Shown here: in pieces, positions 1 through 64,000 of the stretch
How positions within the stretch are numbered: the stretch's first letter is position 1
Layout of the letters: each line of letters starts with the position of its first letter
NCBI RefSeq assembly: GCF_000424325.1
Contig: NZ_AUJR01000026.1
Location: 1-64,000 of the forward strand
Length of the DNA stretch: 64,000 nt
Direction of reading: 5' to 3'
Source: [Clostridium] clostridioforme AGR2157
GTDB lineage: Bacteria > Bacillota > Clostridia > Lachnospirales > Lachnospiraceae
Position numbers and translations under genes: made by a program
The notes under the pieces: model-generated
What the model saw: the letters and a program-made list of their open reading frames with translations, nothing else
Told to the model about the DNA's origin: nothing
Database searches by the model: none

Positions 1-329
1 TGATGGAACAGACGGATGAGTGGCTGCGCCACAGAATCCGAGCGGTGTACTGGAAACAATGGAAGAAGGTACGCACAAGATATAAAATGTTGCGGGCGTT
101 ACATTTACCAGAGTGGAAGGTGCATGAGATGGCGAACTGCCGAAAGGGAGTGTGGAGAGCGGCGGGAATGCTCAACTCGGCACTCACCAAAAGAATCATA
201 GTGGACAGACTTGGTTATCCCGATATGACTGCCCACTATTTGAAAGTCCGAGTAAACTATTGAACCGCGTAGTACCGAACGGTACGCTACGTGGTGTGGA
301 AGGGGAGGTTAAAATCTCCCCTATCCGAT
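1..329 (+). mobile_element. Group II intron, 3' end
   Basis: Downstream of the maturase stop, 262-299 folds as a domain V-like hairpin (GAACCGCGTAGTACC ... GGTACGCTACGTGGT with a GAAC loop region) and 301-329 as a domain VI-like hairpin (GGGGAGGTT AAAAT CTCCCC). The 3' splice boundary is placed at about 329, after CTATCCGAT. The boundary is inferred from the usual short distance between domain VI and the 3' end. Confidence 0.75.
3..263 (+). CDS. Group II intron maturase, C-terminal end (partial)
   Basis: This is the last 86 codons of an intron-encoded reverse transcriptase/maturase; the frame is open at the window edge, so the ATG at position 3 is internal. The segment holds the maturase (GIIM, domain X) part: a basic WKQWKKVRTRY stretch followed by an LGYPDMTAHYLK motif typical of these C-termini. 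Such proteins bind the intron RNA, help it splice and copy it into DNA during retrohoming. The stop lies immediately before the intron's domain V hairpin, the usual arrangement. The polymerase domain lies upstream of the window, so its integrity cannot be judged. Confidence 0.85.
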   Translation: MEQTDEWLRHRIRAVYWKQWKKVRTRYKMLRALHLPEWKVHEMANCRKGVWRAAGMLNSALTKRIIVDRLGYPDMTAHYLKVRVNY

Positions 330-422
330 GCGCTATGCGGTTTTGAGAGGTATTATATATGGAGATATAAGGCAGGGGGAATTCCAGCACTTTCTGTTTA
401 TGGAAATTTAATTCTTCCTTTC

Positions 423-452
423 TTGACAATCCATGGCATATGTGTTTATAAT
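423..452 (+). promoter_or_regulatory. SigA-type promoter of the tetR-TolC-like operon
   Basis: TTGACA at 423-428 and TATAAT at 447-452, 18 bp apart, about 90 bp upstream of the tetR start. It is the only good promoter seen before the three-gene operon. Confidence 0.75.
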
Positions 453-460
453 TGGGTTCG

Positions 461-492
461 TGACATATTGTCATAAGTGACATTATGTCACT
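461..492. promoter_or_regulatory. Two tandem palindromes, probable TetR-family operators
   Basis: TGACATATTGTCA (461-473) and AGTGACATTATGTCACT (476-492) are adjacent inverted repeats sharing the half site TGACAT. They begin 8 bp after the -10 box, across the expected transcription start, a position where a bound repressor blocks transcription. Assignment to the TetR protein encoded just downstream is inference. Confidence 0.6.
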
Positions 493-541
493 AAGAGGAA
501 TATGATTGTATCATACAAAAGAGGGCTAGGAGGCTGGATTC

Positions 542-1174
542 ATGCCTACACAACGATTTTTGAAACTAAAGGAAGAGAAGAAGCAGGCAATACTGGAGGC
601 AGCGGTCCACGAATTCTCAAGGGTTCCCTATTCATCTGCATCCATCAACCAGATTATCAAGGAGGCAGACATATCCAGAGGAAGCTTTTATACATATTTT
701 GAAGATAAGGATGACCTGATGCGGTATATGCTAAGAGGCTTCAGGGATAACTGCCAGGAGAGAATCTTCAGAACCCTGAAGGAGCAGAGGGGGAATCCCT
801 TTGGAACCGCCCTTAAGCTTCTGGAGGCAGTGGTGGATGAGGACCATGGCGGTCTGGGCTATAAGATGTACAGGAACATGCTGTCGGATTTAAGTGTGGT
901 GGACCAGAACCATTTATTTGGAATCAAGGGCTTTTTGCTTCAGGATGAGTTCTATGGTGAGTTCGTTCAGAAGCTTTATGAAGGGATTGACAGGGAACGT
1001 TATCCCATTAATGAAGGGACCCTGGCATATCTGGTGGACATGGCCATGCTTATTATCATCAGAGCCGTAACGCTGTATTATAAGAATGTGGTGGACCGGG
1101 AAAAACTTCTGGAAGTGTCAAAGAAGGAAATGCTCATATTGGAATACGGTGTCTGCCGGAACATCGGAAGCTGA
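542..1174 (+). CDS. TetR/AcrR-family transcriptional regulator
   Basis: A 210-residue protein with an N-terminal TetR helix-turn-helix: residues about 12-58 contain KKQAILEAAVHEFS, the recognition-helix region ISRGSFYTYF and the conserved YFEDKDDLM that follows. The remaining all-helical domain is the ligand-binding part and is too variable to name an inducer. The start is set by AGGAGG at 528-533, 8 bp upstream. It is the first gene of an operon with two TolC-like proteins; TetR regulators next to efflux parts usually repress them until a toxic compound binds. Two palindromes over the promoter suggest autorepression. Confidence 0.85.
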   Translation: MPTQRFLKLKEEKKQAILEAAVHEFSRVPYSSASINQIIKEADISRGSFYTYFEDKDDLMRYMLRGFRDNCQERIFRTLKEQRGNPFGTALKLLEAVVDEDHGGLGYKMYRNMLSDLSVVDQNHLFGIKGFLLQDEFYGEFVQKLYEGIDRERYPINEGTLAYLVDMAMLIIIRAVTLYYKNVVDREKLLEVSKKEMLILEYGVCRNIGS

Positions 1175-1209
1175 CGTGAAAGGGAAACACAGAAAAGAGG
1201 AGAGAAGAT

Positions 1210-2430
1210 ATGAAAAATTTAAGGAACAGGAAATATGGGTACAGGGCTGCTGCTGTTCTGTCAGCCATCACCATGGCCGGGGCAATGCCCATGACATCAT
1301 TTGCAAGGAATGCAAGCAAGCCGGATGATGCCCATGTTATCGCAGAGCCTCCTGCACCGGACATTAACAAGGATTTAAGCCCTGAATTTGCATACAGCGA
1401 GGATAAATGGGCGTCCCTCAGGGATAATGTGCTGGAATTCGGGGAGTTAAAGGATTTAGTGCACGAGTACAACCCAACGGTCCGCAGCAACCGGTCTACC
1501 TATAAGGATCAGAAGGGCAAGGACCTGAATGCGGCTTACGATGATTATATGGATGACATTGATGCCATCTGGAATAATGCAGACAGCGACGATGACGTGG
1601 CATGGGCCACTGCCAGGTTCCAGGTTGGCGTGCTCCAGCAGCAGGCTGACAACAACTATCAGGATGCCGACATGGAAAAGATTCAGTATGACCAGACAGA
1701 GGCAGGACTTGTGTATCAGGCCCAGCAGCTCATGGTGACCTATGAGCAGTCACGGTATAATATGGAAAACCTTGAAAGTGCAAGGAATCTTCTGCAGGCC
1801 CAGTACGAGGCAACTGTGGCCCGTCAGGCCGCCGGCATGGCAACCCAGGCAGATGTGCTGAGCGCATTAAAGAGCGTACAGGACCAGGATACGGCCATTT
1901 TGTCTGCACAGAAGTCTGCTGACAATGTCCACAGAAGTCTTTGCCTGATGCTGGGATGGGCGGTGGACGGACAGCCTGAGATTAGGGATGTGCCGGAGCC
2001 GGATTTGAACCGGATTGCTTCCATGAATCCTGAAGCTGATATGGAGACTGCCATTGCAAACAATTACGATGTGAAATATTATGAGAAGAAGGCCGGTAAC
2101 CTGACCAGCCAGTATCTGATTGAGTCCAATCAGGCACAGCTTCAGGATGCAAAGAATAAGGCGGCCAAATCTCTCAGGACCCAGTACAATACGGTGCTTA
2201 CAAACCGGGATTCCCTGAACGCGGCCGTGATGGCCCTGGATGTTGCCTCCGTTAACCTGAACACGGCCACGGCCAGGAGGGCAGTAGGCGAAATTACAGA
2301 GCTGGAATACCAGAACGTGCTTAACAGCTATGTGTCCGCCAAGAACAGTGTGGAGACAGATAAGCTTCAGCTTCTGCTGGCTATGGAAGCCTATGATTGG
2401 AATGTAAAAGGTCTCACAACCTCCAATTAG
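1210..2430 (+). CDS. TolC-like (outer-membrane-efflux-type fold) secreted protein 1
   Basis: This 406-residue protein has a signal peptide (basic MKNLRNRKYGYR, hydrophobic AAAVLSAITMAGAMPM, cleavage near SFA-RN) and then a long, almost all-helical body with heptad character. Two related halves each begin with a segment like FGELKDLVHEYNPTVRSN or METAIANNYDVKYYEKKA, the duplicated 'helix then NP/NN-V' pattern of the OEP/TolC family. TolC proteins form trimeric export ducts in the outer membrane of diderms; this organism should have no outer membrane, so the role here is unknown. RBS GAGGAGAG precedes the start. It lies 35 bp after tetR and 30 bp before a paralogue. Confidence 0.65.
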   Translation: MKNLRNRKYGYRAAAVLSAITMAGAMPMTSFARNASKPDDAHVIAEPPAPDINKDLSPEFAYSEDKWASLRDNVLEFGELKDLVHEYNPTVRSNRSTYKDQKGKDLNAAYDDYMDDIDAIWNNADSDDDVAWATARFQVGVLQQQADNNYQDADMEKIQYDQTEAGLVYQAQQLMVTYEQSRYNMENLESARNLLQAQYEATVARQAAGMATQADVLSALKSVQDQDTAILSAQKSADNVHRSLCLMLGWAVDGQPEIRDVPEPDLNRIASMNPEADMETAIANNYDVKYYEKKAGNLTSQYLIESNQAQLQDAKNKAAKSLRTQYNTVLTNRDSLNAAVMALDVASVNLNTATARRAVGEITELEYQNVLNSYVSAKNSVETDKLQLLLAMEAYDWNVKGLTTSN

Positions 2431-2460
2431 GCCGGCTGAAAAGATAAGGAGGTTGAACAG

Positions 2461-3660
2461 ATGAACATGAACAGACGAAAAGGCTTCATGGCTTTATCAC
2501 TGGCAGCCGTGATGGCGGTGGGCAGTACAGGCGCTGCGCTGGCCGATGAGCCGGGTGTGGTACCGGGTGAGACGTACACAGAAGCCATGGCCCGGCTCCA
2601 GGACAGCCACATGGAGTACGATGAATTGACAGACCTTATTAAGAATTACTATGCTCCCATAAAAAGCGCATATTCCATGATTGATACCATGGAAGAGGAC
2701 CAGGGAAGCATTGCAACAGCCATGCGCGTGGTGGCTGATGATTATATGTCCCAGGCAGACCAGCTGGCAGATGTCCTGGGCAGCGGGAATCCTGCGGTCA
2801 TGCAGATAGTGGGAGGAGCCAGGATGCTGCGTTCCAGCGCAGGCTCCATGGATCGTTCCATTGAGCGCAGCAAGTCCAGCCGGAGCGTGGACCGCCAGGT
2901 GAACATGATTGTGTCCGGCGCGGAGACTCTGATGAACCAGTATGAGTATTACCTGGCTCAGAGGACCGTGGTAGCCAAGGCATTGGAGATAGCCCAGACA
3001 GCCCAGGCCATACAGCAGACCATGCAGGCCCAGGGGCTTGCAGTGGATGCAGACGTGCTTTCGGCGGCAGCCCAGCTGTCCTCGGCAAAATCCCAGCTGG
3101 AGAGTATAGATGCGGGAATTGACCAGATATATAAGACCCTTTGCTACTATACCGGATGGGATAAAGGCGCGGATACTGTCATTGGCCCGGTTCCGGCAGC
3201 AGACCCATCGGTTATCGGGACCCTGGATTTGGCATCTGACAAGGAAACCGCGGTGAACAATAACTACAGCCTGATCAGCATGCGGAGCGGTTCAGGGGCA
3301 GGAATGAGTGATTTCCAGGTCCGCACCACCAAAGGAATGACGCAGAAGGCCAACAAGATGCGTACCGTAGACTATTCAGAGGCCCAGCTCCGTTCTTATA
3401 TGCAGACATTGTATGACACCATACTGGAGAAAAAGGCAGCCTATGATTCAGCTTCCACTGCTTACCAGAGCGCCCAGCTCACGTGGAATGCAGCTCAGAT
3501 TCAGAGGCAGAATGGCACGCTGAGCCAGATTCAGTTCATGCAGCAGGAGCTGGCGTATCTCCAGGCTCAGTCCGGGTTTAAGTGTGCAGACCTGAATCTT
3601 CAGCAGGCACTGCGCAATTATCAGTGGGCTGTAAAAGGCGTCAGCGTAAGCGCCGGTTAA
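2461..3660 (+). CDS. TolC-like secreted protein 2 (paralogue)
   Basis: A 399-residue protein with a clear signal peptide (MNRRKGFMALSLAAVMAVGSTGAALA, cleavage before DEPG). The mature part is Gln/Ala/Ser-rich and predicted almost wholly coiled coil, with TolC-family-like features: YDELTDLIKNYYAPIKSAYS at the start and a central LCYYTGWDKGADTVIGPVP turn matching LCLMLGWAVDGQPEIRDVP of the upstream protein. The pair is therefore a tandem duplication, strongly diverged. RBS AAGGAGG sits 7-8 bp upstream. No inner-membrane pump or adaptor follows, so a partner would have to be encoded elsewhere. A structural role at the cell wall is equally possible. Confidence 0.6.
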   Translation: MNMNRRKGFMALSLAAVMAVGSTGAALADEPGVVPGETYTEAMARLQDSHMEYDELTDLIKNYYAPIKSAYSMIDTMEEDQGSIATAMRVVADDYMSQADQLADVLGSGNPAVMQIVGGARMLRSSAGSMDRSIERSKSSRSVDRQVNMIVSGAETLMNQYEYYLAQRTVVAKALEIAQTAQAIQQTMQAQGLAVDADVLSAAAQLSSAKSQLESIDAGIDQIYKTLCYYTGWDKGADTVIGPVPAADPSVIGTLDLASDKETAVNNNYSLISMRSGSGAGMSDFQVRTTKGMTQKANKMRTVDYSEAQLRSYMQTLYDTILEKKAAYDSASTAYQSAQLTWNAAQIQRQNGTLSQIQFMQQELAYLQAQSGFKCADLNLQQALRNYQWAVKGVSVSAG

Positions 3661-3674
3661 ATGTAAATTACAGG

Positions 3675-3738
3675 AAAACCCTATTTTTACCAGTTTTGTT
3701 ACATTTGCAACAAAATGGCGGTGAAAATAGGGTTTTTC
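3675..3738 (+). terminator. Rho-independent terminator after the TolC-like operon
   Basis: Long inverted repeat AAAACCCTATTTTTAC (3675-3690) against GTGAAAATAGGGTTTTT (3721-3737), with an inner stem TTTTGTT/AACAAAA. Ends in a T run. Confidence 0.85.
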
Positions 3739-3793
3739 TCTGACTTTTAGTTCTAAATTTACAAAAACTATATAAAATTAGTGCGCTAATCTC

Positions 3794-3822
3794 TTGAATT
3801 TAGAGAAAAAAAATGTTATTCT
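3794..3822 (+). promoter_or_regulatory. Promoter of the HPr-like gene
   Basis: TTGAAT (3794-3799), 17 bp, TATTCT (3817-3822), with a TGn extended -10 at 3814-3816. The leader of about 75 nt contains GAGGAGGGGGG, too far from the start codon to be its RBS. Confidence 0.55.
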
Positions 3823-3901
3823 AAATACATAGGGGCATGTATAATTATTCAGAGGAGGGGGGTAACAAGTAGTCGGTTTTGTTTTGAATTGAGGTGATTC
3901 T

Positions 3902-4156
3902 ATGTTAACGAAACAAGTTGACAGCAGGGAACGGGTCTTTAGGCCAATCCCCATTTCTTATTTGATTCAGACGGCAAATCAATTTGACTGCGATATTTTT
4001 GTCACCAGCGATAAGTATACAGCGAATGTCAAGCAATACGACGAGGTAAAGAATCTTAGAATGACAGGTTTTCTGACTTTTTACTTTAAGGGAAGTGACG
4101 AGACAGAGGCCGAGGACAGGATTCAGAAGATTCTGTGGGAGGATAATGAAGGATAA
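3902..4156 (+). CDS. HPr-fold protein lacking the phosphorylation histidine
   Basis: This 84-residue protein has the length and secondary-structure order of the PTS phosphocarrier HPr (beta-alpha-beta-beta-alpha-beta-beta-alpha). The segment RPIPISYLIQTANQFDCDIFV aligns with the HPr stretch that normally reads HARPA-x-LLVQTAS, but the phosphoryl-accepting His is absent. The regulatory Ser region is also not conserved (KQYDEVKNLRMTG). It ends with the usual acidic helix EAEDRIQKIL. It therefore cannot work as a normal PTS carrier; a regulatory or binding role like other degenerate HPr proteins is possible. Monocistronic: own promoter upstream, terminator downstream. Confidence 0.6.
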   Translation: MLTKQVDSRERVFRPIPISYLIQTANQFDCDIFVTSDKYTANVKQYDEVKNLRMTGFLTFYFKGSDETEAEDRIQKILWEDNEG

Positions 4157-4187
4157 GGAGAGTACATAATTATGTGTGTACAAAATT

Positions 4188-4220
4188 AAACGAGGACAGG
4201 GAGACCGGTCCTCGTTTATT
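4188..4220. terminator. Terminator between the HPr-like gene and the BCCT gene
   Basis: AAACGAGGAC (4188-4197) pairs with GTCCTCGTTT (4208-4217), followed by ATTGCTTT. It lies between convergent genes and may serve both. Confidence 0.7.
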
Positions 4221-4251
4221 GCTTTATGATTTTTGCTGTGATTCAATTACA

Positions 4252-5811
4252 TCATTCAATGTTCCGCGTTCCGGAATTCTCTTTGTCCAGGTAGTGCCTG
4301 GCGTCCTTGAAAAAGCCCCATACAATCAATACAATGATGAAACCAATGGGAAAGGCTGCAATGATGGATACGGTCTGCAGGTTAGCCATGGAGTTCTCTG
4401 CGAAAATCAGGGCTATGGGCAGCAGCATCAGAAGTATGGCCCAGAACAGCTTTACCTGCTTGCGGGGTTCCTCCTCAGCGCCCAGGGACTTATAGGAGTA
4501 TGAGCTGGCTACCATGGTCAGAGCGTCAAAGGATGTGGCATAAAAGGCAATCATGGTAATGGCCAGAAGAACCAGCCCGGCCTTTGCCAGAGGCATTGTC
4601 TCAAATATGGAGATGATGGCCTGGTACAGGTCCCCGGTTTTGGCATAGACACCCATCAGGTCCAGCTTTCCGTGCATCTGCAGTCCCAGCCCGTAATTGC
4701 CCAGGATGATGAAGGATGTAAAGGTGCCTGAGAGACCGAAGAAATAGCCTCCAAGCACAGTCTGGCGGATGGTCCTTCCCTTGCTGATGGTGCCGATGAA
4801 GAATGGGGTGGCAACACACCATACCATCCAGTAAGCCCAGTAAAAGATGGTCCAGTTCTGGGGGAAGGAGGAGGTGCGCATGGCATCGGTCCAGGTGGCC
4901 ATGCCCACGAAGTTCTGTACCATATTCCCCACCGCGGTGATGCCTGTCTCGATGATATAGCGTGTCTCGCCTCCGCACAGAAGGAAATAGGCCAGCAGTC
5001 CGAAGAACAGGTACACGCAGGAGGCTGCCAGTTTGGCAATGCCCTGCATGCCGAAGTATACGGCCATGGTATACACCACGCAGATGATGACCAGGATGCC
5101 GATGGTCAGGAAATTATTCTCAGGCATGCCTAACACACGGCTTATGGCCATGGAGAGAAGGGGCGTTGCCAGGGAAAATGTGGTGGCAGTGCCTGCCAGA
5201 AGGGCAAATACCGCTGTCAGGTCAATGAGTTTTCCCAAGAGACCGTCCACCCGTCTGCCCAGAAGCGGCCGGCATGCCTCGGAATACTTTTGTTTGCTCC
5301 GCTTACGCACATGAAGCATGAAGCCAAAGGACACAGCCAGAATAATGTAAAAGCTCCAGGGAATGGGGCCCCAGTGAAACAGGGGATAGGTGGATGCCCA
5401 GTCCTGCATGGCGCCCATGTCCGTGATATGGGGCTCGCCTGCGTAGAGCATCCACTCGCACAGGGAGTAGAAAAGTATGTCGGCAGCCAATCCCGCCGTA
5501 AACATCATGGAACCCCACTGGAAGGAGGAGTACTGCGGCTTTTCAGGATTCCCCAGCTTTATCTTGCCGTAGCGGGAAAATGCCATGTACAGGGAGCAGA
5601 TTAAGGCGCCCAGTCCAAGGAGCAGATAATAGCTTCCTAACTGGTCTCCCAGAAAAAAGCGCACAGACCCAAGTACCTGAGAGGAGGCGTCCGGGAATAT
5701 CATAAACAGGGAACAGAGGGCCAGTATGGTCACAAAGGGAATGATGGTTGTGACCCGGTCCAGCCTATTCTTTAATGCGGTATCTATACTGCTGTTTTTA
5801 TCTTGCTTCAT
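4252..5811 (-). CDS. BCCT-family betaine/carnitine/choline transporter
   Basis: A 519-residue, roughly 12-helix membrane protein. Family marks are FHWGPIPWSFYI, the tryptophan-rich FYWAYWMVWCVATPFF and the following ISKGRTIRQ loop, which fit the BCCT signature (W-x3-W-W-x-P ... SRGRTIR). Members take up betaine, carnitine or choline using Na+ or H+, or exchange substrates such as carnitine/gamma-butyrobetaine; the substrate cannot be chosen from sequence. A start 27 codons further upstream exists, but 5811 is preferred because AGGAGG lies 8 bp before it. Single gene on the minus strand, with a 186-bp divergent spacer to the lipoprotein gene. Confidence 0.85.
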   Translation of the reverse strand: MKQDKNSSIDTALKNRLDRVTTIIPFVTILALCSLFMIFPDASSQVLGSVRFFLGDQLGSYYLLLGLGALICSLYMAFSRYGKIKLGNPEKPQYSSFQWGSMMFTAGLAADILFYSLCEWMLYAGEPHITDMGAMQDWASTYPLFHWGPIPWSFYIILAVSFGFMLHVRKRSKQKYSEACRPLLGRRVDGLLGKLIDLTAVFALLAGTATTFSLATPLLSMAISRVLGMPENNFLTIGILVIICVVYTMAVYFGMQGIAKLAASCVYLFFGLLAYFLLCGGETRYIIETGITAVGNMVQNFVGMATWTDAMRTSSFPQNWTIFYWAYWMVWCVATPFFIGTISKGRTIRQTVLGGYFFGLSGTFTSFIILGNYGLGLQMHGKLDLMGVYAKTGDLYQAIISIFETMPLAKAGLVLLAITMIAFYATSFDALTMVASSYSYKSLGAEEEPRKQVKLFWAILLMLLPIALIFAENSMANLQTVSIIAAFPIGFIIVLIVWGFFKDARHYLDKENSGTRNIE

Positions 5812-5997
5812 GGCTGTATCCTCCTGAATGTTCAAAAAATTGTTAAAATGAATTATATTGAACATATTATCATCAGTTACTGGAAAAATCAAGAGGAACT
5901 TGTAAAAACATCAATAATTTTGTAAGAAAAAAGGACTGTTAAATTATTGTAATCTTAGCTATAATAGTAACGTTGACAAAAGGAGGATTACCATATC

Positions 5998-6546
5998 ATG
6001 AGAAAATTAAAGAAGTTATCATTGATATTATTAGCTTCAGCGGCCCTGCTTTGCGGTTGTACTCAGAGCAACATTGTTTCTCCCAGTAACGGTGTGGTTC
6101 AGGGGGACGGACAGCCTGACCTGGAGGTTGATAAAAATATTAACATTGACTGGCAGGAGGTAAGGGAAGACCTCAGGGATCAGTTCCTGGATCCTTACGG
6201 CGAGTTCGCTGATTATGTGCTGGATCTGGATGCCAAGTATGACGCCGGCAGCAGCAGGTTAGTTGTCCTGCTTCCCGTGACCCATAAGACCACAGGTGAC
6301 ATTGCTGTGATTTATGGTCAGGAGGTGCTGAAGGCAGTGGGTACCTATGTTGCGGAGCAGAACTTCTATTATGAAGCTCCTGACCTGGAGGATACGGACA
6401 GCACCTACTATGGCAGTTACTTTGACGAGCACGACGTGCTTGTGCAGGTGTTCCCTTATGACAAAGAGGGGGATGAAAGCGCATACCTGGTGAATGACGT
6501 TATGAAGGCAGGGGAACAGAGAGAGCTGACAGCTCAGATTCAGTAA
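5998..6546 (+). CDS. Small lipoprotein of unknown function
   Basis: A 182-residue protein with a lipoprotein signal: MRKLKKLS, a hydrophobic stretch, and lipobox LLCGC with Cys21 as the modified residue. The mature domain has alternating beta/alpha segments (SSRLVVLLPVTHKT, AVIYGQEVLKAVGTYV) and an acidic C-terminal half; I do not recognise the family. RBS AAAGGAGG at 5979-5986 and a TATAAT box at 5960-5965 precede it. It is followed 24 bp later by a secreted metallo-beta-lactamase-fold protein, so the two are probably co-transcribed and act together outside the membrane. Confidence 0.75.
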   Translation: MRKLKKLSLILLASAALLCGCTQSNIVSPSNGVVQGDGQPDLEVDKNINIDWQEVREDLRDQFLDPYGEFADYVLDLDAKYDAGSSRLVVLLPVTHKTTGDIAVIYGQEVLKAVGTYVAEQNFYYEAPDLEDTDSTYYGSYFDEHDVLVQVFPYDKEGDESAYLVNDVMKAGEQRELTAQIQ

Positions 6547-6570
6547 AGAAATGATTAAGGAGATATTGGG

Positions 6571-7671
6571 ATGAGGATTGACAGATACTGGAAACAGGCC
6601 GCCGCCGGACTGCTGGCCATCATGACACTGACAATGACCGGAGGGAACCTGGACAGCCTGGCCATGACCAACTCCCAGCCGTTAAAGGCCCAGGGACAGA
6701 TGCTGTCCTCACCGGACAAAATTATCATCAGGGATGAAGGGGATAATGCCCAGTCATCCCAGGCAGCGGCTGCCAGCCAGCCGGTGATTCAGACTAAGGC
6801 TCAGATTGCCGCATTTGGGGAAGTTACCACTCCAAAGACAGATACCACTTCCCTGTTTGGGGCCGGCCGTCTCACCATGCTGGCCAATCATGACACGGCA
6901 GCCCAGCTTCTGTCGGTCATCATCGAGACAGGAGAGGGCGGTCTCATCGTAGTGGACGGAGGCTGGACCAATAACGCGGATTATCTTCTGAACCAGATTA
7001 AGCAGAAGGGCGGTCACGTCCAGGCATGGCTGCTGACCCACCCTGATTCAGACCATGTGGGAGCATTGGCAGACATTCTGTACAAGCATAACGGAGAGAT
7101 TACCATTGACGGTATCTACTACTCCTTTGCAGAGGACAGCTGGTATGCTGAGAAGGACCCTGAGGTTGCCAAGATGGTGGCCTATATCAAGGGAGCCTTT
7201 GGTCTGGTGCCTCAGAATATCCTTCACGGGGATATTGTATCAGGACAGGTCATCCAGGCAGGTCCTGCCAAGATTCAGGTATTGAATCAGGCATATAAGA
7301 TGAACAATGACTTTGTCAATAACAGCAGTGTGGCCTATATGGTATCCCTGAACGGGACAAACACCGTGTTCCTGGGAGATTTGGCTAAATCAGGCGGCGA
7401 GCAGCTGATGGCCGACCATGATCTGAGCGCCCTTAAGTGCGATATCGTCCAGGTGGCCCACCACGGACAGAACGGCGTAGGCTATGAGGTCTACAAGGCG
7501 TTAAGGCCCAGCGTTGCCCTATGGCCCACCCCCCAGTGGCTGTGGGATAATGACAACGGCAGCGGCTCCGGAAGCGGTATCTGGCTTACACAGGAGACAA
7601 AGAACTGGATGGTCCGCCTTGGCGTGAATGCAAATTACTGCATCAAGGACGGGGACCAGGTGATCGAATAA
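6571..7671 (+). CDS. Secreted metallo-beta-lactamase-fold hydrolase (ComEC C-terminal-like)
   Basis: A 366-residue exported protein. The N-terminus carries a signal peptide (QAAAGLLAIMTLTMTGGNLDSLA), then a low-complexity Ser/Gln/Ala linker to about residue 85. The catalytic domain has the zinc motif THPDSDHVG (HxDxDH), a FLGD aspartate and VAHHGQNG, the order seen in the MBL domain of ComEC/Rec2 and related extracellular hydrolases. Those cut nucleic acids or phosphodiesters in some cases, but the substrate here is unknown. RBS AAGGAG lies 8 bp before the ATG. Likely in an operon with the preceding lipoprotein. Confidence 0.75.
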   Translation: MRIDRYWKQAAAGLLAIMTLTMTGGNLDSLAMTNSQPLKAQGQMLSSPDKIIIRDEGDNAQSSQAAAASQPVIQTKAQIAAFGEVTTPKTDTTSLFGAGRLTMLANHDTAAQLLSVIIETGEGGLIVVDGGWTNNADYLLNQIKQKGGHVQAWLLTHPDSDHVGALADILYKHNGEITIDGIYYSFAEDSWYAEKDPEVAKMVAYIKGAFGLVPQNILHGDIVSGQVIQAGPAKIQVLNQAYKMNNDFVNNSSVAYMVSLNGTNTVFLGDLAKSGGEQLMADHDLSALKCDIVQVAHHGQNGVGYEVYKALRPSVALWPTPQWLWDNDNGSGSGSGIWLTQETKNWMVRLGVNANYCIKDGDQVIE

Positions 7672-7691
7672 AGCGTGAAATAAACGGCGGC

Positions 7692-7745
7692 AAAAAGCTG
7701 CGGCCCCTTTTCCTGAGAATTCAGGAAGAGGGGCCGCAGCTTTTT
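7692..7745. terminator. Strong bidirectional terminator
   Basis: AAAAAGCTGCGGCCCC (7692-7707) and GGGGCCGCAGCTTTTT (7730-7745) form a long GC-rich stem between convergent genes, with A and T runs on either side so that it can work on both strands. Confidence 0.9.
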
Positions 7746-7750
7746 ACTTC

Positions 7751-8743
7751 TTAATTATCCTTGTCATCTGCACAGGGAAGCCCGCTGTGGTAGGAATAAT
7801 TCCCCAGCTCAGACAGCAGGTTTTCAAGGGCATTCAGCTTTAAGGGCTGTCCTGTCTCCAGCATGGAGTTAATCATGTAGAAGATGGTGCTCAGCTTCCC
7901 CAGGGACTGTCTGAACAGGTCGGGGAAGGAGGACTTGGAAGCAATGCTCTTATCCCATGGATTGCACCATGTCTCATGGTGCAGGTTCAGGCTCCAGGCC
8001 GGGTTCTCTACTGTATCAGTAACCAGCTTGCTGGAGGCCACCGGGTTCTTAAGGAACAGGGATTCAAAAAATGCAATCCTGTCCTTTTTCCTGCTGTTAG
8101 GGTCTGACAGAGTCCTGCATCCAAAACGGAGAGCCAGGATGGAGCGGTGTATCATGGGAGCCGTGACCTGGTACCGGTTCTTATAGCTCAACGGATAGAA
8201 TGCCTCGTTGATGCAGTCTGACAGGAACTGGGAAATAAACTGGGTTTCCATTCCATTCAGACAGATGGTTGCTGCCTGGTTGAACTGGGATGGTTTCTTC
8301 CTCTTGTACTTCTGGAGAAGAAGGGCGTCGATGTCGTTCTCCAGCTTGGCGTGGAGTCCGTGGTAATAGGAACCCGGGTGGTTGACATCGTATTCAATGC
8401 GTCCGTAAACATAGGGGTGGCATATGGAGTCACCGATATAATGGCAGATAAAACCGCACATGTAGGCCAGGCCTTCTTCACGCTGCTGCCTGGAGCCGAT
8501 TCGGGAAAGCTGCATGAAACAGCAACGGAAAAAGTAATTGACATGGTGTTCATGCATATAGGAACCTACATTGCGGTGGTCTCGATGGCGCAGGATGGGC
8601 AGGTTATAAAAAAACATGTCCGGCCCCTGGAGACCCAGCTGATAGAGCCACCGATACTTGGCAATGATAAACTTCAGATTGTTCTGAGGCATATCATTGT
8701 ATGCTTTCATGCCCAAGACATAGTGAGTTGTAAATCCTGGCAT
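7751..8743 (-). CDS. Zinc-dependent phospholipase C-like protein
   Basis: About 330 residues with zinc-dependent phospholipase C family (PF00882-type) features: the N-terminus MPGFTTHYVLG, an internal GFICHYIGDSICHPYV with two spaced His and Asp, and YYHGLHAKLENDID, which supply the likely metal ligands. No signal peptide is seen, unlike secreted alpha-toxins, so it is probably cytoplasmic, as are many clostridial homologues of unknown substrate. Start 8743 is chosen over the ATG at 8749 because AAGAGG lies 7 bp before it and only 1 bp before the other. Monocistronic; convergent with the MBL gene. Confidence 0.8.
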   Translation of the reverse strand: MPGFTTHYVLGMKAYNDMPQNNLKFIIAKYRWLYQLGLQGPDMFFYNLPILRHRDHRNVGSYMHEHHVNYFFRCCFMQLSRIGSRQQREEGLAYMCGFICHYIGDSICHPYVYGRIEYDVNHPGSYYHGLHAKLENDIDALLLQKYKRKKPSQFNQAATICLNGMETQFISQFLSDCINEAFYPLSYKNRYQVTAPMIHRSILALRFGCRTLSDPNSRKKDRIAFFESLFLKNPVASSKLVTDTVENPAWSLNLHHETWCNPWDKSIASKSSFPDLFRQSLGKLSTIFYMINSMLETGQPLKLNALENLLSELGNYSYHSGLPCADDKDN

Positions 8744-8914
8744 CGGCATACCTCTTTTCTATTGGATTCTTGCAGTTGTTCCTACTTCATATTCTATCAT
8801 AAACAACTATGAAATGCGAGCCGGAAACAAAAGAAAATTCCTTCCAGTGGTCATAGTCAGGGGAGCTTTGGAATAAGACATTTATAAGAAGTAAGCAGGG
8901 CAGGTTGTGCTCGG

Positions 8915-10312
8915 ATGATGAATGTATTAGAGCAGGTCCACCAGATGGTGTGGGGGCCATGGACCCTTGTCATATTCCTTGGGGTAGGTATATTCTTTAC
9001 CCTGAGATGTCATTTTTTCCAAATCAGGGGGTTTTTATTCTGGTGGAGCCGCACGGCAGGACGGCTCATATCAGGAGAAGCGTCCAGGAAGGAGGACGGG
9101 AACAAGACCGGAAAAGGAAAGGGAATCAGCCAGTTCCAGTCGGTCTGCACCGCGCTGGCGGCAACCGTCGGCACAGGCAACATAGCAGGGGTGGCAACCG
9201 CGCTGACAGCGGGAGGACCGGGCGCCCTGTTCTGGATGTGGGTATCAGCCCTGATCGGCATGATAACCGCTTATGCGGAAACCATGCTGGGAATCAGGTA
9301 CCGGTACAGGGATAAGGATGGACATTACATATGCGGTCCGTTTATATATATGGAAAGGGGACTGGGGCTCAGGGGAATGGGAGTGCTGTACAGCTTCCTG
9401 TGCCTGATGAGCTCCCTTGGAATGGGCAGCATGGTCCAGGCCAACTCGGCAATCAGCACCATGGAATACACCTGGCATGTACCGGCCCTGGCAGGCGGAC
9501 TGATATTTACCGGCCTTCTGGTGCTGGTCACCTGGGGAGGAATCCGCAGAATCGGAAATGTGGCTGAAAAGCTGGTGCCTGCGGCATCCGGAATCTATAT
9601 CGCATTTTCCATGATTGTGATTTTATCCTGTCTGGAACAGATACCGGGAGCCCTGGTGTCCATGGTGTCCTCCGCATTCCTGCCTGAGGCAGCAGCAGGA
9701 GGGACCGCGGGATATGTAATCAGCCGTAGCGTGCGTTACGGTATCTCACGGGGAGTATTCTCCAACGAGGCCGGACTAGGCACGCTGGCCGTGCTCCACG
9801 GACCCACAGAGGGCACAACACCTCATGAGCAGGGGATGTGGGCCATGTTTGAGGTGTTTTTTGACACCGTGGTCCTGTGCACCCTTACGGCCCTGGTAAT
9901 CCTGTGCATGACCGGTTCCAGCCCGGAGACAATACCTTATGAGGGAGCAGCCCTTGCGGCCTGGTGTTTCAGCAGACGCCTGGGAATTGTAGGGGAATAT
10001 CTGGTCAGCGGCTCCATGGTGGTATTTGCCTTTGCCACTATCATGGCCTGGTTTTATCTGGGGAGGCAGGCTGCTGCCTATTTCATCAGGGGATGCGGGT
10101 TCGGGGAAAATGCGCAGCGCATGTTTTCGGCCAAGGTATATCCTCTTCTGTTTATCGCAGCCGTATTTTTAGGAAGTGAGGCCAGGCTGGGCCTGGTTTG
10201 GCTGCTGTCAGACGTATGGAACGGACTCATGGCCTTCCCCAACCTGACAGCCCTGCTGTTTTTATCCAGAGAGGTGACTCTGCCGGAGGGGTTTTTAAGA
10301 AGGCGGGATTAA
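8915..10312 (+). CDS. alsT: Sodium:alanine symporter (AGCS family)
   Basis: A 465-residue integral membrane protein with AGCS hallmarks: QFQSVCTALAATVGTGNIAGVATAL near residue 80 and GPGALFWMWVSALIGMITAYAETML, which build the Na+ and amino-acid site, and later SNEAGLGT. The family imports alanine, glycine or glutamine with Na+. The length is normal. No good Shine-Dalgarno is visible before the paired ATGs at 8915 and 8918, so the exact start is uncertain by one codon. Single gene; the mobile-element graveyard begins right after it. Confidence 0.85.
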   Translation: MMNVLEQVHQMVWGPWTLVIFLGVGIFFTLRCHFFQIRGFLFWWSRTAGRLISGEASRKEDGNKTGKGKGISQFQSVCTALAATVGTGNIAGVATALTAGGPGALFWMWVSALIGMITAYAETMLGIRYRYRDKDGHYICGPFIYMERGLGLRGMGVLYSFLCLMSSLGMGSMVQANSAISTMEYTWHVPALAGGLIFTGLLVLVTWGGIRRIGNVAEKLVPAASGIYIAFSMIVILSCLEQIPGALVSMVSSAFLPEAAAGGTAGYVISRSVRYGISRGVFSNEAGLGTLAVLHGPTEGTTPHEQGMWAMFEVFFDTVVLCTLTALVILCMTGSSPETIPYEGAALAAWCFSRRLGIVGEYLVSGSMVVFAFATIMAWFYLGRQAAAYFIRGCGFGENAQRMFSAKVYPLLFIAAVFLGSEARLGLVWLLSDVWNGLMAFPNLTALLFLSREVTLPEGFLRRRD

Positions 10313-10670
10313 GGGGATGGTTAATGTTCCAAATCAAAGAGGGGAAACAGGGGCAGGATTCAACTCTGCCCCGGAGCATAGACAAATGAAAAAACGCACC
10401 ATCCTGGGGATGATACGCCTTCTGGAAAAAAGTATTTTAAAAGGGAGGAGAGCTGATAAATTCTTATCAGCTCGAGTATTATGAAAAAATCTTGTAAGCG
10501 TTTTTGGTGTAGCAACTCTTGTTGTTTGCTATGGTTAAAGTATATAGCTCAAACATGAAGAAATAATGTTATTTGTGTAAAAGGTTTTTGAATGAAATAT
10601 GAACGAAGTGTGAATGCGCAAAGGGGACTTGTTGTTTCCTTCCCACCGGCTCTCAACCTTTTATCCATGA
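10313..10670. other. Intergenic, left edge of the mobile-element region
   Basis: No ORF is credible here. A perfect 10-bp stem GAGCTGATAA/TTATCAGCTC with an ATTC loop lies at 10450-10473; it lacks a T run. Base composition shifts toward A+T after about 10430, marking the start of acquired DNA. Confidence 0.5.
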
Positions 10671-10928
10671 AGCCTGTCAGAGTTTGGACAGGGAGAGTAT
10701 CAGTTTGTAAGCCCGGTCGATATTCGGAAAGATTATTTTGATGTAGAGTGGGCCACAGACTTTGTGTTGCACCTTGCAGATGGGAGCGTTGGAATCCGTG
10801 AGGTTGTTTCGGAAGCTATGTTATCAAAGAGAGCGAACATTGAGAAGTTGGAATTTTCAAGACGGTATTGGTCTGGTTCTAAATCTGTTAAGGATTGGAA
10901 AGTTGTACTCATAGAGAAAGGAGCGTAA
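10671..10928 (+). pseudogene. Remnant of a Tn7-like TnsA endonuclease
   Basis: An 85-codon open frame ending at TAA 10926-10928, with an in-frame TGA just before it and no start, so it is 5' truncated. The text DVEWATDFVLHLADGS-VGIREVV followed by LEFSRRYW and VKDWKVVLIEK resembles the C-terminal half of TnsA-like heteromeric transposase endonucleases, where the Asp of TDF and the following acidic/basic pair form the nuclease site. TnsA cuts the 5' ends of Tn7-like elements. The match is from memory of family motifs. It lies 13 bp upstream of a TnsB-like ORF, the usual tnsA-tnsB order, which supports the call. Confidence 0.5.
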
Positions 10929-10941
10929 AGAAATTTACATC

Positions 10942-11631
10942 ATGGACAAACAGGTACGGAATGAGAAAATCAAGGAAATTGCAGAGCGTGAGGAAACCAC
11001 AGTAAAGCGGATACAGAAATTATATTTCCGTCATCTTGCAGGGCGGTCGCTGGTGGAGGAAAGGAAGCTGCCAGAAAAGCAGGAGACACAGGAGCAGAAA
11101 GATTTTCGATGGGCGGTTGATACGTTTTACTATTCCGCAAAGAAAATGAGTTTGCGAAGTGCCTACGATATGATGTTGCTTTCCAGATACACGAACGCAG
11201 ACGGACGGTTAATGGAGAATCACCCATCATGGCACTGTTTCCGTCATTACTTCTATGAGGGTGGCTATAACGTAAAATCCAGATCAACAATCGCCAGAAA
11301 CGGATTGACTGATTACCAGAGAAACAAACGCCCTCTTTTTGGTTCTGCTATGAGTTGGAGGGATAAAATTGGAGCGTTTCAGATGGACGCAACACAGGCA
11401 GATATTTACCTTGTGTCGAGCGTTGATAAGTCGGCTGTAATCGGACGTCCTAATATCTATATGGCGGTTGATACTACTACACAGTTAATTGCCGGAATCT
11501 ATGTGGGACTAGATGCAGGAGAACAGGCAGTAATAAACTGCCTTGCAAATGCAGCCACAGACAAGGTTGAGTTTTGCCAGAAATACGGAATTGATATTAA
11601 ACCGGATGAATGGCCGAACACGGGCATATGA
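10942..11631 (+). pseudogene. Truncated TnsB-like DDE transposase
   Basis: A 229-residue ORF with an RBS-like GAGAAAGGAG about 14 bp upstream. It starts with a helix-turn-helix segment (KIKEIAEREETTVKRIQKLYFRHL) and runs into the RNase H-like core, where FQMDATQADIYLV supplies the first catalytic Asp and IYMAVDTTTQLIAGIYVGLD the next strand. The frame stops after PDEWPNTGI, before the second Asp and the Glu, so about half of a normal TnsB (roughly 600-700 residues) is lost and it must be inactive. No tnsC, tniQ or tnsD is seen. Confidence 0.6.
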
Positions 11632-11892
11632 CAAAAGAGGAACTTTTCAAGACAGCAAAAGAAACTGTACTCCACGACCGTGTGTTTACGAGTTTGACGG
11701 AACTGCTTTGAAAATGGCTGGTGACAGTCTGAAACTGGAAAAAGATGGACTTGCAAACACAATTATACATCACAGATCAAGATAAATTGACTTATACAAA
11801 ATTTTAAAAGAGGTACAAACACATGAACAATAGAGATGCCACTCAATCCATGAAATTCTGATAGTACCAAAATCAGAAATGGACGATGTGTC

Positions 11893-12008
11893 AGAAAAAA
11901 GGACAATAAGATTAAGGAACTCACAAAGAAGCTGGAGACAGGCGTGCCCACAGACTGATTGAGCGTGGAGCACCGAAGGGAACAGATAACTTTCAGGTTC
12001 TGTTTTGA
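11893..12008 (+). pseudogene. Frameshifted fragment of a small conjugative-element protein (DUF3847-like)
   Basis: Reading KKDNKIKELTKKLET, then shifting one base, RAHRLIERGA, gives a text close to the basic helix and 'RTHRLxxRGA' motif of DUF3847-type proteins found beside relaxases on Firmicute conjugative elements. A 1-nt slip near 11942 and loss of both ends make it a remnant. Recognition is from motif memory only. Confidence 0.3.
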
Positions 12009-12011
12009 TAA

Positions 12012-12540
12012 CCATCGCAATGCAGTACTTTTCCAGCATCGTTGTTAAAGCTGCATCCATCGGGACAATACGCTGCCTGCCGTTCTTGGCGTGACGGATC
12101 AGGATAGTCATGCGGGAAAAATTTACGTCTTTTACTCTTGCGGAAAGCGGTTCCCCCAATCGGAACCCGCAGCCCAGGAGCAGCCGTAGCAGCATACAGA
12201 ATTCCATATCTGTCTGACGTATTTTCAGATCAGCATGCTTGTCAGCCCAGTTCTCAGCATTGGCTAACAGCATTTGTATTTCCTCGTCCGAAAAAATATA
12301 TGGGATATAGCTGTCTGGCGTTTTGGGGCAGTCAGGCATAAAAACGCTGTAGCCTTTATACCGGAGATGCCTTAAAAATTTTCGGAGACAGCTTACCTTG
12401 TCGCTGACTGTTTTGGGAGCATTAGTCTGGATAAGCCTGCCTATCCAGCGGCTGACTGTCTTTTCTGTGATTCCACTGGCATTTTCCTCTGTCAGCAGTA
12501 CATCAAACGAAAGCAGATCGCCTATGCTTACGAATGGTTG
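12012..12540 (-). pseudogene. Tyrosine recombinase/integrase fragment
   Basis: The reliable part of a longer open frame. It contains a SAM-like N-terminal domain piece (TVSRWIGRLIQT ... VSCLRKFLRHLRYKGY) and the start of the catalytic domain: YIFSDEEIQMLLANAENW and GCGFRLGEPLSARVKDVNF, with the first catalytic Arg. The C-terminal HxxR and the nucleophilic Tyr are missing because the frame runs into unrelated DNA near 12012. Upstream of 12540 the same frame is antisense to another remnant. It cannot be an active integrase. Confidence 0.65.
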
Positions 12541-13072
12541 GCTCTCTCTGCCGCTGTCACTTCCAGCCAGAATCAGATAAAAGACGAGGCGGTGATTGCA
12601 AAAGTCTACTCCGATTCTATGCTCCAGGTCACAGCCGCCCTTGAAAACTTCATGAAATCCCTGGAAGTTAAAAAGCAGGAGTTGGAGGTATGCAATCCGT
12701 TCCTGAATCAGCGACGTAAAGAACTCATAGAGGAAATCGCAAGGACTGAAATGGAGATTCAATCCCTATATGACCGCAGGGACAAAATTTTCAAAGCATA
12801 CAAAGCAGAACCTACCGACCCAATTTTTCTAGAAGTCATAGAGGATAAGAAACAGAGAATCGCTTTTCTAAAAGGTGAACAAACCAAAATCAACACAGAG
12901 TTTTGGACTTTGGTGGAGGAGAACGTGGGAGGACTTCACAAAAGGTAAGTTAAAAGAGCATTATCAAGAAAAATTCAATCAATCCATATGGGAGAAAGCA
13001 AAAGCACAGGCACCGGATATCCCGGAGGTGGAGGGAACTGGAATCAAAAATATAAAATCTTACAGACGATAA
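12541..13072 (+). pseudogene. Coiled-coil protein remnant, frameshifted
   Basis: One frame (to TAA at 12948) encodes a charged helical protein: FMKSLEVKKQELEVCNPFLNQ, then RRKELIEEIARTEMEIQSLYD, then KKQRIAFLKGEQTKI. A second frame overlapping from about 12925 to 13072 continues plausibly as WEDFTKGKLKEHYQEKFNQ ... APDIPEVEGTGI. The two together look like one gene split by a frameshift, with its 5' end lost at the integrase junction. No family recognised; probably a conjugative-element gene by context. Confidence 0.4.
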
Positions 13073-13081
13073 GAATTATAA

Positions 13082-13110
13082 TTGAAAAACATATGTTCTT
13101 GTGCTAAAAT
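13082..13110 (+). promoter_or_regulatory. Toxin mRNA promoter
   Basis: TTGAAA (13082-13087), 17 bp, TAAAAT (13105-13110) with a TGn extension. It gives a structured leader of about 85 nt (CACTCACGACAGGAGTGG and CCGGCTTGCCGG hairpins) before the toxin RBS, a feature of type I toxin mRNAs. Confidence 0.7.
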
Positions 13111-13201
13111 GGATATTAGGAAAGCACTCACGACAGGAGTGGCAACCTCCCAACCCTAAGAAACCGGCTTGCCGGAATACATAGGAAAGGAGGTAGCGCC
13201 C

Positions 13202-13318
13202 ATGACAGCATACGAGATTATTTCAATCTTCTTAGGGATATTGGCTTTGCTGATGTCCTTTGGTAGCTTGATTGTAGCGATTATCGCCTTTCTCGATAAG
13301 AGAAATAAGCGTAAATAA
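13202..13318 (+). CDS. Holin-like small toxin of a type I module, copy 1
   Basis: A 38-residue hydrophobic peptide, MTAYEIISIFLGILALLMSF then GSLIVAIIAFLDKRNKRK. One membrane helix followed by a basic tail matches the 'putative holin-like toxin' family (TxpA/BsrG-type). Such peptides insert into the membrane and are held silent by an antisense RNA. RBS AAAGGAGG lies 8-9 bp upstream. A strong promoter precedes it and a hairpin terminator and a convergent antisense promoter follow, so the module looks complete. Confidence 0.8.
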   Translation: MTAYEIISIFLGILALLMSFGSLIVAIIAFLDKRNKRK

Positions 13319-13418
13319 AATGCTCACCCTGTCTGTCCACAGAGTGAGCGGTGTCCATAAGGACATGTAGCGATTTACTTTGGGAGCATCCACTTTTGGA
13401 GTGGGTGCTTTCTTTTAC
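13250..13418 (-). ncRNA. Predicted RatA-type antisense antitoxin RNA, copy 1
   Basis: Expected product of the minus-strand promoter at 13425-13453. It would pair with the 3' UTR and the end of the toxin message, as RatA does with txpA mRNA in Bacillus. The 3' end is not visible as a clear terminator, so the left limit is a guess. Confidence 0.5.
13385..13416 (+). terminator. Toxin mRNA terminator
   Basis: AGCATCCAC (13385-13393), loop TTTTGGA, GTGGGTGCT (13401-13409), then TTTCTTTT. A smaller hairpin (GCTCACCCTG ... CAGAGTGAGC) lies just upstream. Confidence 0.85.
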
Positions 13419-13424
13419 ACTTCT

Positions 13425-13453
13425 ATTATAATCAATCCATCTATGAAATTCAA
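13425..13453 (-). promoter_or_regulatory. Antisense (antitoxin RNA) promoter, copy 1
   Basis: On the minus strand: TTGAAT (13453-13448), exactly 17 bp, TATAAT (13430-13425). Transcription would start near 13418 and run back through the toxin terminator toward its coding end. Confidence 0.75.
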
Positions 13454-13573
13454 GTGATTCTTAAAAAATCCTCATTAAATCCTCACGCCGGCGAGAGCAA
13501 TCCACCTGTTTTTCACCTCATATCCACTAAAACCGCCCTGTTTTCCAGCCGCCGCCCACGAAGCAGCCCTTGA

Positions 13574-14053
13574 ATGAATTGTCAGTCGGCTTATAATATT
13601 TCTTCCATAAATCAGATAATATACGCTTTCTTAAAAACTGTCTGATTCTGGTAGATGTTCACGGACTTTTACTACTTGTATGCAGAATACAGAAAATCTA
13701 TCCATCAAAATCAACGGCTCCTTTATACAGCTGCTATTATTTATAGAAGAAAGTACTTTGTTTCCAAGTTATTCTGAGGAGTAGCAGAATAGCAATTTTT
13801 CATCTTTGTGTAGGTTGCACAGGCTCCCTAAAAGTCAATGCGCTTTTTGCCCTGACCTTATCAAAATAAAAAGTTTAGCTCTTTTAAAAATTGTCCGGCT
13901 ATTAAGCCAGCGGGTCACCGCTGGGCCATCTAAACACAGCAAAATCAACGGCTCTACATAAAAATACACAGACACGAAGATGGATTTTCAGTGGTTCTCC
14001 CGGCTGTCCCTGGTCTTGTTACAATAGTAAAATTAGAGCGGCGCCAATATTTT
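13574..14053. other. Non-coding stretch in the mobile region
   Basis: No supported ORF. A phrase CAAAATCAACGGCTC occurs twice (about 13707 and 13942), which suggests a small internal duplication. Otherwise AT-rich with no clear promoter or terminator. Confidence 0.4.
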
Positions 14054-14197
14054 ATGAAGGAGGTGTTAGAGATAGAGCAGTACAACTACATGGAAAGTGA
14101 GGATATTGCGGACAACATTCTGGTGGAGGTTGAAAACCTGGACAATCGGCAACGTCTGGCCCTGCATGAAGTAATTCAAAAAATTAAACGGGATTAA
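14054..14197 (+). CDS. Small acidic protein, unknown
   Basis: A 47-residue ORF from ATG 14054, MKEVLEIEQYNYMESEDIAD onward, ending QKIKRD. It is acidic and helical. An AAGGAGG lies inside its first codons, so the true start may be a rare codon a little downstream, near ATAGAGCAG. Similar short proteins occur on clostridial mobile elements, but I cannot name a family. Confidence 0.4.
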   Translation: MKEVLEIEQYNYMESEDIADNILVEVENLDNRQRLALHEVIQKIKRD

Positions 14198-14359
14198 GAA
14201 GCGGAAAAGACAGTTCAGCACATGAAATGGTAGCCTGTTTACGTAATCCGAAAGGGCTTGATATTTCAGAAAATTGTCACTGTTTATACATGGCTCTGCT
14301 TATGGCGGTACAGATATGTATAGATTCAGACGCAGACGAGGCCGTGTTAGCATTGACCA

Positions 14360-15020
14360 GTGCTTCGAGGGAGTGATATATCTACGGAAGAAGCCAGGGC
14401 AAACTATGCAGCATTTTGGATAAACCTGGTGATTTACCTGGATATTCGTGCGAGGGAGATGTTTGGTTTGGAAGAAGCATTTCTCTCATATTGTACCACT
14501 TATAAAGAAAAGTGTTTCAAAACAGAAAAAGGAGACATTTTCATGTGGGTGTCAGGCAAACACCACTTAATGAATATAGATACTCTGATGGAGGTAGCAG
14601 AAACACCAGAGGAGATAGAACTTGTCTCAAAAGTAATGATAAGGTATAGCAGACATTGCAAGGAAGGCTATTGGTTTGACGATATGAAAGAACCAGAACT
14701 TTCAATGGTATTGCTTCGTGCAGACTCAGGGCGGTGCCGGTTTTACAGCACCTCTTGCAGAACTGCCGCTTTTAGCTGAAAAGATTGATAATTTTTATAA
14801 CAGTCATATCGTTACCTATGAACTTGCGGCTCAAAATCTGAAAGAGGCAGAAGAAAAGTCGCACAGAATCGTGTTAGAACCATATAAGACAGTGGGAGAG
14901 CAGGTACAGACCCTAAACAGGGCACAGTATTATGATATACTTTTCTTTGATGAATGTGTGTTTGGTGAAGGCGAGGGATATTACGATAGAAGCGGTACGA
15001 TTCCATTCGGTATCATGTAG
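14360..15020 (+). pseudogene. Frameshifted unknown protein of the mobile region
   Basis: Two overlapping frames read as one broken gene. The first (14360-14779) contains EEARANYAAFWINLVIYLDIR and a later FDDMKEPELSMVLLRADSG. Near 14720-14730 a slip continues in another frame as GAGFTAPLAELPLLAEKIDN ... QTLNRAQYYDILFFDECVFG, ending GTIPFGIM at 15020. The second part resembles helical conjugative-element proteins, but I cannot name it. It ends directly against an IS1380-like transposase fragment. Confidence 0.35.
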
Positions 15021-15512
15021 CATACCCCTGAGTTTTTACGGGAAACCATCCGTATGTGCAGGGAGATCACGGATGAACCGCTCCTGATCCGCCTTGATTC
15101 AGGAAACGATGCCGCAGAGAATATCGGTATCCTGGTGGAAGCGGGCTGTTATTTCATCATAAAACGCAACCTCCGCAGGGAAAGCAAAGAGGACTGGCTG
15201 CAGATGGCACAGGAATACAGCCAAGATATCGAAACTCCCCGTGAAGGGAAAACCGTCTATATCGGCAGCGACTGGAAACCGGTTTCCTATAAAACAGCGG
15301 ATGATGCGGAAAAAACCATCACCGTCCGTGCCGGGTACGAGATCATAAACCGTACCATTGATAAATATGGCCAGTTCCTTCTGGAAGGCGACATTGAAGT
15401 CAATACCTGGTGGACAAACCTTGGAATGACTGACCGCGAAGTCATAGGACTCTACCATGCCCACGGCGAATGCGAGCAGTTCCATAGCGAGAACCTGTCC
15501 CTTCTGCCTTAA
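15021..15512 (+). pseudogene. IS1380-type transposase fragment
   Basis: From HTPEFLRETIRMCREIT the frame gives LLIRLDSGNDAAENI (catalytic Asp) and GCYFIIKRNLRRE, then YQ-less strands and GLYHAHGECEQFHSE with the catalytic Glu of the Y/E motif. This matches the middle to late DDE core of IS1380-family transposases. The N-terminal third and C-terminal tail are gone (fusion at about 15020; premature end LSLLP). A non-functional IS piece. Confidence 0.7.
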
Positions 15513-15719
15513 AAGCAACCCATTTTCCACGTTTTATCGAGCAAATTAGAAAGAAAAGCTGAAAAGGAAAACACCCGGAAACAACGTATTTACAAGGAAA
15601 ATTCAACCTAAAGACCAATTCAAACAAAATTCAAGCTGTTTTTGTTCTTGCTCTTTGGCTGTGACAGTCTCAAATAGTGTGGCTGATCGAAAGCCGGAAA
15701 AAGAGCAGAGAACAAGGAG

Positions 15720-15941
15720 AACTTCCAAGAGGCGTTAAAAGCGTATGCCCGAAGAAAAGACAAAGACCTGCGGACTTTAATGCGGTATGCTGGGATGTTC
15801 CGGGTAGAAAAAAATTTTGCGGCTGTATTTGGAAGTGCTTTTATGATAAAGATGGAAAGGCAATTAAGGTCAGAACAGAGTGTACGGATAAATGATAGTT
15901 CCTATGCTATTTTACTTTCCCTTAAAAATAGGATATACTGA
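15720..15941 (+). pseudogene. Possible AbiEi-like antitoxin C-terminal remnant
   Basis: The frame reads NFQEALKAYARRKDKDLRTL then MRYAGMFRVEKNF and stops at 15939-15941. AbiEi-type (type IV) antitoxins end with a similar 'EALxxYAxxKDLxxLMxYAxxxRV' helix pair. No start, DNA-binding domain or AbiEii partner is present. Low-confidence motif match. Confidence 0.25.
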
Positions 15942-15989
15942 TAATAAAAATACTCTGCCGCTAAATGCGGGCAGCTTTAGATAAGGAGT

Positions 15990-16911
15990 GTGTATATGGA
16001 AAATCAATTAACTCCAAACAGCTCAATGATTCTGGAAATTCGGGAATTACTGGAAAAATCAAGAAAAAATGTTGCCCAGCAGGTTAATACCCAGCTGCTG
16101 ACAACTTACTGGCAGATTGGCCGGATTATCGTGGAATATGAACAGCAAAACCAGATTCGCGCAGAATATGGAAAACAAACATTAAGGGAGCTTTCCAAAG
16201 AACTGACGCGGGAATTATGACAGCAAGCGCAGTTTTTATGAGAAGGAATCCATCAATTCCGGCTGGTCCGTTCGGGAACTGAAACGCCAGATCGACAGCT
16301 CACTCTATGAACGGTTGCTTCTGTCCAGCGGTGACGCCAACAAGGAGAAAGTTCTCTCGTTGGCACAGAAAGGGATTGAGATCAGCCAGCCCGCCGACAT
16401 CATCCGTGACCCCTATGTGTTTGAGTTTTTGGGTGTACCAGAAAACAAGCCTATGCTGGAGAGCGATTTGAAAAAAGCCCTTGTCGCACAGATTGAGAAG
16501 TTTTTACTGGAGCTGGGGCGCGGCTTTATGTTTGTTGGAACCCAGCAGCGTGTTACGCTGAACAATACCCACTATTATGTGGATATGGTGTTTTATAATA
16601 AGATACTTCGGGCGTATGTGCTGATTGAACTGAAAACAAAAAAACTGACGCCGGAGGCTGCCGGACAGCTCAATATGTACTTAAACTATTACGCGGCAGA
16701 AGTAAACGATCCGGACGACAACCCGCCTATTGGCATTATTCTCTGCACCGACAAAGACAGCATCGCTGCGGAATATGCTTTAGGCGGACTTTCCAACAAT
16801 ATTTTTGCATCCCGTTATGTCCTGTATATGCCGGATAAGGATCAGCTGATTGCTCAGGTTGAGGCTGTCTTGAAAAACTGGCATGAAAAGAATGATAACA
16901 GCCATGAATGA
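15990..16911 (+). pseudogene. DUF1016/YhcG-type PD-(D/E)XK nuclease with internal deletion
   Basis: The first part (15990-16220, from MENQLTPNSS) is the DUF1016 N-terminal helical domain: SRKNVAQQVNTQLLTTYWQIGRIIVEYEQ. After LTREL the frame breaks and resumes as YDSKRSFYEKESINSGWSVR, which in intact homologues lies roughly 80 residues further on. The C-terminal nuclease domain is whole: YYVDMVFYN with the Asp, VLIELKTKKLTPEAAGQL with the E-x-K, and NPPIGIILC. The deletion plus shift at about 16217 kills the gene. YhcG proteins are often defence- or restriction-linked. Confidence 0.7.
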
Positions 16912-17332
16912 AAAAGAACTGATTAGTAAAGTACATTCATCTGTCTATCATCAATGCCAGCGGCGGGGCTATGCAGCTCCTGTAGATGTGCTGATGGAAG
17001 TTGGCGTTCTTCCAAAACCAAAATATGAGGACTGGCGGTTTGGACGTGTGGACTACTTGGAACGGGTCTGCACCGTCAATCTGCGGAAACTTTCTTTTAT
17101 CATGCACCAGATACGGGTGTACGCGCAGAAAACCGGACTAAAGTCATCTTTCTGCTATTACAAGCAATGGGGCGTAAAAAAGAAAAACGGTCAGGGACAC
17201 AAGCCGGTGATTCCACTGCGGTTCAGCAAAAGTGGGAATCCTGAAATCGAAAAATGGTATGCAACCCATTTTGTAGATAGCAAACGGATAGCAACTCTAA
17301 AAGCACAACAGAATATTGAAAATTCAGATTGA
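16904..17332 (+). CDS. Conserved hypothetical protein next to the nuclease remnant
   Basis: About 142 residues from MNEKELISKV, overlapping the end of the DUF1016 remnant by 8 bp; an ATG 21 bp upstream is also possible. It is basic, with no membrane segment: RRGYAAPVDVLMEVGVL, then YEDWRFGRVDYLERVC, and a C-terminal basic region SFCYYKQWGVKKKNG that suggests nucleic-acid contact. I have no family name for it. The overlap suggests translational coupling in the ancestral element. It looks intact and ends before a good terminator. Confidence 0.55.
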   Translation: MNEKELISKVHSSVYHQCQRRGYAAPVDVLMEVGVLPKPKYEDWRFGRVDYLERVCTVNLRKLSFIMHQIRVYAQKTGLKSSFCYYKQWGVKKKNGQGHKPVIPLRFSKSGNPEIEKWYATHFVDSKRIATLKAQQNIENSD

Positions 17333-17333
17333 T

Positions 17334-17366
17334 AAAAGGACAGCTCTCATGCAGCTGTCCTTTTGT
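17334..17366 (+). terminator. Terminator after the hypothetical gene
   Basis: AAAAGGACAGCT (17334-17345) pairs with AGCTGTCCTTTT across CTCATGC, followed by GTTT. Confidence 0.85.
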
Positions 17367-17403
17367 TTATAACTTCTGGGAATCTCAATGAATGAGGGTC
17401 CAT

Positions 17404-17850
17404 CTGACTAAATATCGAGCAGGAAAAGAACCGGATTCAGATCAATAAAAGGGGAGATGTTTTCCCGTCGGCAGTATTCATAGACAGCATAGGCATCATG
17501 AGCGGAATCCAGAAGGAGCTTTTCCATATGAAATTCCGGCAGATACGCTTTCATGGTGAAAAACGAGTGGAGAAAAGAAAGCATGTCGTGTCTGGAGGCC
17601 CGCTCTAAAAGAGGGAACACGGGAAGGTCGCTATGGGAATCGGAAGCCACATACATGTAGAGATGGCCAGCGTTCCAGCAGGGGAATGAGTTTTGAAGCC
17701 ACGCTGGAAGAGTCGCAGGGAGTTTTCTCCCCTTTCTTCTTCCCTTTGGGAGGTTTCATTTTAGGGAACCGATCCTTTGGAGAAAGATTGTTGGAATCGC
17801 CTTTCCAAACTCGGGAAAAGAAATCATAAAAAGAACCGATTTGAGGAATT
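17404..17850 (-). pseudogene. DDE transposase remnant (frameshifted)
   Basis: On the minus strand one frame gives IGSFYDFFSRVWKGDSNNLS and PKMKPPKGKKKGEKTP, and another then gives YMYVASDSHSDLPVFPLLER ... LLDSAHDAYAVYEYCRREN. The 'LDSAHDAYAVYEYC' phrase is typical of IS4/IS1182-like DDE transposases. A frameshift near 17650 and loss of both ends make it inactive. Confidence 0.55.
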
Positions 17851-17972
17851 CGGATACGAAAGAATCCTGATAGAAAAAAGTGGGTGATTTTTTAAAATAG
17901 GGGTCTGAAAGCCTTATGAAATCAGGGCTCAAGATTCCGAGAAGTTATAATACATAGAAATAGGTAGCGCCT

Positions 17973-18089
17973 ATGACAGCATACGAGATTATTTCAATCT
18001 TTATAGGGATATTAGCTTTCCTGATGTCCTTTGGTAGTCTGAATGTAGCGATTATCGCCTTTCTCGATAAGAGAAATAAGCGGAAATAA
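17973..18089 (+). pseudogene. Holin-like small toxin, copy 2, probably silent
   Basis: The 38-codon ORF is intact (MTAYEIISIFIGILAFLMSF then GSLNVAIIAFLDKRNKRK) but differs from copy 1 at four residues, including an Asn within the membrane helix. The Shine-Dalgarno is ruined: copy 1 has AGGAAAGGAGGTAGCGCC, copy 2 has AGAAATAGGTAGCGCC. The upstream toxin promoter is absent. The 3' hairpins and antisense promoter remain. It therefore looks like a module that keeps its antitoxin and has lost toxin expression. Confidence 0.65.
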
Positions 18090-18198
18090 AATGCCCACCC
18101 TGTCTGATCCGCAGGATGGGCGGTGTCCGTAAGGACATATAACACCTTAATCTAGGAGCATCCACTTTTGGAGTGGGTGTTTTCTTTTTTACACCTCT

Positions 18199-18227
18199 AT
18201 TATAATCAATCCACTCTATAAATTCAA
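18199..18227 (-). promoter_or_regulatory. Antisense (antitoxin RNA) promoter, copy 2
   Basis: Minus strand TTGAAT (18227-18222), 17 bp, TATAAT (18204-18199): both boxes and the spacing are kept exactly as in copy 1, although the sequence between them has changed. Confidence 0.7.
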
Positions 18228-18336
18228 GTAATTTCACACAAAATCCTTGAAAACTCACCCGCCAGCGTCACAAATCCGTCCATTTTCACCTCAAACCGCC
18301 CTCTTTCCTGGCCGCCGCCCACCAAGCAGCTCTTAA

Positions 18337-18607
18337 ATTGAATGCTTTTTCAGGCAATTAATGGTTTAAGGCTGCGAATATATTGTGGACAATTCATTCT
18401 CAACAATGACTGTAAGCTGGCTTGCAATGCCGGCCAGGAAGACATCTGCTTTTGGGGTGATGTGATTATAGCCTGGCAGATGGGTTCCGTGTAATCGACC
18501 ATGCGTTCAAACATCAATTCCAGGTAAGGGAGGAAGTTCTGTTTGAAGCGTGTGAAGAGCGGAGCATCAGGAACTTATACATGCATGTCAACACCTATTT
18601 GTTTCCC
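18337..18607. other. Non-coding boundary of the mobile region
   Basis: No intact gene. The minus strand has a short open text FKQNFLPYLELMFERMVDYT followed by EPICQAIITSPQKQMSSWP, which looks like a piece of a transposase-linked protein, but I cannot assign it. GC content rises again at 18608 where the chromosomal operon ends. Confidence 0.35.
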
Positions 18608-19951
18608 CTAAACCAGATTGCCCATATCACCAAAAGCAGTCTGATTCATTTCCTGCCGCAGGTCTTCCCTTATCTGCCGGAAATCCCGGGACACTAATTG
18701 CTTGTCCTTTACCAGACACCGGCCTGCCACGAACACATCCCTTACATTGTCTGCGCGCGCACTGTACACAAGGGCGGAATAAGGGTCGTATACGGGAAAC
18801 ATGTTGGGCGAATCCGTTTCCACCACCACCAGGTCCGCCTCTTTTCCCGGTTCCAGGGAGCCGGTTATCTTGTCCAGGCCTAAAGCCCCGGCTCCCCATA
18901 TGGTTGCCATTGAGACTATATCCTTTGCAGGAAATACACTTCTGTTCCCGGTCTCATTTTTGTGGAAATTGGCGCAGAACCTCATCTGCGTAAATAAGTC
19001 CAAGGTGTTGCCGCTGGCCGGTCCATCCGTGCCAAGCCCCACTGCCAGCCCCTGTTCCAGCATGGAACTTACAGGCGCCACCCCTTTGGCCGCCTTGGTA
19101 TTGGAACCGATGCAGTGGGCCACGCTGCTGCCGGACTTTGCCATCAGGCTTATATCCTGTTCTGTAAGGCGTATGCTGTGTGCGGACAAGGTATGGCTGT
19201 CAAGGACTCCCAACCGGTCCAGATATTCTATGGGCGTACATCCATATTGTTCCTTCAGATATGACATTTCATAATCCATCTCAGCCACATGAAGGGTAAA
19301 TGGCACGCCATATCTATGATTTACCTGATGGATTTCCTGAAGCGTACTGCTGCTGCACGTTGTTGTTCCGTGAGGCGCAATGCAGCCCTTTATCCGCGGG
19401 TGGTTCCTGTAACGCTTAATCAACCACTCCCCCAGCGCAATGGCCTCCCGGGGCGTCCCCGCATCACAGGATGCTTCCTCCATTACGGTCTGGCCGGCAA
19501 TCCCTCTGATTCCCATCTGGTCCATGACCTCTGCCACCGCATCCTCAAAGTAATACATATCCATGACCGTGGTGACACCGCTTAAAAGAAGCTCGCAAAT
19601 AGCATACCTGCTGGAAAGGCTGGCCAGTTCCCGGTCCATTGCCCTGGACTCCATGGGCAGAAGGAAAACCCGAAGCCTGTCCTTGCAGTCATCCCCTAAC
19701 CCCCGGAAGGGAATCATCCCCATATGGCAGTGTGTGTTCACCATGCCGGGCATGACAATGCCGTGTCCTGCATCTATGATGGAAATGCCCTCCTGCCTGC
19801 CATGTCCCCACTCCGTCATCCGGCGCCCCAGCGCTTCCATGGGGCCAACCTCTGATATCCTGCTGTCCTCCACGATTACATATCCGTCCGGATACATATC
19901 CATATTCCGGTTCATGGTAATAATGATGCCATTGGTGATGACTGTCTTCAT
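18608..19951 (-). CDS. Amidohydrolase, MTA/SAH (or related purine) deaminase family
   Basis: A 447-residue cytoplasmic metal-dependent deaminase of the MtaD/AtzA/TrzN group. It shows NTHCHMG at residues 72-78 (two metal His), HVAEMD (third His), SAHSIRL, and GTDGPASGNTLD with the catalytic Asp. Family members deaminate 5'-methylthioadenosine, S-adenosylhomocysteine, adenosine or guanine. RBS GGAG lies 10 bp upstream. It is the last gene of the potBCAD-ade operon, 15 bp after the adenine deaminase, which favours an adenine-type substrate such as methylthioadenosine, a by-product of polyamine synthesis. The exact substrate is inference. Confidence 0.75.
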   Translation of the reverse strand: MKTVITNGIIITMNRNMDMYPDGYVIVEDSRISEVGPMEALGRRMTEWGHGRQEGISIIDAGHGIVMPGMVNTHCHMGMIPFRGLGDDCKDRLRVFLLPMESRAMDRELASLSSRYAICELLLSGVTTVMDMYYFEDAVAEVMDQMGIRGIAGQTVMEEASCDAGTPREAIALGEWLIKRYRNHPRIKGCIAPHGTTTCSSSTLQEIHQVNHRYGVPFTLHVAEMDYEMSYLKEQYGCTPIEYLDRLGVLDSHTLSAHSIRLTEQDISLMAKSGSSVAHCIGSNTKAAKGVAPVSSMLEQGLAVGLGTDGPASGNTLDLFTQMRFCANFHKNETGNRSVFPAKDIVSMATIWGAGALGLDKITGSLEPGKEADLVVVETDSPNMFPVYDPYSALVYSARADNVRDVFVAGRCLVKDKQLVSRDFRQIREDLRQEMNQTAFGDMGNLV

Positions 19952-19966
19952 CTGATAACAACTCCC

Positions 19967-21682
19967 TTATTCAATATACTCCTCAATGAGGGGAACCGGT
20001 TCCTGGGTCTTTACATCCAGCAGCCCGTAATCCGTCAGCTTCAGTTCCGGCGACACCGAAAGCCCAAGGGTGGACATGGACATGATTTCATTATTGTTTT
20101 CATATCCCATTTCCCTCATTGCCTGCCTGACCCTGCCCAAATCAGACGCCAGCTTCTCCACCGGACCGTCATATATGATTCCGCCCACAGGAAGCCTGGC
20201 CTCAGCTGTCACAAGTCCATGTTCTGCAGCCACATAACCGCCCTGCAGTTCCATGACCCGGTTCTGGGCCGCCGCCATATCCCTTTCACAGGTCCCCAGT
20301 ACCAGCAGGTTATGGCTGTCGTGGGACCAGGTGGTCGCAATGGCCCCTTGTTTCTTTAAGGCGCCCTCCACCAGTCCAAAGGAAATGTTCCCGTTCTTCC
20401 CATACCGTTCAAACATCACTGCCAGGGAAAGCCCTGCTCCCTTCCAGCATATAAGGCCGTCTTTCACATCCAGCTCCCTGATTACCCTGGAGGTGAAGGT
20501 GCCGTGAGTCTGGATTTTCATCACATTGACTTTAACCTTAGAATACGGTTTATCTGTTTTCAGGTAAAAGTCCTCTTCCGATGCCCTGATACAGTTCACG
20601 GAGTGGTAAAATGCTTCAGGTATAGACGCATAACTTTTCCCATGCACCTTTCCCCGGCCCTCCCCATACACCAGCTTCCCCCGCTTGAACACCGCCGCCG
20701 GCTGAAAGTTTTCCAAATCCTTAAGCAGAACAAGGTCCGCCAGCTTTCCAGGCCCAATCATCCCCCGGTCATCCAGGTGCATCCTTCTGGACGGCGTATA
20801 GGTTGCGCAGTAGACTGCCTTTTCCACAGGCATCCCATTCTTGACCGCATGGCCCACTATCCGGTTTAACTGTCCCTTTAAAAGCTGGTCCGGCATGGTA
20901 TCATCCGTGATAAGGGCCACATTTTCATAAAGACCATAACGGCAGACCGTGTCCACCACCTCCGGCGTAAGGGACTTATGCTGCAGTTCCATGAACATGC
21001 CCATATCGGTTTTCTCCAGCACGGATTCCGGCGTCTGCTGGGTATGGTCCGCATCCACCCCTTCATAGATAAAACGGCAAAGGTCCTCCCCGCTGATTTT
21101 GGGACAGTGGCCTTCAATCCGCATGCTGTCCCGGATTCCTTTCCCCCTGCAGATACCCACCAGCCGTTTGATTAACGTATCCCCATCCAAGGTCAGTTCC
21201 TTAAAATTCATGACTTCCCCAAGGCACAGTACCCTGCTGTCACCAGCCAGTTCCCTGACTTCCTGTTCCCCAATCCCTGCGCCGGATGTCTCCAGGCTTT
21301 CATTGGTTGCGGGCACACTGGAGGGGATGGCATAGAATATATCCAGCAATGTCTCCTGTCCCATGAACCACCTGATACCGTCCATACCGAATACATTGGC
21401 AATCTCATGGGCATCCGCCACCACGGTCGTAACGCCGTAAGGCAGGGTGATACGGGAAAATTCTGCCGGATACGTCATGGAACTCTCAATATGCATATGG
21501 ATATCAACCAGCCCAGGAATCATATACATCCCGCTGCCGTCAATTATTGTTGCGTCCGGATAGCAAATCGCAGGGGAAACCCCGTAAATCTTTTCCCCTG
21601 CAACCGCAACATCCCTTTTCTCAAAGCACTGCCTGTATGTCAGGAAGACCCAGGCGTCCTTTACCACGAAATCAACCTTCAT
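19967..21682 (-). CDS. ade: Adenine deaminase
   Basis: A 571-residue protein of the AdeC type, which converts adenine to hypoxanthine and ammonia. Visible: PGLVDIHMHIESSM (metal His pair, with the Glu bridging in this family), VVADAHEIANVFG, EGHCPKISG, DADHTQQTPES and ITDDTMPD, followed by the family's C-terminal domain with TWSHDSHNLLVLGT. The length is normal. Start 21682 (MKVDFVVKD) is chosen because CTGGAGAG lies 6 bp before it; upstream ATGs at 21709 and 21748 lack an RBS. It starts 34 bp after potD and shares its operon. Confidence 0.85.
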   Translation of the reverse strand: MKVDFVVKDAWVFLTYRQCFEKRDVAVAGEKIYGVSPAICYPDATIIDGSGMYMIPGLVDIHMHIESSMTYPAEFSRITLPYGVTTVVADAHEIANVFGMDGIRWFMGQETLLDIFYAIPSSVPATNESLETSGAGIGEQEVRELAGDSRVLCLGEVMNFKELTLDGDTLIKRLVGICRGKGIRDSMRIEGHCPKISGEDLCRFIYEGVDADHTQQTPESVLEKTDMGMFMELQHKSLTPEVVDTVCRYGLYENVALITDDTMPDQLLKGQLNRIVGHAVKNGMPVEKAVYCATYTPSRRMHLDDRGMIGPGKLADLVLLKDLENFQPAAVFKRGKLVYGEGRGKVHGKSYASIPEAFYHSVNCIRASEEDFYLKTDKPYSKVKVNVMKIQTHGTFTSRVIRELDVKDGLICWKGAGLSLAVMFERYGKNGNISFGLVEGALKKQGAIATTWSHDSHNLLVLGTCERDMAAAQNRVMELQGGYVAAEHGLVTAEARLPVGGIIYDGPVEKLASDLGRVRQAMREMGYENNNEIMSMSTLGLSVSPELKLTDYGLLDVKTQEPVPLIEEYIE

Positions 21683-21716
21683 AGCCACTCTCCAGGGATT
21701 CTTATTCATTTTCTGA

Positions 21717-22775
21717 TTAATTATTAATGATACGGTTCCACTGGTCAATCCAGCTGTTTAACTGCGGGTTCACAAAGGAGTAATCCAGCACCTTTGCATT
21801 GGCGGCCTTGTCGCCGTATGTCATGTTCTTAGACTCTTGGTCCGTGAATTCAACCTTTTTGTTGGTGGGCGCCTCGTTCAGGGCCCTGCCTGTCTTGGTC
21901 TGAAGCTCAGGGCTTAAACGGTAGTTGAGATATTCGTAGGCCAGATCCTTATTCTTACAGTTCTTGGTAATGCTGATGGTATTAAAGTTGGCATATGTGA
22001 TGTCCGGTGTCACATAAACAAGATCCGGGTTGGCTGCCTGGATGGTAGGAACACCAAAATCACCCACAACAGCAACCGCCACTTCACCGGAAGTAAACAT
22101 GTTAATCAGGTCGGCGGACTTGGCGTATGTCTTAACCAGGTTCGGCTTTAACTCCTCAAGGGCCTTAAATGCAGCCTCAGCGTTGTCGCTCTTAATGTCC
22201 ACGCCTGCATGGTCGCTTGCCATATATACCATGGCCGGCCCAAAGGTAGTGGTAATCTCCGGAAGGGATACCATGCCTTCCAGTCTGGCATCCCACAGGT
22301 CGTCAAAGCCCTTAATCTCAAAATCAACTGCATCCGGATTGTACATGATACCGATGCTGTTAATGGTGTAAGCCACGCCCTGTCCTGCATCCGCCATGGT
22401 TTTTGCAGCCGTAATCATATCGGCCGCATTCTCAATCTTACTTAAATCAATATCCTCGAACAGCCCTTCCTCAATCCCCTTTGCAGTCATGGCCTGGGAC
22501 AGTTCAATCACATCGATGCTGGATTCACTGTCCGCAGCCAGCTTGGTATAACGGTCATTGGTGCCCCCTGTCTCTGTGACGATTTCACAGTTGAATTTCT
22601 GCTCAAAGGGAGCGTAAACTTCCTCAGCGGAAATATCCTCGCTCAGCCCATAGGTGGAAAGCACCAGCTTCTGCTTTCCGTTCGAATCCGCCTTGGAGTC
22701 TCCTGTGGCTGCGCCGCCCCCGCAGGCGGTCAGTGTCAATGCTGCGCAAAGTGCCATTGCAATTGTCTTTTTCAT
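21717..22775 (-). CDS. potD: Polyamine-type ABC transporter, solute-binding lipoprotein
   Basis: A 352-residue extracellular binding protein with lipoprotein signal MKKTIAMALCAALTLTACGG (Cys18). The mature part follows the PotD/PotF pattern: LVLSTYGLSEDISAEEVYAPFEQKFNCEIV, DVIELSQAMT, GVAYTINSIGIMYNP and a C-terminal DLAYEYLNYRLSPELQ. Pot-type receptors bind spermidine or putrescine in most cases, though some bind other cations or organic acids. It follows potA by 79 bp with its own RBS (AGGAGA). Neighbouring purine deaminases leave open a purine- or nucleoside-like ligand. Confidence 0.8.
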   Translation of the reverse strand: MKKTIAMALCAALTLTACGGGAATGDSKADSNGKQKLVLSTYGLSEDISAEEVYAPFEQKFNCEIVTETGGTNDRYTKLAADSESSIDVIELSQAMTAKGIEEGLFEDIDLSKIENAADMITAAKTMADAGQGVAYTINSIGIMYNPDAVDFEIKGFDDLWDARLEGMVSLPEITTTFGPAMVYMASDHAGVDIKSDNAEAAFKALEELKPNLVKTYAKSADLINMFTSGEVAVAVVGDFGVPTIQAANPDLVYVTPDITYANFNTISITKNCKNKDLAYEYLNYRLSPELQTKTGRALNEAPTNKKVEFTDQESKNMTYGDKAANAKVLDYSFVNPQLNSWIDQWNRIINN

Positions 22776-22854
22776 AAAAATCTCCTCTTTCTTCCCTTCA
22801 TAGGGGTTTTATTCATATAACATCCGTCCATATACCTGACCGGCGCTGCATTCC

Positions 22855-23895
22855 TTATCTGCGGACCAGGACCAGCTTATCCTTTGGCAGATACAGCCTG
22901 ATTACCTCACCTTCCTTAAACAAATGGGACGTATCCATATTGACCTTCAGCACCCCGGCAGCCGTATTCACTTCATACTGATAACTCTTTCCCAGGAAGG
23001 TGCGCACACCCACTGTCCCTGTAAGGACATTTTCCTGCTGCCCCTGCTCTGCCAGCCGTATATCGTCCGGCCGGATGGTGCCTGCAAATGCCTCCTCTGC
23101 GCAGTCCATCTCCGCCTCAAACCGGCTGCCGTCCGGCGCCCGGTAGGCATGTGCGCCGTCCCGTTCCATCTCAAGAAAATTCTCAAACCCGATGAACCTT
23201 GCCACGAACTCGGTTGCCGGCCTTCTGTAAATATTCTCAGGCGTGTCAAACTGCTCTATCACGCCGTTGTTCATGACAGCCACCTTATCGGATATGGAAA
23301 AACATTCCTCCTGGTCATGGGTGACGAACAGGGTTGTGATACCCAGCTTTTTCTGAAGGCGTTTGATTTCCACCCTCATGCCAAGCCGCAGCTTTGCGTC
23401 CAGGTTGCTTAAGGGTTCATCCAACAGCAGGAGCTTTGGCTCAATCACAAGGGCCCTGGCCAGGGCCACCCTCTGTCTCTGGCCGCCTGACATCTGCTTT
23501 GGAAATCTCTGTGCAAATTCAGCCAGTCCGCAGACCTCCAGAATATCCTTTACCTTTTTATCAATGGTTTCCCTGTCCATTTTCCTGGTGCGCAGTCCAA
23601 AGGCCACATTATCATACACGCTCAGATGCGGAAACAGGGCATAACTCTGGAATACCAGGCCAAAATTCCTCTTGTGCACAGCCACCCTGGTCATGTCTTC
23701 CCCGTCCAGGGTAAAGGAGCCGCCCTGAGGGTCAATGAAACCCGCCACCACCCTGAGGGTCGTGGACTTGCCGCAGCCGCTTGGCCCCAGAAGGGATACC
23801 AGCTCCCCCTTTTCCACTTTAAGGTCAAGACCTTTTAAAATCTGCTTCTTTTTATCGTAGCTGACATCAATCTGATTAAGGGTCATAAATGCCAT
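22855..23895 (-). CDS. potA: Polyamine-type ABC transporter, ATP-binding subunit
   Basis: About 346 residues. Walker A GPSGCGKST, Q-loop VFQSYALFPHLSV, signature MSGGQRQRVALARAL, Walker B LLLLDEPLSNLDAK and switch His FVTHDQEE are all intact. The C-terminal TOBE/OB region (GTIRPDDIRLAEQGQQ) is typical for PotA/MalK-type ATPases and can hold regulatory contacts. Start 23895 (MAFMTLNQ) is chosen because GGAGG lies 6 bp upstream, whereas the ATG at 23901 abuts the RBS. It provides energy for the permease pair encoded upstream in the same operon. Confidence 0.88.
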   Translation of the reverse strand: MAFMTLNQIDVSYDKKKQILKGLDLKVEKGELVSLLGPSGCGKSTTLRVVAGFIDPQGGSFTLDGEDMTRVAVHKRNFGLVFQSYALFPHLSVYDNVAFGLRTRKMDRETIDKKVKDILEVCGLAEFAQRFPKQMSGGQRQRVALARALVIEPKLLLLDEPLSNLDAKLRLGMRVEIKRLQKKLGITTLFVTHDQEECFSISDKVAVMNNGVIEQFDTPENIYRRPATEFVARFIGFENFLEMERDGAHAYRAPDGSRFEAEMDCAEEAFAGTIRPDDIRLAEQGQQENVLTGTVGVRTFLGKSYQYEVNTAAGVLKVNMDTSHLFKEGEVIRLYLPKDKLVLVRR

Positions 23896-23908
23896 TTTCA
23901 TCCTCCTC

Positions 23909-24691
23909 CTATTTAGCCAGGGCTGCAATGCCCAGTGTCCTGTCAATCACTACCATGATGATTACGGTTGCTGCCATAAGAAGCACGGATACGGCAGAAA
24001 CAGTAGGGTCATAATTATATTCAATATAGTTCATGAGGGTGGAAGGGAAGGTGCTGACTCCCGGCCCTGACAGGAACATGGATACAGGTATGTTATTAAA
24101 GGAGTTGATAAATGCAAGCATGAAGGCGGATGAGATTCCCGACGTCACATTGGGAAGCACCACCTTGAAAAATGCCGCCTGTTTGGGACATCCCAGACTC
24201 CAGGCAGCTTCCTCAATGGAGAAATCAAACTGTTCCATGGAAGATCCCACCACACGGATCACATAAGGAAGCGTTACCATGAAATGTCCGGCCAGAAGGC
24301 TTACAAATACCGGAATCCTCAGTGTAAGGATTAAAAACTGATACAGTATAAAACCAATCACGATTCCCGGCACAATGGTGGGCGAGAGGAAAATGGACTT
24401 AAGCATCTGTTTTCCCTTTACCTTGGAGCGGGCCAGTGCATAAGCTGCCGGGATACCCACCAGCAGCGCGATAAGGGTTGCCAAAAGCGCCACCTCCAGG
24501 CTTGTGAGGAAGGAACGGCGGAAGGATTTCAGTGCAAACACATTGGCAAACCATTTAAAGGAAAATGATTCAATGGGAAAGGTGATGGCGCTGCCGCCGC
24601 CAAAAGCCGTAATGGTAATGATGACAAGCGGAATCACCAGAAATGCAAATACCAGGACTGCATATGCAGTGAGCAGTTTATTCTTACGCAT
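23909..24691 (-). CDS. potC: Polyamine-type ABC transporter permease 2
   Basis: About 260 residues with six membrane helices. The EAA loop EEAAWSLGCPKQAAFFKVVLP is present and marks the contact to PotA. Start 24691 (MRKNKLL) follows GGGAGGG by 4 bp. It overlaps the end of potB by 8 bp and ends 13 bp before potA, so the three are tightly coupled. Confidence 0.88.
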   Translation of the reverse strand: MRKNKLLTAYAVLVFAFLVIPLVIITITAFGGGSAITFPIESFSFKWFANVFALKSFRRSFLTSLEVALLATLIALLVGIPAAYALARSKVKGKQMLKSIFLSPTIVPGIVIGFILYQFLILTLRIPVFVSLLAGHFMVTLPYVIRVVGSSMEQFDFSIEEAAWSLGCPKQAAFFKVVLPNVTSGISSAFMLAFINSFNNIPVSMFLSGPGVSTFPSTLMNYIEYNYDPTVSAVSVLLMAATVIIMVVIDRTLGIAALAK

Positions 24692-25517
24692 AATTCCCTC
24701 CCCTCCGGTCCAGCCGTAAAGCCAGGGCATTAAAGCCCTTTATCACACCCAGTGTCAGTATGATCATAATGAACGCAATCACAGACGCCCCGGTCCAGTC
24801 TCCCACGGACATGGCCCTCTGGTAAATCAGGGTAGCCATCACCATGTTGCTGTTGCCTCCCAGAAGCTGGGGCGTGGTGTAAGCTGTCAGCGTCCCTGTG
24901 AATACCAGGATGCCGCCCACAATGATTCCCGGAAGGCTCATGGGGAAGATGACCTTCATGAATGCCTCCATCCTGGCAGCGCCCAGGCTTTGTGCTGCTT
25001 CCATCATATCGTCGTCAATATTTTCCATGACGCCTGTAACCGTCACAATCATCAGCGGCAGGAACAGATAGATGGAACCAATGATGATTGCAAAGTCCGT
25101 GTACAAAAGCTTGGCAGGTTTATCCACAAAACCAGCTGTCAGAAGAAACTTATTCACAATTCCATTGCTTCCCAGTATGTTTATCCACGCAAAGCTCCTG
25201 ATTACAGAGTTGGTCATCATTGGAAAGATGGATAACGCCAGCAGCAGTCCCCTGTACTTTTTAGGACAGCGGCTGATAAAATATGCCGTAGGGATACCGC
25301 CCGCCATGCAGAAAGCAGTGGTAATCACGGCAATCTTAACCGTCCGCAGGAATATTTTCATATAATACCCGTCCCGAAAAAAATCCGTGTAAAAACTGAA
25401 CGGATAATTTCCGGAGAAAATACTTGGCGCCAATACCCGCAGTAAAGGGATGGCAAGGCACACCAGCAGGATGACAAGGCCGGGTACCAGCATAATTAAT
25501 GCACTGCTCTTTTTCAT
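24684..25517 (-). CDS. potB: Polyamine-type ABC transporter permease 1
   Basis: A 277-residue six-helix permease with EAA loop MEAAQSLGAARMEAFMKVIFP and the PotB-type ALSIFPMMTNSVIRSFAW helix. It is the first gene of the potB-potC-potA-potD-ade-deaminase operon. The gene order BCAD differs from the enterobacterial ABCD order. A good promoter lies about 100 bp upstream in the spacer shared with the LysR gene. Confidence 0.87.
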   Translation of the reverse strand: MKKSSALIMLVPGLVILLVCLAIPLLRVLAPSIFSGNYPFSFYTDFFRDGYYMKIFLRTVKIAVITTAFCMAGGIPTAYFISRCPKKYRGLLLALSIFPMMTNSVIRSFAWINILGSNGIVNKFLLTAGFVDKPAKLLYTDFAIIIGSIYLFLPLMIVTVTGVMENIDDDMMEAAQSLGAARMEAFMKVIFPMSLPGIIVGGILVFTGTLTAYTTPQLLGGNSNMVMATLIYQRAMSVGDWTGASVIAFIMIILTLGVIKGFNALALRLDRRGGNYA

Positions 25518-25614
25518 GATTTTCGCGCTCCATGCTGAATCGCAACAGTTCAGTCCGGACTGTTACGTTGAATCAATAGATTTATTAAGGTTACTTATTT
25601 TAGGCTTTACGTTT

Positions 25615-25643
25615 ATTATAAAAAGTAATATAATATACGTCAA
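25615..25643 (-). promoter_or_regulatory. Promoter of the potBCAD-ade operon
   Basis: Minus strand TTGACG (25643-25638), 17 bp, TATAAT (25620-25615). The surrounding spacer is very AT-rich, with dyads such as AAATATATAAATTCTATATTT (25642-25662) that could be LysR-protein binding sites. Confidence 0.65.
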
Positions 25644-25745
25644 ATATATAAATTCTATATTTTTTATGCAGTAAAGCTATATTCACCTGTTTTTTTACAA
25701 ATCATTTCCGTATATTTACAGAAATGCCCTGTCAGGAGGTTTTTT

Positions 25746-26672
25746 ATGGAACTAAAAGAAGCACGCTATATTCTGGCCATTGCCAGGCAAGGAAGCATTG
25801 GTAAGGCCGCCGAATCCCTGTTCATTTCCCAGCCCTCCTTAAGCAAGTATCTTAAGAACCTGGAAAACCAGCTGGGCGGGCCGCTTTTTTACCGCAGGGA
25901 CAACTGCTACACCCCAACCTATATGGGTGAACGATATCTTCACTATGCGGAGCAGATTGCTGCTTACGGGGAGCAGTGGGACCGGGAGTACGAGGACATC
26001 AGCCACAGGAAATACGGACGCCTCAATATCGCCATCCCCATCATGATGGGAAGCACCATCATCCAGCCCACCCTGATGGAATTCCACAGCCGCTACCCCC
26101 ATGTGACCATCAATGTGATGGAAGCCGTTAACTTCATAGCCGAGACAAGCTTAAAAGACAATTCCATTGACCTCACCTTTTATAATGTCCATGTATTCCC
26201 CAAATTATTGGACTATGAGGTCATGCAAAGGGAAGAAATTGTATTGATTTTATCTGAAGGACATCCTCTGGCCTCCAAGTCAGTGGATAAACCGGGTTTT
26301 AAGCATCCCTGGGTTGATTTAAGCCTGTTTTCAAGGGAGAACTTCATCCTACTCTATCCGGACCAGAACACGGGCGGCATTGCCCTTAAACTGTTTAAGG
26401 ATTACGATATGGATCCGCCTGTGCTCCTGCACACACGCAACAGCGAGATGTCCATCAAACTGGCCATGGAAGGGCTTGGGATTGCATTTGCGCCGGAAAG
26501 CTACTATCATATGGCCGCATCCCATGGCAGCCAACCGTCCCTCTGCCTGTCCATAGGAAAAAGTCCCATTGTCACAACAACCATTGCGGCCTATCCAAAG
26601 GGGCGGTATCTGCCGCAGCATGCACGGGATTATATGGAGATCATACGGGAATATTGCGCGCGGAAGCTGTAG
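25746..26672 (+). CDS. LysR-family transcriptional regulator
   Basis: A 308-residue regulator. The N-terminal winged HTH reads YILAIARQGSIGKAAESLFI then SQPSLSKYLKNLENQLGGPL, followed by a two-subdomain effector-binding region with MMGSTIIQPTLMEFHSRYPHV. LysR proteins usually control the divergently transcribed neighbour, here the potBCAD-ade operon, in response to a pathway metabolite. RBS CAGGAGG is 7 bp upstream. The effector is unknown. Confidence 0.85.
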   Translation: MELKEARYILAIARQGSIGKAAESLFISQPSLSKYLKNLENQLGGPLFYRRDNCYTPTYMGERYLHYAEQIAAYGEQWDREYEDISHRKYGRLNIAIPIMMGSTIIQPTLMEFHSRYPHVTINVMEAVNFIAETSLKDNSIDLTFYNVHVFPKLLDYEVMQREEIVLILSEGHPLASKSVDKPGFKHPWVDLSLFSRENFILLYPDQNTGGIALKLFKDYDMDPPVLLHTRNSEMSIKLAMEGLGIAFAPESYYHMAASHGSQPSLCLSIGKSPIVTTTIAAYPKGRYLPQHARDYMEIIREYCARKL

Positions 26673-26799
26673 ACTATAGGCGAATAGGGTTTTATAAGAT
26701 ATAATGGAATTGCTGTTGACTCTATCCAGCGGGATGGGGGGTGGGGGTAATGCAATACATACTATCTTTCTTCACCGGTTATTCTACCCCAAAAGAAAA

Positions 26800-26835
26800 G
26801 GAACCCCCGGAGAGCGGCAACTCTCCGGGGGTTCC
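26800..26835. terminator. Terminator between lysR and the marR remnant
   Basis: GGAACCCCCGGAGAG (26800-26814), loop CGGCAA, CTCTCCGGGGGTTCC (26821-26835). The T-rich side is on the minus strand (TTTTCTTTT), so it chiefly ends leftward transcription from the marR remnant. Confidence 0.85.
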
Positions 26836-26977
26836 TTATGTGACATAATGCACATACTATCATCTTTTCCACTTCCATGATAAATCGGCCGCCTGGTTTT
26901 GCCAAGGTCATTCCACCAAAACGATAGGTAAAATGAATCCCCTTCTTCCCACCGCCGTCCTATCCGCGCCTTCATAT

Positions 26978-27293
26978 TCATCCTTTCAACAACATGGTAT
27001 AATAACCCAGAACTTTATAAAAGGCTGTCAGTTCCTCCTCCGTACAATACTGCGTGAAGAAGTCCAGTGTATTCTTTAAGTTCCTGGCATCATACATCTT
27101 ATGGGCCAGACTGAGTTCTACCCCCTTACTGGTAGGATACAGATGGACATTCTTATTATTATTGCCTTCCTTTTTCTTTATGAGATAACCATTCTCGTCC
27201 AGGTTCTTAATCACCTGGGATATGGACCCCTTGGTCCTGACCCATTCTTCTGCCAGTTCCGTAACACCCTTGTGATGATGGTCAATATAATCG
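26978..27293 (-). pseudogene. 5'-truncated MarR-family regulator
   Basis: The frame encodes a winged-HTH core, KGVTELAEEWVRTKGSISQV then IKNLDENGYLIKKKEGNNN, and the C-terminal dimerisation helix (KNTLDFFTQYCTEEELTAFYKVL). The N-terminal helix of MarR proteins is missing; before about HHHK the frame reads antisense to a permease. The ATG at 27322 belongs to that foreign text. The gene probably once stood divergent from the permease and lost its 5' end with the spacer. Confidence 0.6.
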
Positions 27294-28210
27294 GTGTTAA
27301 AAACGCATCCATTGTCCAGCATGTACTCGTTGTATGCCTTATGATTGCCCTGGCCGTATTTACCGCATTTGGTATATTCCGCGTAGACTTTAAGGCCTAT
27401 GTACAGCCACAGGGATTCCTTACGGACGGCCCCTTAGGTTTCTGCAGCGCGGCGGCCATCCTGACCTTTGCCTGCGGAGGCGCACAGAATATCATCAATT
27501 TCTCTGCCGAGGCAAAGGATCCCACTAAGGACATGCCATTTGTCATCATACTCTCAACTGTTGTCGTGGCCGTCTTCTATGCATTCATGGCAGTGGTTGC
27601 TACCGGCGTGCTCCCCATTGATGTGGTACAGGGACAGCCCCTTTCATTGGTCGCTGCCGAGATACTTCCGGGACCGCTCTATGTGTTCTTCCTGATTGGG
27701 GGCGCCATGTTCGCTCTTATGACCACCCTTAACGCCCAGATGGGCTGGTGCACAAAGCCATTGCTTCAGGGCTGTGTGGACGGATGGCTGCCGAAAAAGT
27801 TCGGCGCAATCAACAGCCGGTTTAAAACACCTCACAACCTTATCCTGTTCTTCTACCTGGTTGGACTGCTGCCATTAATTTTCGGCTTTAACATGAACAC
27901 CATCTCAGGCACCGCTGTCTTTGCATCCAATATCATGGACGTTCTGCTGGCTATTTTCGTGTTCCGTCTGCCCCAGGTCATTCCCACGGAGTGGAACCGC
28001 TCACGCTGGCACGCTTCCACCCGCGTGCTTTGGTTCTGGACCATTGCGGGTACTTTGGCAAGTATCTTCGGGGCATACATGAGTCTTCGTACCATGACCT
28101 GGCCCAAGATGGCTGTCAATCTCTGTGTGTGCGTGGCTGCCCTCCTGTTCGGGTATTTCCGTGAGAAGAGCGGCAGGGTAGATATGGAAGTGAGCTACGA
28201 AGCCCAGTAA
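27280..28210 (+). pseudogene. 5'-truncated APC-type amino-acid permease
   Basis: From about VNIIGVKNASIVQHVLVV the frame encodes the second half of an APC-family permease: about 8 membrane helices, GGAQNIINFSAEAKDPTKDM (the helix-6 to loop motif) and AQMGWCTKPLLQGCVDGWLP. The first roughly 130-150 residues, including the substrate-binding helix 1, are gone; the ORF upstream of 27280 is antisense to the marR remnant. It ends normally and a hairpin follows. Transport activity is very unlikely. Confidence 0.7.
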
Positions 28211-28233
28211 TACCCCAAAGACATACAAGGCAA

Positions 28234-28266
28234 ATGGAGCATAACTCAGATGAGATTATGCTCCAT
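28234..28266 (+). terminator. Hairpin after the permease remnant
   Basis: AATGGAGCATAA (28234-28245) pairs with TTATGCTCCATT (28255-28266). No long T run, so termination may be weak. Confidence 0.6.
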
Positions 28267-28307
28267 TCCTATGGTAAAATCATAAACAAACGAATTGAGG
28301 AATAAAC

Positions 28308-29252
28308 GTGCTATATACTTTAACCGCTATCCTGTCAGGGGCTTTCATTGCTTCACAAAGCAGCTGCAACGGCCTGTTATTCCCAGCATTGGGAATCATA
28401 GGCGTGGGCTTCATAAGCCAGTCACTGAATGCCCTTACCATCTTCCTGTACCAGCTTCTGGCAAAAGGTAAATTCCCCTCCTTTAAGGGGATTCCGTCCT
28501 ATGCCACCTTAGGCGGCATCACCGGCGTCTTTGTTATCGGATTTACCGGATTATGCGTCAACATACTGGGCACCGCGGTCACGGTCTGCCTTTCAGTCGC
28601 AGGACAGCTTATTATGTCTGCAGTCACTGACCATTACGGATGGCTTGGTGCAAAAAAGGTCCCTTTTAACCGGCTGCGGCTTTTGGGGTTTGCACTTATC
28701 ATTGCCGGTATAGTTGTCATCAACAGCGCCGGGCTGGCAGATATACGGCTGACAGGCAGCTATCTGGCCCTGACCGTATTACTGCTGCTGGCCGTTATCC
28801 TGGGGTGTTTCACCGTAATCACACGCATGCTCAGTTTTCTGGCCTGCCAATATGCAGGACTGCTTAATGGCTCTCTTGCCAATGTGGCTGTGGGAGGTGC
28901 CGCTTCATTTATCCTTTACTTTGCCATATCCGGCTTCCGCCTGAATCTGGCTGCTTTTACCATGTCCAATCCGGCCGGATACCTGACCGGCCCCCTGGGC
29001 GCACTTGCCTGTGTACTTAACACGGTTGTATATGATAAGCTGAAGATATTTAAGGCAACCATCCTTATCATCATCGGACAGATTGGAACCGGTATCCTTA
29101 CCGACCTGTTCCTGATGGGCAGCCTGCCCCCGGGCAAGCTTACCGGAATTGCTGTGGTATGTATGGGAATTGCCGTGGATAAACGCCTCACCCGTCAAGA
29201 GAGACGGATAAAGATAAGCCGTGCTGGACAAAGCCGGCGGAATTTGCTATAG
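28308..29252 (+). CDS. YdcZ (DUF606)-type DMT-superfamily membrane protein, duplicated form
   Basis: A 314-residue protein with about ten membrane helices. Each half resembles one YdcZ unit (normally about 150 residues): the first starts LTAILSGAFIASQSSCNGLL, the second LALTVLLLLAVILGCFTVIT. These proteins belong to the drug/metabolite transporter superfamily; substrates are unknown. The start is GTG at 28308 behind TTGAGGAA. The second half has a conserved 'GPLGALACVLNTVVYDKLK' segment. Monocistronic. Confidence 0.75.
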   Translation: MLYTLTAILSGAFIASQSSCNGLLFPALGIIGVGFISQSLNALTIFLYQLLAKGKFPSFKGIPSYATLGGITGVFVIGFTGLCVNILGTAVTVCLSVAGQLIMSAVTDHYGWLGAKKVPFNRLRLLGFALIIAGIVVINSAGLADIRLTGSYLALTVLLLLAVILGCFTVITRMLSFLACQYAGLLNGSLANVAVGGAASFILYFAISGFRLNLAAFTMSNPAGYLTGPLGALACVLNTVVYDKLKIFKATILIIIGQIGTGILTDLFLMGSLPPGKLTGIAVVCMGIAVDKRLTRQERRIKISRAGQSRRNLL

Positions 29253-29288
29253 TGGATAAAGATTCTAATTGAAAAAGGAGAAAGACAA

Positions 29289-29807
29289 ATGGCAAATCCT
29301 ATAGTTACCATAACCATGGAAAATGGAGATGTAATGAAAGCAGAGTTATACCCTGATACAGCTCCTAATACAGTGAATAATTTTATCAGCCTTGTAAAAA
29401 AGGGATATTATGACGGACTGATTTTCCACAGGGTCATAAGCGGCTTCATGATTCAGGGCGGCTGCCCTGAGGGCACAGGCATGGGCGGCCCGGGCTACTC
29501 CATCAAGGGAGAATTCGCACAGAACGGCGTTAAGAACGACCTGGTACACACAGAGGGCGTACTTTCCATGGCAAGAGCCATGCACCCCAATTCAGGCGGT
29601 TCCCAGTTCTTTATCATGCATAAGGCATCACCGCACCTGGACGGCTCATATGCAGCCTTTGGAAAGGTGACAGAGGGCATGGATGTGGTGAATAAAATCG
29701 CGGATGTCCAGACTGATTACAGTGACCGTCCCCTGCAGGAGCAGAAGATTAAGTCCATGACAGTGGAAACCTTCGGGGTGGACTATCCGGAACCGGAGAA
29801 GTGCTGA
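29289..29807 (+). CDS. Cyclophilin-type peptidyl-prolyl isomerase
   Basis: A 172-residue cytoplasmic cyclophilin. The active-site segment is intact: IFHRVISGFMIQGGCPEGTG (catalytic Arg, Phe, Gln), then MARAMHPNSGGSQFFI and FGKVTEGMDVV. It catalyses cis-trans isomerisation of prolyl bonds and aids folding. No signal peptide. RBS AAAAGGAG is 8 bp before the start. Confidence 0.9.
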   Translation: MANPIVTITMENGDVMKAELYPDTAPNTVNNFISLVKKGYYDGLIFHRVISGFMIQGGCPEGTGMGGPGYSIKGEFAQNGVKNDLVHTEGVLSMARAMHPNSGGSQFFIMHKASPHLDGSYAAFGKVTEGMDVVNKIADVQTDYSDRPLQEQKIKSMTVETFGVDYPEPEKC

Positions 29808-29889
29808 CAGGAATTGTCATTCACGGTATCCGGCAGCAAAGCAGAGGCCATACGTCAGCGAAACAGCAATATGACAATGAGGCGGTAAT

Positions 29890-30639
29890 ATGGTAACAGA
29901 GCGCAGCATCTGTTTAGATGGAAAGACCTGCACAGCAGTCATATCAGACGAACCTGAGGCCCTTCTGGCGGCGAAAGCTGCCGGGAGGGCCGTTGTTGGC
30001 GTTGAGTGTGAGGGGGCGGGTATCTGGGATATGAAGGGAATTCCCTATGTGATTCCGGATATTGAGGATGCCACGGATGAGCTGCTGGAGCTGGTAATAC
30101 GCCGCCATCTGGGGCTTCCGTGGACTATATGCAGGACGTCCAGGCTGCTCATACGGGAGCTGACCGCGGATTATGCCTGTTATATTCCGGAGGAGGAGTA
30201 CGGACCTCAGGAGGCCATATTCCGTTCAAGGGAGACGCTGGAACTGTACTGCAGGAACCAGTACGGCTTTTTTGAGTATGGTACATGGGCCCTGGTACGC
30301 AGGGAAGACCAGGTTCTGGTGGGGCTGGCGGGAGTGTCCAATCCCAAGCTTGCAAGGGAGATGGAGGAATGTCTGTACTCCCTGGGACAGTCCGTTCCCT
30401 GGCTGGAATTGGGGTACCATATCTTCCTGCCTTACCGGCAGCGGGGATACTGCGAGGAAGCTGTGTCAGCCATTGCCGGTTACAGCCATGAGGTGCTGGG
30501 GGTTCGGCTCTGCGCTCTGATTCACAGAGAAAACCAGGCCTCCCGCAAGGTGGCGGAAGGCCTGGGAATGACGTGTCTTATGGAAACAGATACTCAATCA
30601 TCTGAAGGGCAGCTTCTTTATGGGGAGTGCCCTGTATGA
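29890..30639 (+). CDS. GNAT-family N-acetyltransferase with extra N-terminal domain
   Basis: A 249-residue protein. Residues about 85-245 form a RimJ/RimL-type GNAT domain: RLLIRELTADY, ALVRREDQVLVGLAGVSNPK, LGYHIFLPYRQRGYCEEAV (acetyl-CoA pyrophosphate loop) and NQASRKVAEGLGM. The first 80 residues (TAVISDEPEALLAAKAAGRA ... PYVIPDIEDA) are an extra alpha/beta domain common in Lachnospiraceae homologues. The substrate is unknown. Its last 62 bp overlap the convergent gene at 30578. Confidence 0.75.
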   Translation: MVTERSICLDGKTCTAVISDEPEALLAAKAAGRAVVGVECEGAGIWDMKGIPYVIPDIEDATDELLELVIRRHLGLPWTICRTSRLLIRELTADYACYIPEEEYGPQEAIFRSRETLELYCRNQYGFFEYGTWALVRREDQVLVGLAGVSNPKLAREMEECLYSLGQSVPWLELGYHIFLPYRQRGYCEEAVSAIAGYSHEVLGVRLCALIHRENQASRKVAEGLGMTCLMETDTQSSEGQLLYGECPV

Positions 30640-31249
30640 TGGCCAGGTAAGGGGGAGCCATGACGATGCCTGTCTTTTCTTTGAAGGCGGTATTCTCCAG
30701 GGACAGGGCAACAGGCGTAAGGTTTCCCTCACCGTCCTTTGCCTGGTAGATATGGTCCTTCACCCGCGCATAGAGCTTTGGGGAAAGTAATTCCTCCAGG
30801 TTCTGATATGCGGATATGGTCTCGTAGTGGTCGATGGCGGACTGGTCTCCGATGACCACGTCCAGGCTTTTGCTGGCTACCAGGGCGGAAATTTTGGCCA
30901 GGGTGGCATATCCGTACTGGGAGGTGGATTCCTCATCAAAATCCACCATCAGGCCCTCGTTTATTTCAATCAGGTCCTTTTTGCCGCATCCCAGATATTC
31001 CCGCAGATCTGATTCCAGCTGAGCGCTGGAGCCGGCGCCTCCGGAGCGGTCGTTGATAATGGCCACGGACAGGCGGGTGGTAAAGGTCTGGCGGTATATC
31101 ATGGTGCCTATGGTGCTTAAGACCCCGATGGTAAGAATCACAGCCAGGAGGTGGAACTTATAATACTCCCACACATACCAGGCCCGGTCCTTCCAGGACA
31201 TGTTTTTCAGTTTCTGCCGTTCGTTTTCTGCTTCTTCTCTGATGGACAT
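30578..31249 (-). CDS. Membrane-anchored protein, unknown
   Basis: A 223-residue protein with a charged cytoplasmic N-terminus (WKDRAWYVWEYYKFH), one membrane helix (LLAVILTIGVLSTIGTMIY) and an outside domain. This type II anchor pattern with 'YYKFHxLA' is common in Lachnospiraceae proteins of unknown function. The outer domain has alternating strands and helices (LDVVIGDQSAIDHYETISAY), loosely like a binding-protein lobe. It ends 62 bp inside the convergent GNAT gene. No terminator between them is seen. Confidence 0.6.
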   Translation of the reverse strand: MSIREEAENERQKLKNMSWKDRAWYVWEYYKFHLLAVILTIGVLSTIGTMIYRQTFTTRLSVAIINDRSGGAGSSAQLESDLREYLGCGKKDLIEINEGLMVDFDEESTSQYGYATLAKISALVASKSLDVVIGDQSAIDHYETISAYQNLEELLSPKLYARVKDHIYQAKDGEGNLTPVALSLENTAFKEKTGIVMAPPYLAIIQGTPHKEAALQMIEYLFP

Positions 31250-31433
31250 AGCTTATGCATTCCTTCCGTTTCTCTCTGCTGTATTTGCACGGACAGGCCG
31301 TTTCATGTAAGTATACCACATCCGGCCTTAAGGAGAATATAAAAATTTCATGAAACCAGAGCAGCCCTTTGCATTTTCCGCTTAATATGATAGAATATCA
31401 CCAGGTGTATTTACAGAAAGAAGAGGAATACTT

Positions 31434-32165
31434 ATGTTGCAGGGTATATTTAATTACGATAATCCGGTGTGGCGGTTCATAGGAAAGCTGGGAGACTTAA
31501 TCATACTGAACATTTTGTGGATTGTCTGTTCCATCCCTGTGTTTACAGCCGGTGCCTCCGCCACAGCCGTCTATTATGTGACCTTAAAACTGGTGCGGGA
31601 TGAGGATGATTCCGCCATACGGTCTTTTTTTCGGTCTTTTAAGAGCAACTTCAAGCAGGCAACGGCCATCTGGCTTATCCTTCTGGCGGCAGGAATCGTG
31701 CTGGGCTTTGATTTCTGGTTCTTTGTGTCAGGGCAGATGCCTTTAAACGGCGCGGCCAAGACAGCCATGACGGCGGTCTCTGGCGGATTGCTTCTGATTT
31801 ACCTGTTTATCATTACCTATGTGTTCCCGCTCCAGGCCAGGTTTTATAATCCGGTTAAGAGGACCATGTTCAATGCATTCTTTATGTCCGTGCGCCATTT
31901 GTTCCAGACAATCGGGATTCTGGCCACTGATTTGGGAATCGTGGCAGCCACATATTTCGGACTGTTTTATTTCCCGCAGTTTGCCATGCTGTTATTCCTG
32001 TTTGGGATGCCTCTCATTGCCTTTGTGAACTCATACTTCTTCACTGCCATTTTCAGGAAGTACATGCCTAAGGAGGAAGAGCAGAATCGCACGGATGCCA
32101 CTCCTTTGCTGGGAGAAGAGGATGAGGAGATGAAGGAAGCAATTCGGAATCTGAAGGGGAAATAA
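31434..32165 (+). CDS. YesL-family (DUF624) membrane protein
   Basis: A 243-residue protein with five to six membrane helices. The N-terminus NPVWRFIGKLGDLIILNILWIVCS and the IPVFTAGASATAVYYVTLKLVRDEDDS loop are diagnostic of DUF624/YesL. YesL proteins often accompany sugar ABC transporters, but this one stands alone. The cytoplasmic C-terminus is acidic (EEDEEMKEAIRNL). RBS AAGAAGAGG precedes the ATG. Function unknown. Confidence 0.8.
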   Translation: MLQGIFNYDNPVWRFIGKLGDLIILNILWIVCSIPVFTAGASATAVYYVTLKLVRDEDDSAIRSFFRSFKSNFKQATAIWLILLAAGIVLGFDFWFFVSGQMPLNGAAKTAMTAVSGGLLLIYLFIITYVFPLQARFYNPVKRTMFNAFFMSVRHLFQTIGILATDLGIVAATYFGLFYFPQFAMLLFLFGMPLIAFVNSYFFTAIFRKYMPKEEEQNRTDATPLLGEEDEEMKEAIRNLKGK

Positions 32166-32184
32166 TCTGATTATTACCATTATT

Positions 32185-32220
32185 AAAACCGGCCGGAAAA
32201 TTTCTGCCGGTTTTCTGCAT
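32185..32220 (+). terminator. Terminator after the YesL-family gene
   Basis: AAAACCGGC (32185-32193) pairs with GCCGGTTTT (32206-32214), followed by CTGCATTTTTC. Confidence 0.75.
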
Positions 32221-32237
32221 TTTTCTGCAATTTCCAC

Positions 32238-32268
32238 TTGCAAATAAAGTGAAAGTATTGTATACAAT
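32238..32268 (+). promoter_or_regulatory. ispE-gntR promoter with GntR-type operator
   Basis: TTGCAA (32238-32243), 17 bp, TATACA (32261-32266). The perfect 12-bp palindrome ATTGTATACAAT (32257-32268) covers the -10 box and fits the TNGT-N-ACNA pattern bound by FadR-subfamily GntR proteins. A gene for such a protein is second in this operon. Confidence 0.6.
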
Positions 32269-32323
32269 ATAATGTATTATAAAAACAGAGATACGAACAA
32301 TGTACATAGAGAGGGAGTCCTGG

Positions 32324-33232
32324 ATGATAAGACACTTACGCTTAAAAGCATATGGAAAGATTAACCTGGCTCTGGATGTGCTGGGGCGGAGGGACGACGG
32401 CTACCACGAGGTGCGGATGATCATGCAGACCGTGGGGCTTCATGACCGGATTGACCTGTACGCCACCCAGGAGCCGGGCATCAAGATAGAGACCAACCTG
32501 TTTTATCTGCCGGATAATGAGCAGAACCTTGCCCATAAAGCGGCCAGACTGCTGATGGAGGAGTTCGGCATTCGCCAGGGCCTGTCCATCCATCTGCGCA
32601 AGTTCATTCCCGTGTCAGCCGGCATGGCCGGCGGAAGTACGGACGCTGCCTCCGTTCTCTTTGGAGTCAATAAAATGTTTGACCTGGGCCTGTCCGTCGG
32701 GGAACTGATGGAGAGGGGTGTGACCCTGGGAGCGGATATCCCTTACTGCCTTATGCGGGGAACCGCCCTGTCCGAGGGGATTGGCGAGAAGCTGTCGCCC
32801 CTGCCTCCCATGCCCCAGTGCCAGGTGCTCATAGCCAAGCCGGGTATCAGCGTGTCCACCAAGGTGGTATACGAGAGTCTGGACGCCATGAAGCTTGCGC
32901 CTTCGGACCATCCAGACATAGACGGCATGATAGACGCCATCCGCAGCCAGAATCTGCGGGAGGTGGCAGGCAGGTTTGGGAACGTGTTAGAGCTGGTCAC
33001 CGGAGAGAAGTATCCGGCCATTTCAGGGATTGAACAGGTCATGCGTGACTATGGGGCTTTGGGGGCAATGATGAGCGGAAGCGGTCCGACGGTATTCGGG
33101 CTTTTTGCCAATCCAAGGGCGGCCCAGGCTGCCTACGAGGACCTGCGGTTCGGCAGGGCGTCGGAGCTGGCAAAACAGGTGTACCTGACCAATTTCTTTA
33201 ATGTGAAAAGGAATGGACAGGACAGAGTATAA
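32324..33232 (+). CDS. ispE: 4-diphosphocytidyl-2-C-methyl-D-erythritol kinase
   Basis: A 302-residue GHMP kinase of the non-mevalonate (MEP) isoprenoid pathway: it phosphorylates CDP-methylerythritol with ATP. Visible: the N-terminal AYGKINLALDVLGRRDDGYHEV (KINL and DGYH motifs), the ATP loop PVSAGMAGGSTDAASVL, LGADIPYCL and the C-terminal MMSGSGPTVFGLF. Start 32324 (MIRHLRLKAYGKINL) is preferred over the ATG at 32300, with AGAGGGAG upstream. First gene of an operon with a GntR regulator and a small protein. Confidence 0.92.
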   Translation: MIRHLRLKAYGKINLALDVLGRRDDGYHEVRMIMQTVGLHDRIDLYATQEPGIKIETNLFYLPDNEQNLAHKAARLLMEEFGIRQGLSIHLRKFIPVSAGMAGGSTDAASVLFGVNKMFDLGLSVGELMERGVTLGADIPYCLMRGTALSEGIGEKLSPLPPMPQCQVLIAKPGISVSTKVVYESLDAMKLAPSDHPDIDGMIDAIRSQNLREVAGRFGNVLELVTGEKYPAISGIEQVMRDYGALGAMMSGSGPTVFGLFANPRAAQAAYEDLRFGRASELAKQVYLTNFFNVKRNGQDRV

Positions 33233-33254
33233 TGCAGGAAAGGGACATTTTTAA

Positions 33255-33962
33255 ATGGAAAATAATTTTAAGGTTAATATGAACGAGTATCTTCCGCTTC
33301 GGGACGTGGTGTTCAACACCCTGCGTCAGGCTATACTGAAGGGGGAGCTGGCTCCGGGGGAAAGGCTGATGGAAATTCAGCTGGCTGAAAAATTAGGCGT
33401 CAGCAGGACTCCGATCAGGGAAGCCATCCGCAAGCTGGAGCTGGAGGGCCTGGTGCTTATGATTCCCAGAAAGGGCGCTGAGGTGGCCAAGATATCAGAG
33501 AAGAGCCTGCGGGATGTGCTGGAGGTGCGCCGCTCCCTGGAAGAACTGGCCATTGAGCTGGCCTGCCAGCGGATGTCGGAGGACGACATGGCTGAGCTGG
33601 AGCGGGTGCAGGGTAACTTTAAAAACGCCATTGACCGGGGTGAGGCCATGAGCATTGCCCAGTCAGATGAGCAGTATCACGACGTTATCTACCAGGGAAC
33701 CCGCAACGATAAGCTGGTGCAGATGCTGGGCAACCTGCGTGAGCAGATGTACCGCTACCGCCTGGAATATATCAAGGACGAGGACAAAAGGCAGGTGCTT
33801 CTGGTTGAGCACGAGCACATTCTGAACGCCCTTAAGAACCGCAACATAGCCGAGGCTAAGAAGGCGGCCAGGGAACATATCGACAACCAGGAGATCACGG
33901 TTTCACGCAACATCAAGGAACAGGAGCAGGAGCCGGCCATACCGGCGCGGGTGAGGAAATGA
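33255..33962 (+). CDS. GntR-family regulator, FadR subfamily
   Basis: A 235-residue regulator. The winged HTH (residues about 10-75) has VFNTLRQAILKGELAPGERL and the GVSRTPIREAIRKLELEGLV core; the C-terminal FCD domain includes EVRRSLEELAIELACQ, DEQYHDVIY and EHEHILNALKNRN with the His/Asp residues that bind a metal in this subfamily. Its effector is unknown, typically a small organic acid. It lies 22 bp after ispE and overlaps the next ORF by 4 bp (ATGA). A matching palindrome lies over the operon promoter. Confidence 0.88.
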   Translation: MENNFKVNMNEYLPLRDVVFNTLRQAILKGELAPGERLMEIQLAEKLGVSRTPIREAIRKLELEGLVLMIPRKGAEVAKISEKSLRDVLEVRRSLEELAIELACQRMSEDDMAELERVQGNFKNAIDRGEAMSIAQSDEQYHDVIYQGTRNDKLVQMLGNLREQMYRYRLEYIKDEDKRQVLLVEHEHILNALKNRNIAEAKKAAREHIDNQEITVSRNIKEQEQEPAIPARVRK

Positions 33963-34165
33963 TGGAGGAAGGAACCTTTAAGGAGCGGTATCTGTCAGGG
34001 GAGATTCCCTTTGAGGAGATTTACCGGTATGTAAGCCGTTGGAATAACAGCGACGACCCCCGCACTCTGGCCCAGTATCTGGGACTGAATGCGGAGGAAG
34101 AGGATGTGTGGATTGACGTGAGCGACGAGGCGCTTCAGGACATGCTGGACAGCCGGAAGAAATAG
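33959..34165 (+). CDS. Small conserved protein, unknown
   Basis: A 68-residue acidic protein: IPFEEIYRYVSRWNNSDDPR then LAQYLGLNAEEEDVWIDVSD. It starts within the stop of gntR (ATGA overlap), so it is translationally coupled to it. No membrane segment. I recognise no family; the coupling suggests a function with the regulator or simple genome compaction. Confidence 0.6.
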   Translation: MMEEGTFKERYLSGEIPFEEIYRYVSRWNNSDDPRTLAQYLGLNAEEEDVWIDVSDEALQDMLDSRKK

Positions 34166-34169
34166 AATC

Positions 34170-34823
34170 TCAGCCCTTTTTATGAAATAAATCCATGAGC
34201 CGGAACCGTACGCGGACCTCCGGCTTTTGCTGGGGCTGTTTTGTCCTGTCCAGGGGGGATAACAGGGCATCGTAGTCATCTTCCGCCAAAAGAGACGACA
34301 GGGTTTTTTTGGAGGAATCAGGCACCACTGCGTGGATGGCGTCGGTGTAGCAGAGGGAGGGATAGAGCACGCACCACCAGTTGTGGCCTTTTCCGCTTCC
34401 AATGGTGATGCGGACCGCGTCATAGGTGCCGCAGGGAAATACCATGTCCCCGTAAGCCTTGGTGGGAAAGTAATCCCTTGTTAATTCCAGCTTTACGGGA
34501 TAGGAGACCCCCTGGTCTGCCAGCCAGTCCTGGGCCATGGTTTCGATGCTGGTCTTGTTGCCTTCTATCCACTGTTCAAGCTGTTCCTTGTCCGTATCCT
34601 CAGGTACCTGGCTGTGGATGTAGTCCAGGACCAGCCCCTTTACCCCCAGCTTCAGATTCTGGTCCCTGGCGCTGTCGCTTTCCGCCAGGACGTGAAACCG
34701 GAGGATTTCAGGGGCAATGCGGGATGCCAGGGCTTCCTCGCCGGTGGTGCGGGATGCCATGAGAATGAGGAATGCAGTAAAAAAACAAAGTGCGGATATG
34801 CACAGGCTTATTTTGTATTTCAT
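34170..34823 (-). CDS. spoIIR: Stage II sporulation protein R
   Basis: A 217-residue secreted signalling protein. It has an N-terminal signal/anchor (ISLCISALCFFTAFLILMAS) followed by the SpoIIR core: ILRFHVLAESDSARDQNLKL, then YFPTKAYGDMVFPCGTYDAV and IGSGKGHNWWCVLYPSLCY. In Bacillus SpoIIR is made in the forespore under SigF and triggers SpoIIGA to activate SigE in the mother cell. Its presence shows a sporulating lineage. RBS AAGGAGG lies 11 bp upstream. A SigF-like promoter is seen in the spacer shared with ddl. Confidence 0.92.
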   Translation of the reverse strand: MKYKISLCISALCFFTAFLILMASRTTGEEALASRIAPEILRFHVLAESDSARDQNLKLGVKGLVLDYIHSQVPEDTDKEQLEQWIEGNKTSIETMAQDWLADQGVSYPVKLELTRDYFPTKAYGDMVFPCGTYDAVRITIGSGKGHNWWCVLYPSLCYTDAIHAVVPDSSKKTLSSLLAEDDYDALLSPLDRTKQPQQKPEVRVRFRLMDLFHKKG

Positions 34824-34868
34824 ATGATTTAAGACCTCCTTGGCCGTTGATGCAGTTTTAATTTCTGT

Positions 34869-34896
34869 TTGTAATTATTGCCACATATGTTATACT
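34869..34896 (+). promoter_or_regulatory. Promoter of ddl
   Basis: TTGTAA (34869-34874), 16 bp, TATACT (34891-34896) with a TGn extended -10. It overlaps the SigF-like promoter on the other strand. Confidence 0.55.
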
Positions 34897-34902
34897 ATAA
34901 AC
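34873..34902 (-). promoter_or_regulatory. Possible SigF promoter of spoIIR
   Basis: Minus strand GTTTA (34902-34898), 15 bp, GGCAATAATT (34882-34873). This fits the GywTA-N15-GGnnAnAnT pattern of forespore SigF promoters, the expected sigma factor for spoIIR. Confidence 0.5.
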
Positions 34903-34943
34903 GTAGAACAATCACTAAAATAAGTGAGTTTAAGGAGACTAGC

Positions 34944-36005
34944 ATGGGTAAACTTCAGGCGGCAGTCATATTTGGCGGCCAGTCATCAGAACATATTGTG
35001 TCCTGCATGTCGGCTGTCAATGTCATTGAGCATATAGACAGGACGCGATACGATGTATTACTTGTAGGAATTACAGAAGATGGACACTGGATTAAGGCAG
35101 AATCAACGGAAGATGTAAAAAACGGTACCTGGAGGGACGGGACAGTATCAGCCCTCCTGCTGCCGGACGCAACGAAGAAGTGCATCCTCCTCATGGACGG
35201 AAATTCGGTCCGCGAGGTCAGGGTGGATGTGGTGTTCCCGGTTCTTCACGGGCTGTACGGGGAGGACGGTACCATCCAGGGCCTTTTGGAACTGGCTAAG
35301 ATTCCCTATGTGGGCTGCGGTGTCCTTTCTTCCGCAGTGTCTATGGATAAACTGTACACCAAGATTATCGTGGATGATCTGGGAGTGCGCCAGGCAGCAT
35401 ACGAGGCAGTGTACAGGGAACAGCTTGCGCATATGGAATCGGTGGTGGAACGGGTGGAAAGGCATTTTTCATATCCCGTATTTATTAAGCCGTCCAATGC
35501 AGGCTCCTCCAGGGGCGTGACAAAGGCGGAGGACCGTCAGGCCCTGGAAGCAGGACTATTAGAGGCGGCCCGGCATGACCGTAAGATGCTGGTAGAGGAA
35601 ACCATCATAGGCAGGGAGATCGAGTGCGCTGTATTCGGAGGCGGACTTAAGGAGGTGGCAGCATCCGGCGTAGGAGAGATACTGTCCGCGGCAGAGTTCT
35701 ATGACTTTGAGGCCAAGTATTACAACGAAGAATCCAGGACAGTGACGGATCCGGAACTGCCGGCAGGGGCGGCAGAGAGAGTACGCCAGGCCGCTATGGA
35801 CATATTCCGTGCAGTGGACGGCTATGGACTGGCCAGAGTGGATTTCTTTGTGAAGGATGACGGAGAAGTGGTCTTCAACGAGATTAATACCATGCCAGGT
35901 TTTACCGCCATCAGTATGTACCCCATGCTGTGGGAAGCCAGAGGGATTACTAAGGACCAGCTGGTGGATATGCTGATGGCCCATGGGATGGAACGATACA
36001 CTTAA
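34944..36005 (+). CDS. ddl: D-alanine--D-alanine ligase
   Basis: A 353-residue ATP-grasp ligase that makes the D-Ala-D-Ala end of peptidoglycan precursors. Visible: VIFGGQSSEHIVSCMSA (first substrate loop), FPVLHGLYGEDGTIQGLLEL, VFIKPSNAGSSRGVTKA, EFYDFEAKYYNE (omega-loop region with Tyr, as in D-Ala-D-Ala rather than D-Ala-D-Lac enzymes) and FNEINTMPGFTAISMYPML. Start 34944 (MGKLQAAVIFGG) is preferred, with AAGGAG 8 bp upstream; the longer frame to 34878 lacks an RBS. Followed 17 bp later by a DUF1934 gene. Confidence 0.92.
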   Translation: MGKLQAAVIFGGQSSEHIVSCMSAVNVIEHIDRTRYDVLLVGITEDGHWIKAESTEDVKNGTWRDGTVSALLLPDATKKCILLMDGNSVREVRVDVVFPVLHGLYGEDGTIQGLLELAKIPYVGCGVLSSAVSMDKLYTKIIVDDLGVRQAAYEAVYREQLAHMESVVERVERHFSYPVFIKPSNAGSSRGVTKAEDRQALEAGLLEAARHDRKMLVEETIIGREIECAVFGGGLKEVAASGVGEILSAAEFYDFEAKYYNEESRTVTDPELPAGAAERVRQAAMDIFRAVDGYGLARVDFFVKDDGEVVFNEINTMPGFTAISMYPMLWEARGITKDQLVDMLMAHGMERYT

Positions 36006-36022
36006 GGGAAAGAGGAAGGAAT

Positions 36023-36448
36023 ATGACAAAAGACGTGCTGATTACAATCAGTGGCATCCAGATGATAGACGAAGAGGACTCCGATGTGGAGATGATAGTA
36101 AGGGGAGATTATTATCAGAAGAATGGAAAGCATTACATCCTCTACGAAGAGATGATGGAAGGCTTTACAGGTAAAGTCAAGAACGTAATCAAGATATCCC
36201 CTTCCGGAATGGACATAATTAAAAAGGGAATCGCCAACACCCACATGCAGTTTGAGAAGAACAAGAAGAATCTTTCATGCTACACCACTCCCCTGGGCGA
36301 TATGGTGGTAGGCATACAGGCCAACCGGATTAAAATTAATGAAGAGCCGGACAGTCTGTTGGTGAATGTGGATTATTCCCTGGATATCAATTATGAACAT
36401 CTGTCCGATTGCAGCATCCGCCTGGATGTCCAGTCCTGCCCGCAGTGA
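36023..36448 (+). CDS. DUF1934 (YwiB-like) beta-barrel protein
   Basis: A 141-residue protein with the DUF1934 pattern: DVLITISGIQ, then HYILYEEMMEGFTGKVKNVI, a central MDIIKKGIANTHMQFEKNKK, TPLGDMVVGIQANRI and a final VDYSLDINYEHLSDCSIRLDV. The fold is an eight-stranded calycin-like barrel; function unknown. It is 17 bp after ddl (RBS AGGAAGGA) and shares its transcript, ending at the 36545 terminator. Confidence 0.85.
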   Translation: MTKDVLITISGIQMIDEEDSDVEMIVRGDYYQKNGKHYILYEEMMEGFTGKVKNVIKISPSGMDIIKKGIANTHMQFEKNKKNLSCYTTPLGDMVVGIQANRIKINEEPDSLLVNVDYSLDINYEHLSDCSIRLDVQSCPQ

Positions 36449-36544
36449 CAGGGTACAGGGTACCAATACACAGCGTGACGACGTGGAATGAAACGATAAG
36501 AGCAGTAAAAGAAACTGCAGAAGGATATTGTAAAAGGATATAAA

Positions 36545-36576
36545 AAGAAGCGGCGTGACTGCCGCTTCTTTTTATT
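36545..36576. terminator. Terminator after ddl-DUF1934
   Basis: AAGAAGCGGC (36545-36554), loop GTGACT, GCCGCTTCTT (36561-36570), TTTTATTT. It overlaps the last codon and stop of the convergent gene, so it may serve both. Confidence 0.9.
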
Positions 36577-37033
36577 TCTTATCTTTCTTATCCTTTTTAA
36601 ATCTGGCGAAGAATCCCTTCTTCTTTGGCGGAGTCGGAATCGCGCCGCCTCTCACGCTTTTGATCTCAGTGATGTAGATACCGCTGATGACAACCTTGGC
36701 CTCGGTCTTCACCGGCAGGGAGTCAAATACGCGTCCGTCTGCAATGAGGGTCATGATCTTGGGACCAATCTTGGCTTTGACCACAGGGACCTTTGCCCAG
36801 CGCATATACCTGGGCGTCTGGTCAGTCACTGCTTTGGGAAGCCCGGCCTGGGTAATCTTCATCTTTTTCTTGTCAATGACAAGAATGGATGCGGTCTGGG
36901 CGGCTGCATCTAACAACTGCTGCTGTTCTACCTGGCGCTTCTGGAGCTTGTTTCCCAGAAAGTAGAGAACAACCAGGGCAACAAGAGCAATGACCAGAAT
37001 GACAATCAGTACATTTAAAATAGTCTGAGCCAT
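36572..37033 (-). CDS. Single-span membrane protein, unknown
   Basis: A 153-residue protein: MAQTILNVLIVILVIALVAL begins a membrane helix, followed by a Gln-rich heptad stretch (KLQKRQVEQQQLLDAAAQ), a basic/beta domain (AKIGPKIMTLIADGRVFDSL ... KTEAKVVISGIYITEIKS) and a Lys-rich tail (RFKKDKKDKK). Start 37033 is chosen because GGAGG lies 8 bp upstream; the ATG at 37048 does not fit. The family is unknown to me but looks conserved in Lachnospiraceae next to rpoB. Confidence 0.6.
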   Translation of the reverse strand: MAQTILNVLIVILVIALVALVVLYFLGNKLQKRQVEQQQLLDAAAQTASILVIDKKKMKITQAGLPKAVTDQTPRYMRWAKVPVVKAKIGPKIMTLIADGRVFDSLPVKTEAKVVISGIYITEIKSVRGGAIPTPPKKKGFFARFKKDKKDKK

Positions 37034-37152
37034 GGGGTTTACCTCCAACCTATGTAATTATAGTACCATTCCCCCCGTTAAACAATCTACAACCCCAGGG
37101 GACATTCTATAATAGTATATCATTTTAGACGGTAAATTGCAAGCAAAAATCC

Positions 37153-37181
37153 TTGACACCTTGACAGGTCTGTGTTATTAT
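37153..37181 (+). promoter_or_regulatory. rpoBC promoter
   Basis: TTGACA (37153-37158), 17 bp, TATTAT (37176-37181) with a TGn extension. A second TTGACA at 37161 is badly spaced. The leader of about 170 nt to the rpoB start contains GC-rich dyads (for example ACGTGGGC ... GCCCTCACGT at 37202-37227) that may regulate translation or elongation. Confidence 0.75.
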
Positions 37182-37358
37182 GGAGTGTGCACTATTGTGG
37201 CGACGTGGGCTTTTTGCGCCCTCACGTACGGTTTTACGTTGTATGGCGCCCAATTACAGAGAACGACAGTGATATTTTGCTGCATCTGGCGTCCGGTTCG
37301 GCGTCAGATTGAGATGGAAATATTGCGAACCAAATTAGAAAACAGGGGTGAAACGTCA

Positions 37359-40300
37359 ATGGAGAAAAGCAGAATACGTCCGGTACCGGCCGGGAAAAGC
37401 GTAAGAATGAGCTATTCAAGACAGAAAGAAGTTCTTGAAATGCCTAACTTGATTGAGATTCAAAAAGACTCCTACCAGTGGTTCTTAAAAGAAGGACTGA
37501 AGGAGGCATTTGATGATATCTCTCCCATAGCGGACTTTGCAGGCCATTTGAGTCTGGAATTCGTTGACTTTACATTGTGTAAGGATGATATAAAGTATAC
37601 CATCGAAGAGTGTAAAGAACGGGACGCAACTTACGCTGCACCACTTAAGGTAAAGGTAAGACTGTACAATAAAGATAAAGATGAAATGAATGAACACGAG
37701 ATTTTCATGGGCGACCTGCCCCTGATGACAGATACCGGTTCTTTTGTGATTAACGGTGCTGAGCGTGTTATTGTCAGCCAGCTGGTACGTTCCCCTGGTA
37801 TCTACTACGGTATTGGCCATGATAAAGTGGGTAAGGAACTGTATACCTGTACTGTCATTCCCAACCGTGGCGCATGGCTGGAGTACGAGACAGACTCCAA
37901 TGACGTATTCTATGTACGTGTAGACAGGACCCGTAAGGTGCCTGTGACTGTATTGATTCGTGCCCTGGGATTCGGAACCAATGCGGAAATCCTGGAACTC
38001 TTCGGCGAGGAGCCAAAGCTCTTGGCCAGCTTCGGAAAGGACACCTCCGATAATTACCAGGATGGCCTTCTGGAATTATATAAGAAGATTCGTCCCGGCG
38101 AGCCGTTATCTGTTGACAGTGCAGAAAGTCTCCTTAACAGCATGTTCTTTGACCCCAGAAGATATGACCTTGCAAAAGTCGGCAGATACAAATTTAATAA
38201 GAAACTGTCCTTTAAGTACCGTCTTAACGGACAGGTACTGGCAGAGGACGTGGTGGACACCGCCACAGGCGAGATTCTGGCAGAGGCAGGCACCAAGCTT
38301 GACAAGGAATCTGCCATGAAGATTCAGAACGCGGCAGTTCCCTATGTATGGGTGGACGGTCCTGACAGGAAGCAGAAGGTCCTTTCCAACATGATGGTGG
38401 AGCTTTCCGCCCATGTGCCCTTTAATCCGGAGGAAGTGGGCGTTACGGAGTTAGTATATTACCCGGCCCTGGCTTCTATCCTGGAAGAAGCTGGCACCGA
38501 TGAGGAGTCTCTTAAGGAGGCTGTCCGCAGGAATATCCACGACCTGATTCCAAAGCACATTACAAAGGAAGATATCCTTGCTTCCATTAACTATAATATG
38601 CATCTGGAGGAGCAGGTGGGCAACGCAGATGACATCGATCATCTGGGCAACCGCCGTATCCGCGCCGTAGGCGAACTCCTTCAGAACCAGTACCGCATCG
38701 GTCTGTCACGTATGGAGCGTGTGGTAAGGGAACGTATGACCACCCAGGATATGGATGGCATCACGCCCCAGTCTTTAATCAACATCAAGCCCGTGACTGC
38801 GGCTGTGAAGGAGTTCTTCGGAAGTTCCCAGCTGTCCCAGTTCATGGACCAGAATAACCCGCTGGCAGAGCTGACCCATAAGCGCCGTCTCTCCGCCCTG
38901 GGGCCTGGCGGTCTGTCCAGGGACCGTGCCGGATTCGAGGTGCGGGATGTACACTACACCCACTATGGACGTATGTGCCCCATCGAGACGCCTGAAGGTC
39001 CTAACATCGGTCTGATCAACTCCCTGGCAACCTATGCGAGGGTAAACCAGTATGGTTTTATCGAGGCTCCCTACCGCGTGGTGGATAAGACCACGGATCC
39101 GGCGAACCCAAGGGTAACGGATGAGGTAGTGTACCTGACCGCTGACGAGGAAGATAACTTCGTTGTGGCACAGGCAAATGAGGCCCTGGATGAGGAAGGC
39201 CACTTCATACACAACAACGTATCCGGACGTTTCCGTACAGAGACATCCGAGTTCCAGAAAAAGACCATTGACCTGATGGACGTATCTCCTAAGATGGTAT
39301 TCTCCGTTGCTACGGCCATGATTCCTTTCCTGGAGAACGACGATGCCAACCGCGCCCTGATGGGTTCCAACATGCAGCGTCAGGCAGTGCCCCTTCTGAC
39401 CACAGAAGCCCCTGCCGTGGGTACGGGTATCGAGGCCAAGGCAGCTGTTGACTCCGGCGTGTGTGTGGTAGCTAAGAATGCAGGCGTGGTAGAGCGCTCT
39501 GCTTCTAATGAAATCATCATCCGCAGGGACAGCGACGGCAACCGCGATGTGTACCATCTGACCAAATTTAAGAGAAGCAACCAGAGCAACTGTTACAACC
39601 AGAAGCCTATCGTATATAAGAATGACCACGTGGAAGCCGGCGAGGTAATCGCAGACGGCCCATCCACCTCCAACGGTGAGATTGCCCTTGGAAAGAATCC
39701 GCTTATCGGATTCATGACATGGGAAGGCTACAACTACGAGGATGCGGTCCTGTTATCCGAGCGTCTGGTTCAGGAAGATGTCTATACCTCTGTCCATATT
39801 GAGGAGTATGAGGCAGAAGCCCGCGACACCAAGCTGGGACCGGAAGAGATCACCCGCGATGTGCCGGGCGTGGGCGAGGATGCCCTGAAAGACCTGGATG
39901 AGCGCGGCATCATCCGCATCGGTGCGGAGGTCCGTGCAGGAGATATCCTGGTAGGTAAGGTAACGCCTAAGGGCGAGACCGAGCTGACCGCGGAGGAGCG
40001 CCTGCTGCGCGCCATCTTCGGCGAGAAGGCCAGGGAAGTCCGCGATACCTCCCTTAAGGTGCCTCACGGCGCATACGGCATTATCGTGGATGCAAAGGTA
40101 TTTACCAGGGAGAACGGAGACGAGCTGTCACCAGGCGTGAACCAGACAGTCCGCATCTACATTGCCCAGAAACGTAAGATTTCCGTGGGTGATAAGATGG
40201 CAGGACGTCACGGCAACAAGGGTGTTGTTTCCCGCGTGCTTCCTGTTGAGGATATGCCTTTCCTGCCAAACGGTCGCCCTCTTGACATCGTGCTTAACCC

Positions 40301-41243
40301 TCTGGGCGTGCCTTCGCGTATGAACATCGGACAGGTGTTGGAGATTCACTTAAGCCTTGCAGCCAAGGCCCTGGGCTTCAACGTATCCACCCCTATTTTC
40401 GACGGCGCAAACGAGAATGACATCATGGATACCCTGGAAGTGGCCAACGATTATGTGAACACATCCTGGGAAGAATTTAAGGCTAAATATGAAGACCTGC
40501 TGAAGCCATCTGTAATCGACTACCTTGGCGCTCACTTAGAGCACAGGGAGCTTTGGAAGGGCGTGCCCATCAGCCGTGACGGTAAGGTTCGCCTGAGAGA
40601 CGGACGTACCGGCGAGTACTTTGACGGCGCTGTTACCATCGGGCACATGCACTACCTGAAGCTGCACCATCTGGTTGATGATAAGATCCATGCACGTTCA
40701 ACCGGCCCATACTCCCTGGTTACACAGCAGCCTCTGGGCGGTAAGGCTCAGTTCGGCGGACAGCGTTTTGGAGAGATGGAGGTTTGGGCACTGGAGGCAT
40801 ATGGCGCTTCCTATACCCTGCAGGAAATCATGACCGTTAAGTCCGACGACGTTGTGGGCCGTGTGAAGACCTATGAAGCCATCATCAAGGGAGAGAATAT
40901 CCCTGAGCCGGGTATACCGGAGTCCTTTAAGGTGCTCCTTAAGGAGATGCAGTCCCTTGGCCTGGATGTACAGGTACTGAGGGATGACGGCACCGAGGTC
41001 GAGATGAATGAGAACATCGATTACGGCGATACAGAGCTGCGCGCCATGTTAGAGGGCGAGCACCGCTTTGAGGATAAGGAATCCTATGCACAGTTTGGCT
41101 ATCAGGAACAGGAATTCAATGATAGCGAGCTGGTAGCTGTGGAAGAGGAAGAAGAAGTAATCGCCGATGATTACACCGAAGAGGCTGATGACGAGGATGA
41201 TTTATTCCTGGCTGAAGCTGCTGACGGTGAAGACGAAGAATAG
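37359..41243 (+). CDS. rpoB: RNA polymerase beta subunit
   Basis: A 1294-residue core polymerase subunit, normal for Firmicutes. The rifampicin region near residues 488-515 reads [20 protein letters not shown] then [11 protein letters not shown], with the sensitive-type Asp, His and Ser. Other marks: [47 protein letters not shown] and the C-terminal [20 protein letters not shown]. The tail after residue about 1240 is acidic. The open frame continues upstream of 37359, but MEKSRIRPV with GGGGTGAA before it is the usual type of start. No rplJ-rplL precedes it. Confidence 0.97.
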
Positions 41244-41259
41244 AAGGGAGTAAATGCTC

Positions 41260-44967
<3,708 letters not shown>

Positions 44968-44990
44968 ATAGAGACCTCATATTAATCATG

Positions 44991-45031
44991 CTCTGGGAAG
45001 GAACAACGTATGTTTCTTCCCGGAGTTTTTT
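44991..45031 (+). terminator. rpoBC terminator
   Basis: CTCTGGGAAGGAAC (44991-45004) pairs with GTTTCTTCCCGGAG (45012-45025), then TTTTTT. Confidence 0.9.
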
Positions 45032-45068
45032 GTGGACGTCCATGAGATGGTATGATTGCAAAAGGCAC

Positions 45069-45097
45069 TTGATAAAATCAAGTTCCTCATGTATAAT
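45069..45097 (+). promoter_or_regulatory. Promoter of a predicted antisense RNA
   Basis: TTGATA (45069-45074), 17 bp, TATAAT (45092-45097), right after the rpoBC terminator and directed toward the 3' end of the minus-strand toxin-like ORF. No sizeable coding gene starts from it. Confidence 0.65.
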
Positions 45098-45103
45098 CAG
45101 AAT

Positions 45104-45200
45104 AGAAAGGTAATCAGATACAGAATCTGATACCCTCAGTTGAATATTACCTTATGGAAATAGCATCCAACTTGGTTAGGGCGGGATGCTATTTCTTATT
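45104..45200 (+). ncRNA. Predicted antitoxin RNA
   Basis: Expected transcript of about 95 nt. It folds as ATCAGATACAGAATCTGAT inside GGTAAT ... ATTACC, then a terminator-like hairpin AAATAGCATCC ... GGGATGCTATTT (45165-45196) with T-rich end. The last 12 nt overlap the stop end of the toxin-like ORF on the other strand, as in type I toxin-antitoxin pairs. The same hairpin could end the toxin mRNA. Confidence 0.5.
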
Positions 45201-45272
45201 ATGTCTATCGTCTATGTACGATAACGCCGCGAAGATAACGAGAAGCAAGGTCAAGACTTCCAGTGTATTCAT
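45189..45272 (-). CDS. Tiny holin-like toxin candidate
   Basis: A 27-residue peptide: MNTLEVLTLLLVIFAALSYI then DDRHNKK. One membrane helix and a short charged tail match the design of type I 'holin-like' toxins such as the pair at 13 and 18 kb (tail DKRNKRK). RBS AAGGAGGG lies 8 bp before the ATG, which is a strong translation signal. It starts 5 bp after the stop of a truncated Xre gene on the same strand, and a promoter on the opposite strand makes an RNA overlapping its 3' end. Too short for routine gene calling. Confidence 0.6.
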   Translation of the reverse strand: MNTLEVLTLLLVIFAALSYIDDRHNKK

Positions 45273-45277
45273 GGGCA

Positions 45278-45550
45278 TCACCCTCCTTTATAAACTAGAG
45301 GGCAGCATAATGATTGGGCAAAGATACATTCCTTTTCTGTCAATTTATTCAATGTCTCGCTTAATTCATCAGTATATTCACCAGGCTTCTTTTGAACACG
45401 GCAGGTATCCCACTTTCTGCCTACCAGGTCATCCAGGGAAATGTTGAGTGCATCGGCAATCAGGATGGCATTGCCGATGGTAGGACTTTTCCTGCCGTTT
45501 ATATATTCGGACAGCTGGCAGCTGCCCTGGGGCTTCCTCTGAATGATGTG
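45278..45550 (-). pseudogene. 5'-truncated Xre/Cro-type regulator
   Basis: The frame gives QLSEYINGRKSPTIGNAILI then ADALNISLDDLVGRKWDT, the second half of an HTH_3 domain, and a tail ending CCPLVYKGG. No start or first helices are present; upstream the frame closes with a stop and the DNA becomes a transporter fragment on the other strand. The toxin-like ORF uses its last codons as a ribosome site. Confidence 0.6.
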
Positions 45551-45612
45551 ATTTCACCTGTTTATTATCCATTTTCCTTTGCGGTCAGGAGAAATGAACG
45601 GAAGGAGGTGAG

Positions 45613-45975
45613 ATGCCCTCTAGTCAATATCATCCACGAACTGCCTGTATTTTTCGGAGGTCTGCCCATTCCCCTTCCCATGGTATTTGCCCTGATATTT
45701 TTCTTCGGCACCATTATCAGCGGTTCCAATGCCATCATACCGCTGTGCATGCCCATGGCTATGGCTGCCATGCCGGACGCGGGCGTTCCCCTGCTGGTGC
45801 TGCTAATGAGTTCTGCCTATGAGCCATGCAGGTATCCCCTACCAATGTATGCCTGTTCATTGCCGCGGAATGCTTTAAGGTGGATATCGGCGCTCTGGTA
45901 AGGAGAAACATTCCCATGATTCTGGTGTTTTTCGCAGTCACGCTGGCATATACAGCCCTGCTGGGTGTGTTTTAG
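45613..45975 (+). pseudogene. Frameshifted C-terminal fragment of a DUF401-like transporter
   Basis: One frame gives LPIPLPMVFALIFFFGTIIS then GSNAIIPLCMPMAMAAMPDA and LLVLLMSSAY. After an apparent 2-nt insertion (AG at about 45822) another frame continues AMQVSPTNVCLFIAAECFKV and ends YTALLGVF at 45975. Together they are the last about 120 residues of a multi-span DUF401-type membrane protein. Truncated at the 5' side by the Xre junction. Not functional. Confidence 0.6.
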
Positions 45976-46016
45976 GGCCTTTGATGCCGGAAATTGCGAA
46001 AAAATAAAGAAATTCC

Positions 46017-46045
46017 TTGACAGAATTTTTTTGCATGTATATAAT
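46017..46045 (+). promoter_or_regulatory. rpsL-rpsG-fusA promoter
   Basis: TTGACA (46017-46022), 17 bp, TATAAT (46040-46045): a full consensus match. The leader is about 80 nt. Confidence 0.85.
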
Positions 46046-46132
46046 AATATGGCGTGCTGAAACACGTAATGTTTTCGTGCGCAAAAAGCTGATATACAGC
46101 AACCGCAGACAATATCACAGGAGGTGAAAAGA

Positions 46133-46552
46133 ATGCCAACATTTAACCAGTTAGTGAGAAAGGGAAGACAGACCAGCGTTAAGAAGTCTACTGCACCTGC
46201 TCTGCAGAGGGGTTACAACTCCTTACAGAAGAAGGCTACAGAGGTTTCTGCTCCGCAGAAGCGTGGTGTGTGTACAGCTGTTAAGACAGCTACCCCTAAG
46301 AAGCCTAACTCAGCACTCAGAAAGATTGCCAGAGTACGTCTTTCCAATGGCATCGAAGTTACAAGCTACATTCCAGGAGAAGGTCACAACCTTCAGGAGC
46401 ATAGTGTTGTACTGATCCGTGGAGGAAGAGTAAAGGATCTTCCGGGTACCAGATATCATATCGTAAGAGGTACACTGGATACGGCAGGTGTTGCAAACAG
46501 AAGGCAGGCCCGTTCCAAATACGGCGCTAAGAGGCCAAAAGAGAAGAAATAA
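46133..46552 (+). CDS. rpsL: Ribosomal protein S12
   Basis: A 139-residue S12 of the 30S decoding site. Start 46133 ([13 protein letters not shown]) follows GGAGGTG; the GTG at 46124 is part of that RBS. The streptomycin-related loops are wild type: [11 protein letters not shown] and [13 protein letters not shown] keep their Lys residues. First gene of the str operon. Confidence 0.97.
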
Positions 46553-46603
46553 TTTAGTTAGACCGCAAATTTGATTTGTAGGAATTATGCCGGAATGATG
46601 ATA

Positions 46604-46632
46604 TTGACCTGTAGGTTGCAGGATTATATATT
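46604..46632 (+). promoter_or_regulatory. Possible internal promoter before rpsG
   Basis: TTGACC (46604-46609), 17 bp, TATATT (46627-46632) inside a 201-bp spacer that is long for this operon. The spacer also holds a dyad CTGCAGCGCAGG ... CTTTGCAG near the rpsG RBS, which may be an S7 autoregulation site (inference). Confidence 0.45.
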
Positions 46633-46753
46633 GTAGTACCGTGCATGAACGCATTAGTGGGCAGCCACTCAATGTGAGTACCTATGATCTAATGAAACGC
46701 TGTAAGGGATCTGCAGCGCAGGTCTTTGCAGTTCTATTAAGGAGGGAAGTAAC

Positions 46754-47224
46754 GTGCCACGTAAAGGACATACTCAGAAAAGAGACGTTCTGGCAGACCC
46801 AATCTATAATAACAAGGTTGTTACCAAGCTGATTAACAACATTATGTTAGATGGTAAGAAGGGTGTTGCGCAGAAAATTGTATACGGCGCTTTTGACCGT
46901 GTTGCAGAGACAACCGGCAAGGACGCTATGGAAGTTTTTGAAGAAGCAATGAACAACATCATGCCTGTTCTGGAAGTTAAGGCAAAACGTATCGGTGGAG
47001 CTACCTACCAGGTACCTATTGAGGTTAGGCCTGAGAGGAGACAGACTCTGGCTCTTCGCTGGATTACCCTCTACTCCCGTAAGAGAGGCGAGAAGACCCA
47101 GAAGGACAGACTGGCAAATGAAATCATGGATGCTGCCAACAACACAGGTGCATCTGTAAAGAAGAAAGAAGACATGCACAAGATGGCAGAGGCAAACAAG
47201 GCATTTTCACATTTCCGTTTCTAA
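46754..47224 (+). CDS. rpsG: Ribosomal protein S7
   Basis: A 156-residue S7, the assembly protein of the 30S head. [20 protein letters not shown] at the start and [20 protein letters not shown] centrally are diagnostic. The start is GTG at 46754, 8-9 bp after AAGGAGG. Normal length. Confidence 0.97.
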
Positions 47225-47272
47225 TCTTTGGAATGTGTTTAACCTGTTTGATTATTTAAGGAGGAAAATCCC

Positions 47273-49390
47273 TTGGCTGGAAGAGAATATCCATTGGAGA
47301 GAACCAGGAATATCGGAATAATGGCCCATATCGATGCCGGCAAGACCACAACGACTGAGCGTATTCTGTATTACACTGGTGTAAACTATAAAATTGGCGA
47401 TACCCATGAAGGTACTGCTACCATGGACTGGATGGCTCAGGAGCAGGAGAGAGGTATCACCATTACTTCCGCTGCAACCACTTGTCACTGGACCCTGCAG
47501 GAAAACTGCAAGCCGAAGCCAGGTGCATTAGAGCATCGTATCAACATCATTGATACTCCAGGACACGTTGACTTCACTGTTGAGGTTGAGCGTTCCCTGC
47601 GTGTGCTGGACGGCGCTGTGGGCGTGTTCTGTGCAAAGGGCGGTGTAGAGCCCCAGTCTGAGAACGTATGGCGCCAGGCAGACACTTATAACGTACCTCG
47701 GATTGCCTTCATCAACAAGATGGACATCCTGGGTGCAAATTTCTACGGCGCAGTAGAACAGATTAAGACCAGACTTGGCAAGAATGCAATCTGTATTCAG
47801 CTGCCAATCGGTAAGGAAGATGATTTCAAAGGAATCGTCGACCTGTTTGAAATGAAAGCCTACATCTATAATGATGATAAGGGCGATGATATATCCATCA
47901 TTGATATCCCGGAGGATATGAAGGATGATGCCGAGTTATACCGTTCCGAGTTAGTAGAGAAAATCTGCGAGCTGGATGACGATTTAATGATGGCTTATCT
48001 GGAGGGCGAGGAGCCTGACAATGAGGACCTTAAGAAAGCTTTAAGGAAAGCTACCTGCGAGTGTGCCGCTATTCCGGTATGCTGCGGTACTGCTTACAGA
48101 AACAAGGGTGTTCAGAAGTTACTGGATGCAATCATTGAGTATATGCCGTCTCCATTAGACATCCCTTCCATTAAGGGAACGGATTTAGAGGGAAACGAAG
48201 TGGAGCGACACTCTTCTGATGATGAGCCGTTTGCCGCTCTTGCATTCAAAATCATGACTGACCCATTTGTTGGTAAGCTTGCATTCTTCCGTGTGTATTC
48301 AGGAAGCCTGAATTCCGGTTCTTACGTACTGAACGCAACTAAGGGTAAGAAGGAGCGTGTTGGACGTATTCTTCAGATGCATGCCAACAAGAGAAACGAG
48401 CTGGATAAGGTTTACTCCGGTGACATTGCGGCTGCGGTTGGTTTTAAGGTGACTTCCACCGGCGATACCATCTGTGATGAGAGGAATCCGGTTATCCTGG
48501 AGTCCATGGAATTCCCGGAGCCGGTTATCGATATCGCAATCGAGCCAAAGACCAAGGCAAGCCAGGATAAGATGGGCGATGCGCTGATTAAGCTGGCAGA
48601 GGAGGACCCAACCTTCCGCGTGCGTACCGACGAGGAGACTGGCCAGACCATCATCTCCGGTATGGGCGAGCTCCATCTGGACATTATTGTTGACCGTCTG
48701 CTGCGTGAGTTCAACGTTGAGGCAAACGTAGGCGCGCCTCAGGTTGCTTACAAGGAGACATTTACCAAGGCCGTTGATGTTGACAGCAAGTATGCGAAGC
48801 AGTCCGGCGGACGCGGACAGTATGGTCATTGTAAGGTTCACTTCACGCCAATGGAAGCAAACGCAGAAGAAACCTTCAAGTTCACTTCCTCCGTTGTGGG
48901 CGGTGCCATTCCAAAGGAATACATCCCTGCTGTCGGAGAAGGTATCGAGGAAGCATGCAAGACCGGTATCCTAGGCGGATTCCCAGTGCTGGGCGTTCAT
49001 GCCGATGTATACGACGGTTCTTACCATGAGGTTGACTCCTCTGAGATGGCATTCCACATTGCCGGTTCCATGGCATTCAAGGAAGCTATGCAAAAGGGCA
49101 GCCCAATCCTGCTTGAGCCTATCATGAAGGTTGAAGTAACCATGCCGGAAGAGTACATGGGTGATGTTATCGGTGATATCAACTCACGCCGTGGACGTAT
49201 CGAGGGTATGGAAGACATCGGCGGCGGCAAGATGGTAAAAGCATATGTACCGCTGTCGGAAATGTTCGGTTATTCTACGGATCTCCGTTCCAGAACACAG
49301 GGACGCGGAAACTACTCCATGTTCTTTGAAAAGTATGAGCCGGTTCCGAAGAATGTACAGGAAAAGGTACTTTCCGACCATAAGAAATAA
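47273..49390 (+). CDS. fusA: Elongation factor G
   Basis: A 705-residue translocation GTPase. G1 [16 protein letters not shown]2/G3 region [19 protein letters not shown] and [11 protein letters not shown]4 NKMD are intact, as is the domain III GELHLD motif. The start is TTG at 47273 behind [25 protein letters not shown] is the usual N-terminus. Third gene of the str operon, 48 bp after rpsG. Confidence 0.96.
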
Positions 49391-49402
49391 TTAACAAAAG
49401 GC

Positions 49403-49431
49403 TTGTAAATCAAAGGAAAATAGAATATAAT
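49403..49431 (+). promoter_or_regulatory. tuf promoter
   Basis: TTGTAA (49403-49408), 17 bp, TATAAT (49426-49431) in the 109-bp spacer, giving tuf its own transcript besides read-through. Confidence 0.55.
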
Positions 49432-49499
49432 GATTGATAGCCTGACATTAACTATAATAGCCCATTATAAAGGGTGCAAATTAAGGAGGACGTTATAAA

Positions 49500-50693
49500 A
49501 TGGCTAAAGCTAAGTTTGAAAGAAACAAACCTCATTGTAACATTGGTACCATCGGACACGTTGACCATGGTAAAACAACTTTAACCGCAGCAATTACAAA
49601 GACTCTTCATGAGAGATTAGGTACCGGCGAGGCTGTTGCTTTCGAGAATATCGATAAGGCTCCAGAGGAGAGAGAGCGTGGAATCACTATCTCTACTGCG
49701 CACGTTGAGTATGAGACCAAGAACCGTCACTATGCACACGTTGACTGCCCAGGACATGCTGACTACGTTAAGAACATGATCACTGGTGCTGCTCAGATGG
49801 ACGGCGCTATCCTGGTTGTAGCTGCTACCGATGGCGTTATGGCCCAGACAAGAGAGCACATCCTGCTGTCCCGTCAGGTAGGCGTTCCTTATATCGTTGT
49901 ATTTATGAATAAGTGCGACATGGTTGATGACCCAGAGCTGCTTGAATTAGTAGAGATGGAAATCAGAGACCTGCTGAATGAATATGAGTTCCCAGGCGAT
50001 GATACTCCTGTAATTCAGGGGTCTGCTCTGAAGGCTCTGGAGGATCCTTCCGGCGAGTGGGGCGACAAGATCCTTGAGCTTATGGATGCTGTTGACTCTT
50101 GGGTACCAGACCCGGTTCGTGAGACAGACAAGCCATTCCTGATGCCTGTAGAGGACGTATTTACCATTACCGGCCGTGGTACTGTTGCTACCGGTAGAGT
50201 AGAGCGCGGTACTCTGCACCTGAATGACGAAGTTGAAATTATCGGTATCCATGAGGATGTTCGCAAGACCGTTGTTACTGGTATCGAGATGTTCCGTAAG
50301 CTGCTTGACGAGGCTCAGGCTGGCGACAACATCGGCGCTCTGCTGCGTGGCGTTCAGAGAACTGAAATCGAAAGAGGACAGTGTCTGTGCAAGCCAGGTT
50401 CCGTTAAGTGCCACAACAAGTTTACCGCTCAGGTTTACGTTCTGACAAAGGACGAGGGCGGCCGTCATACTCCTTTCTTCAACAACTATCGTCCACAGTT
50501 CTACTTCAGAACAACTGACGTTACTGGCGTTTGCGATCTGCCAGAGGGTGTTGAGATGTGTATGCCTGGCGATAACGTAGAGATGACCGTAGAGCTGATT
50601 CATCCAGTAGCTATGGAGCAGGGTCTTCGTTTCGCTATCCGTGAAGGCGGAAGAACCGTTGGTTCTGGTAGAGTTGTAAACATCATTGAATAA
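49500..50693 (+). CDS. tuf: Elongation factor Tu
   Basis: A 397-residue GTPase that brings aminoacyl-tRNA to the ribosome. [15 protein letters not shown], the switch [18 protein letters not shown] and GSALKAL are intact. RBS AAGGAGG sits 10 bp before the ATG. Codon use is more biased and T-ending (GTT, GCT) than in neighbours, as expected for very high expression. Confidence 0.97.
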
Positions 50694-50765
50694 TTTCGGC
50701 AAGCTTATACGCTAAAATCATAAATTAATATATCTGAATTGATATTGTGCCCAAACAGTAATATT

Positions 50766-50794
50766 CCCCGGAAGATTATCTTCCGGGGTTTTTT
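50766..50794 (+). terminator. tuf terminator
   Basis: CCCCGGAAGAT, loop TA, ATCTTCCGGGG, then TTTTTT. Confidence 0.93.
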
Positions 50795-50919
50795 GTAATG
50801 TCTGGAATGGAAATAAATGACAGATATATTTCGCTGCCGGCCGGAAACTGCATCCGTGGTTTTCAAAGAGTCTCTGGTACTCAGGTTTATCACATGGGAT
50901 GAACGGATGGAAGGGGCTC

Positions 50920-50948
50920 TTGACAGGTTTGGGGAAACATGCTACCAT
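50920..50948 (+). promoter_or_regulatory. Promoter of a candidate small RNA
   Basis: TTGACA (50920-50925), 17 bp, TACCAT (50943-50948) with TGn extended -10. Confidence 0.5.
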
Positions 50949-50954
50949 AAAACG

Positions 50955-51100
50955 CAGGATTCATTATACGAAACAGAGAGCGGACAGAACATGATAGCGT
51001 TTAAAGCATACAGGGAAGGCCCCGGCGGAACCGGGAGTCTATATATACTATATATAGAAGGTTTGAGACGTCAGGACGGCAGAAAGATCTGCCGTCTTTT
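50955..51100 (+). ncRNA. Candidate small RNA or leader upstream of yitT
   Basis: Between a good promoter and an intrinsic terminator (GGACGGCAGA AAGA TCTGCCGTCT TTT, 51074-51100) lie about 145 nt with further stems: CCCCGG/CCGGG (51021-51038) and CTATATATACTATATATAG (51041-51059). The 96-codon ORF through here has no RBS and a random composition. It is either an independent sRNA or a terminated leader of the YitT gene 43 bp downstream. It matches no riboswitch class I know. Confidence 0.45.
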
Positions 51101-51143
51101 AATTTAGGAATTCATTCCGGTGCAGTGAGAAAGGACTAAAATC

Positions 51144-52025
51144 ATGGAAAAGAAAACAACGGCGGCTAAGATTGTATTCAGCCTGGGAGAAATTGTGTTG
51201 GGAAATATGATGTATGCGGCGGCAGTGGTGCTTTTCATTGTGCCAAACGGACTCATTACCGGAGGGACCACGGGGCTGGCCCTCTTTGTGAACCATAGCC
51301 TTGACATCCCAATCAGCCTCTTTGTCAGCGTGTTTAACGTGACCATGTTCCTGCTGGGGGCATGGGTGCTGGGAAAACAGTTCGCTCTGACAACCGTACT
51401 CAGCACCATTATCTACCCGGTCATACTGGGCGTGCTGGAGGGAAGCGGATTCGGGGGCTTTGTGCTGGAGGAGAAGCTGGTGGCAGTGCTCTATGCGGGA
51501 CTGCTTATAGGCGGGGGAATCGGCATAGTGATGCGGGCCGGTGCCTCCACAGGGGGCATGGACATACCTGCCCTGATGCTTAAGAAAAAACTGGATGTGA
51601 ATGTGTCCATGACCCTGTACCTCATGGACTGTGTGGTTCTGGGGCTTCAGCTGATTGCGGCTGATTCCCATGCCATTCTCTACGGTATCATACTGATTAT
51701 TGTATACACCATGGTGCTTAACCAGGTCCTTATGGCGGGAAATGCCAGAATACAGGTGAAGATTGTCAGCAGAAGGTATGAGGAAATCAACCGCCTCATA
51801 GCGGAGCGCATTGACTGCGGAACCTCCCTGCTGCATATGGAGACCGGTTATCTCCACAGGGAACAGGAAATGATTCTGGCGGTAATCTCCAGGCGGGATT
51901 TGCCCAGGCTGAACAACCTGGTCATGGATGAAGACCCGGAGGCTTTCATGATTATCAACCAGATTAATGAGGTGAGAGGCAGAGGCTTCACCCTTAAGAG
52001 AGTGTATAAGGAGGCGCGGCAGTAA
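51144..52025 (+). CDS. YitT-family membrane protein
   Basis: A 293-residue protein with five to six membrane helices (residues 10-205) and a C-terminal DUF2179 alpha/beta domain (ARIQVKIVSRRYEEINRLIA ... GRGFTLKRVYKE). Visible family marks: PNGLITGGTTGLAL and LLIGGGIGIVMRAGASTGGMD. The function is unknown; DUF2179 may bind a small ligand. RBS GAGAAAGGA precedes the ATG. Its 5' region has a terminator-like hairpin that may attenuate it. Confidence 0.85.
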   Translation: MEKKTTAAKIVFSLGEIVLGNMMYAAAVVLFIVPNGLITGGTTGLALFVNHSLDIPISLFVSVFNVTMFLLGAWVLGKQFALTTVLSTIIYPVILGVLEGSGFGGFVLEEKLVAVLYAGLLIGGGIGIVMRAGASTGGMDIPALMLKKKLDVNVSMTLYLMDCVVLGLQLIAADSHAILYGIILIIVYTMVLNQVLMAGNARIQVKIVSRRYEEINRLIAERIDCGTSLLHMETGYLHREQEMILAVISRRDLPRLNNLVMDEDPEAFMIINQINEVRGRGFTLKRVYKEARQ

Positions 52026-52090
52026 AGGGCATGCTGTCCCTGCCGTATGCTGACTCTGCCGCACACTGACCCGGTCACATGCTGACCCGC

Positions 52091-52639
52091 TCACATGCTG
52101 CGAAATACCGGTATGTAGAGAAGCAGGGTAATGAGCATGGCTGCCGCACACAACAGAATCAGTATATTGACCGTAACCAGGGACATGTGGGGGAAGAGCA
52201 GCAGGAGGAAAAGCACCACGAACAGCAGCGCGGTACAGCATTTGCCGAACCACTTGGCGCCGTTTAACTTCTTGCCTTCCCTGAGCTTGATGGCGCCCAT
52301 GACCAGCATGAAGCCTTCTTTCAGCACAAACAGGACCAGAAGGAGCAGAATCAGTGGATAACGGCTCCACAGACAGAGCAGGATGGCCCCGTGGGTCAGC
52401 TTATCCGCAAGGGGGTCCAGAAATTTACCGAACTCTGTAATCATATTGAATTTTCTGGCGATCATTCCGTCGAACATGTCTGTGATGGAGGATATGCCCA
52501 TGACGATGGCAGCCCTGTAATATTCTGCGTCCGTGGAAGCCTTCAGGTACAGCCACACAAATACAGGAATCATGATTAAACGGAAATACCCCATCAGGTT
52601 GGGGATGGACAAAAGCTCTTTTTTTGAAATACACCTCAT
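52091..52639 (-). CDS. CDP-alcohol phosphatidyltransferase (PgsA-like)
   Basis: A 182-residue membrane enzyme with four to six helices. The catalytic motif D-x2-D-G-x2-A-R-x8-G-x3-D-x3-D is complete: DMFDGMIARKFNMITEFGKF then LDPLADK. These enzymes join a CDP-diacylglycerol to an alcohol, most often glycerol-3-phosphate (PgsA) or cardiolipin-type substrates. The N-terminus SIPNLMGYFRLIMIPVFVWL is PgsA-like. RBS GAGGGGGG precedes it. Divergent from the RpiR gene. Confidence 0.85.
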   Translation of the reverse strand: MRCISKKELLSIPNLMGYFRLIMIPVFVWLYLKASTDAEYYRAAIVMGISSITDMFDGMIARKFNMITEFGKFLDPLADKLTHGAILLCLWSRYPLILLLLVLFVLKEGFMLVMGAIKLREGKKLNGAKWFGKCCTALLFVVLFLLLLFPHMSLVTVNILILLCAAAMLITLLLYIPVFRSM

Positions 52640-52773
52640 AATACAGCCCCCCTCTTTGAAAATGGCAATTATTTAATTTAATTTTACTACATTTCTTGCT
52701 AAAAGAAATATTTTTTTTTATAATAAGAGTAAATTTATTTTTCACAGGGCGGGCCGCATAAGGAGGAAGGAAA

Positions 52774-53628
52774 ATGGCAGAGGATTTTTTGTTGAAAATA
52801 AGAGGCGGATATAACCAGTTTACAAAGGCGGAGAAAAAGGTGGCTGATTATATCCTGAGCAGCCCCAAGAAGGTTCTGTTCATGTCCATCACTGAGCTGG
52901 CCGAGGCCTGCGGGGTGGGGGATACCAGCGTGTTCCGCTTTTGCAAGACCATGAACTGTAAAGGATACCAGGAATTTAAGATGCTTCTGTCCCTGAGTCT
53001 CCACGAGGGAAAGCAGGGATTCGGACAGATGGAGAGCGACATAAGCCTGGAGGACTCATTTTCCCAGGTGGCGGAGAAGGTGCTGAGTTCCAATATAAAG
53101 GCCCTTAAGGAGACCCACTCCCTGTTAAAGGAGGATGTGTTCCGGCGGGTCATTGAGTGCTTCCATAAGGCCGGACGCATCTGTTTTTACGGAGTGGGTA
53201 CCAGCATGACGACTGCCATGAAGGCGGCTGATAAGTTCCTTAAGATTGAGCCAAAGGTCTATTGCTCTCCTGATTCCCACATGCAGGCCATGATGGCCTC
53301 CACCATGGCCAGGGGCGAGGTGGCTGTTATCTTCTCCTATTCCGGGGCCACCAAGGACACCATCCATGTGGCCCAGCTGGCCAGGCAGGCAGGCGCGGCC
53401 ATTGTCTGTGTGACCCGGTTCATCAAATCGCCTCTTACGGCCTACGCGGACCTGACGCTCTTGTGCGGGGCCAATGAAAGTCCGCTGCAGGCAGGCTCAT
53501 CCTCGGCGGAAATCAGCCAGCTCTTTCTGATTGACATGCTGTATACGGAATATTACAGGACATACTATGACAAGTGCAGCGTGAATAATGAAAAGACCTC
53601 GGCATCTGTCATGGCAAAGCTGTGCTGA
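52774..53628 (+). CDS. RpiR/MurR-family transcriptional regulator
   Basis: A 284-residue regulator: N-terminal HTH_6 domain (YNQFTKAEKKVADYILSSPK, ITELAEACGVGDTSVFRFCK) and C-terminal SIS sugar-phosphate-binding domain (GRICFYGVGTSMTTAMKAAD, VAVIFSYSGATKDTIHVAQL). RpiR proteins sense phosphorylated sugars and control their catabolism. RBS AAGGAGG is 6-8 bp upstream. It sits next to, and convergent with, the LacI fusion regulator; both may bear on the transporter beyond. Its own target is not obvious. Confidence 0.87.
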   Translation: MAEDFLLKIRGGYNQFTKAEKKVADYILSSPKKVLFMSITELAEACGVGDTSVFRFCKTMNCKGYQEFKMLLSLSLHEGKQGFGQMESDISLEDSFSQVAEKVLSSNIKALKETHSLLKEDVFRRVIECFHKAGRICFYGVGTSMTTAMKAADKFLKIEPKVYCSPDSHMQAMMASTMARGEVAVIFSYSGATKDTIHVAQLARQAGAAIVCVTRFIKSPLTAYADLTLLCGANESPLQAGSSSAEISQLFLIDMLYTEYYRTYYDKCSVNNEKTSASVMAKLC

Positions 53629-53635
53629 GACAAAG

Positions 53636-53712
53636 AAAAGCGCGCCTTAAAATAAGCGTTCCAGGCCGGCTCCCTCAAAGGGATGCCCGCCTGGAACATG
53701 TGTTTTAAGACA
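53636..53712. terminator. Long hairpin between rpiR and the LacI fusion gene
   Basis: An outer stem AAGCGCGCCTTAAAA / TTTTAAGACACGCTT encloses GTTCCAGGCCGGC / GCCCGCCTGGAAC (53662-53696). It lies between convergent genes and is likely a shared terminator. Confidence 0.7.
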
Positions 53713-53715
53713 CGC

Positions 53716-55977
53716 TTATATATTGGTGCGGCAAAACTGCTCTTCATAGAGCTTCTGGGCGTAGTTCAGGGCGTCCTCCGGCGTCATGACCTGGCTGTAG
53801 GCATTTTTCACTGCCATGCCTATGATGCTGAGGAAGCTGCGCTCATCAAAGGGCTGGGTGGAGAACTCAGGGGTACGGCGACCATGGGCCAGGCCGAATC
53901 CGTCCTTGGCCAGGCTCAGCCAGGGGAAGGTGTTGAGTATCTCGTAATTGTCATAGGACTTACGGCAGGGGGATACGCTGCCTAACAGCGTGGCCGCGGA
54001 GGCCACGGGTTCGCTGCACATCCATTTGATGAAGGAAAGGGCGTCCTCAGGCCGTTTGGTATATTTGGCAACTCCCAGGGAGCCGCCTCCGATAACAGGA
54101 TTGCTGCCAGGCGTCAGGGCGTATCCGATATTTCCCGCTACCCGGGAGGAGTGGCTCAGAAGATCCGAGGCATAGTTGCTGTAGAGGATGGCCATGGCCA
54201 CATTGCCCCCTGCGAAGGTGGTGGCTGTGTTGGTCCACCAGGAACAGTACTTGGGATCAGAGTATTCCTTCAGGGCGATGAGCTCCTTAAGGGAACCAAT
54301 AGCCGCGGGGGAATTCAGGGTGACCCGGCAGTCCTCGTTATAAAGATTCTCCTGGTGGCTGAACAGGCGGGCCAGGTATTCGGAACCGGCCACTCCGGTG
54401 GAGCCAAGGGTCATGGTGGCCCCATATTCCACGGGGGAGGATGGGGTGCATGCCTTGGTGAAGAATCCGGCAATCTGGTTGAACTCTTTAAAATCCTGAG
54501 GCGGCCGGAGCTCCTGACGGTATGTTTCGTGATACATCCTGCGGTAGATAGGGCTTTCAAACAGGTCCTTCCGATAGTACAGCAGCTGTACGCTGGGGGT
54601 GGACGGCAGGGCGTATACCCTGCCCCTCACTATGGAATACTGGTTGATGGTCCCGTCCAGAAAGGTGTCTAAGCAGCTGGAGATGTCAGGGTCAATCTGG
54701 TCCAGGGGCTGCAGAATCTTGTCCGCAAACCAGGACAGCCACGTCACGTCCAGACGCAGTACATCAAAGACGGAATCATGGCGCATGTGGTTGAAGGCCT
54801 CGTATATCTCCTCATAAGAATAGATGGTGATGTTCACAGGGACCCCGGTTTTCTTGGTGTAGATGCGGGACAGGTTGCGCATGGTATAGGCGCTGGGGCT
54901 GTCCAGGGTCAGCACGTTTAAGGGCTTTTTGGAGGATGGGATAAGGATGCCCGCAAACCAGTCTCTGAAGCCGGAATTCTCCAGCAGCAGACAGGGCTGT
55001 CCGCTGTCCTGGCCGGTCCGCTGTTCCGATTCGTCCATTTCTTCCGGACCATTCTTTTTCACCTTTTTTTCTTTTGATATGTCCTTGATCAGGCACTCCG
55101 CCGCAATTTTTCCCAGCTGCCGGTAGTTCAGCTCATATTTCTGGAAGTCATTTTCCGGCATGGTGAACATGGGGGATACCGTGTAAATTTCCGGACTGTC
55201 CCCGGAATAGAAGGTGTTCCATATATCCTTGACGCTCTCCGCAAAGCCGTAGTTGGAGATGAAGATGGCCTGGGGAGCAGCGCTGCCGAACATCTGCATG
55301 ATATTCTGCAGCTTGCGGTAGGGGTCTGTCTGGATGTGATTTACCCGGCAGCCGGATGAACCCACGACGCCCATGAACCCGCTGCAAAAGTCGGATTCAT
55401 TGGGCAGCTGGAGACTTCCGGTGAGAAGGCACAGGTTGGAGAAGCCGCGCTCCATAGCCCTTAAAGCCAGCTCGCTTCCCGCTCTGTGGTAGTCAAAGCC
55501 TACATAGGGAGCCGGGAAGGGAGGACGGCGTTCCGCAAATACCACATGGTCTGCCAGCATGCCCTGCTCGTCCAGGTAGGGATTCGCGTCGGTGAAGGAA
55601 CAACAGGAGACCGCTGCCATGCCCTGGGCCATGGAGGAACGGACCTCCTGGATGGCTGCGTATTCCGCTTCCCGGTTGTCATCACTGGTCAGGTACTGGG
55701 ACACGCTGTAGCCGTGATTTTCCGCATATGCTTTAAAGCTCAGATAAAAGTCTATATATTGTTTGGAACGGATGTTGGGGAGAATGACCGCAAGGGTATT
55801 GGACCTGCCCTTCCTTAGCAGCTTGGCCCGCTCATTGGGCACGTAGCCAAGGGCAGAGGCGGCATCCATGACCTGCCGTATTTTCTCGCTGCTCACATTT
55901 CCCTTCCCGTTGAGAACGTTTGATACGGTGCCCTGGGCCACTCCGGCCGCCCTTGCAATGTCTTTGATGGTAGTCAT
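53716..55977 (-). CDS. LacI-family regulator fused to an ABC solute-binding domain
   Basis: A 753-residue protein, about twice the usual LacI length. Residues 1-60: HTH and hinge (TTIKDIARAAGVAQGTVSNV, NVSSEKIRQVMDAASALGYV). Residues about 60-305: LacI sensor domain (NTLAVILPNI, HVVFAERRPPF, YVGFDYHRAGSELALRAME). A charged linker (about 305-350) follows. Residues about 355-753: a family-1 solute-binding domain (LNVLTLDSPSAYTMRNLSRI, DVLRLDVTWLSWFADKILQP, VEYGATMTLGSTG, GGGSLGVAKYTKRPEDALSF). No signal peptide or membrane helix, so the binding domain is cytoplasmic. Start 55977 has GGAG 9 bp upstream. Divergent from a solute-binding protein/permease operon, its likely target. Confidence 0.85.
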   Translation of the reverse strand: MTTIKDIARAAGVAQGTVSNVLNGKGNVSSEKIRQVMDAASALGYVPNERAKLLRKGRSNTLAVILPNIRSKQYIDFYLSFKAYAENHGYSVSQYLTSDDNREAEYAAIQEVRSSMAQGMAAVSCCSFTDANPYLDEQGMLADHVVFAERRPPFPAPYVGFDYHRAGSELALRAMERGFSNLCLLTGSLQLPNESDFCSGFMGVVGSSGCRVNHIQTDPYRKLQNIMQMFGSAAPQAIFISNYGFAESVKDIWNTFYSGDSPEIYTVSPMFTMPENDFQKYELNYRQLGKIAAECLIKDISKEKKVKKNGPEEMDESEQRTGQDSGQPCLLLENSGFRDWFAGILIPSSKKPLNVLTLDSPSAYTMRNLSRIYTKKTGVPVNITIYSYEEIYEAFNHMRHDSVFDVLRLDVTWLSWFADKILQPLDQIDPDISSCLDTFLDGTINQYSIVRGRVYALPSTPSVQLLYYRKDLFESPIYRRMYHETYRQELRPPQDFKEFNQIAGFFTKACTPSSPVEYGATMTLGSTGVAGSEYLARLFSHQENLYNEDCRVTLNSPAAIGSLKELIALKEYSDPKYCSWWTNTATTFAGGNVAMAILYSNYASDLLSHSSRVAGNIGYALTPGSNPVIGGGSLGVAKYTKRPEDALSFIKWMCSEPVASAATLLGSVSPCRKSYDNYEILNTFPWLSLAKDGFGLAHGRRTPEFSTQPFDERSFLSIIGMAVKNAYSQVMTPEDALNYAQKLYEEQFCRTNI

Positions 55978-55990
55978 CTGCCGGCTCTCC

Positions 55991-56032
55991 TTTCAAATAA
56001 TGCATTTCAAGTAATGTATTTCAAGTGATATA
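55991..56032. repeat. Three 14-bp tandem repeats in the lacI-fusion 5' region
   Basis: TTTCAAATAATGCA, TTTCAAGTAATGTA and TTTCAAGTGATATA follow each other without gaps, starting 13 bp upstream of the start codon (minus strand). A related string TTTCAAATACGATGC lies inside the promoter spacer of the divergent operon. Possible autoregulatory operator array; otherwise slippage. Confidence 0.65.
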
Positions 56033-56226
56033 TTTGGTTCAATTTTACCATATGGCGAGCAATTTGTAAAACTGTTGCAGATACGATTCAATATAAGCCG
56101 GAATATGCAGATGTGACAGCTTGATAAAAATACGTTAAAATGTAAAAAACATGCAAAAAGTAGAAAAAATTCATGTAAAAACCGGTTTAAATATAGGATA
56201 AATGTGCAAAATGCCTTAAAATAATA

Positions 56227-56255
56227 TTGACACGTTTCAAATACGATGCTATGAT
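56227..56255 (+). promoter_or_regulatory. Promoter of the solute-binding protein operon
   Basis: TTGACA (56227-56232), 17 bp, TATGAT (56250-56255) with TGn extension. The spacer is CGTTTCAAATACGATGC, which shares TTTCAAATA..ATGC with the repeats before the LacI-fusion gene. The region 56033-56226 otherwise shows only AT-rich DNA. Confidence 0.7.
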
Positions 56256-56308
56256 GAAATTACAGAACATATGACAAATTCACAATAGTTTAAGAGGAGG
56301 TATGTATT

Positions 56309-57706
56309 GTGAAAAAAACAAAGAAGATTGCGGCAGCTGTCCTGGCCATGACTATGGCAGCAGGCCTTGCCGTCACTGGATGTTCCGGACAGAGAGGAAA
56401 TACGGGCACGGATGCGGCGTCGGCAGAGCGGTCTGAGGAAACCGCCGGAAGTGCCGGTGACACCAAGGATGATGCAGCCAAGGCTGATGACGGCGCACTT
56501 CACCTTACATTTTATTACCCGGTCAATGTAGGCGGTTCCGCAGCACAGCTGATTGAGAAAATCTGTGCGGACTTTAATGCGGAGAACCCTGATATTTTCG
56601 TGGAGCCTGTCTATACAGGCAATTATGACGATACCGTGACAAAGATTCAGACAGCCATGCAGGGAGGAACGCCTCCGGATGTGTTTGTAAGCCTTGCAAC
56701 CCAGCGTTTTACCATGGCCTCCACAGGCATGGCCATGCCTCTTGACGAACTGATTGAGGCTGACGGAGATGAGGGAAAGGCTTATATCGATGATTTCCTT
56801 CCGGGCTTCATGGAAGATTCCTATGTGGACGGTAAAATTTACTCCATTCCATTCCAGAGAAGCACCATGGTACTGTATTACAACAAGGATGCCTTCAAGG
56901 AAGTGGGCCTGGATCCGGAAGCCCCTCCTGCCACCTGGGAAGAACTGGCTGAATACGGCCAGAAGCTGACAGACGACGGCCGCTATGGCGTGGGAATCGC
57001 GCTGAACTCCGGTTCCGCACAGTGGGCATTTACAGGCTTCTGCTTACAGAACAGCACCGACGGACAGAACCTGATGAGCGAAGACGGCAGGAGCGTATAT
57101 TTCAATACACCGGAGAATGTGGAGGCGCTTCAGTTCTGGCTGGATCTTCAGAACAAGTATAAATGCATGGCAGAGGGCATCGTACAGTGGACTGACCTGC
57201 CCACCCAGTTCCTTGCAGGCGAAGTGGCTATGATTTACCACACCACCGGCAATATGGCTAATATCCATGACAATGCGGATTTTGATTTCGGAACAGCCTT
57301 CCTTCCGGCTCACAAGAGAATCGGCGCGCCTACAGGAGGCGGCAACTTCTATATCTCCAGCAACATTTCCGAGGACAGGGTGCAGGCTGCATGGAAGTTC
57401 ATCAAGTTTGCGACCTCCACGGACAGGGCGGCGCAGTGGAGCCTGGATACAGGTTATGTGGCCACAAGACAGTCATGCTTTGGCACGGACCTGATTAAGG
57501 ATTATTACGCAGAGGTTCCTCAGGCGTCCGTTGCTTATGAGCAGCTTCCATACGCAAAGCCTGAGCTTACTACATACAATGCGGCAGAAATCTGGAGAGT
57601 GTTAAACGACAATATTCAGGCAGCCGTGGTTGGCGATATGTCTGCCCAGGAGGCGCTGGACGCAGCCCAGGAGCAGGCAGAGGAAGTTCTGTCAGAGTAC
57701 CAATAG
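56309..57706 (+). CDS. ABC transporter solute-binding lipoprotein (UgpB-like)
   Basis: A 465-residue family-1 binding protein. Lipoprotein signal MKKTKKIAAAVLAMTMAAGL then AVTGCSG (Cys25), followed by an Ala/Glu/Asp linker to about residue 62. The binding domain reads LTFYYPVNVGGSAAQLIEKI, VEPVYTGNYDDTVTKIQTAM and AGEVAMIYHTTGNMANI, closest in my reading to UgpB, the glycerol-3-phosphate/glycerophosphodiester receptor, rather than maltose types. The start is GTG behind GAGGAGG. First gene of the operon; a strong hairpin follows that may raise its level over the permeases. Confidence 0.8.
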   Translation: MKKTKKIAAAVLAMTMAAGLAVTGCSGQRGNTGTDAASAERSEETAGSAGDTKDDAAKADDGALHLTFYYPVNVGGSAAQLIEKICADFNAENPDIFVEPVYTGNYDDTVTKIQTAMQGGTPPDVFVSLATQRFTMASTGMAMPLDELIEADGDEGKAYIDDFLPGFMEDSYVDGKIYSIPFQRSTMVLYYNKDAFKEVGLDPEAPPATWEELAEYGQKLTDDGRYGVGIALNSGSAQWAFTGFCLQNSTDGQNLMSEDGRSVYFNTPENVEALQFWLDLQNKYKCMAEGIVQWTDLPTQFLAGEVAMIYHTTGNMANIHDNADFDFGTAFLPAHKRIGAPTGGGNFYISSNISEDRVQAAWKFIKFATSTDRAAQWSLDTGYVATRQSCFGTDLIKDYYAEVPQASVAYEQLPYAKPELTTYNAAEIWRVLNDNIQAAVVGDMSAQEALDAAQEQAEEVLSEYQ

Positions 57707-57746
57707 AACAAATGAAATATGAATGTAATACCTGTTAGGAAAGAAT

Positions 57747-57820
57747 AAGGCGCTGTGGCCCGGTACCATGTGCGGCAAAGGCAAGTCTTTTGCCCCATGG
57801 CCGGGCATATACAGCGCCTT
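57747..57820 (+). promoter_or_regulatory. Intercistronic hairpin between binding protein and permeases
   Basis: AAGGCGCTGT (57747-57756) pairs with ACAGCGCCTT (57811-57820), with an inner GGCCCGGTACCATG / CATGGCCGGGC stem. No T run, so it is more likely an mRNA-stabilising or processing structure than a terminator. Confidence 0.6.
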
Positions 57821-57891
57821 AAGAGACCGGGGCATGCCACAGGCCACAGGCCGCGGCACGGCAGGCGGAATATGAAGAGGCTGGTGAGAGG

Positions 57892-58518
57892 ATGAAAACC
57901 AAGACAAAGAAGCAGCGTGAAATCAGGAATAATGCGACAGCCTGGGCCCTGATGGCCCCGGCGCTTATATTTATGCTGGCATTTACAGTGTTCCCCATAT
58001 TCAGGAGCCTGTATCTAAGCCTTTCGAAGTACAAGCTTGGTATGGACGGCGCCGAGTTCATCGGCCTTGAGAATTATGTGAAGCTGGCCGGTTCCAAGCT
58101 GTTCTGGAAGGTAATGAAAAATACTATTGTATTCGCCCTTATGACGGTGATTCCCAGTATGGCGGTGGGCCTTGGCCTGGCGGTTCTGGTAAACCGCAAG
58201 GGCAAGCGGGTGGGATTCATCCGCACGGCCTATTTTTATCCGGTGGTCATGCCCATGATAGCCATTGCCAGCGTATGGATGTTCATTTATATGGCAAAGA
58301 ACGGGCTCTTTGACCAGCTGTTAATAGCCATTGGATTAAAGCCCATGAATGTGCTGTCCAGCAAGAATACGGTGCTTTTGGCCATGGCGGTGATGTATGT
58401 CTGGAAGGAGGCGGGATACCTGATGGTGTTCTTCCTGTCCGGTATCCAGAGCATATCCGATGAGGTGACGGAGGCTGCCAGGATTGACGGGGCAGGCAAC
58501 TGGACCGAGCCGGTATGA
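57892..58518 (+). pseudogene. ABC sugar permease 1, C-terminally truncated (UgpA-like)
   Basis: A 208-residue protein where about 290 is normal. Helices 1-4 are present (TAWALMAPALIFMLAFTVFP, FIRTAYFYPVVMPMIAIASV). The EAA loop begins properly, DEVTEAARIDGAGNW, but then ends TEPV-stop, losing the rest of the loop and the last two helices. The stop overlaps the next start (ATGA), so the normal gene junction survives while about 240 bp inside were deleted, in frame. A transporter with this subunit should not work unless another permease substitutes. Confidence 0.7.
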
Positions 58519-59330
58519 AACAAGTTAAAAGTACTGCGATTTCTGTCTTCGCCCTGGCCCTGGCGCTTATGTGGCTGGCTCCCCTGGTTTGGCTGGTGGG
58601 GACCGCCTTCAGCGAGCCTGCCTTTCATATGACCTTTCTTCCCAACAGCCGTTTTACCTTTGGGAATTTGTCTTATGTGTGGAATGCCATTCCCTTTGCC
58701 CGGTATTACCTGAATACGCTGATACTGGTGGTGGTGACCTTCTGCGTACAGTTCGTCACATCCACTCTGGCGGCCTATGCTCTGGCTGTCATGGATTTCA
58801 AGGGTCAGACGCTGGTGTTCGCCGTTATTTTCATGCAGATCATCATTCCAAATGACGTGCTCATCACACCTAACTTCATGACCCTGGCTGATATGGGACT
58901 TACCGATACCAAGGTGGGCATCATGCTGCCGTTCTTTGGAAGCGCACTGGCCATTTTCCTGCTGAGACAGCATTTTAAATCCATACCAAAGGCCTTGGCA
59001 GAGGCGGCCAGAATTGACGGTGCCAGCACATGGCAGACCATCTGGAGGGTGTACATGCCCTGCGCAAAACCTGCCTATATGTCCTTTGCGGTCATTTCCG
59101 TCAGCTACCACTGGAACAACTACCTGTGGCCTCTGATTGTGACCAATTCCCCCTCAAACCGCACACTGACCGTAGGACTTGCCATCTTCGCGAAGTCCAA
59201 AGAGGCCAACATGCAGTGGGCCAATGTCTGTGCGGCCACCTTTATCATTATCCTGCCGCTGCTCATAGCGTTCTTCTTCCTGCAGAAGCAGTTTATGAAC
59301 AGCTTTGTCAGCGCCGGAATCAAAGAGTGA
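58515..59330 (+). CDS. ABC sugar permease 2 (UgpE-like)
   Basis: A 271-residue six-helix permease, normal length. The EAA loop is complete: EAARIDGASTWQTIWRVYMP. N-terminal helix ISVFALALALMWLAPLVWLV and the LRQHFKSIPKAL segment are typical of MalG/UgpE types. The start ATG overlaps the upstream stop by 4 bp, so translation is coupled. Confidence 0.88.
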   Translation: MKQVKSTAISVFALALALMWLAPLVWLVGTAFSEPAFHMTFLPNSRFTFGNLSYVWNAIPFARYYLNTLILVVVTFCVQFVTSTLAAYALAVMDFKGQTLVFAVIFMQIIIPNDVLITPNFMTLADMGLTDTKVGIMLPFFGSALAIFLLRQHFKSIPKALAEAARIDGASTWQTIWRVYMPCAKPAYMSFAVISVSYHWNNYLWPLIVTNSPSNRTLTVGLAIFAKSKEANMQWANVCAATFIIILPLLIAFFFLQKQFMNSFVSAGIKE

Positions 59331-59368
59331 TTAGGGGGTATGAAAAGAGTTATGAGAGGAGAAGTGTT

Positions 59369-60055
59369 ATGAAACTGTATTTTTTCGGATGTGGCAGCGC
59401 CTTTAATCCTGCTATGGGAAATACATCCGCCTGGTTTGAGATGGACGGATGCCTGTTTCTGATGGACTGCGGCGAAACGGTCTATGAACTTCTGATGAAG
59501 CGCAGCAATCTCAGGGAATACAGGCAGATATATGTACTGCTGACCCATCTTCACGCGGACCATGTGGGAAGCCTTGGATCCCTGATTTCTTACAATTACT
59601 GTATCCTGGGAAGGAAAATCTGCGTTATTCATCCCAGGGCAACCGTGGTGGAGCTTCTGCGGCTTATGGGCATCAAGGATGATTTTTACAATTATTACCA
59701 GGAACTTCCGGAGGATGTGGACTGTCTTCGGGCTGAACCGGTGCCGGTAGAGCATGCGGACAATATGGACTGCTTTGGGTATCTTCTGGAGGCAGAAGGA
59801 ATGAGGATTTATTACAGCGGTGATTCCGCCCGGATGCCGGAGCGGATCGCCGGCATGCTTAAGGATGGGAAGCTGGACGCCGTTTACCACGACACATCCC
59901 TCCACAATCCGCCAACCCCCAGCCACTGCTACGTGGGGGTACTGGAAGAAACGGTTCCGGAGGAGCTGAGGCATAAAGTATACTGCATGCACCTGGACGG
60001 GGAGTGCAGGGATATGCTGGAGTCCAGGGGATTCCGGGTGGTGGAGGTTGGATAA
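59369..60055 (+). CDS. Metallo-beta-lactamase-fold hydrolase (RNase Z/PhnP-like)
   Basis: A 228-residue cytoplasmic protein: MKLYFFGCGSAFNPAMGNTS, the zinc motif LTHLHADHVGSLG, YYSGDSARMP and a final His in YCMHLDG. Order and length fit small MBL hydrolases of the RNase Z/PhnP group, which often cut phosphodiesters. It is 38 bp after the permease gene (RBS GAGGAGAAG), so it likely acts on the imported substrate. With a UgpB-like receptor, a glycerophosphodiester or cyclic phosphodiester substrate is attractive but unproven. The open frame upstream of 59369 is a shadow of the permease. Confidence 0.8.
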   Translation: MKLYFFGCGSAFNPAMGNTSAWFEMDGCLFLMDCGETVYELLMKRSNLREYRQIYVLLTHLHADHVGSLGSLISYNYCILGRKICVIHPRATVVELLRLMGIKDDFYNYYQELPEDVDCLRAEPVPVEHADNMDCFGYLLEAEGMRIYYSGDSARMPERIAGMLKDGKLDAVYHDTSLHNPPTPSHCYVGVLEETVPEELRHKVYCMHLDGECRDMLESRGFRVVEVG

Positions 60056-60190
60056 TTGTGGTTCGACATTTCCGTGAACCAAGGATGACAGGAAATGTAC
60101 AATCCATGCTGCCCATGTTCGCCTGTGACAAAATATACTATACTAGGTTCAGAAAAGCTTTTCTCAATATAATATAAGGAGCAGAAAATA

Positions 60191-60262
60191 ATGAGTGAGA
60201 ACGTCACTTCCTGCAGATGGAAAATTAAGAGACATGTAATAAAAAGTTCATTGAAAAAGTAA
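60191..60262 (+). CDS. Possible 23-residue basic peptide
   Basis: MSENVTSCRWKIKRHVIKSS followed by LKK. RBS AAGGAG is 9-10 bp upstream and TATAAT (60168-60173) lies before it. Its end overlaps the -35 box of the next gene's promoter. May be a leader peptide or chance. Confidence 0.25.
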   Translation: MSENVTSCRWKIKRHVIKSSLKK

Positions 60263-60279
60263 ACTTATTTATGTATGAT
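60251..60279 (+). promoter_or_regulatory. Promoter of the secreted GH-A-like gene
   Basis: TTGAAA (60251-60256), 17 bp, TATGAT (60274-60279). Confidence 0.65.
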
Positions 60280-60322
60280 GTATCTTGTATCCTATTTTGG
60301 AGAAGTTGGGAGGAATTTATAA

Positions 60323-62050
60323 ATGAAGAAACCATTCATTAAAGGAGGTAAGGCCCTGACCCTGGCGGCGGCCCTGCTGTGCGGCACGGCATTTTTGGGA
60401 AGCTTTATGGCCTTTGGGGCCACGGCACAGGCAGAGAGCCAGGCAAGCGCGGCCGGTGCCCAGGCGTTTACGCCGCTGGTGGCAGGACAGATTACTTCCT
60501 GTAAGATTTCGGGAGATAAACAGAACGTTGAGATAGGATTTTCCAGCAGCGGAGATGTGACGGGAACGGACGGCAACATCTATGTCTTTGAGATGCAGCC
60601 CTACGAGGAAGAGCTGGGAAGCCGCAGCAACTTCATTGCTTCCGCCCCTGCCTTAAGCGCCTCCTCGGTAAGCGTGCCCCTGAATCTGGGCACACCCCAG
60701 GATAAGCTTTACAGCCGGTTTGTCCTGGCGGTATTTGACGGAACTCAGTTCACCAAGGTCAGCCAGCCCCACTACATAACCAACCCGGAGCTGATTGCCA
60801 GGAACCAGACCCCTTTTAATGACCCGCTGACCAAGAAAGGTCTTGTGATTGAGATTGACATGCTCAGCGACGCCTTTGACCTGGGCGTGAAGCATGTGAC
60901 CACCAACATCGCATTTTCCCAGATTATGGGAACCGGAATTGATTACCAGTATGACGGAAAGACATACCATTTTAACAAAGGCGTGGTGGACGCTTATGAC
61001 AAGACCATCAGCGCGCTGTCTAACAAGGGAATGACGGTTACGGTCATTCTGCTCAATGACTGGAATCCCAATACGCCGGATTTGGTGTATCCAGGCACAC
61101 AGAAGAATTCCAATGCGTTTTACTACATGTTCAATGCGGAAACCGAAGCCGGATTTGACCAGACCAAGGCAATCGCGTCCTTCCTGGCCCAGCATTACAG
61201 CGGCGACAATCCTAATTACGGCAAGGTGTCAAACTGGATTATCGGCAACGAGATTAACAACCAGCAGTGGAATTACATGGGTTCCATGGACCTGACTAAT
61301 TATGTGAAGGCATACCAGAAGGCATTCCGCGTCATCTACACAGCCATCAAGAGCATCAATGCCAGTGACCGGGTATATTTTTCACTGGACTATAACTGGA
61401 TGAACGAGATTGACGGCAAGCTTAAGTACGGAGGCAAGGAGATTGTGGACAGCTTTAACTCCATAGCCAACACCCAGGGACAGATTGACTGGGGCCTGGC
61501 CTATCATCCTTATCCATGCCCCATGACAGAGCCGGAGTTCTGGGATGACCCGCAGTCCACAGGACTGTTCACAAATGACTTTAATTCGCCGGTCATCAAT
61601 TTTGCCAACCTAAACGTGCTGACGGATTACTTTGTACAGGATGCCCTGAGGGCGCCGGCAGGCAATGTGCGCCACATCATACTTACGGAGCAGGGCTTCA
61701 CGTCCTACAGCCCTACCAGGGGAAACATTCCGGAGATTCAGGCAGCAGCCTACGCTTACTCCTATTACCTGGTGGACAGCAATCCGTACATTGACGCCTA
61801 CACGGTCAGCCGTCAGGTAGATGCGCCGTCCGAGGCAAAGGACGGACTGAAGTTCGGTCTGTGGGAGTGCGACATGAACCAGCCCAATCTGATTGTGGCA
61901 ACCAAGCGCAAGAAGATATGGCAGGTATTCCGGGATATCGACAAGAAGGACGCCACCCTGGAGGCCACTGAATTTGCAAAGCCAATCATCGGCATCAACA
62001 AGTGGTCGGATGTGGTTCCCAACTTCAAGTGGAAGAACCTGGAGAAATAA
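60323..62050 (+). CDS. Secreted DUF5722-like glycoside-hydrolase-fold protein
   Basis: A 575-residue exported protein. The signal peptide KALTLAAALLCGTAFLGSFM-AFGATAQA is cleaved before ESQA. An N-terminal beta domain (about 50-160) precedes a (beta/alpha)8-like domain: GMTVTVILLNDWNPN, the acid/base-type NWIIGNEINNQQW (Glu310), LAYHPYPCPM and the nucleophile-type IILTEQGF (Glu456), the spacing expected for clan GH-A retaining enzymes. This matches DUF5722 as I know it; the sugar substrate is unknown. Own promoter and RBS (GGGAGGAA), own terminator. It may feed products to a nearby transporter. Confidence 0.75.
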   Translation: MKKPFIKGGKALTLAAALLCGTAFLGSFMAFGATAQAESQASAAGAQAFTPLVAGQITSCKISGDKQNVEIGFSSSGDVTGTDGNIYVFEMQPYEEELGSRSNFIASAPALSASSVSVPLNLGTPQDKLYSRFVLAVFDGTQFTKVSQPHYITNPELIARNQTPFNDPLTKKGLVIEIDMLSDAFDLGVKHVTTNIAFSQIMGTGIDYQYDGKTYHFNKGVVDAYDKTISALSNKGMTVTVILLNDWNPNTPDLVYPGTQKNSNAFYYMFNAETEAGFDQTKAIASFLAQHYSGDNPNYGKVSNWIIGNEINNQQWNYMGSMDLTNYVKAYQKAFRVIYTAIKSINASDRVYFSLDYNWMNEIDGKLKYGGKEIVDSFNSIANTQGQIDWGLAYHPYPCPMTEPEFWDDPQSTGLFTNDFNSPVINFANLNVLTDYFVQDALRAPAGNVRHIILTEQGFTSYSPTRGNIPEIQAAAYAYSYYLVDSNPYIDAYTVSRQVDAPSEAKDGLKFGLWECDMNQPNLIVATKRKKIWQVFRDIDKKDATLEATEFAKPIIGINKWSDVVPNFKWKNLEK

Positions 62051-62065
62051 CAGTTAAGGCCGGAT

Positions 62066-62093
62066 GCGGCGGCCTTTGAGGCCGCCGCTTTTT
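62066..62093 (+). terminator. Terminator after the DUF5722-like gene
   Basis: GCGGCGGCC (62066-62074), loop TTTGA, GGCCGCCGC (62080-62088), TTTTT. Confidence 0.9.
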
Positions 62094-62128
62094 GGCGGGA
62101 TACAATGTATGGACGAAAGGAATGGCAT

Positions 62129-63343
62129 ATGGGCTTAATTGTACAGAAATTCGGAGGAACCTCTGTGGCTGATGCCGCCCGGCTGCGCCATGTGGCTGAA
62201 ATCATCACGGATACATACAAGGCCGGCAATCAGGTAGTGGCAGTGCTGTCTGCCCAGGGGGATACCACCGACGAGCTGATTGAGAAGGCAAATGAGATCA
62301 ATCCCCTTGCTTCCAACCGGGAGATGGATATGCTGCTGTCCACCGGGGAGCAGATGTCCGTGGCTCTCTGCGCCATGGCAATCGAGGCGCTGGGATACCC
62401 GGTTATTTCCCTGACGGGATGGCAGGCGGGAATGGTTACGAATACCGTGGCCAGGAATGCCAGAATCAAGAAGGTGGATACGGAGCGCATTGAGACAGAG
62501 CTGAATCAGAAGAAAATCGTGATTGTCACGGGATTCCAGGGAATCAACCGCTATGAGGATATCACCACCCTTGGCCGAGGCGGATCCGATACGTCCGCGG
62601 TTGCGCTGGCTGCCTCCCTTCGGGCGGACCTGTGCCAGATATACACGGATGTGGATGGAGTGTATACGGCTGACCCCAGATCCGTGAAGGACGCAAGGAA
62701 GCTGGATGAGGTCACTTACAATGAGATGCTGGAGCTGGCTACCCTGGGGGCGCAGGTGCTTCACAACCGTTCCGTGGAGATGGCAAAGAAATATAATGTA
62801 AAGCTGGAGGTGCTCTCAAGCTTTACGGGGCATCCAGGTACAAAGGTGAAGGAGGTTGCAAAACGCATGGAGAAATCATATATAAGCAGTGTGGCTAAGA
62901 ATGTAAATATCGCGAGGATTGCCCTGATCGGGGTGCCCAATGAGATTGGTACGTCCTTTAAGGTGTTCTCCCTGCTGGCTCAGAACCACATTAACGTGGA
63001 CATCATATTACAGGGAATCGGCCACGAGGAGGGCAAGGACATCTGCTTTACCGTTGCCCAGTCTGACCTGGAGGCGGCTTCCGTGCTGCTAAAGGAGCAT
63101 CAGGAGTCCATTGGCTTTGGCCGTCTGGAGACTAACAGCCATATTGCCAAGGTTTCCGTGGTGGGAGCGGGCATGATTAACCATCCCGGCGTGGCAGCCG
63201 CCCTGTTTGAGGCTCTCTACGACGCCAATATCAATATCAACATGATATCCACCAGCGAGATTAAGATATCCGTACTGGTGGACGAAAAGGATGCAGAGAA
63301 GGCCGTACAGGTCATTCATGACAAATTTTTTTCCGTGGGTTAA
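62129..63343 (+). CDS. lysC: Aspartate kinase
   Basis: A 404-residue enzyme making aspartyl-phosphate for Lys, Thr and Met synthesis. N-terminal KFGGTSVADAARLRHVAEII, ITGFQG-type VTGFQGINRYEDITTLGRGG-SDTSAVALAA and YTDVDGVYTADPR form the kinase domain. Two ACT domains follow (IALIGVPNEIGTSFKVFSLL; VSVVGAGMINHPGVAAALFE) that should bind lysine and/or threonine for feedback inhibition. Start 62129 is chosen with GAAAGGA 7 bp upstream. It stands alone; no lysine riboswitch fits in the 78-bp upstream spacer. Confidence 0.93.
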   Translation: MGLIVQKFGGTSVADAARLRHVAEIITDTYKAGNQVVAVLSAQGDTTDELIEKANEINPLASNREMDMLLSTGEQMSVALCAMAIEALGYPVISLTGWQAGMVTNTVARNARIKKVDTERIETELNQKKIVIVTGFQGINRYEDITTLGRGGSDTSAVALAASLRADLCQIYTDVDGVYTADPRSVKDARKLDEVTYNEMLELATLGAQVLHNRSVEMAKKYNVKLEVLSSFTGHPGTKVKEVAKRMEKSYISSVAKNVNIARIALIGVPNEIGTSFKVFSLLAQNHINVDIILQGIGHEEGKDICFTVAQSDLEAASVLLKEHQESIGFGRLETNSHIAKVSVVGAGMINHPGVAAALFEALYDANININMISTSEIKISVLVDEKDAEKAVQVIHDKFFSVG

Positions 63344-63365
63344 ATGAAAAATGGGTTTGTAACAA

Positions 63366-63414
63366 AAAAAGAGTTGCGGCGGTTCACATATTTTGTGAAA
63401 GCCACAGCTCTTTT
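63366..63414 (+). terminator. lysC terminator
   Basis: AAAAGAGTTGCGGCGGTTCAC pairs (with small bulges) with GTGAAAGCCACAGCTCTTTT around CATATTTT. Confidence 0.8.
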
Positions 63415-63477
63415 CGTATTTGCGAATCTTGAAATTCGTTAATATTTTCACCTTTTTAGTGGAAAAGAGCTTGCTAT

Positions 63478-63507
63478 TTGACAAATTTATTATTATAATT
63501 GTATGTG
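63478..63507 (+). promoter_or_regulatory. Possible promoter of the carboxyltransferase gene
   Basis: TTGACA (63478-63483), 18 bp, TATGTG (63502-63507). The 63415-63599 spacer has no ORF. Confidence 0.4.
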
Positions 63508-63599
63508 GCAATATTTCTGCTTTTTTTTGCGACGGGCCTGTGAATGGGTTTTCCGTTGCTTAGATATTGTTAAACTTATGAATGATGGAGGACTGGAAA

Positions 63600-64000
63600 A
63601 TGAGTAATTCAGCACAAACTTCAGCAAGCAGCCGCATAGCAGCCCTGCTTGATGAGAACAGTTTTGTTGAAGTCGGAGCCTATATAACGGCCAGAAGCAC
63701 TGACTTTAACATGACTGAGCAGGAGACCCCCGCTGACGGTGTGGTTACCGGCTACGGTACCATCGGCGGATGCCTGGTGTATGTATATAGCCAGGATGCA
63801 TCTGTATTAGGCGGCTCCATGGGCGAAATGCATGCAAAGAAAATCTGCAACATCTATTCCATGGCAATGAAGATGGGAGCACCTGTAATCGGTTTGGTAG
63901 ACTGTGCAGGTCTGCGTCTTCAGGAGGCGACCGATGCCCTGGACGGCTTCGGCAAGCTGTACTTAAGCCAGACCATGGCTTCCGGCGTGATTCCTCAGAT
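63600..64000 (+). CDS. Carboxyltransferase, acyl-CoA (de)carboxylase subunit, N-terminal part
   Basis: The first 133 codons of a gene that leaves the window. MSNSAQTSASSRIAALLDEN, then FVEVGAYITARSTDF, TPADGVVTGYGTIGGCLVYV and SQDASVLGGSMGEMHAKKIC match the crotonase-fold carboxyltransferase family (propionyl-CoA carboxylase beta, methylmalonyl-CoA or glutaconyl-CoA decarboxylase alpha). In anaerobes it is often part of a biotin-dependent Na+-pumping decarboxylase, but the partner genes are outside the window. RBS GGAGG is 8 bp upstream. Confidence 0.8.
   Translation, partial: MSNSAQTSASSRIAALLDENSFVEVGAYITARSTDFNMTEQETPADGVVTGYGTIGGCLVYVYSQDASVLGGSMGEMHAKKICNIYSMAMKMGAPVIGLVDCAGLRLQEATDALDGFGKLYLSQTMASGVIPQ

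Follow-up and report, generated by a model that had tools for sequence, protein, structure and literature searches.

The window, the whole stretch of 64,000 nucleotides of [Clostridium] clostridioforme AGR2157 that was analysed, contains a gene for a regulator in which a LacI DNA-binding domain, a LacI core and a complete solute-binding protein (SBP) domain of the ABC transporter kind are joined in one chain. Divergent from it lies an operon encoding a transporter and a hydrolase, and the space between the two contains a palindrome that overlaps the promoter of the operon (Table 1).

Table 1. Features of the regulator gene, the intergene and the divergent operon.
Feature	Coordinates	Strand	Remarks
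LacI-SBP repressor (predicted), whole gene, 753 aa	53716..55977	-	
LacI DNA-binding domain, residues 1-56	55810..55977	-	Pfam LacI E 3e-14
LacI core (sensor-type) domain, residues 60-309	55051..55800	-	positions 197 and 268 lack the usual effector residues
Variable linker, residues 310-345	54943..55050	-	LacI core ends inside; dN/dS 0.32-0.99 vs four relatives
Cytoplasmic family-1 solute-binding domain, residues 349-752	53722..54933	-	proposed sensor
Candidate operator TTGACACGTTTCAA	56227..56240	+	conserved palindrome, central CG; bases 1-6 form the -35 box of the divergent operon
-10 box TATGAT	56250..56255	+	17 bp after TTGACA
SBP lipoprotein of ABC importer, UgpB-like	56309..57706	+	below UgpB cut-off
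ABC permease 1	57892..58518	+	shortened: 208 aa vs about 300 in relatives
ABC permease 2, UgpE-like	58515..59330	+	below cut-off
MBL-fold hydrolase, PhnP/RNase Z-like	59369..60055	+	below cut-offs; motif HLHADH; signal peptide not seen

The three-module architecture of the regulator is certain, as the original prediction had it. The N-terminal helix-turn-helix (HTH) scores 52.9 bits with the LacI/GalR profile PF00356 (cut-off 27). The segment that follows gives phmmer matches to CcpA and others over residues 2-213, and in the predicted structure its order of strands and helices agrees with a periplasmic-binding-protein-like core; its match to Peripla_BP_4 lies below the Pfam cut-off. The C-terminal part matches the SBP_bac_8/1 profile and is predicted to adopt the two-lobed fold of a family-1 binding protein. 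Both the core and the SBP domain are confidently modelled, while the linker falls to a pLDDT of about 61-64 at residues 311-330. The chain begins with the HTH and has neither a lipobox nor an export-like hydrophobic segment, which upholds the earlier view that the protein carries no export signal. A frameshift or a division into two separate genes was considered and rejected. Pfam finds no SBP_bac_5 domain in the protein, which is thus not of the SgrR type (HTH plus SBP_bac_5), and no named NCBIfam family scores above its cut-off.

The genes of the divergent operon resemble characterized families at a distance. The lipoprotein scores 165.9 bits with the NCBIfam UgpB equivalog model, for which 411 are required. 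The hydrolase of the metallo-β-lactamase (MBL) fold has its metal motif but reaches 50.0 bits of the 272.25 required for PhnP, and it is far under the cut-offs of both PhnP and RNase Z, which counts against the reading we shall prefer. Because the first permease is shortened, the importer may be non-functional in this genome.

The sequence TTGACACGTTTCAA lies in the intergene at 55978-56308, where its consensus -35 box and the -10 box are followed by the start of the lipoprotein gene. We examined the 80 best loci among at least 410 stretches encoding a relative, omitting L055 as a near copy of the window and adding the window itself. In 45 of these 80 sequences the pattern TTGACACGTTYCAA is present, at 52 sites in all. 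At 31 of the 52 sites there is a -10 box with five or six matches; the figure for random positions, drawn without regard to the base composition of these AT-rich intergenes, is 3.9%. Outside the window there are 51 sites, and 45 of them have a gene starting on the same strand within 200 bp; these genes encode UgpB-like SBPs (17), glycerophosphodiester phosphodiesterases (GDPD; 11), PhnS-like SBPs (6), MBL hydrolases (4), MgtC (3) and others (4). Five of the remaining sites have no gene start within that distance, and one is in an unannotated locus.

A looser form of the pattern is found in 56 of the best 80 of at least 410 loci, with 130 strand matches when the palindrome is counted on both strands. 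It is absent from the control contexts (302 kb), those of 19 ordinary LacI genes in the window's genome, and five Markov shuffles of 1.26 Mb gave 0, 4, 0, 2 and 0 matches. The exact operator form is present in Bacillota, spirochaete and enteric loci; an E. coli plasmid locus has TTGACACGTTCCAA, and a Calditrichales locus carries a variant. Two loci (L041 and L044) have three copies each, ahead of the SBP operon, a GDPD gene and a third unit. Counting against our preferred reading, the operator in L043, L046 and L048 precedes an unannotated gene of group c27, and two of these three loci lack a phosphodiesterase. The genome that contains the window has a single exact copy of TTGACACGTTTCAA, the one at the divergent promoter. 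A wider regulon in this genome was considered and rejected: allowing up to two mismatches there were 39 strand matches compared with 54 for a reversed control pattern, and thus no excess.

The exact candidate operator over the promoter of the operon supports the original connection between the regulator and the divergent genes. Since the candidate operator covers the -35 box, the sequence indicates that the regulator very likely acts as a repressor, and we infer that it binds, and represses at, TTGACACGTTTCAA.

The search for the same architecture proposed with the original prediction led well beyond the genus. Matches at E 1e-60 are present in 16 of 61 genomes (its own and 60 relatives), 13 of the 16 within its own genus. 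A scan of contigs gave at least 590 candidate stretches, of which at least 410 encode a relative; the best 80 of these come from Lachnospiraceae and other Clostridia, Paenibacillus, Bacillus, Erysipelothrix, Treponema and other spirochaetes, Klebsiella, Proteus, Gilliamella and one Calditrichales genome. A 30%-identical homologue occurs in 48 E. coli plasmid records. This plasmid version is found in 46 of 5426 complete E. coli genomes, on plasmids in 44 of the 46 places, and 19 of the 20 plasmid matches listed are annotated as 'extracellular solute-binding protein', the other as hypothetical. The SBP domain gave 15 matches at E 1e-40 in 299 evenly drawn Bacillota genomes. Just two of these are long, the window's own protein and one of 796 aa that by eye also has a LacI HTH at its N-terminus; the fusion is thus rare, though broadly distributed. 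The other 13 are 433-496 aa in length, the size of ordinary SBPs, and on this ground of length fusions of such a domain to other DNA-binding domains were provisionally discounted in this sample.

We recorded the genes around the regulator in the best 80 of at least 410 loci. The set includes near copies (five from Lachnoanaerobaculum, and L055 near the window), whence the counts overstate independence; the neighbour profiles derive from these loci themselves, and the groups are mostly named from one annotated representative (four for MBL). Close relatives (L030-L034) share the arrangement of the window, with the regulator divergent from an SBP, two permeases and an MBL hydrolase. Elsewhere in the sample the type of transporter varies. 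UgpB-like ABC systems are common to some loci, while others have an ABC system like the 2-aminoethylphosphonate importers, below curated cut-offs; enterics, Gilliamella and Paenibacillus have a nucleoside-symporter-like MFS transporter, and a distant clade has other sugar-type systems. The recurring hydrolases are GDPD (31/80), PhnP/RNase Z-like MBL (36/80) and a calcineurin-like phosphoesterase (6/80). At least one of the three phosphodiesterase groups is present in 57 of the 80 loci, and MgtC in 29. The 23 loci lacking a phosphodiesterase, some of them on short contigs, count against a phosphodiester role.

Around the 19 control LacI genes GDPD, MBL, MgtC and metallophosphoesterase were each found in none. 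The UgpB-like SBP (4/19), permease (4/19) and RbsD (2/19) groups are also matched in these contexts, and so say little. On a tree of the family the phosphodiesterase label falls on 48 of 69 rows, the window included, and requires 10 changes compared with a mean of 18.3 after shuffling. Pfam finds from none to five GDPD matches per genome in 26 genomes. Among the matches listed, GDPD or Lactamase_B_2 lies within about 5.5 kb of the regulator in 11 of 13 genomes of its own genus, several of which represent the same orthologous locus, and near the regulator of neither G003 nor G008. Lactamase_B_2 alone is weaker evidence than GDPD, because each genome has 6-20 of them. None of the Pfam GDPD matches of the window's genome is on the window's contig, which again counts against the preferred reading.

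Two ligand-binding modules in one repressor had suggested that it could sense two molecules. The modules are there as predicted; that the core and the SBP domain each bind an effector of their own, with the repressor integrating the two signals, is distinctly unlikely. Both domains are confidently modelled, and the core is under purifying selection (dN/dS 0.08-0.17). However, nearly invariant columns in 69 sequences number 21 of 56 in the HTH and 34 of 400 in the SBP domain, and just 2 of 250 in the core. Comparison with three relatives at 94-96% identity gives dN/dS values of 0.015-0.035 for the SBP domain, 0.019-0.041 for the HTH, 0.080-0.107 for the core and 0.40-0.99 for the linker. A fourth, more distant relative counts the other way, with 0.193 for the SBP domain and 0.171 for the core and with dS saturated; the SBP domain is thus more conserved than the core in three of four comparisons.

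Residues 197 and 268 lie at what we take to be the effector-contacting Arg and Asp of LacI and PurR. Position 197 is Arg in 13 of the 19 ordinary paralogs; in the family (n = 69) it is Phe in 55 and Cys in 10, with others in the rest, and never Arg. Position 268 is Asp in 10 of the 19 paralogs and mostly Ser, Ala, Thr or Gly in the family, with no Asp among the 67 of 69 members listed. Ordinary paralogs may also lack the usual residue (6/19 at position 197 and 9/19 at 268). From the contrast in conservation and the replaced residues, the SBP domain would be the sensor and the core a scaffold and relay. The sequences indicate that the SBP domain has likely replaced the core as sensor, and that one working sensor is more likely than two. 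Ligand binding has been lost in some binding-protein domains, and this one might serve in oligomerisation or protein docking while the core senses. We regard that as highly improbable, since, of the two sensor-type modules, conservation is higher in the SBP domain, both by invariant columns and in three of the four dN/dS comparisons, and the core lacks the usual effector residues.

The SBP domain and the divergent lipoprotein are 22-28% identical. At this level, and with a domain that stays constant while the type of transporter changes, it does not look like a copy from its present partner, and a recent copy was accordingly rejected. The further suggestion that both proteins bind the same solute, one inside the cell and one outside, is possible.

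The domain is cytoplasmic, so its ligand must enter the cell intact. No signal peptide is visible in those GDPD and MBL neighbours whose starts were listed, and hydrolysis would therefore probably be cytoplasmic too. In the window itself, the evidence on the ligand consists of the MBL hydrolase and the UgpB-like importer. Across the family, the hydrolase counts make a phosphodiester the likelier ligand when compared with a plain sugar, and on balance the ligand class is probably phosphodiester. In structure the SBP domain best matches sugar- or sulfo-sugar-binding proteins, which counts against this. The same design with a plain sugar or glycoside delivered by the importer, the nearby hydrolases being incidental or acting on a sugar phosphate, is unlikely, though the closest structures bind maltose, trehalose or sulfoquinovosyl compounds. 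The fold group also includes proteins solved with glycerophosphocholine and with a dinucleotide. There is no glycoside hydrolase among the neighbour groups that have annotated representatives, where three unrelated phosphodiesterase folds are found instead, and the transporters are most like UgpB/UgpE and 2-aminoethylphosphonate systems, all below cut-offs.

Better suited to a sugar is the distant clade of nine. Seven of its members lie near genes like those for uroporphyrinogen decarboxylase (URO-D) and four near RbsD, and a Peripla_BP_4 binding protein accompanies the representative examined. Because of this clade the family is not tied to one ligand class, which counts against a phosphodiester throughout. 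Arg408, on the strand ending at Asp410, is present in 59 of the 60 members outside the clade and in none of the nine inside. We propose from this pattern that Arg408 may contact the phosphate, although the contrast may reflect ancestry, the nine members being one clade.

Returning to the phosphodiester, we consider it rather probable that the regulator is a LacI repressor whose fused SBP domain senses an imported phosphodiester and controls the importer and the MBL hydrolase. Its ligand-free dimer would sit on TTGACACGTTTCAA over the -35 box and block transcription of the divergent genes. An intact phosphodiester, of the glycerophosphodiester kind, would reach the cytoplasm, where the two-lobed domain would close on it and release the repressor from DNA, so that importer and hydrolase could be made. 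The LacI core would be kept mainly as a dimerisation scaffold and as a lever between sensor and DNA. The architecture, the conserved palindrome, its overlap with the promoter, the neighbouring genes and the relative conservation are taken from sequence or model; DNA binding, repression, ligand class, allostery and dimer state we infer from these. The broader proposal is a sensor transplant, for which we rate the chances as even. A LacI lineage would have given up its own effector pocket and added a complete transporter binding protein at the far end of the core. It would have reached at least four phyla as well as E. coli plasmids, kept the exact operator in three of these phyla, and served to detect imported phosphodiesters whatever the transporter.

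A cytoplasmic binding-protein domain is also the sensor in the transcription factor Btr of Bacillus; this is an activator of the AraC family with a siderophore ligand, and differs in all three respects. From LacI/GalR proteins such as CcpA, PurR and LacI, which share the DNA-binding domain, the core and, judging from the candidate operator, a central-CG palindrome over the promoter, the regulator differs in its additional 400-residue domain and its replaced core effector residues. SgrR and DsvR are described in the preprint PMC13060122 as having an N-terminal HTH and a C-terminal SBP_bac5 domain. They likewise place an ABC solute-binding domain at the C-terminus of a transcription factor, but it is SBP_bac_5 and not SBP_bac_1/8, and they are not described as having a LacI DNA-binding domain or core. 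The SgrR regulon concerns sugar-phosphate stress, unlike the phosphodiester role proposed here. A repressor DNA-binding domain has also been made responsive through a transporter binding protein in engineered chimeras (Nat Commun 2018, PMC6079105); there the binding protein replaces the ligand-binding domain of the repressor, whereas in the natural family the SBP is an addition to a LacI core that is still present.

Thus SBP-domain regulators and engineered fusions are already known. Among the papers listed in searches of an open-licence literature, none pointed to a natural, core-keeping LacI protein with a family-1 SBP together with its operator and targets, nor to the architecture itself, the string TTGACACGTTTCAA or phosphodiester-PhnP-MgtC gene clusters; a term search of a LacI regulon paper (PMC4052901) also did not find the architecture. 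Widespread genes labelled 'extracellular solute-binding protein' would acquire a role that can be tested, that of repressors, and with it a named operator, targets and a ligand class. Nature would be doing what biosensor engineers attempt, fusing a binding protein to a repressor DNA-binding domain with the LacI core kept as relay. How closure of a distal two-lobed domain passes through a degenerate LacI core to DNA becomes a testable question.

Residues 349-752 resemble the family-1 SBPs SmoF, TMBP and Mycobacterium tuberculosis (Mtb) UgpB in both fold and sequence, but have no signal peptide and are joined to a DNA-binding protein. Compared with these three, the domain also has an insertion around Arg480 and Glu484, both of which are nearly invariant in the family.

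The first permease of the importer encoded divergently from the LacI-SBP repressor is 208 amino acids long in the window, compared with approximately 300 in its relatives. Sequence comparison with the near-relative locus L030 reveals that around 287 bp are absent from the window gene, and because of this loss the importer may be impaired in [Clostridium] clostridioforme AGR2157.

At the downstream end of the divergent unit, the DUF5722 gene has no relative (E 1e-4) in any of the 80 loci of the repressor family, the best 80 of at least 410, L030 included; it therefore probably lies outside the repressor-linked unit, judged by this distribution. On the other side of the repressor gene, close copies (97-98%) of the RpiR-type regulator were seen in the near relatives L030 and L055 only.

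Features of the window and members of the ~353-aa family
Feature	Locus	Position	Remarks
Permease 1, shortened	window	57892-58518	junction near 58507
DUF5722 protein, 575 aa	window	60323-62050	PF18989, E 9e-156; directly after MBL gene
RpiR-type regulator	window	52774-53628	HTH_6 + SIS; convergent with repressor gene
~353-aa family member	L060	10205-11263
~353-aa family member	L041	10250-11302

Copies or variants of the predicted operator also accompany other genes. The gene for a protein family of ~353 amino acids has its own copy in L041 and L044; the member in L060 is without a match in Pfam or NCBIfam. The variant TTGGCACGTTTCAA precedes a divergent gene of neighbor group c27 in L043, L046 and L048. 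The c27 product, of ~290 amino acids, is a candidate polysaccharide deacetylase, the sequence having been judged by eye. Distant LacI-SBP members (L097, L100, L102, L104, L106 and L108) adjoin sugar-type transporters and URO-D-like genes, with RbsD in four loci of such members and variant sites such as TTGGAACGTTCAAA at L100 and L102.

In Klebsiella and Proteus loci, and on two E. coli plasmids (L110 and L111), the repressor gene adjoins a divergent operon encoding an MBL-fold protein, a nucleoside-symporter-like MFS protein and MgtC. The repressor in these loci is 30% identical to that of the window, and both plasmid records label its gene "extracellular solute-binding protein". Among the best 80 of at least 410 family loci, 29 have an MgtC-family gene, for example L049, L060, L066 and L086.
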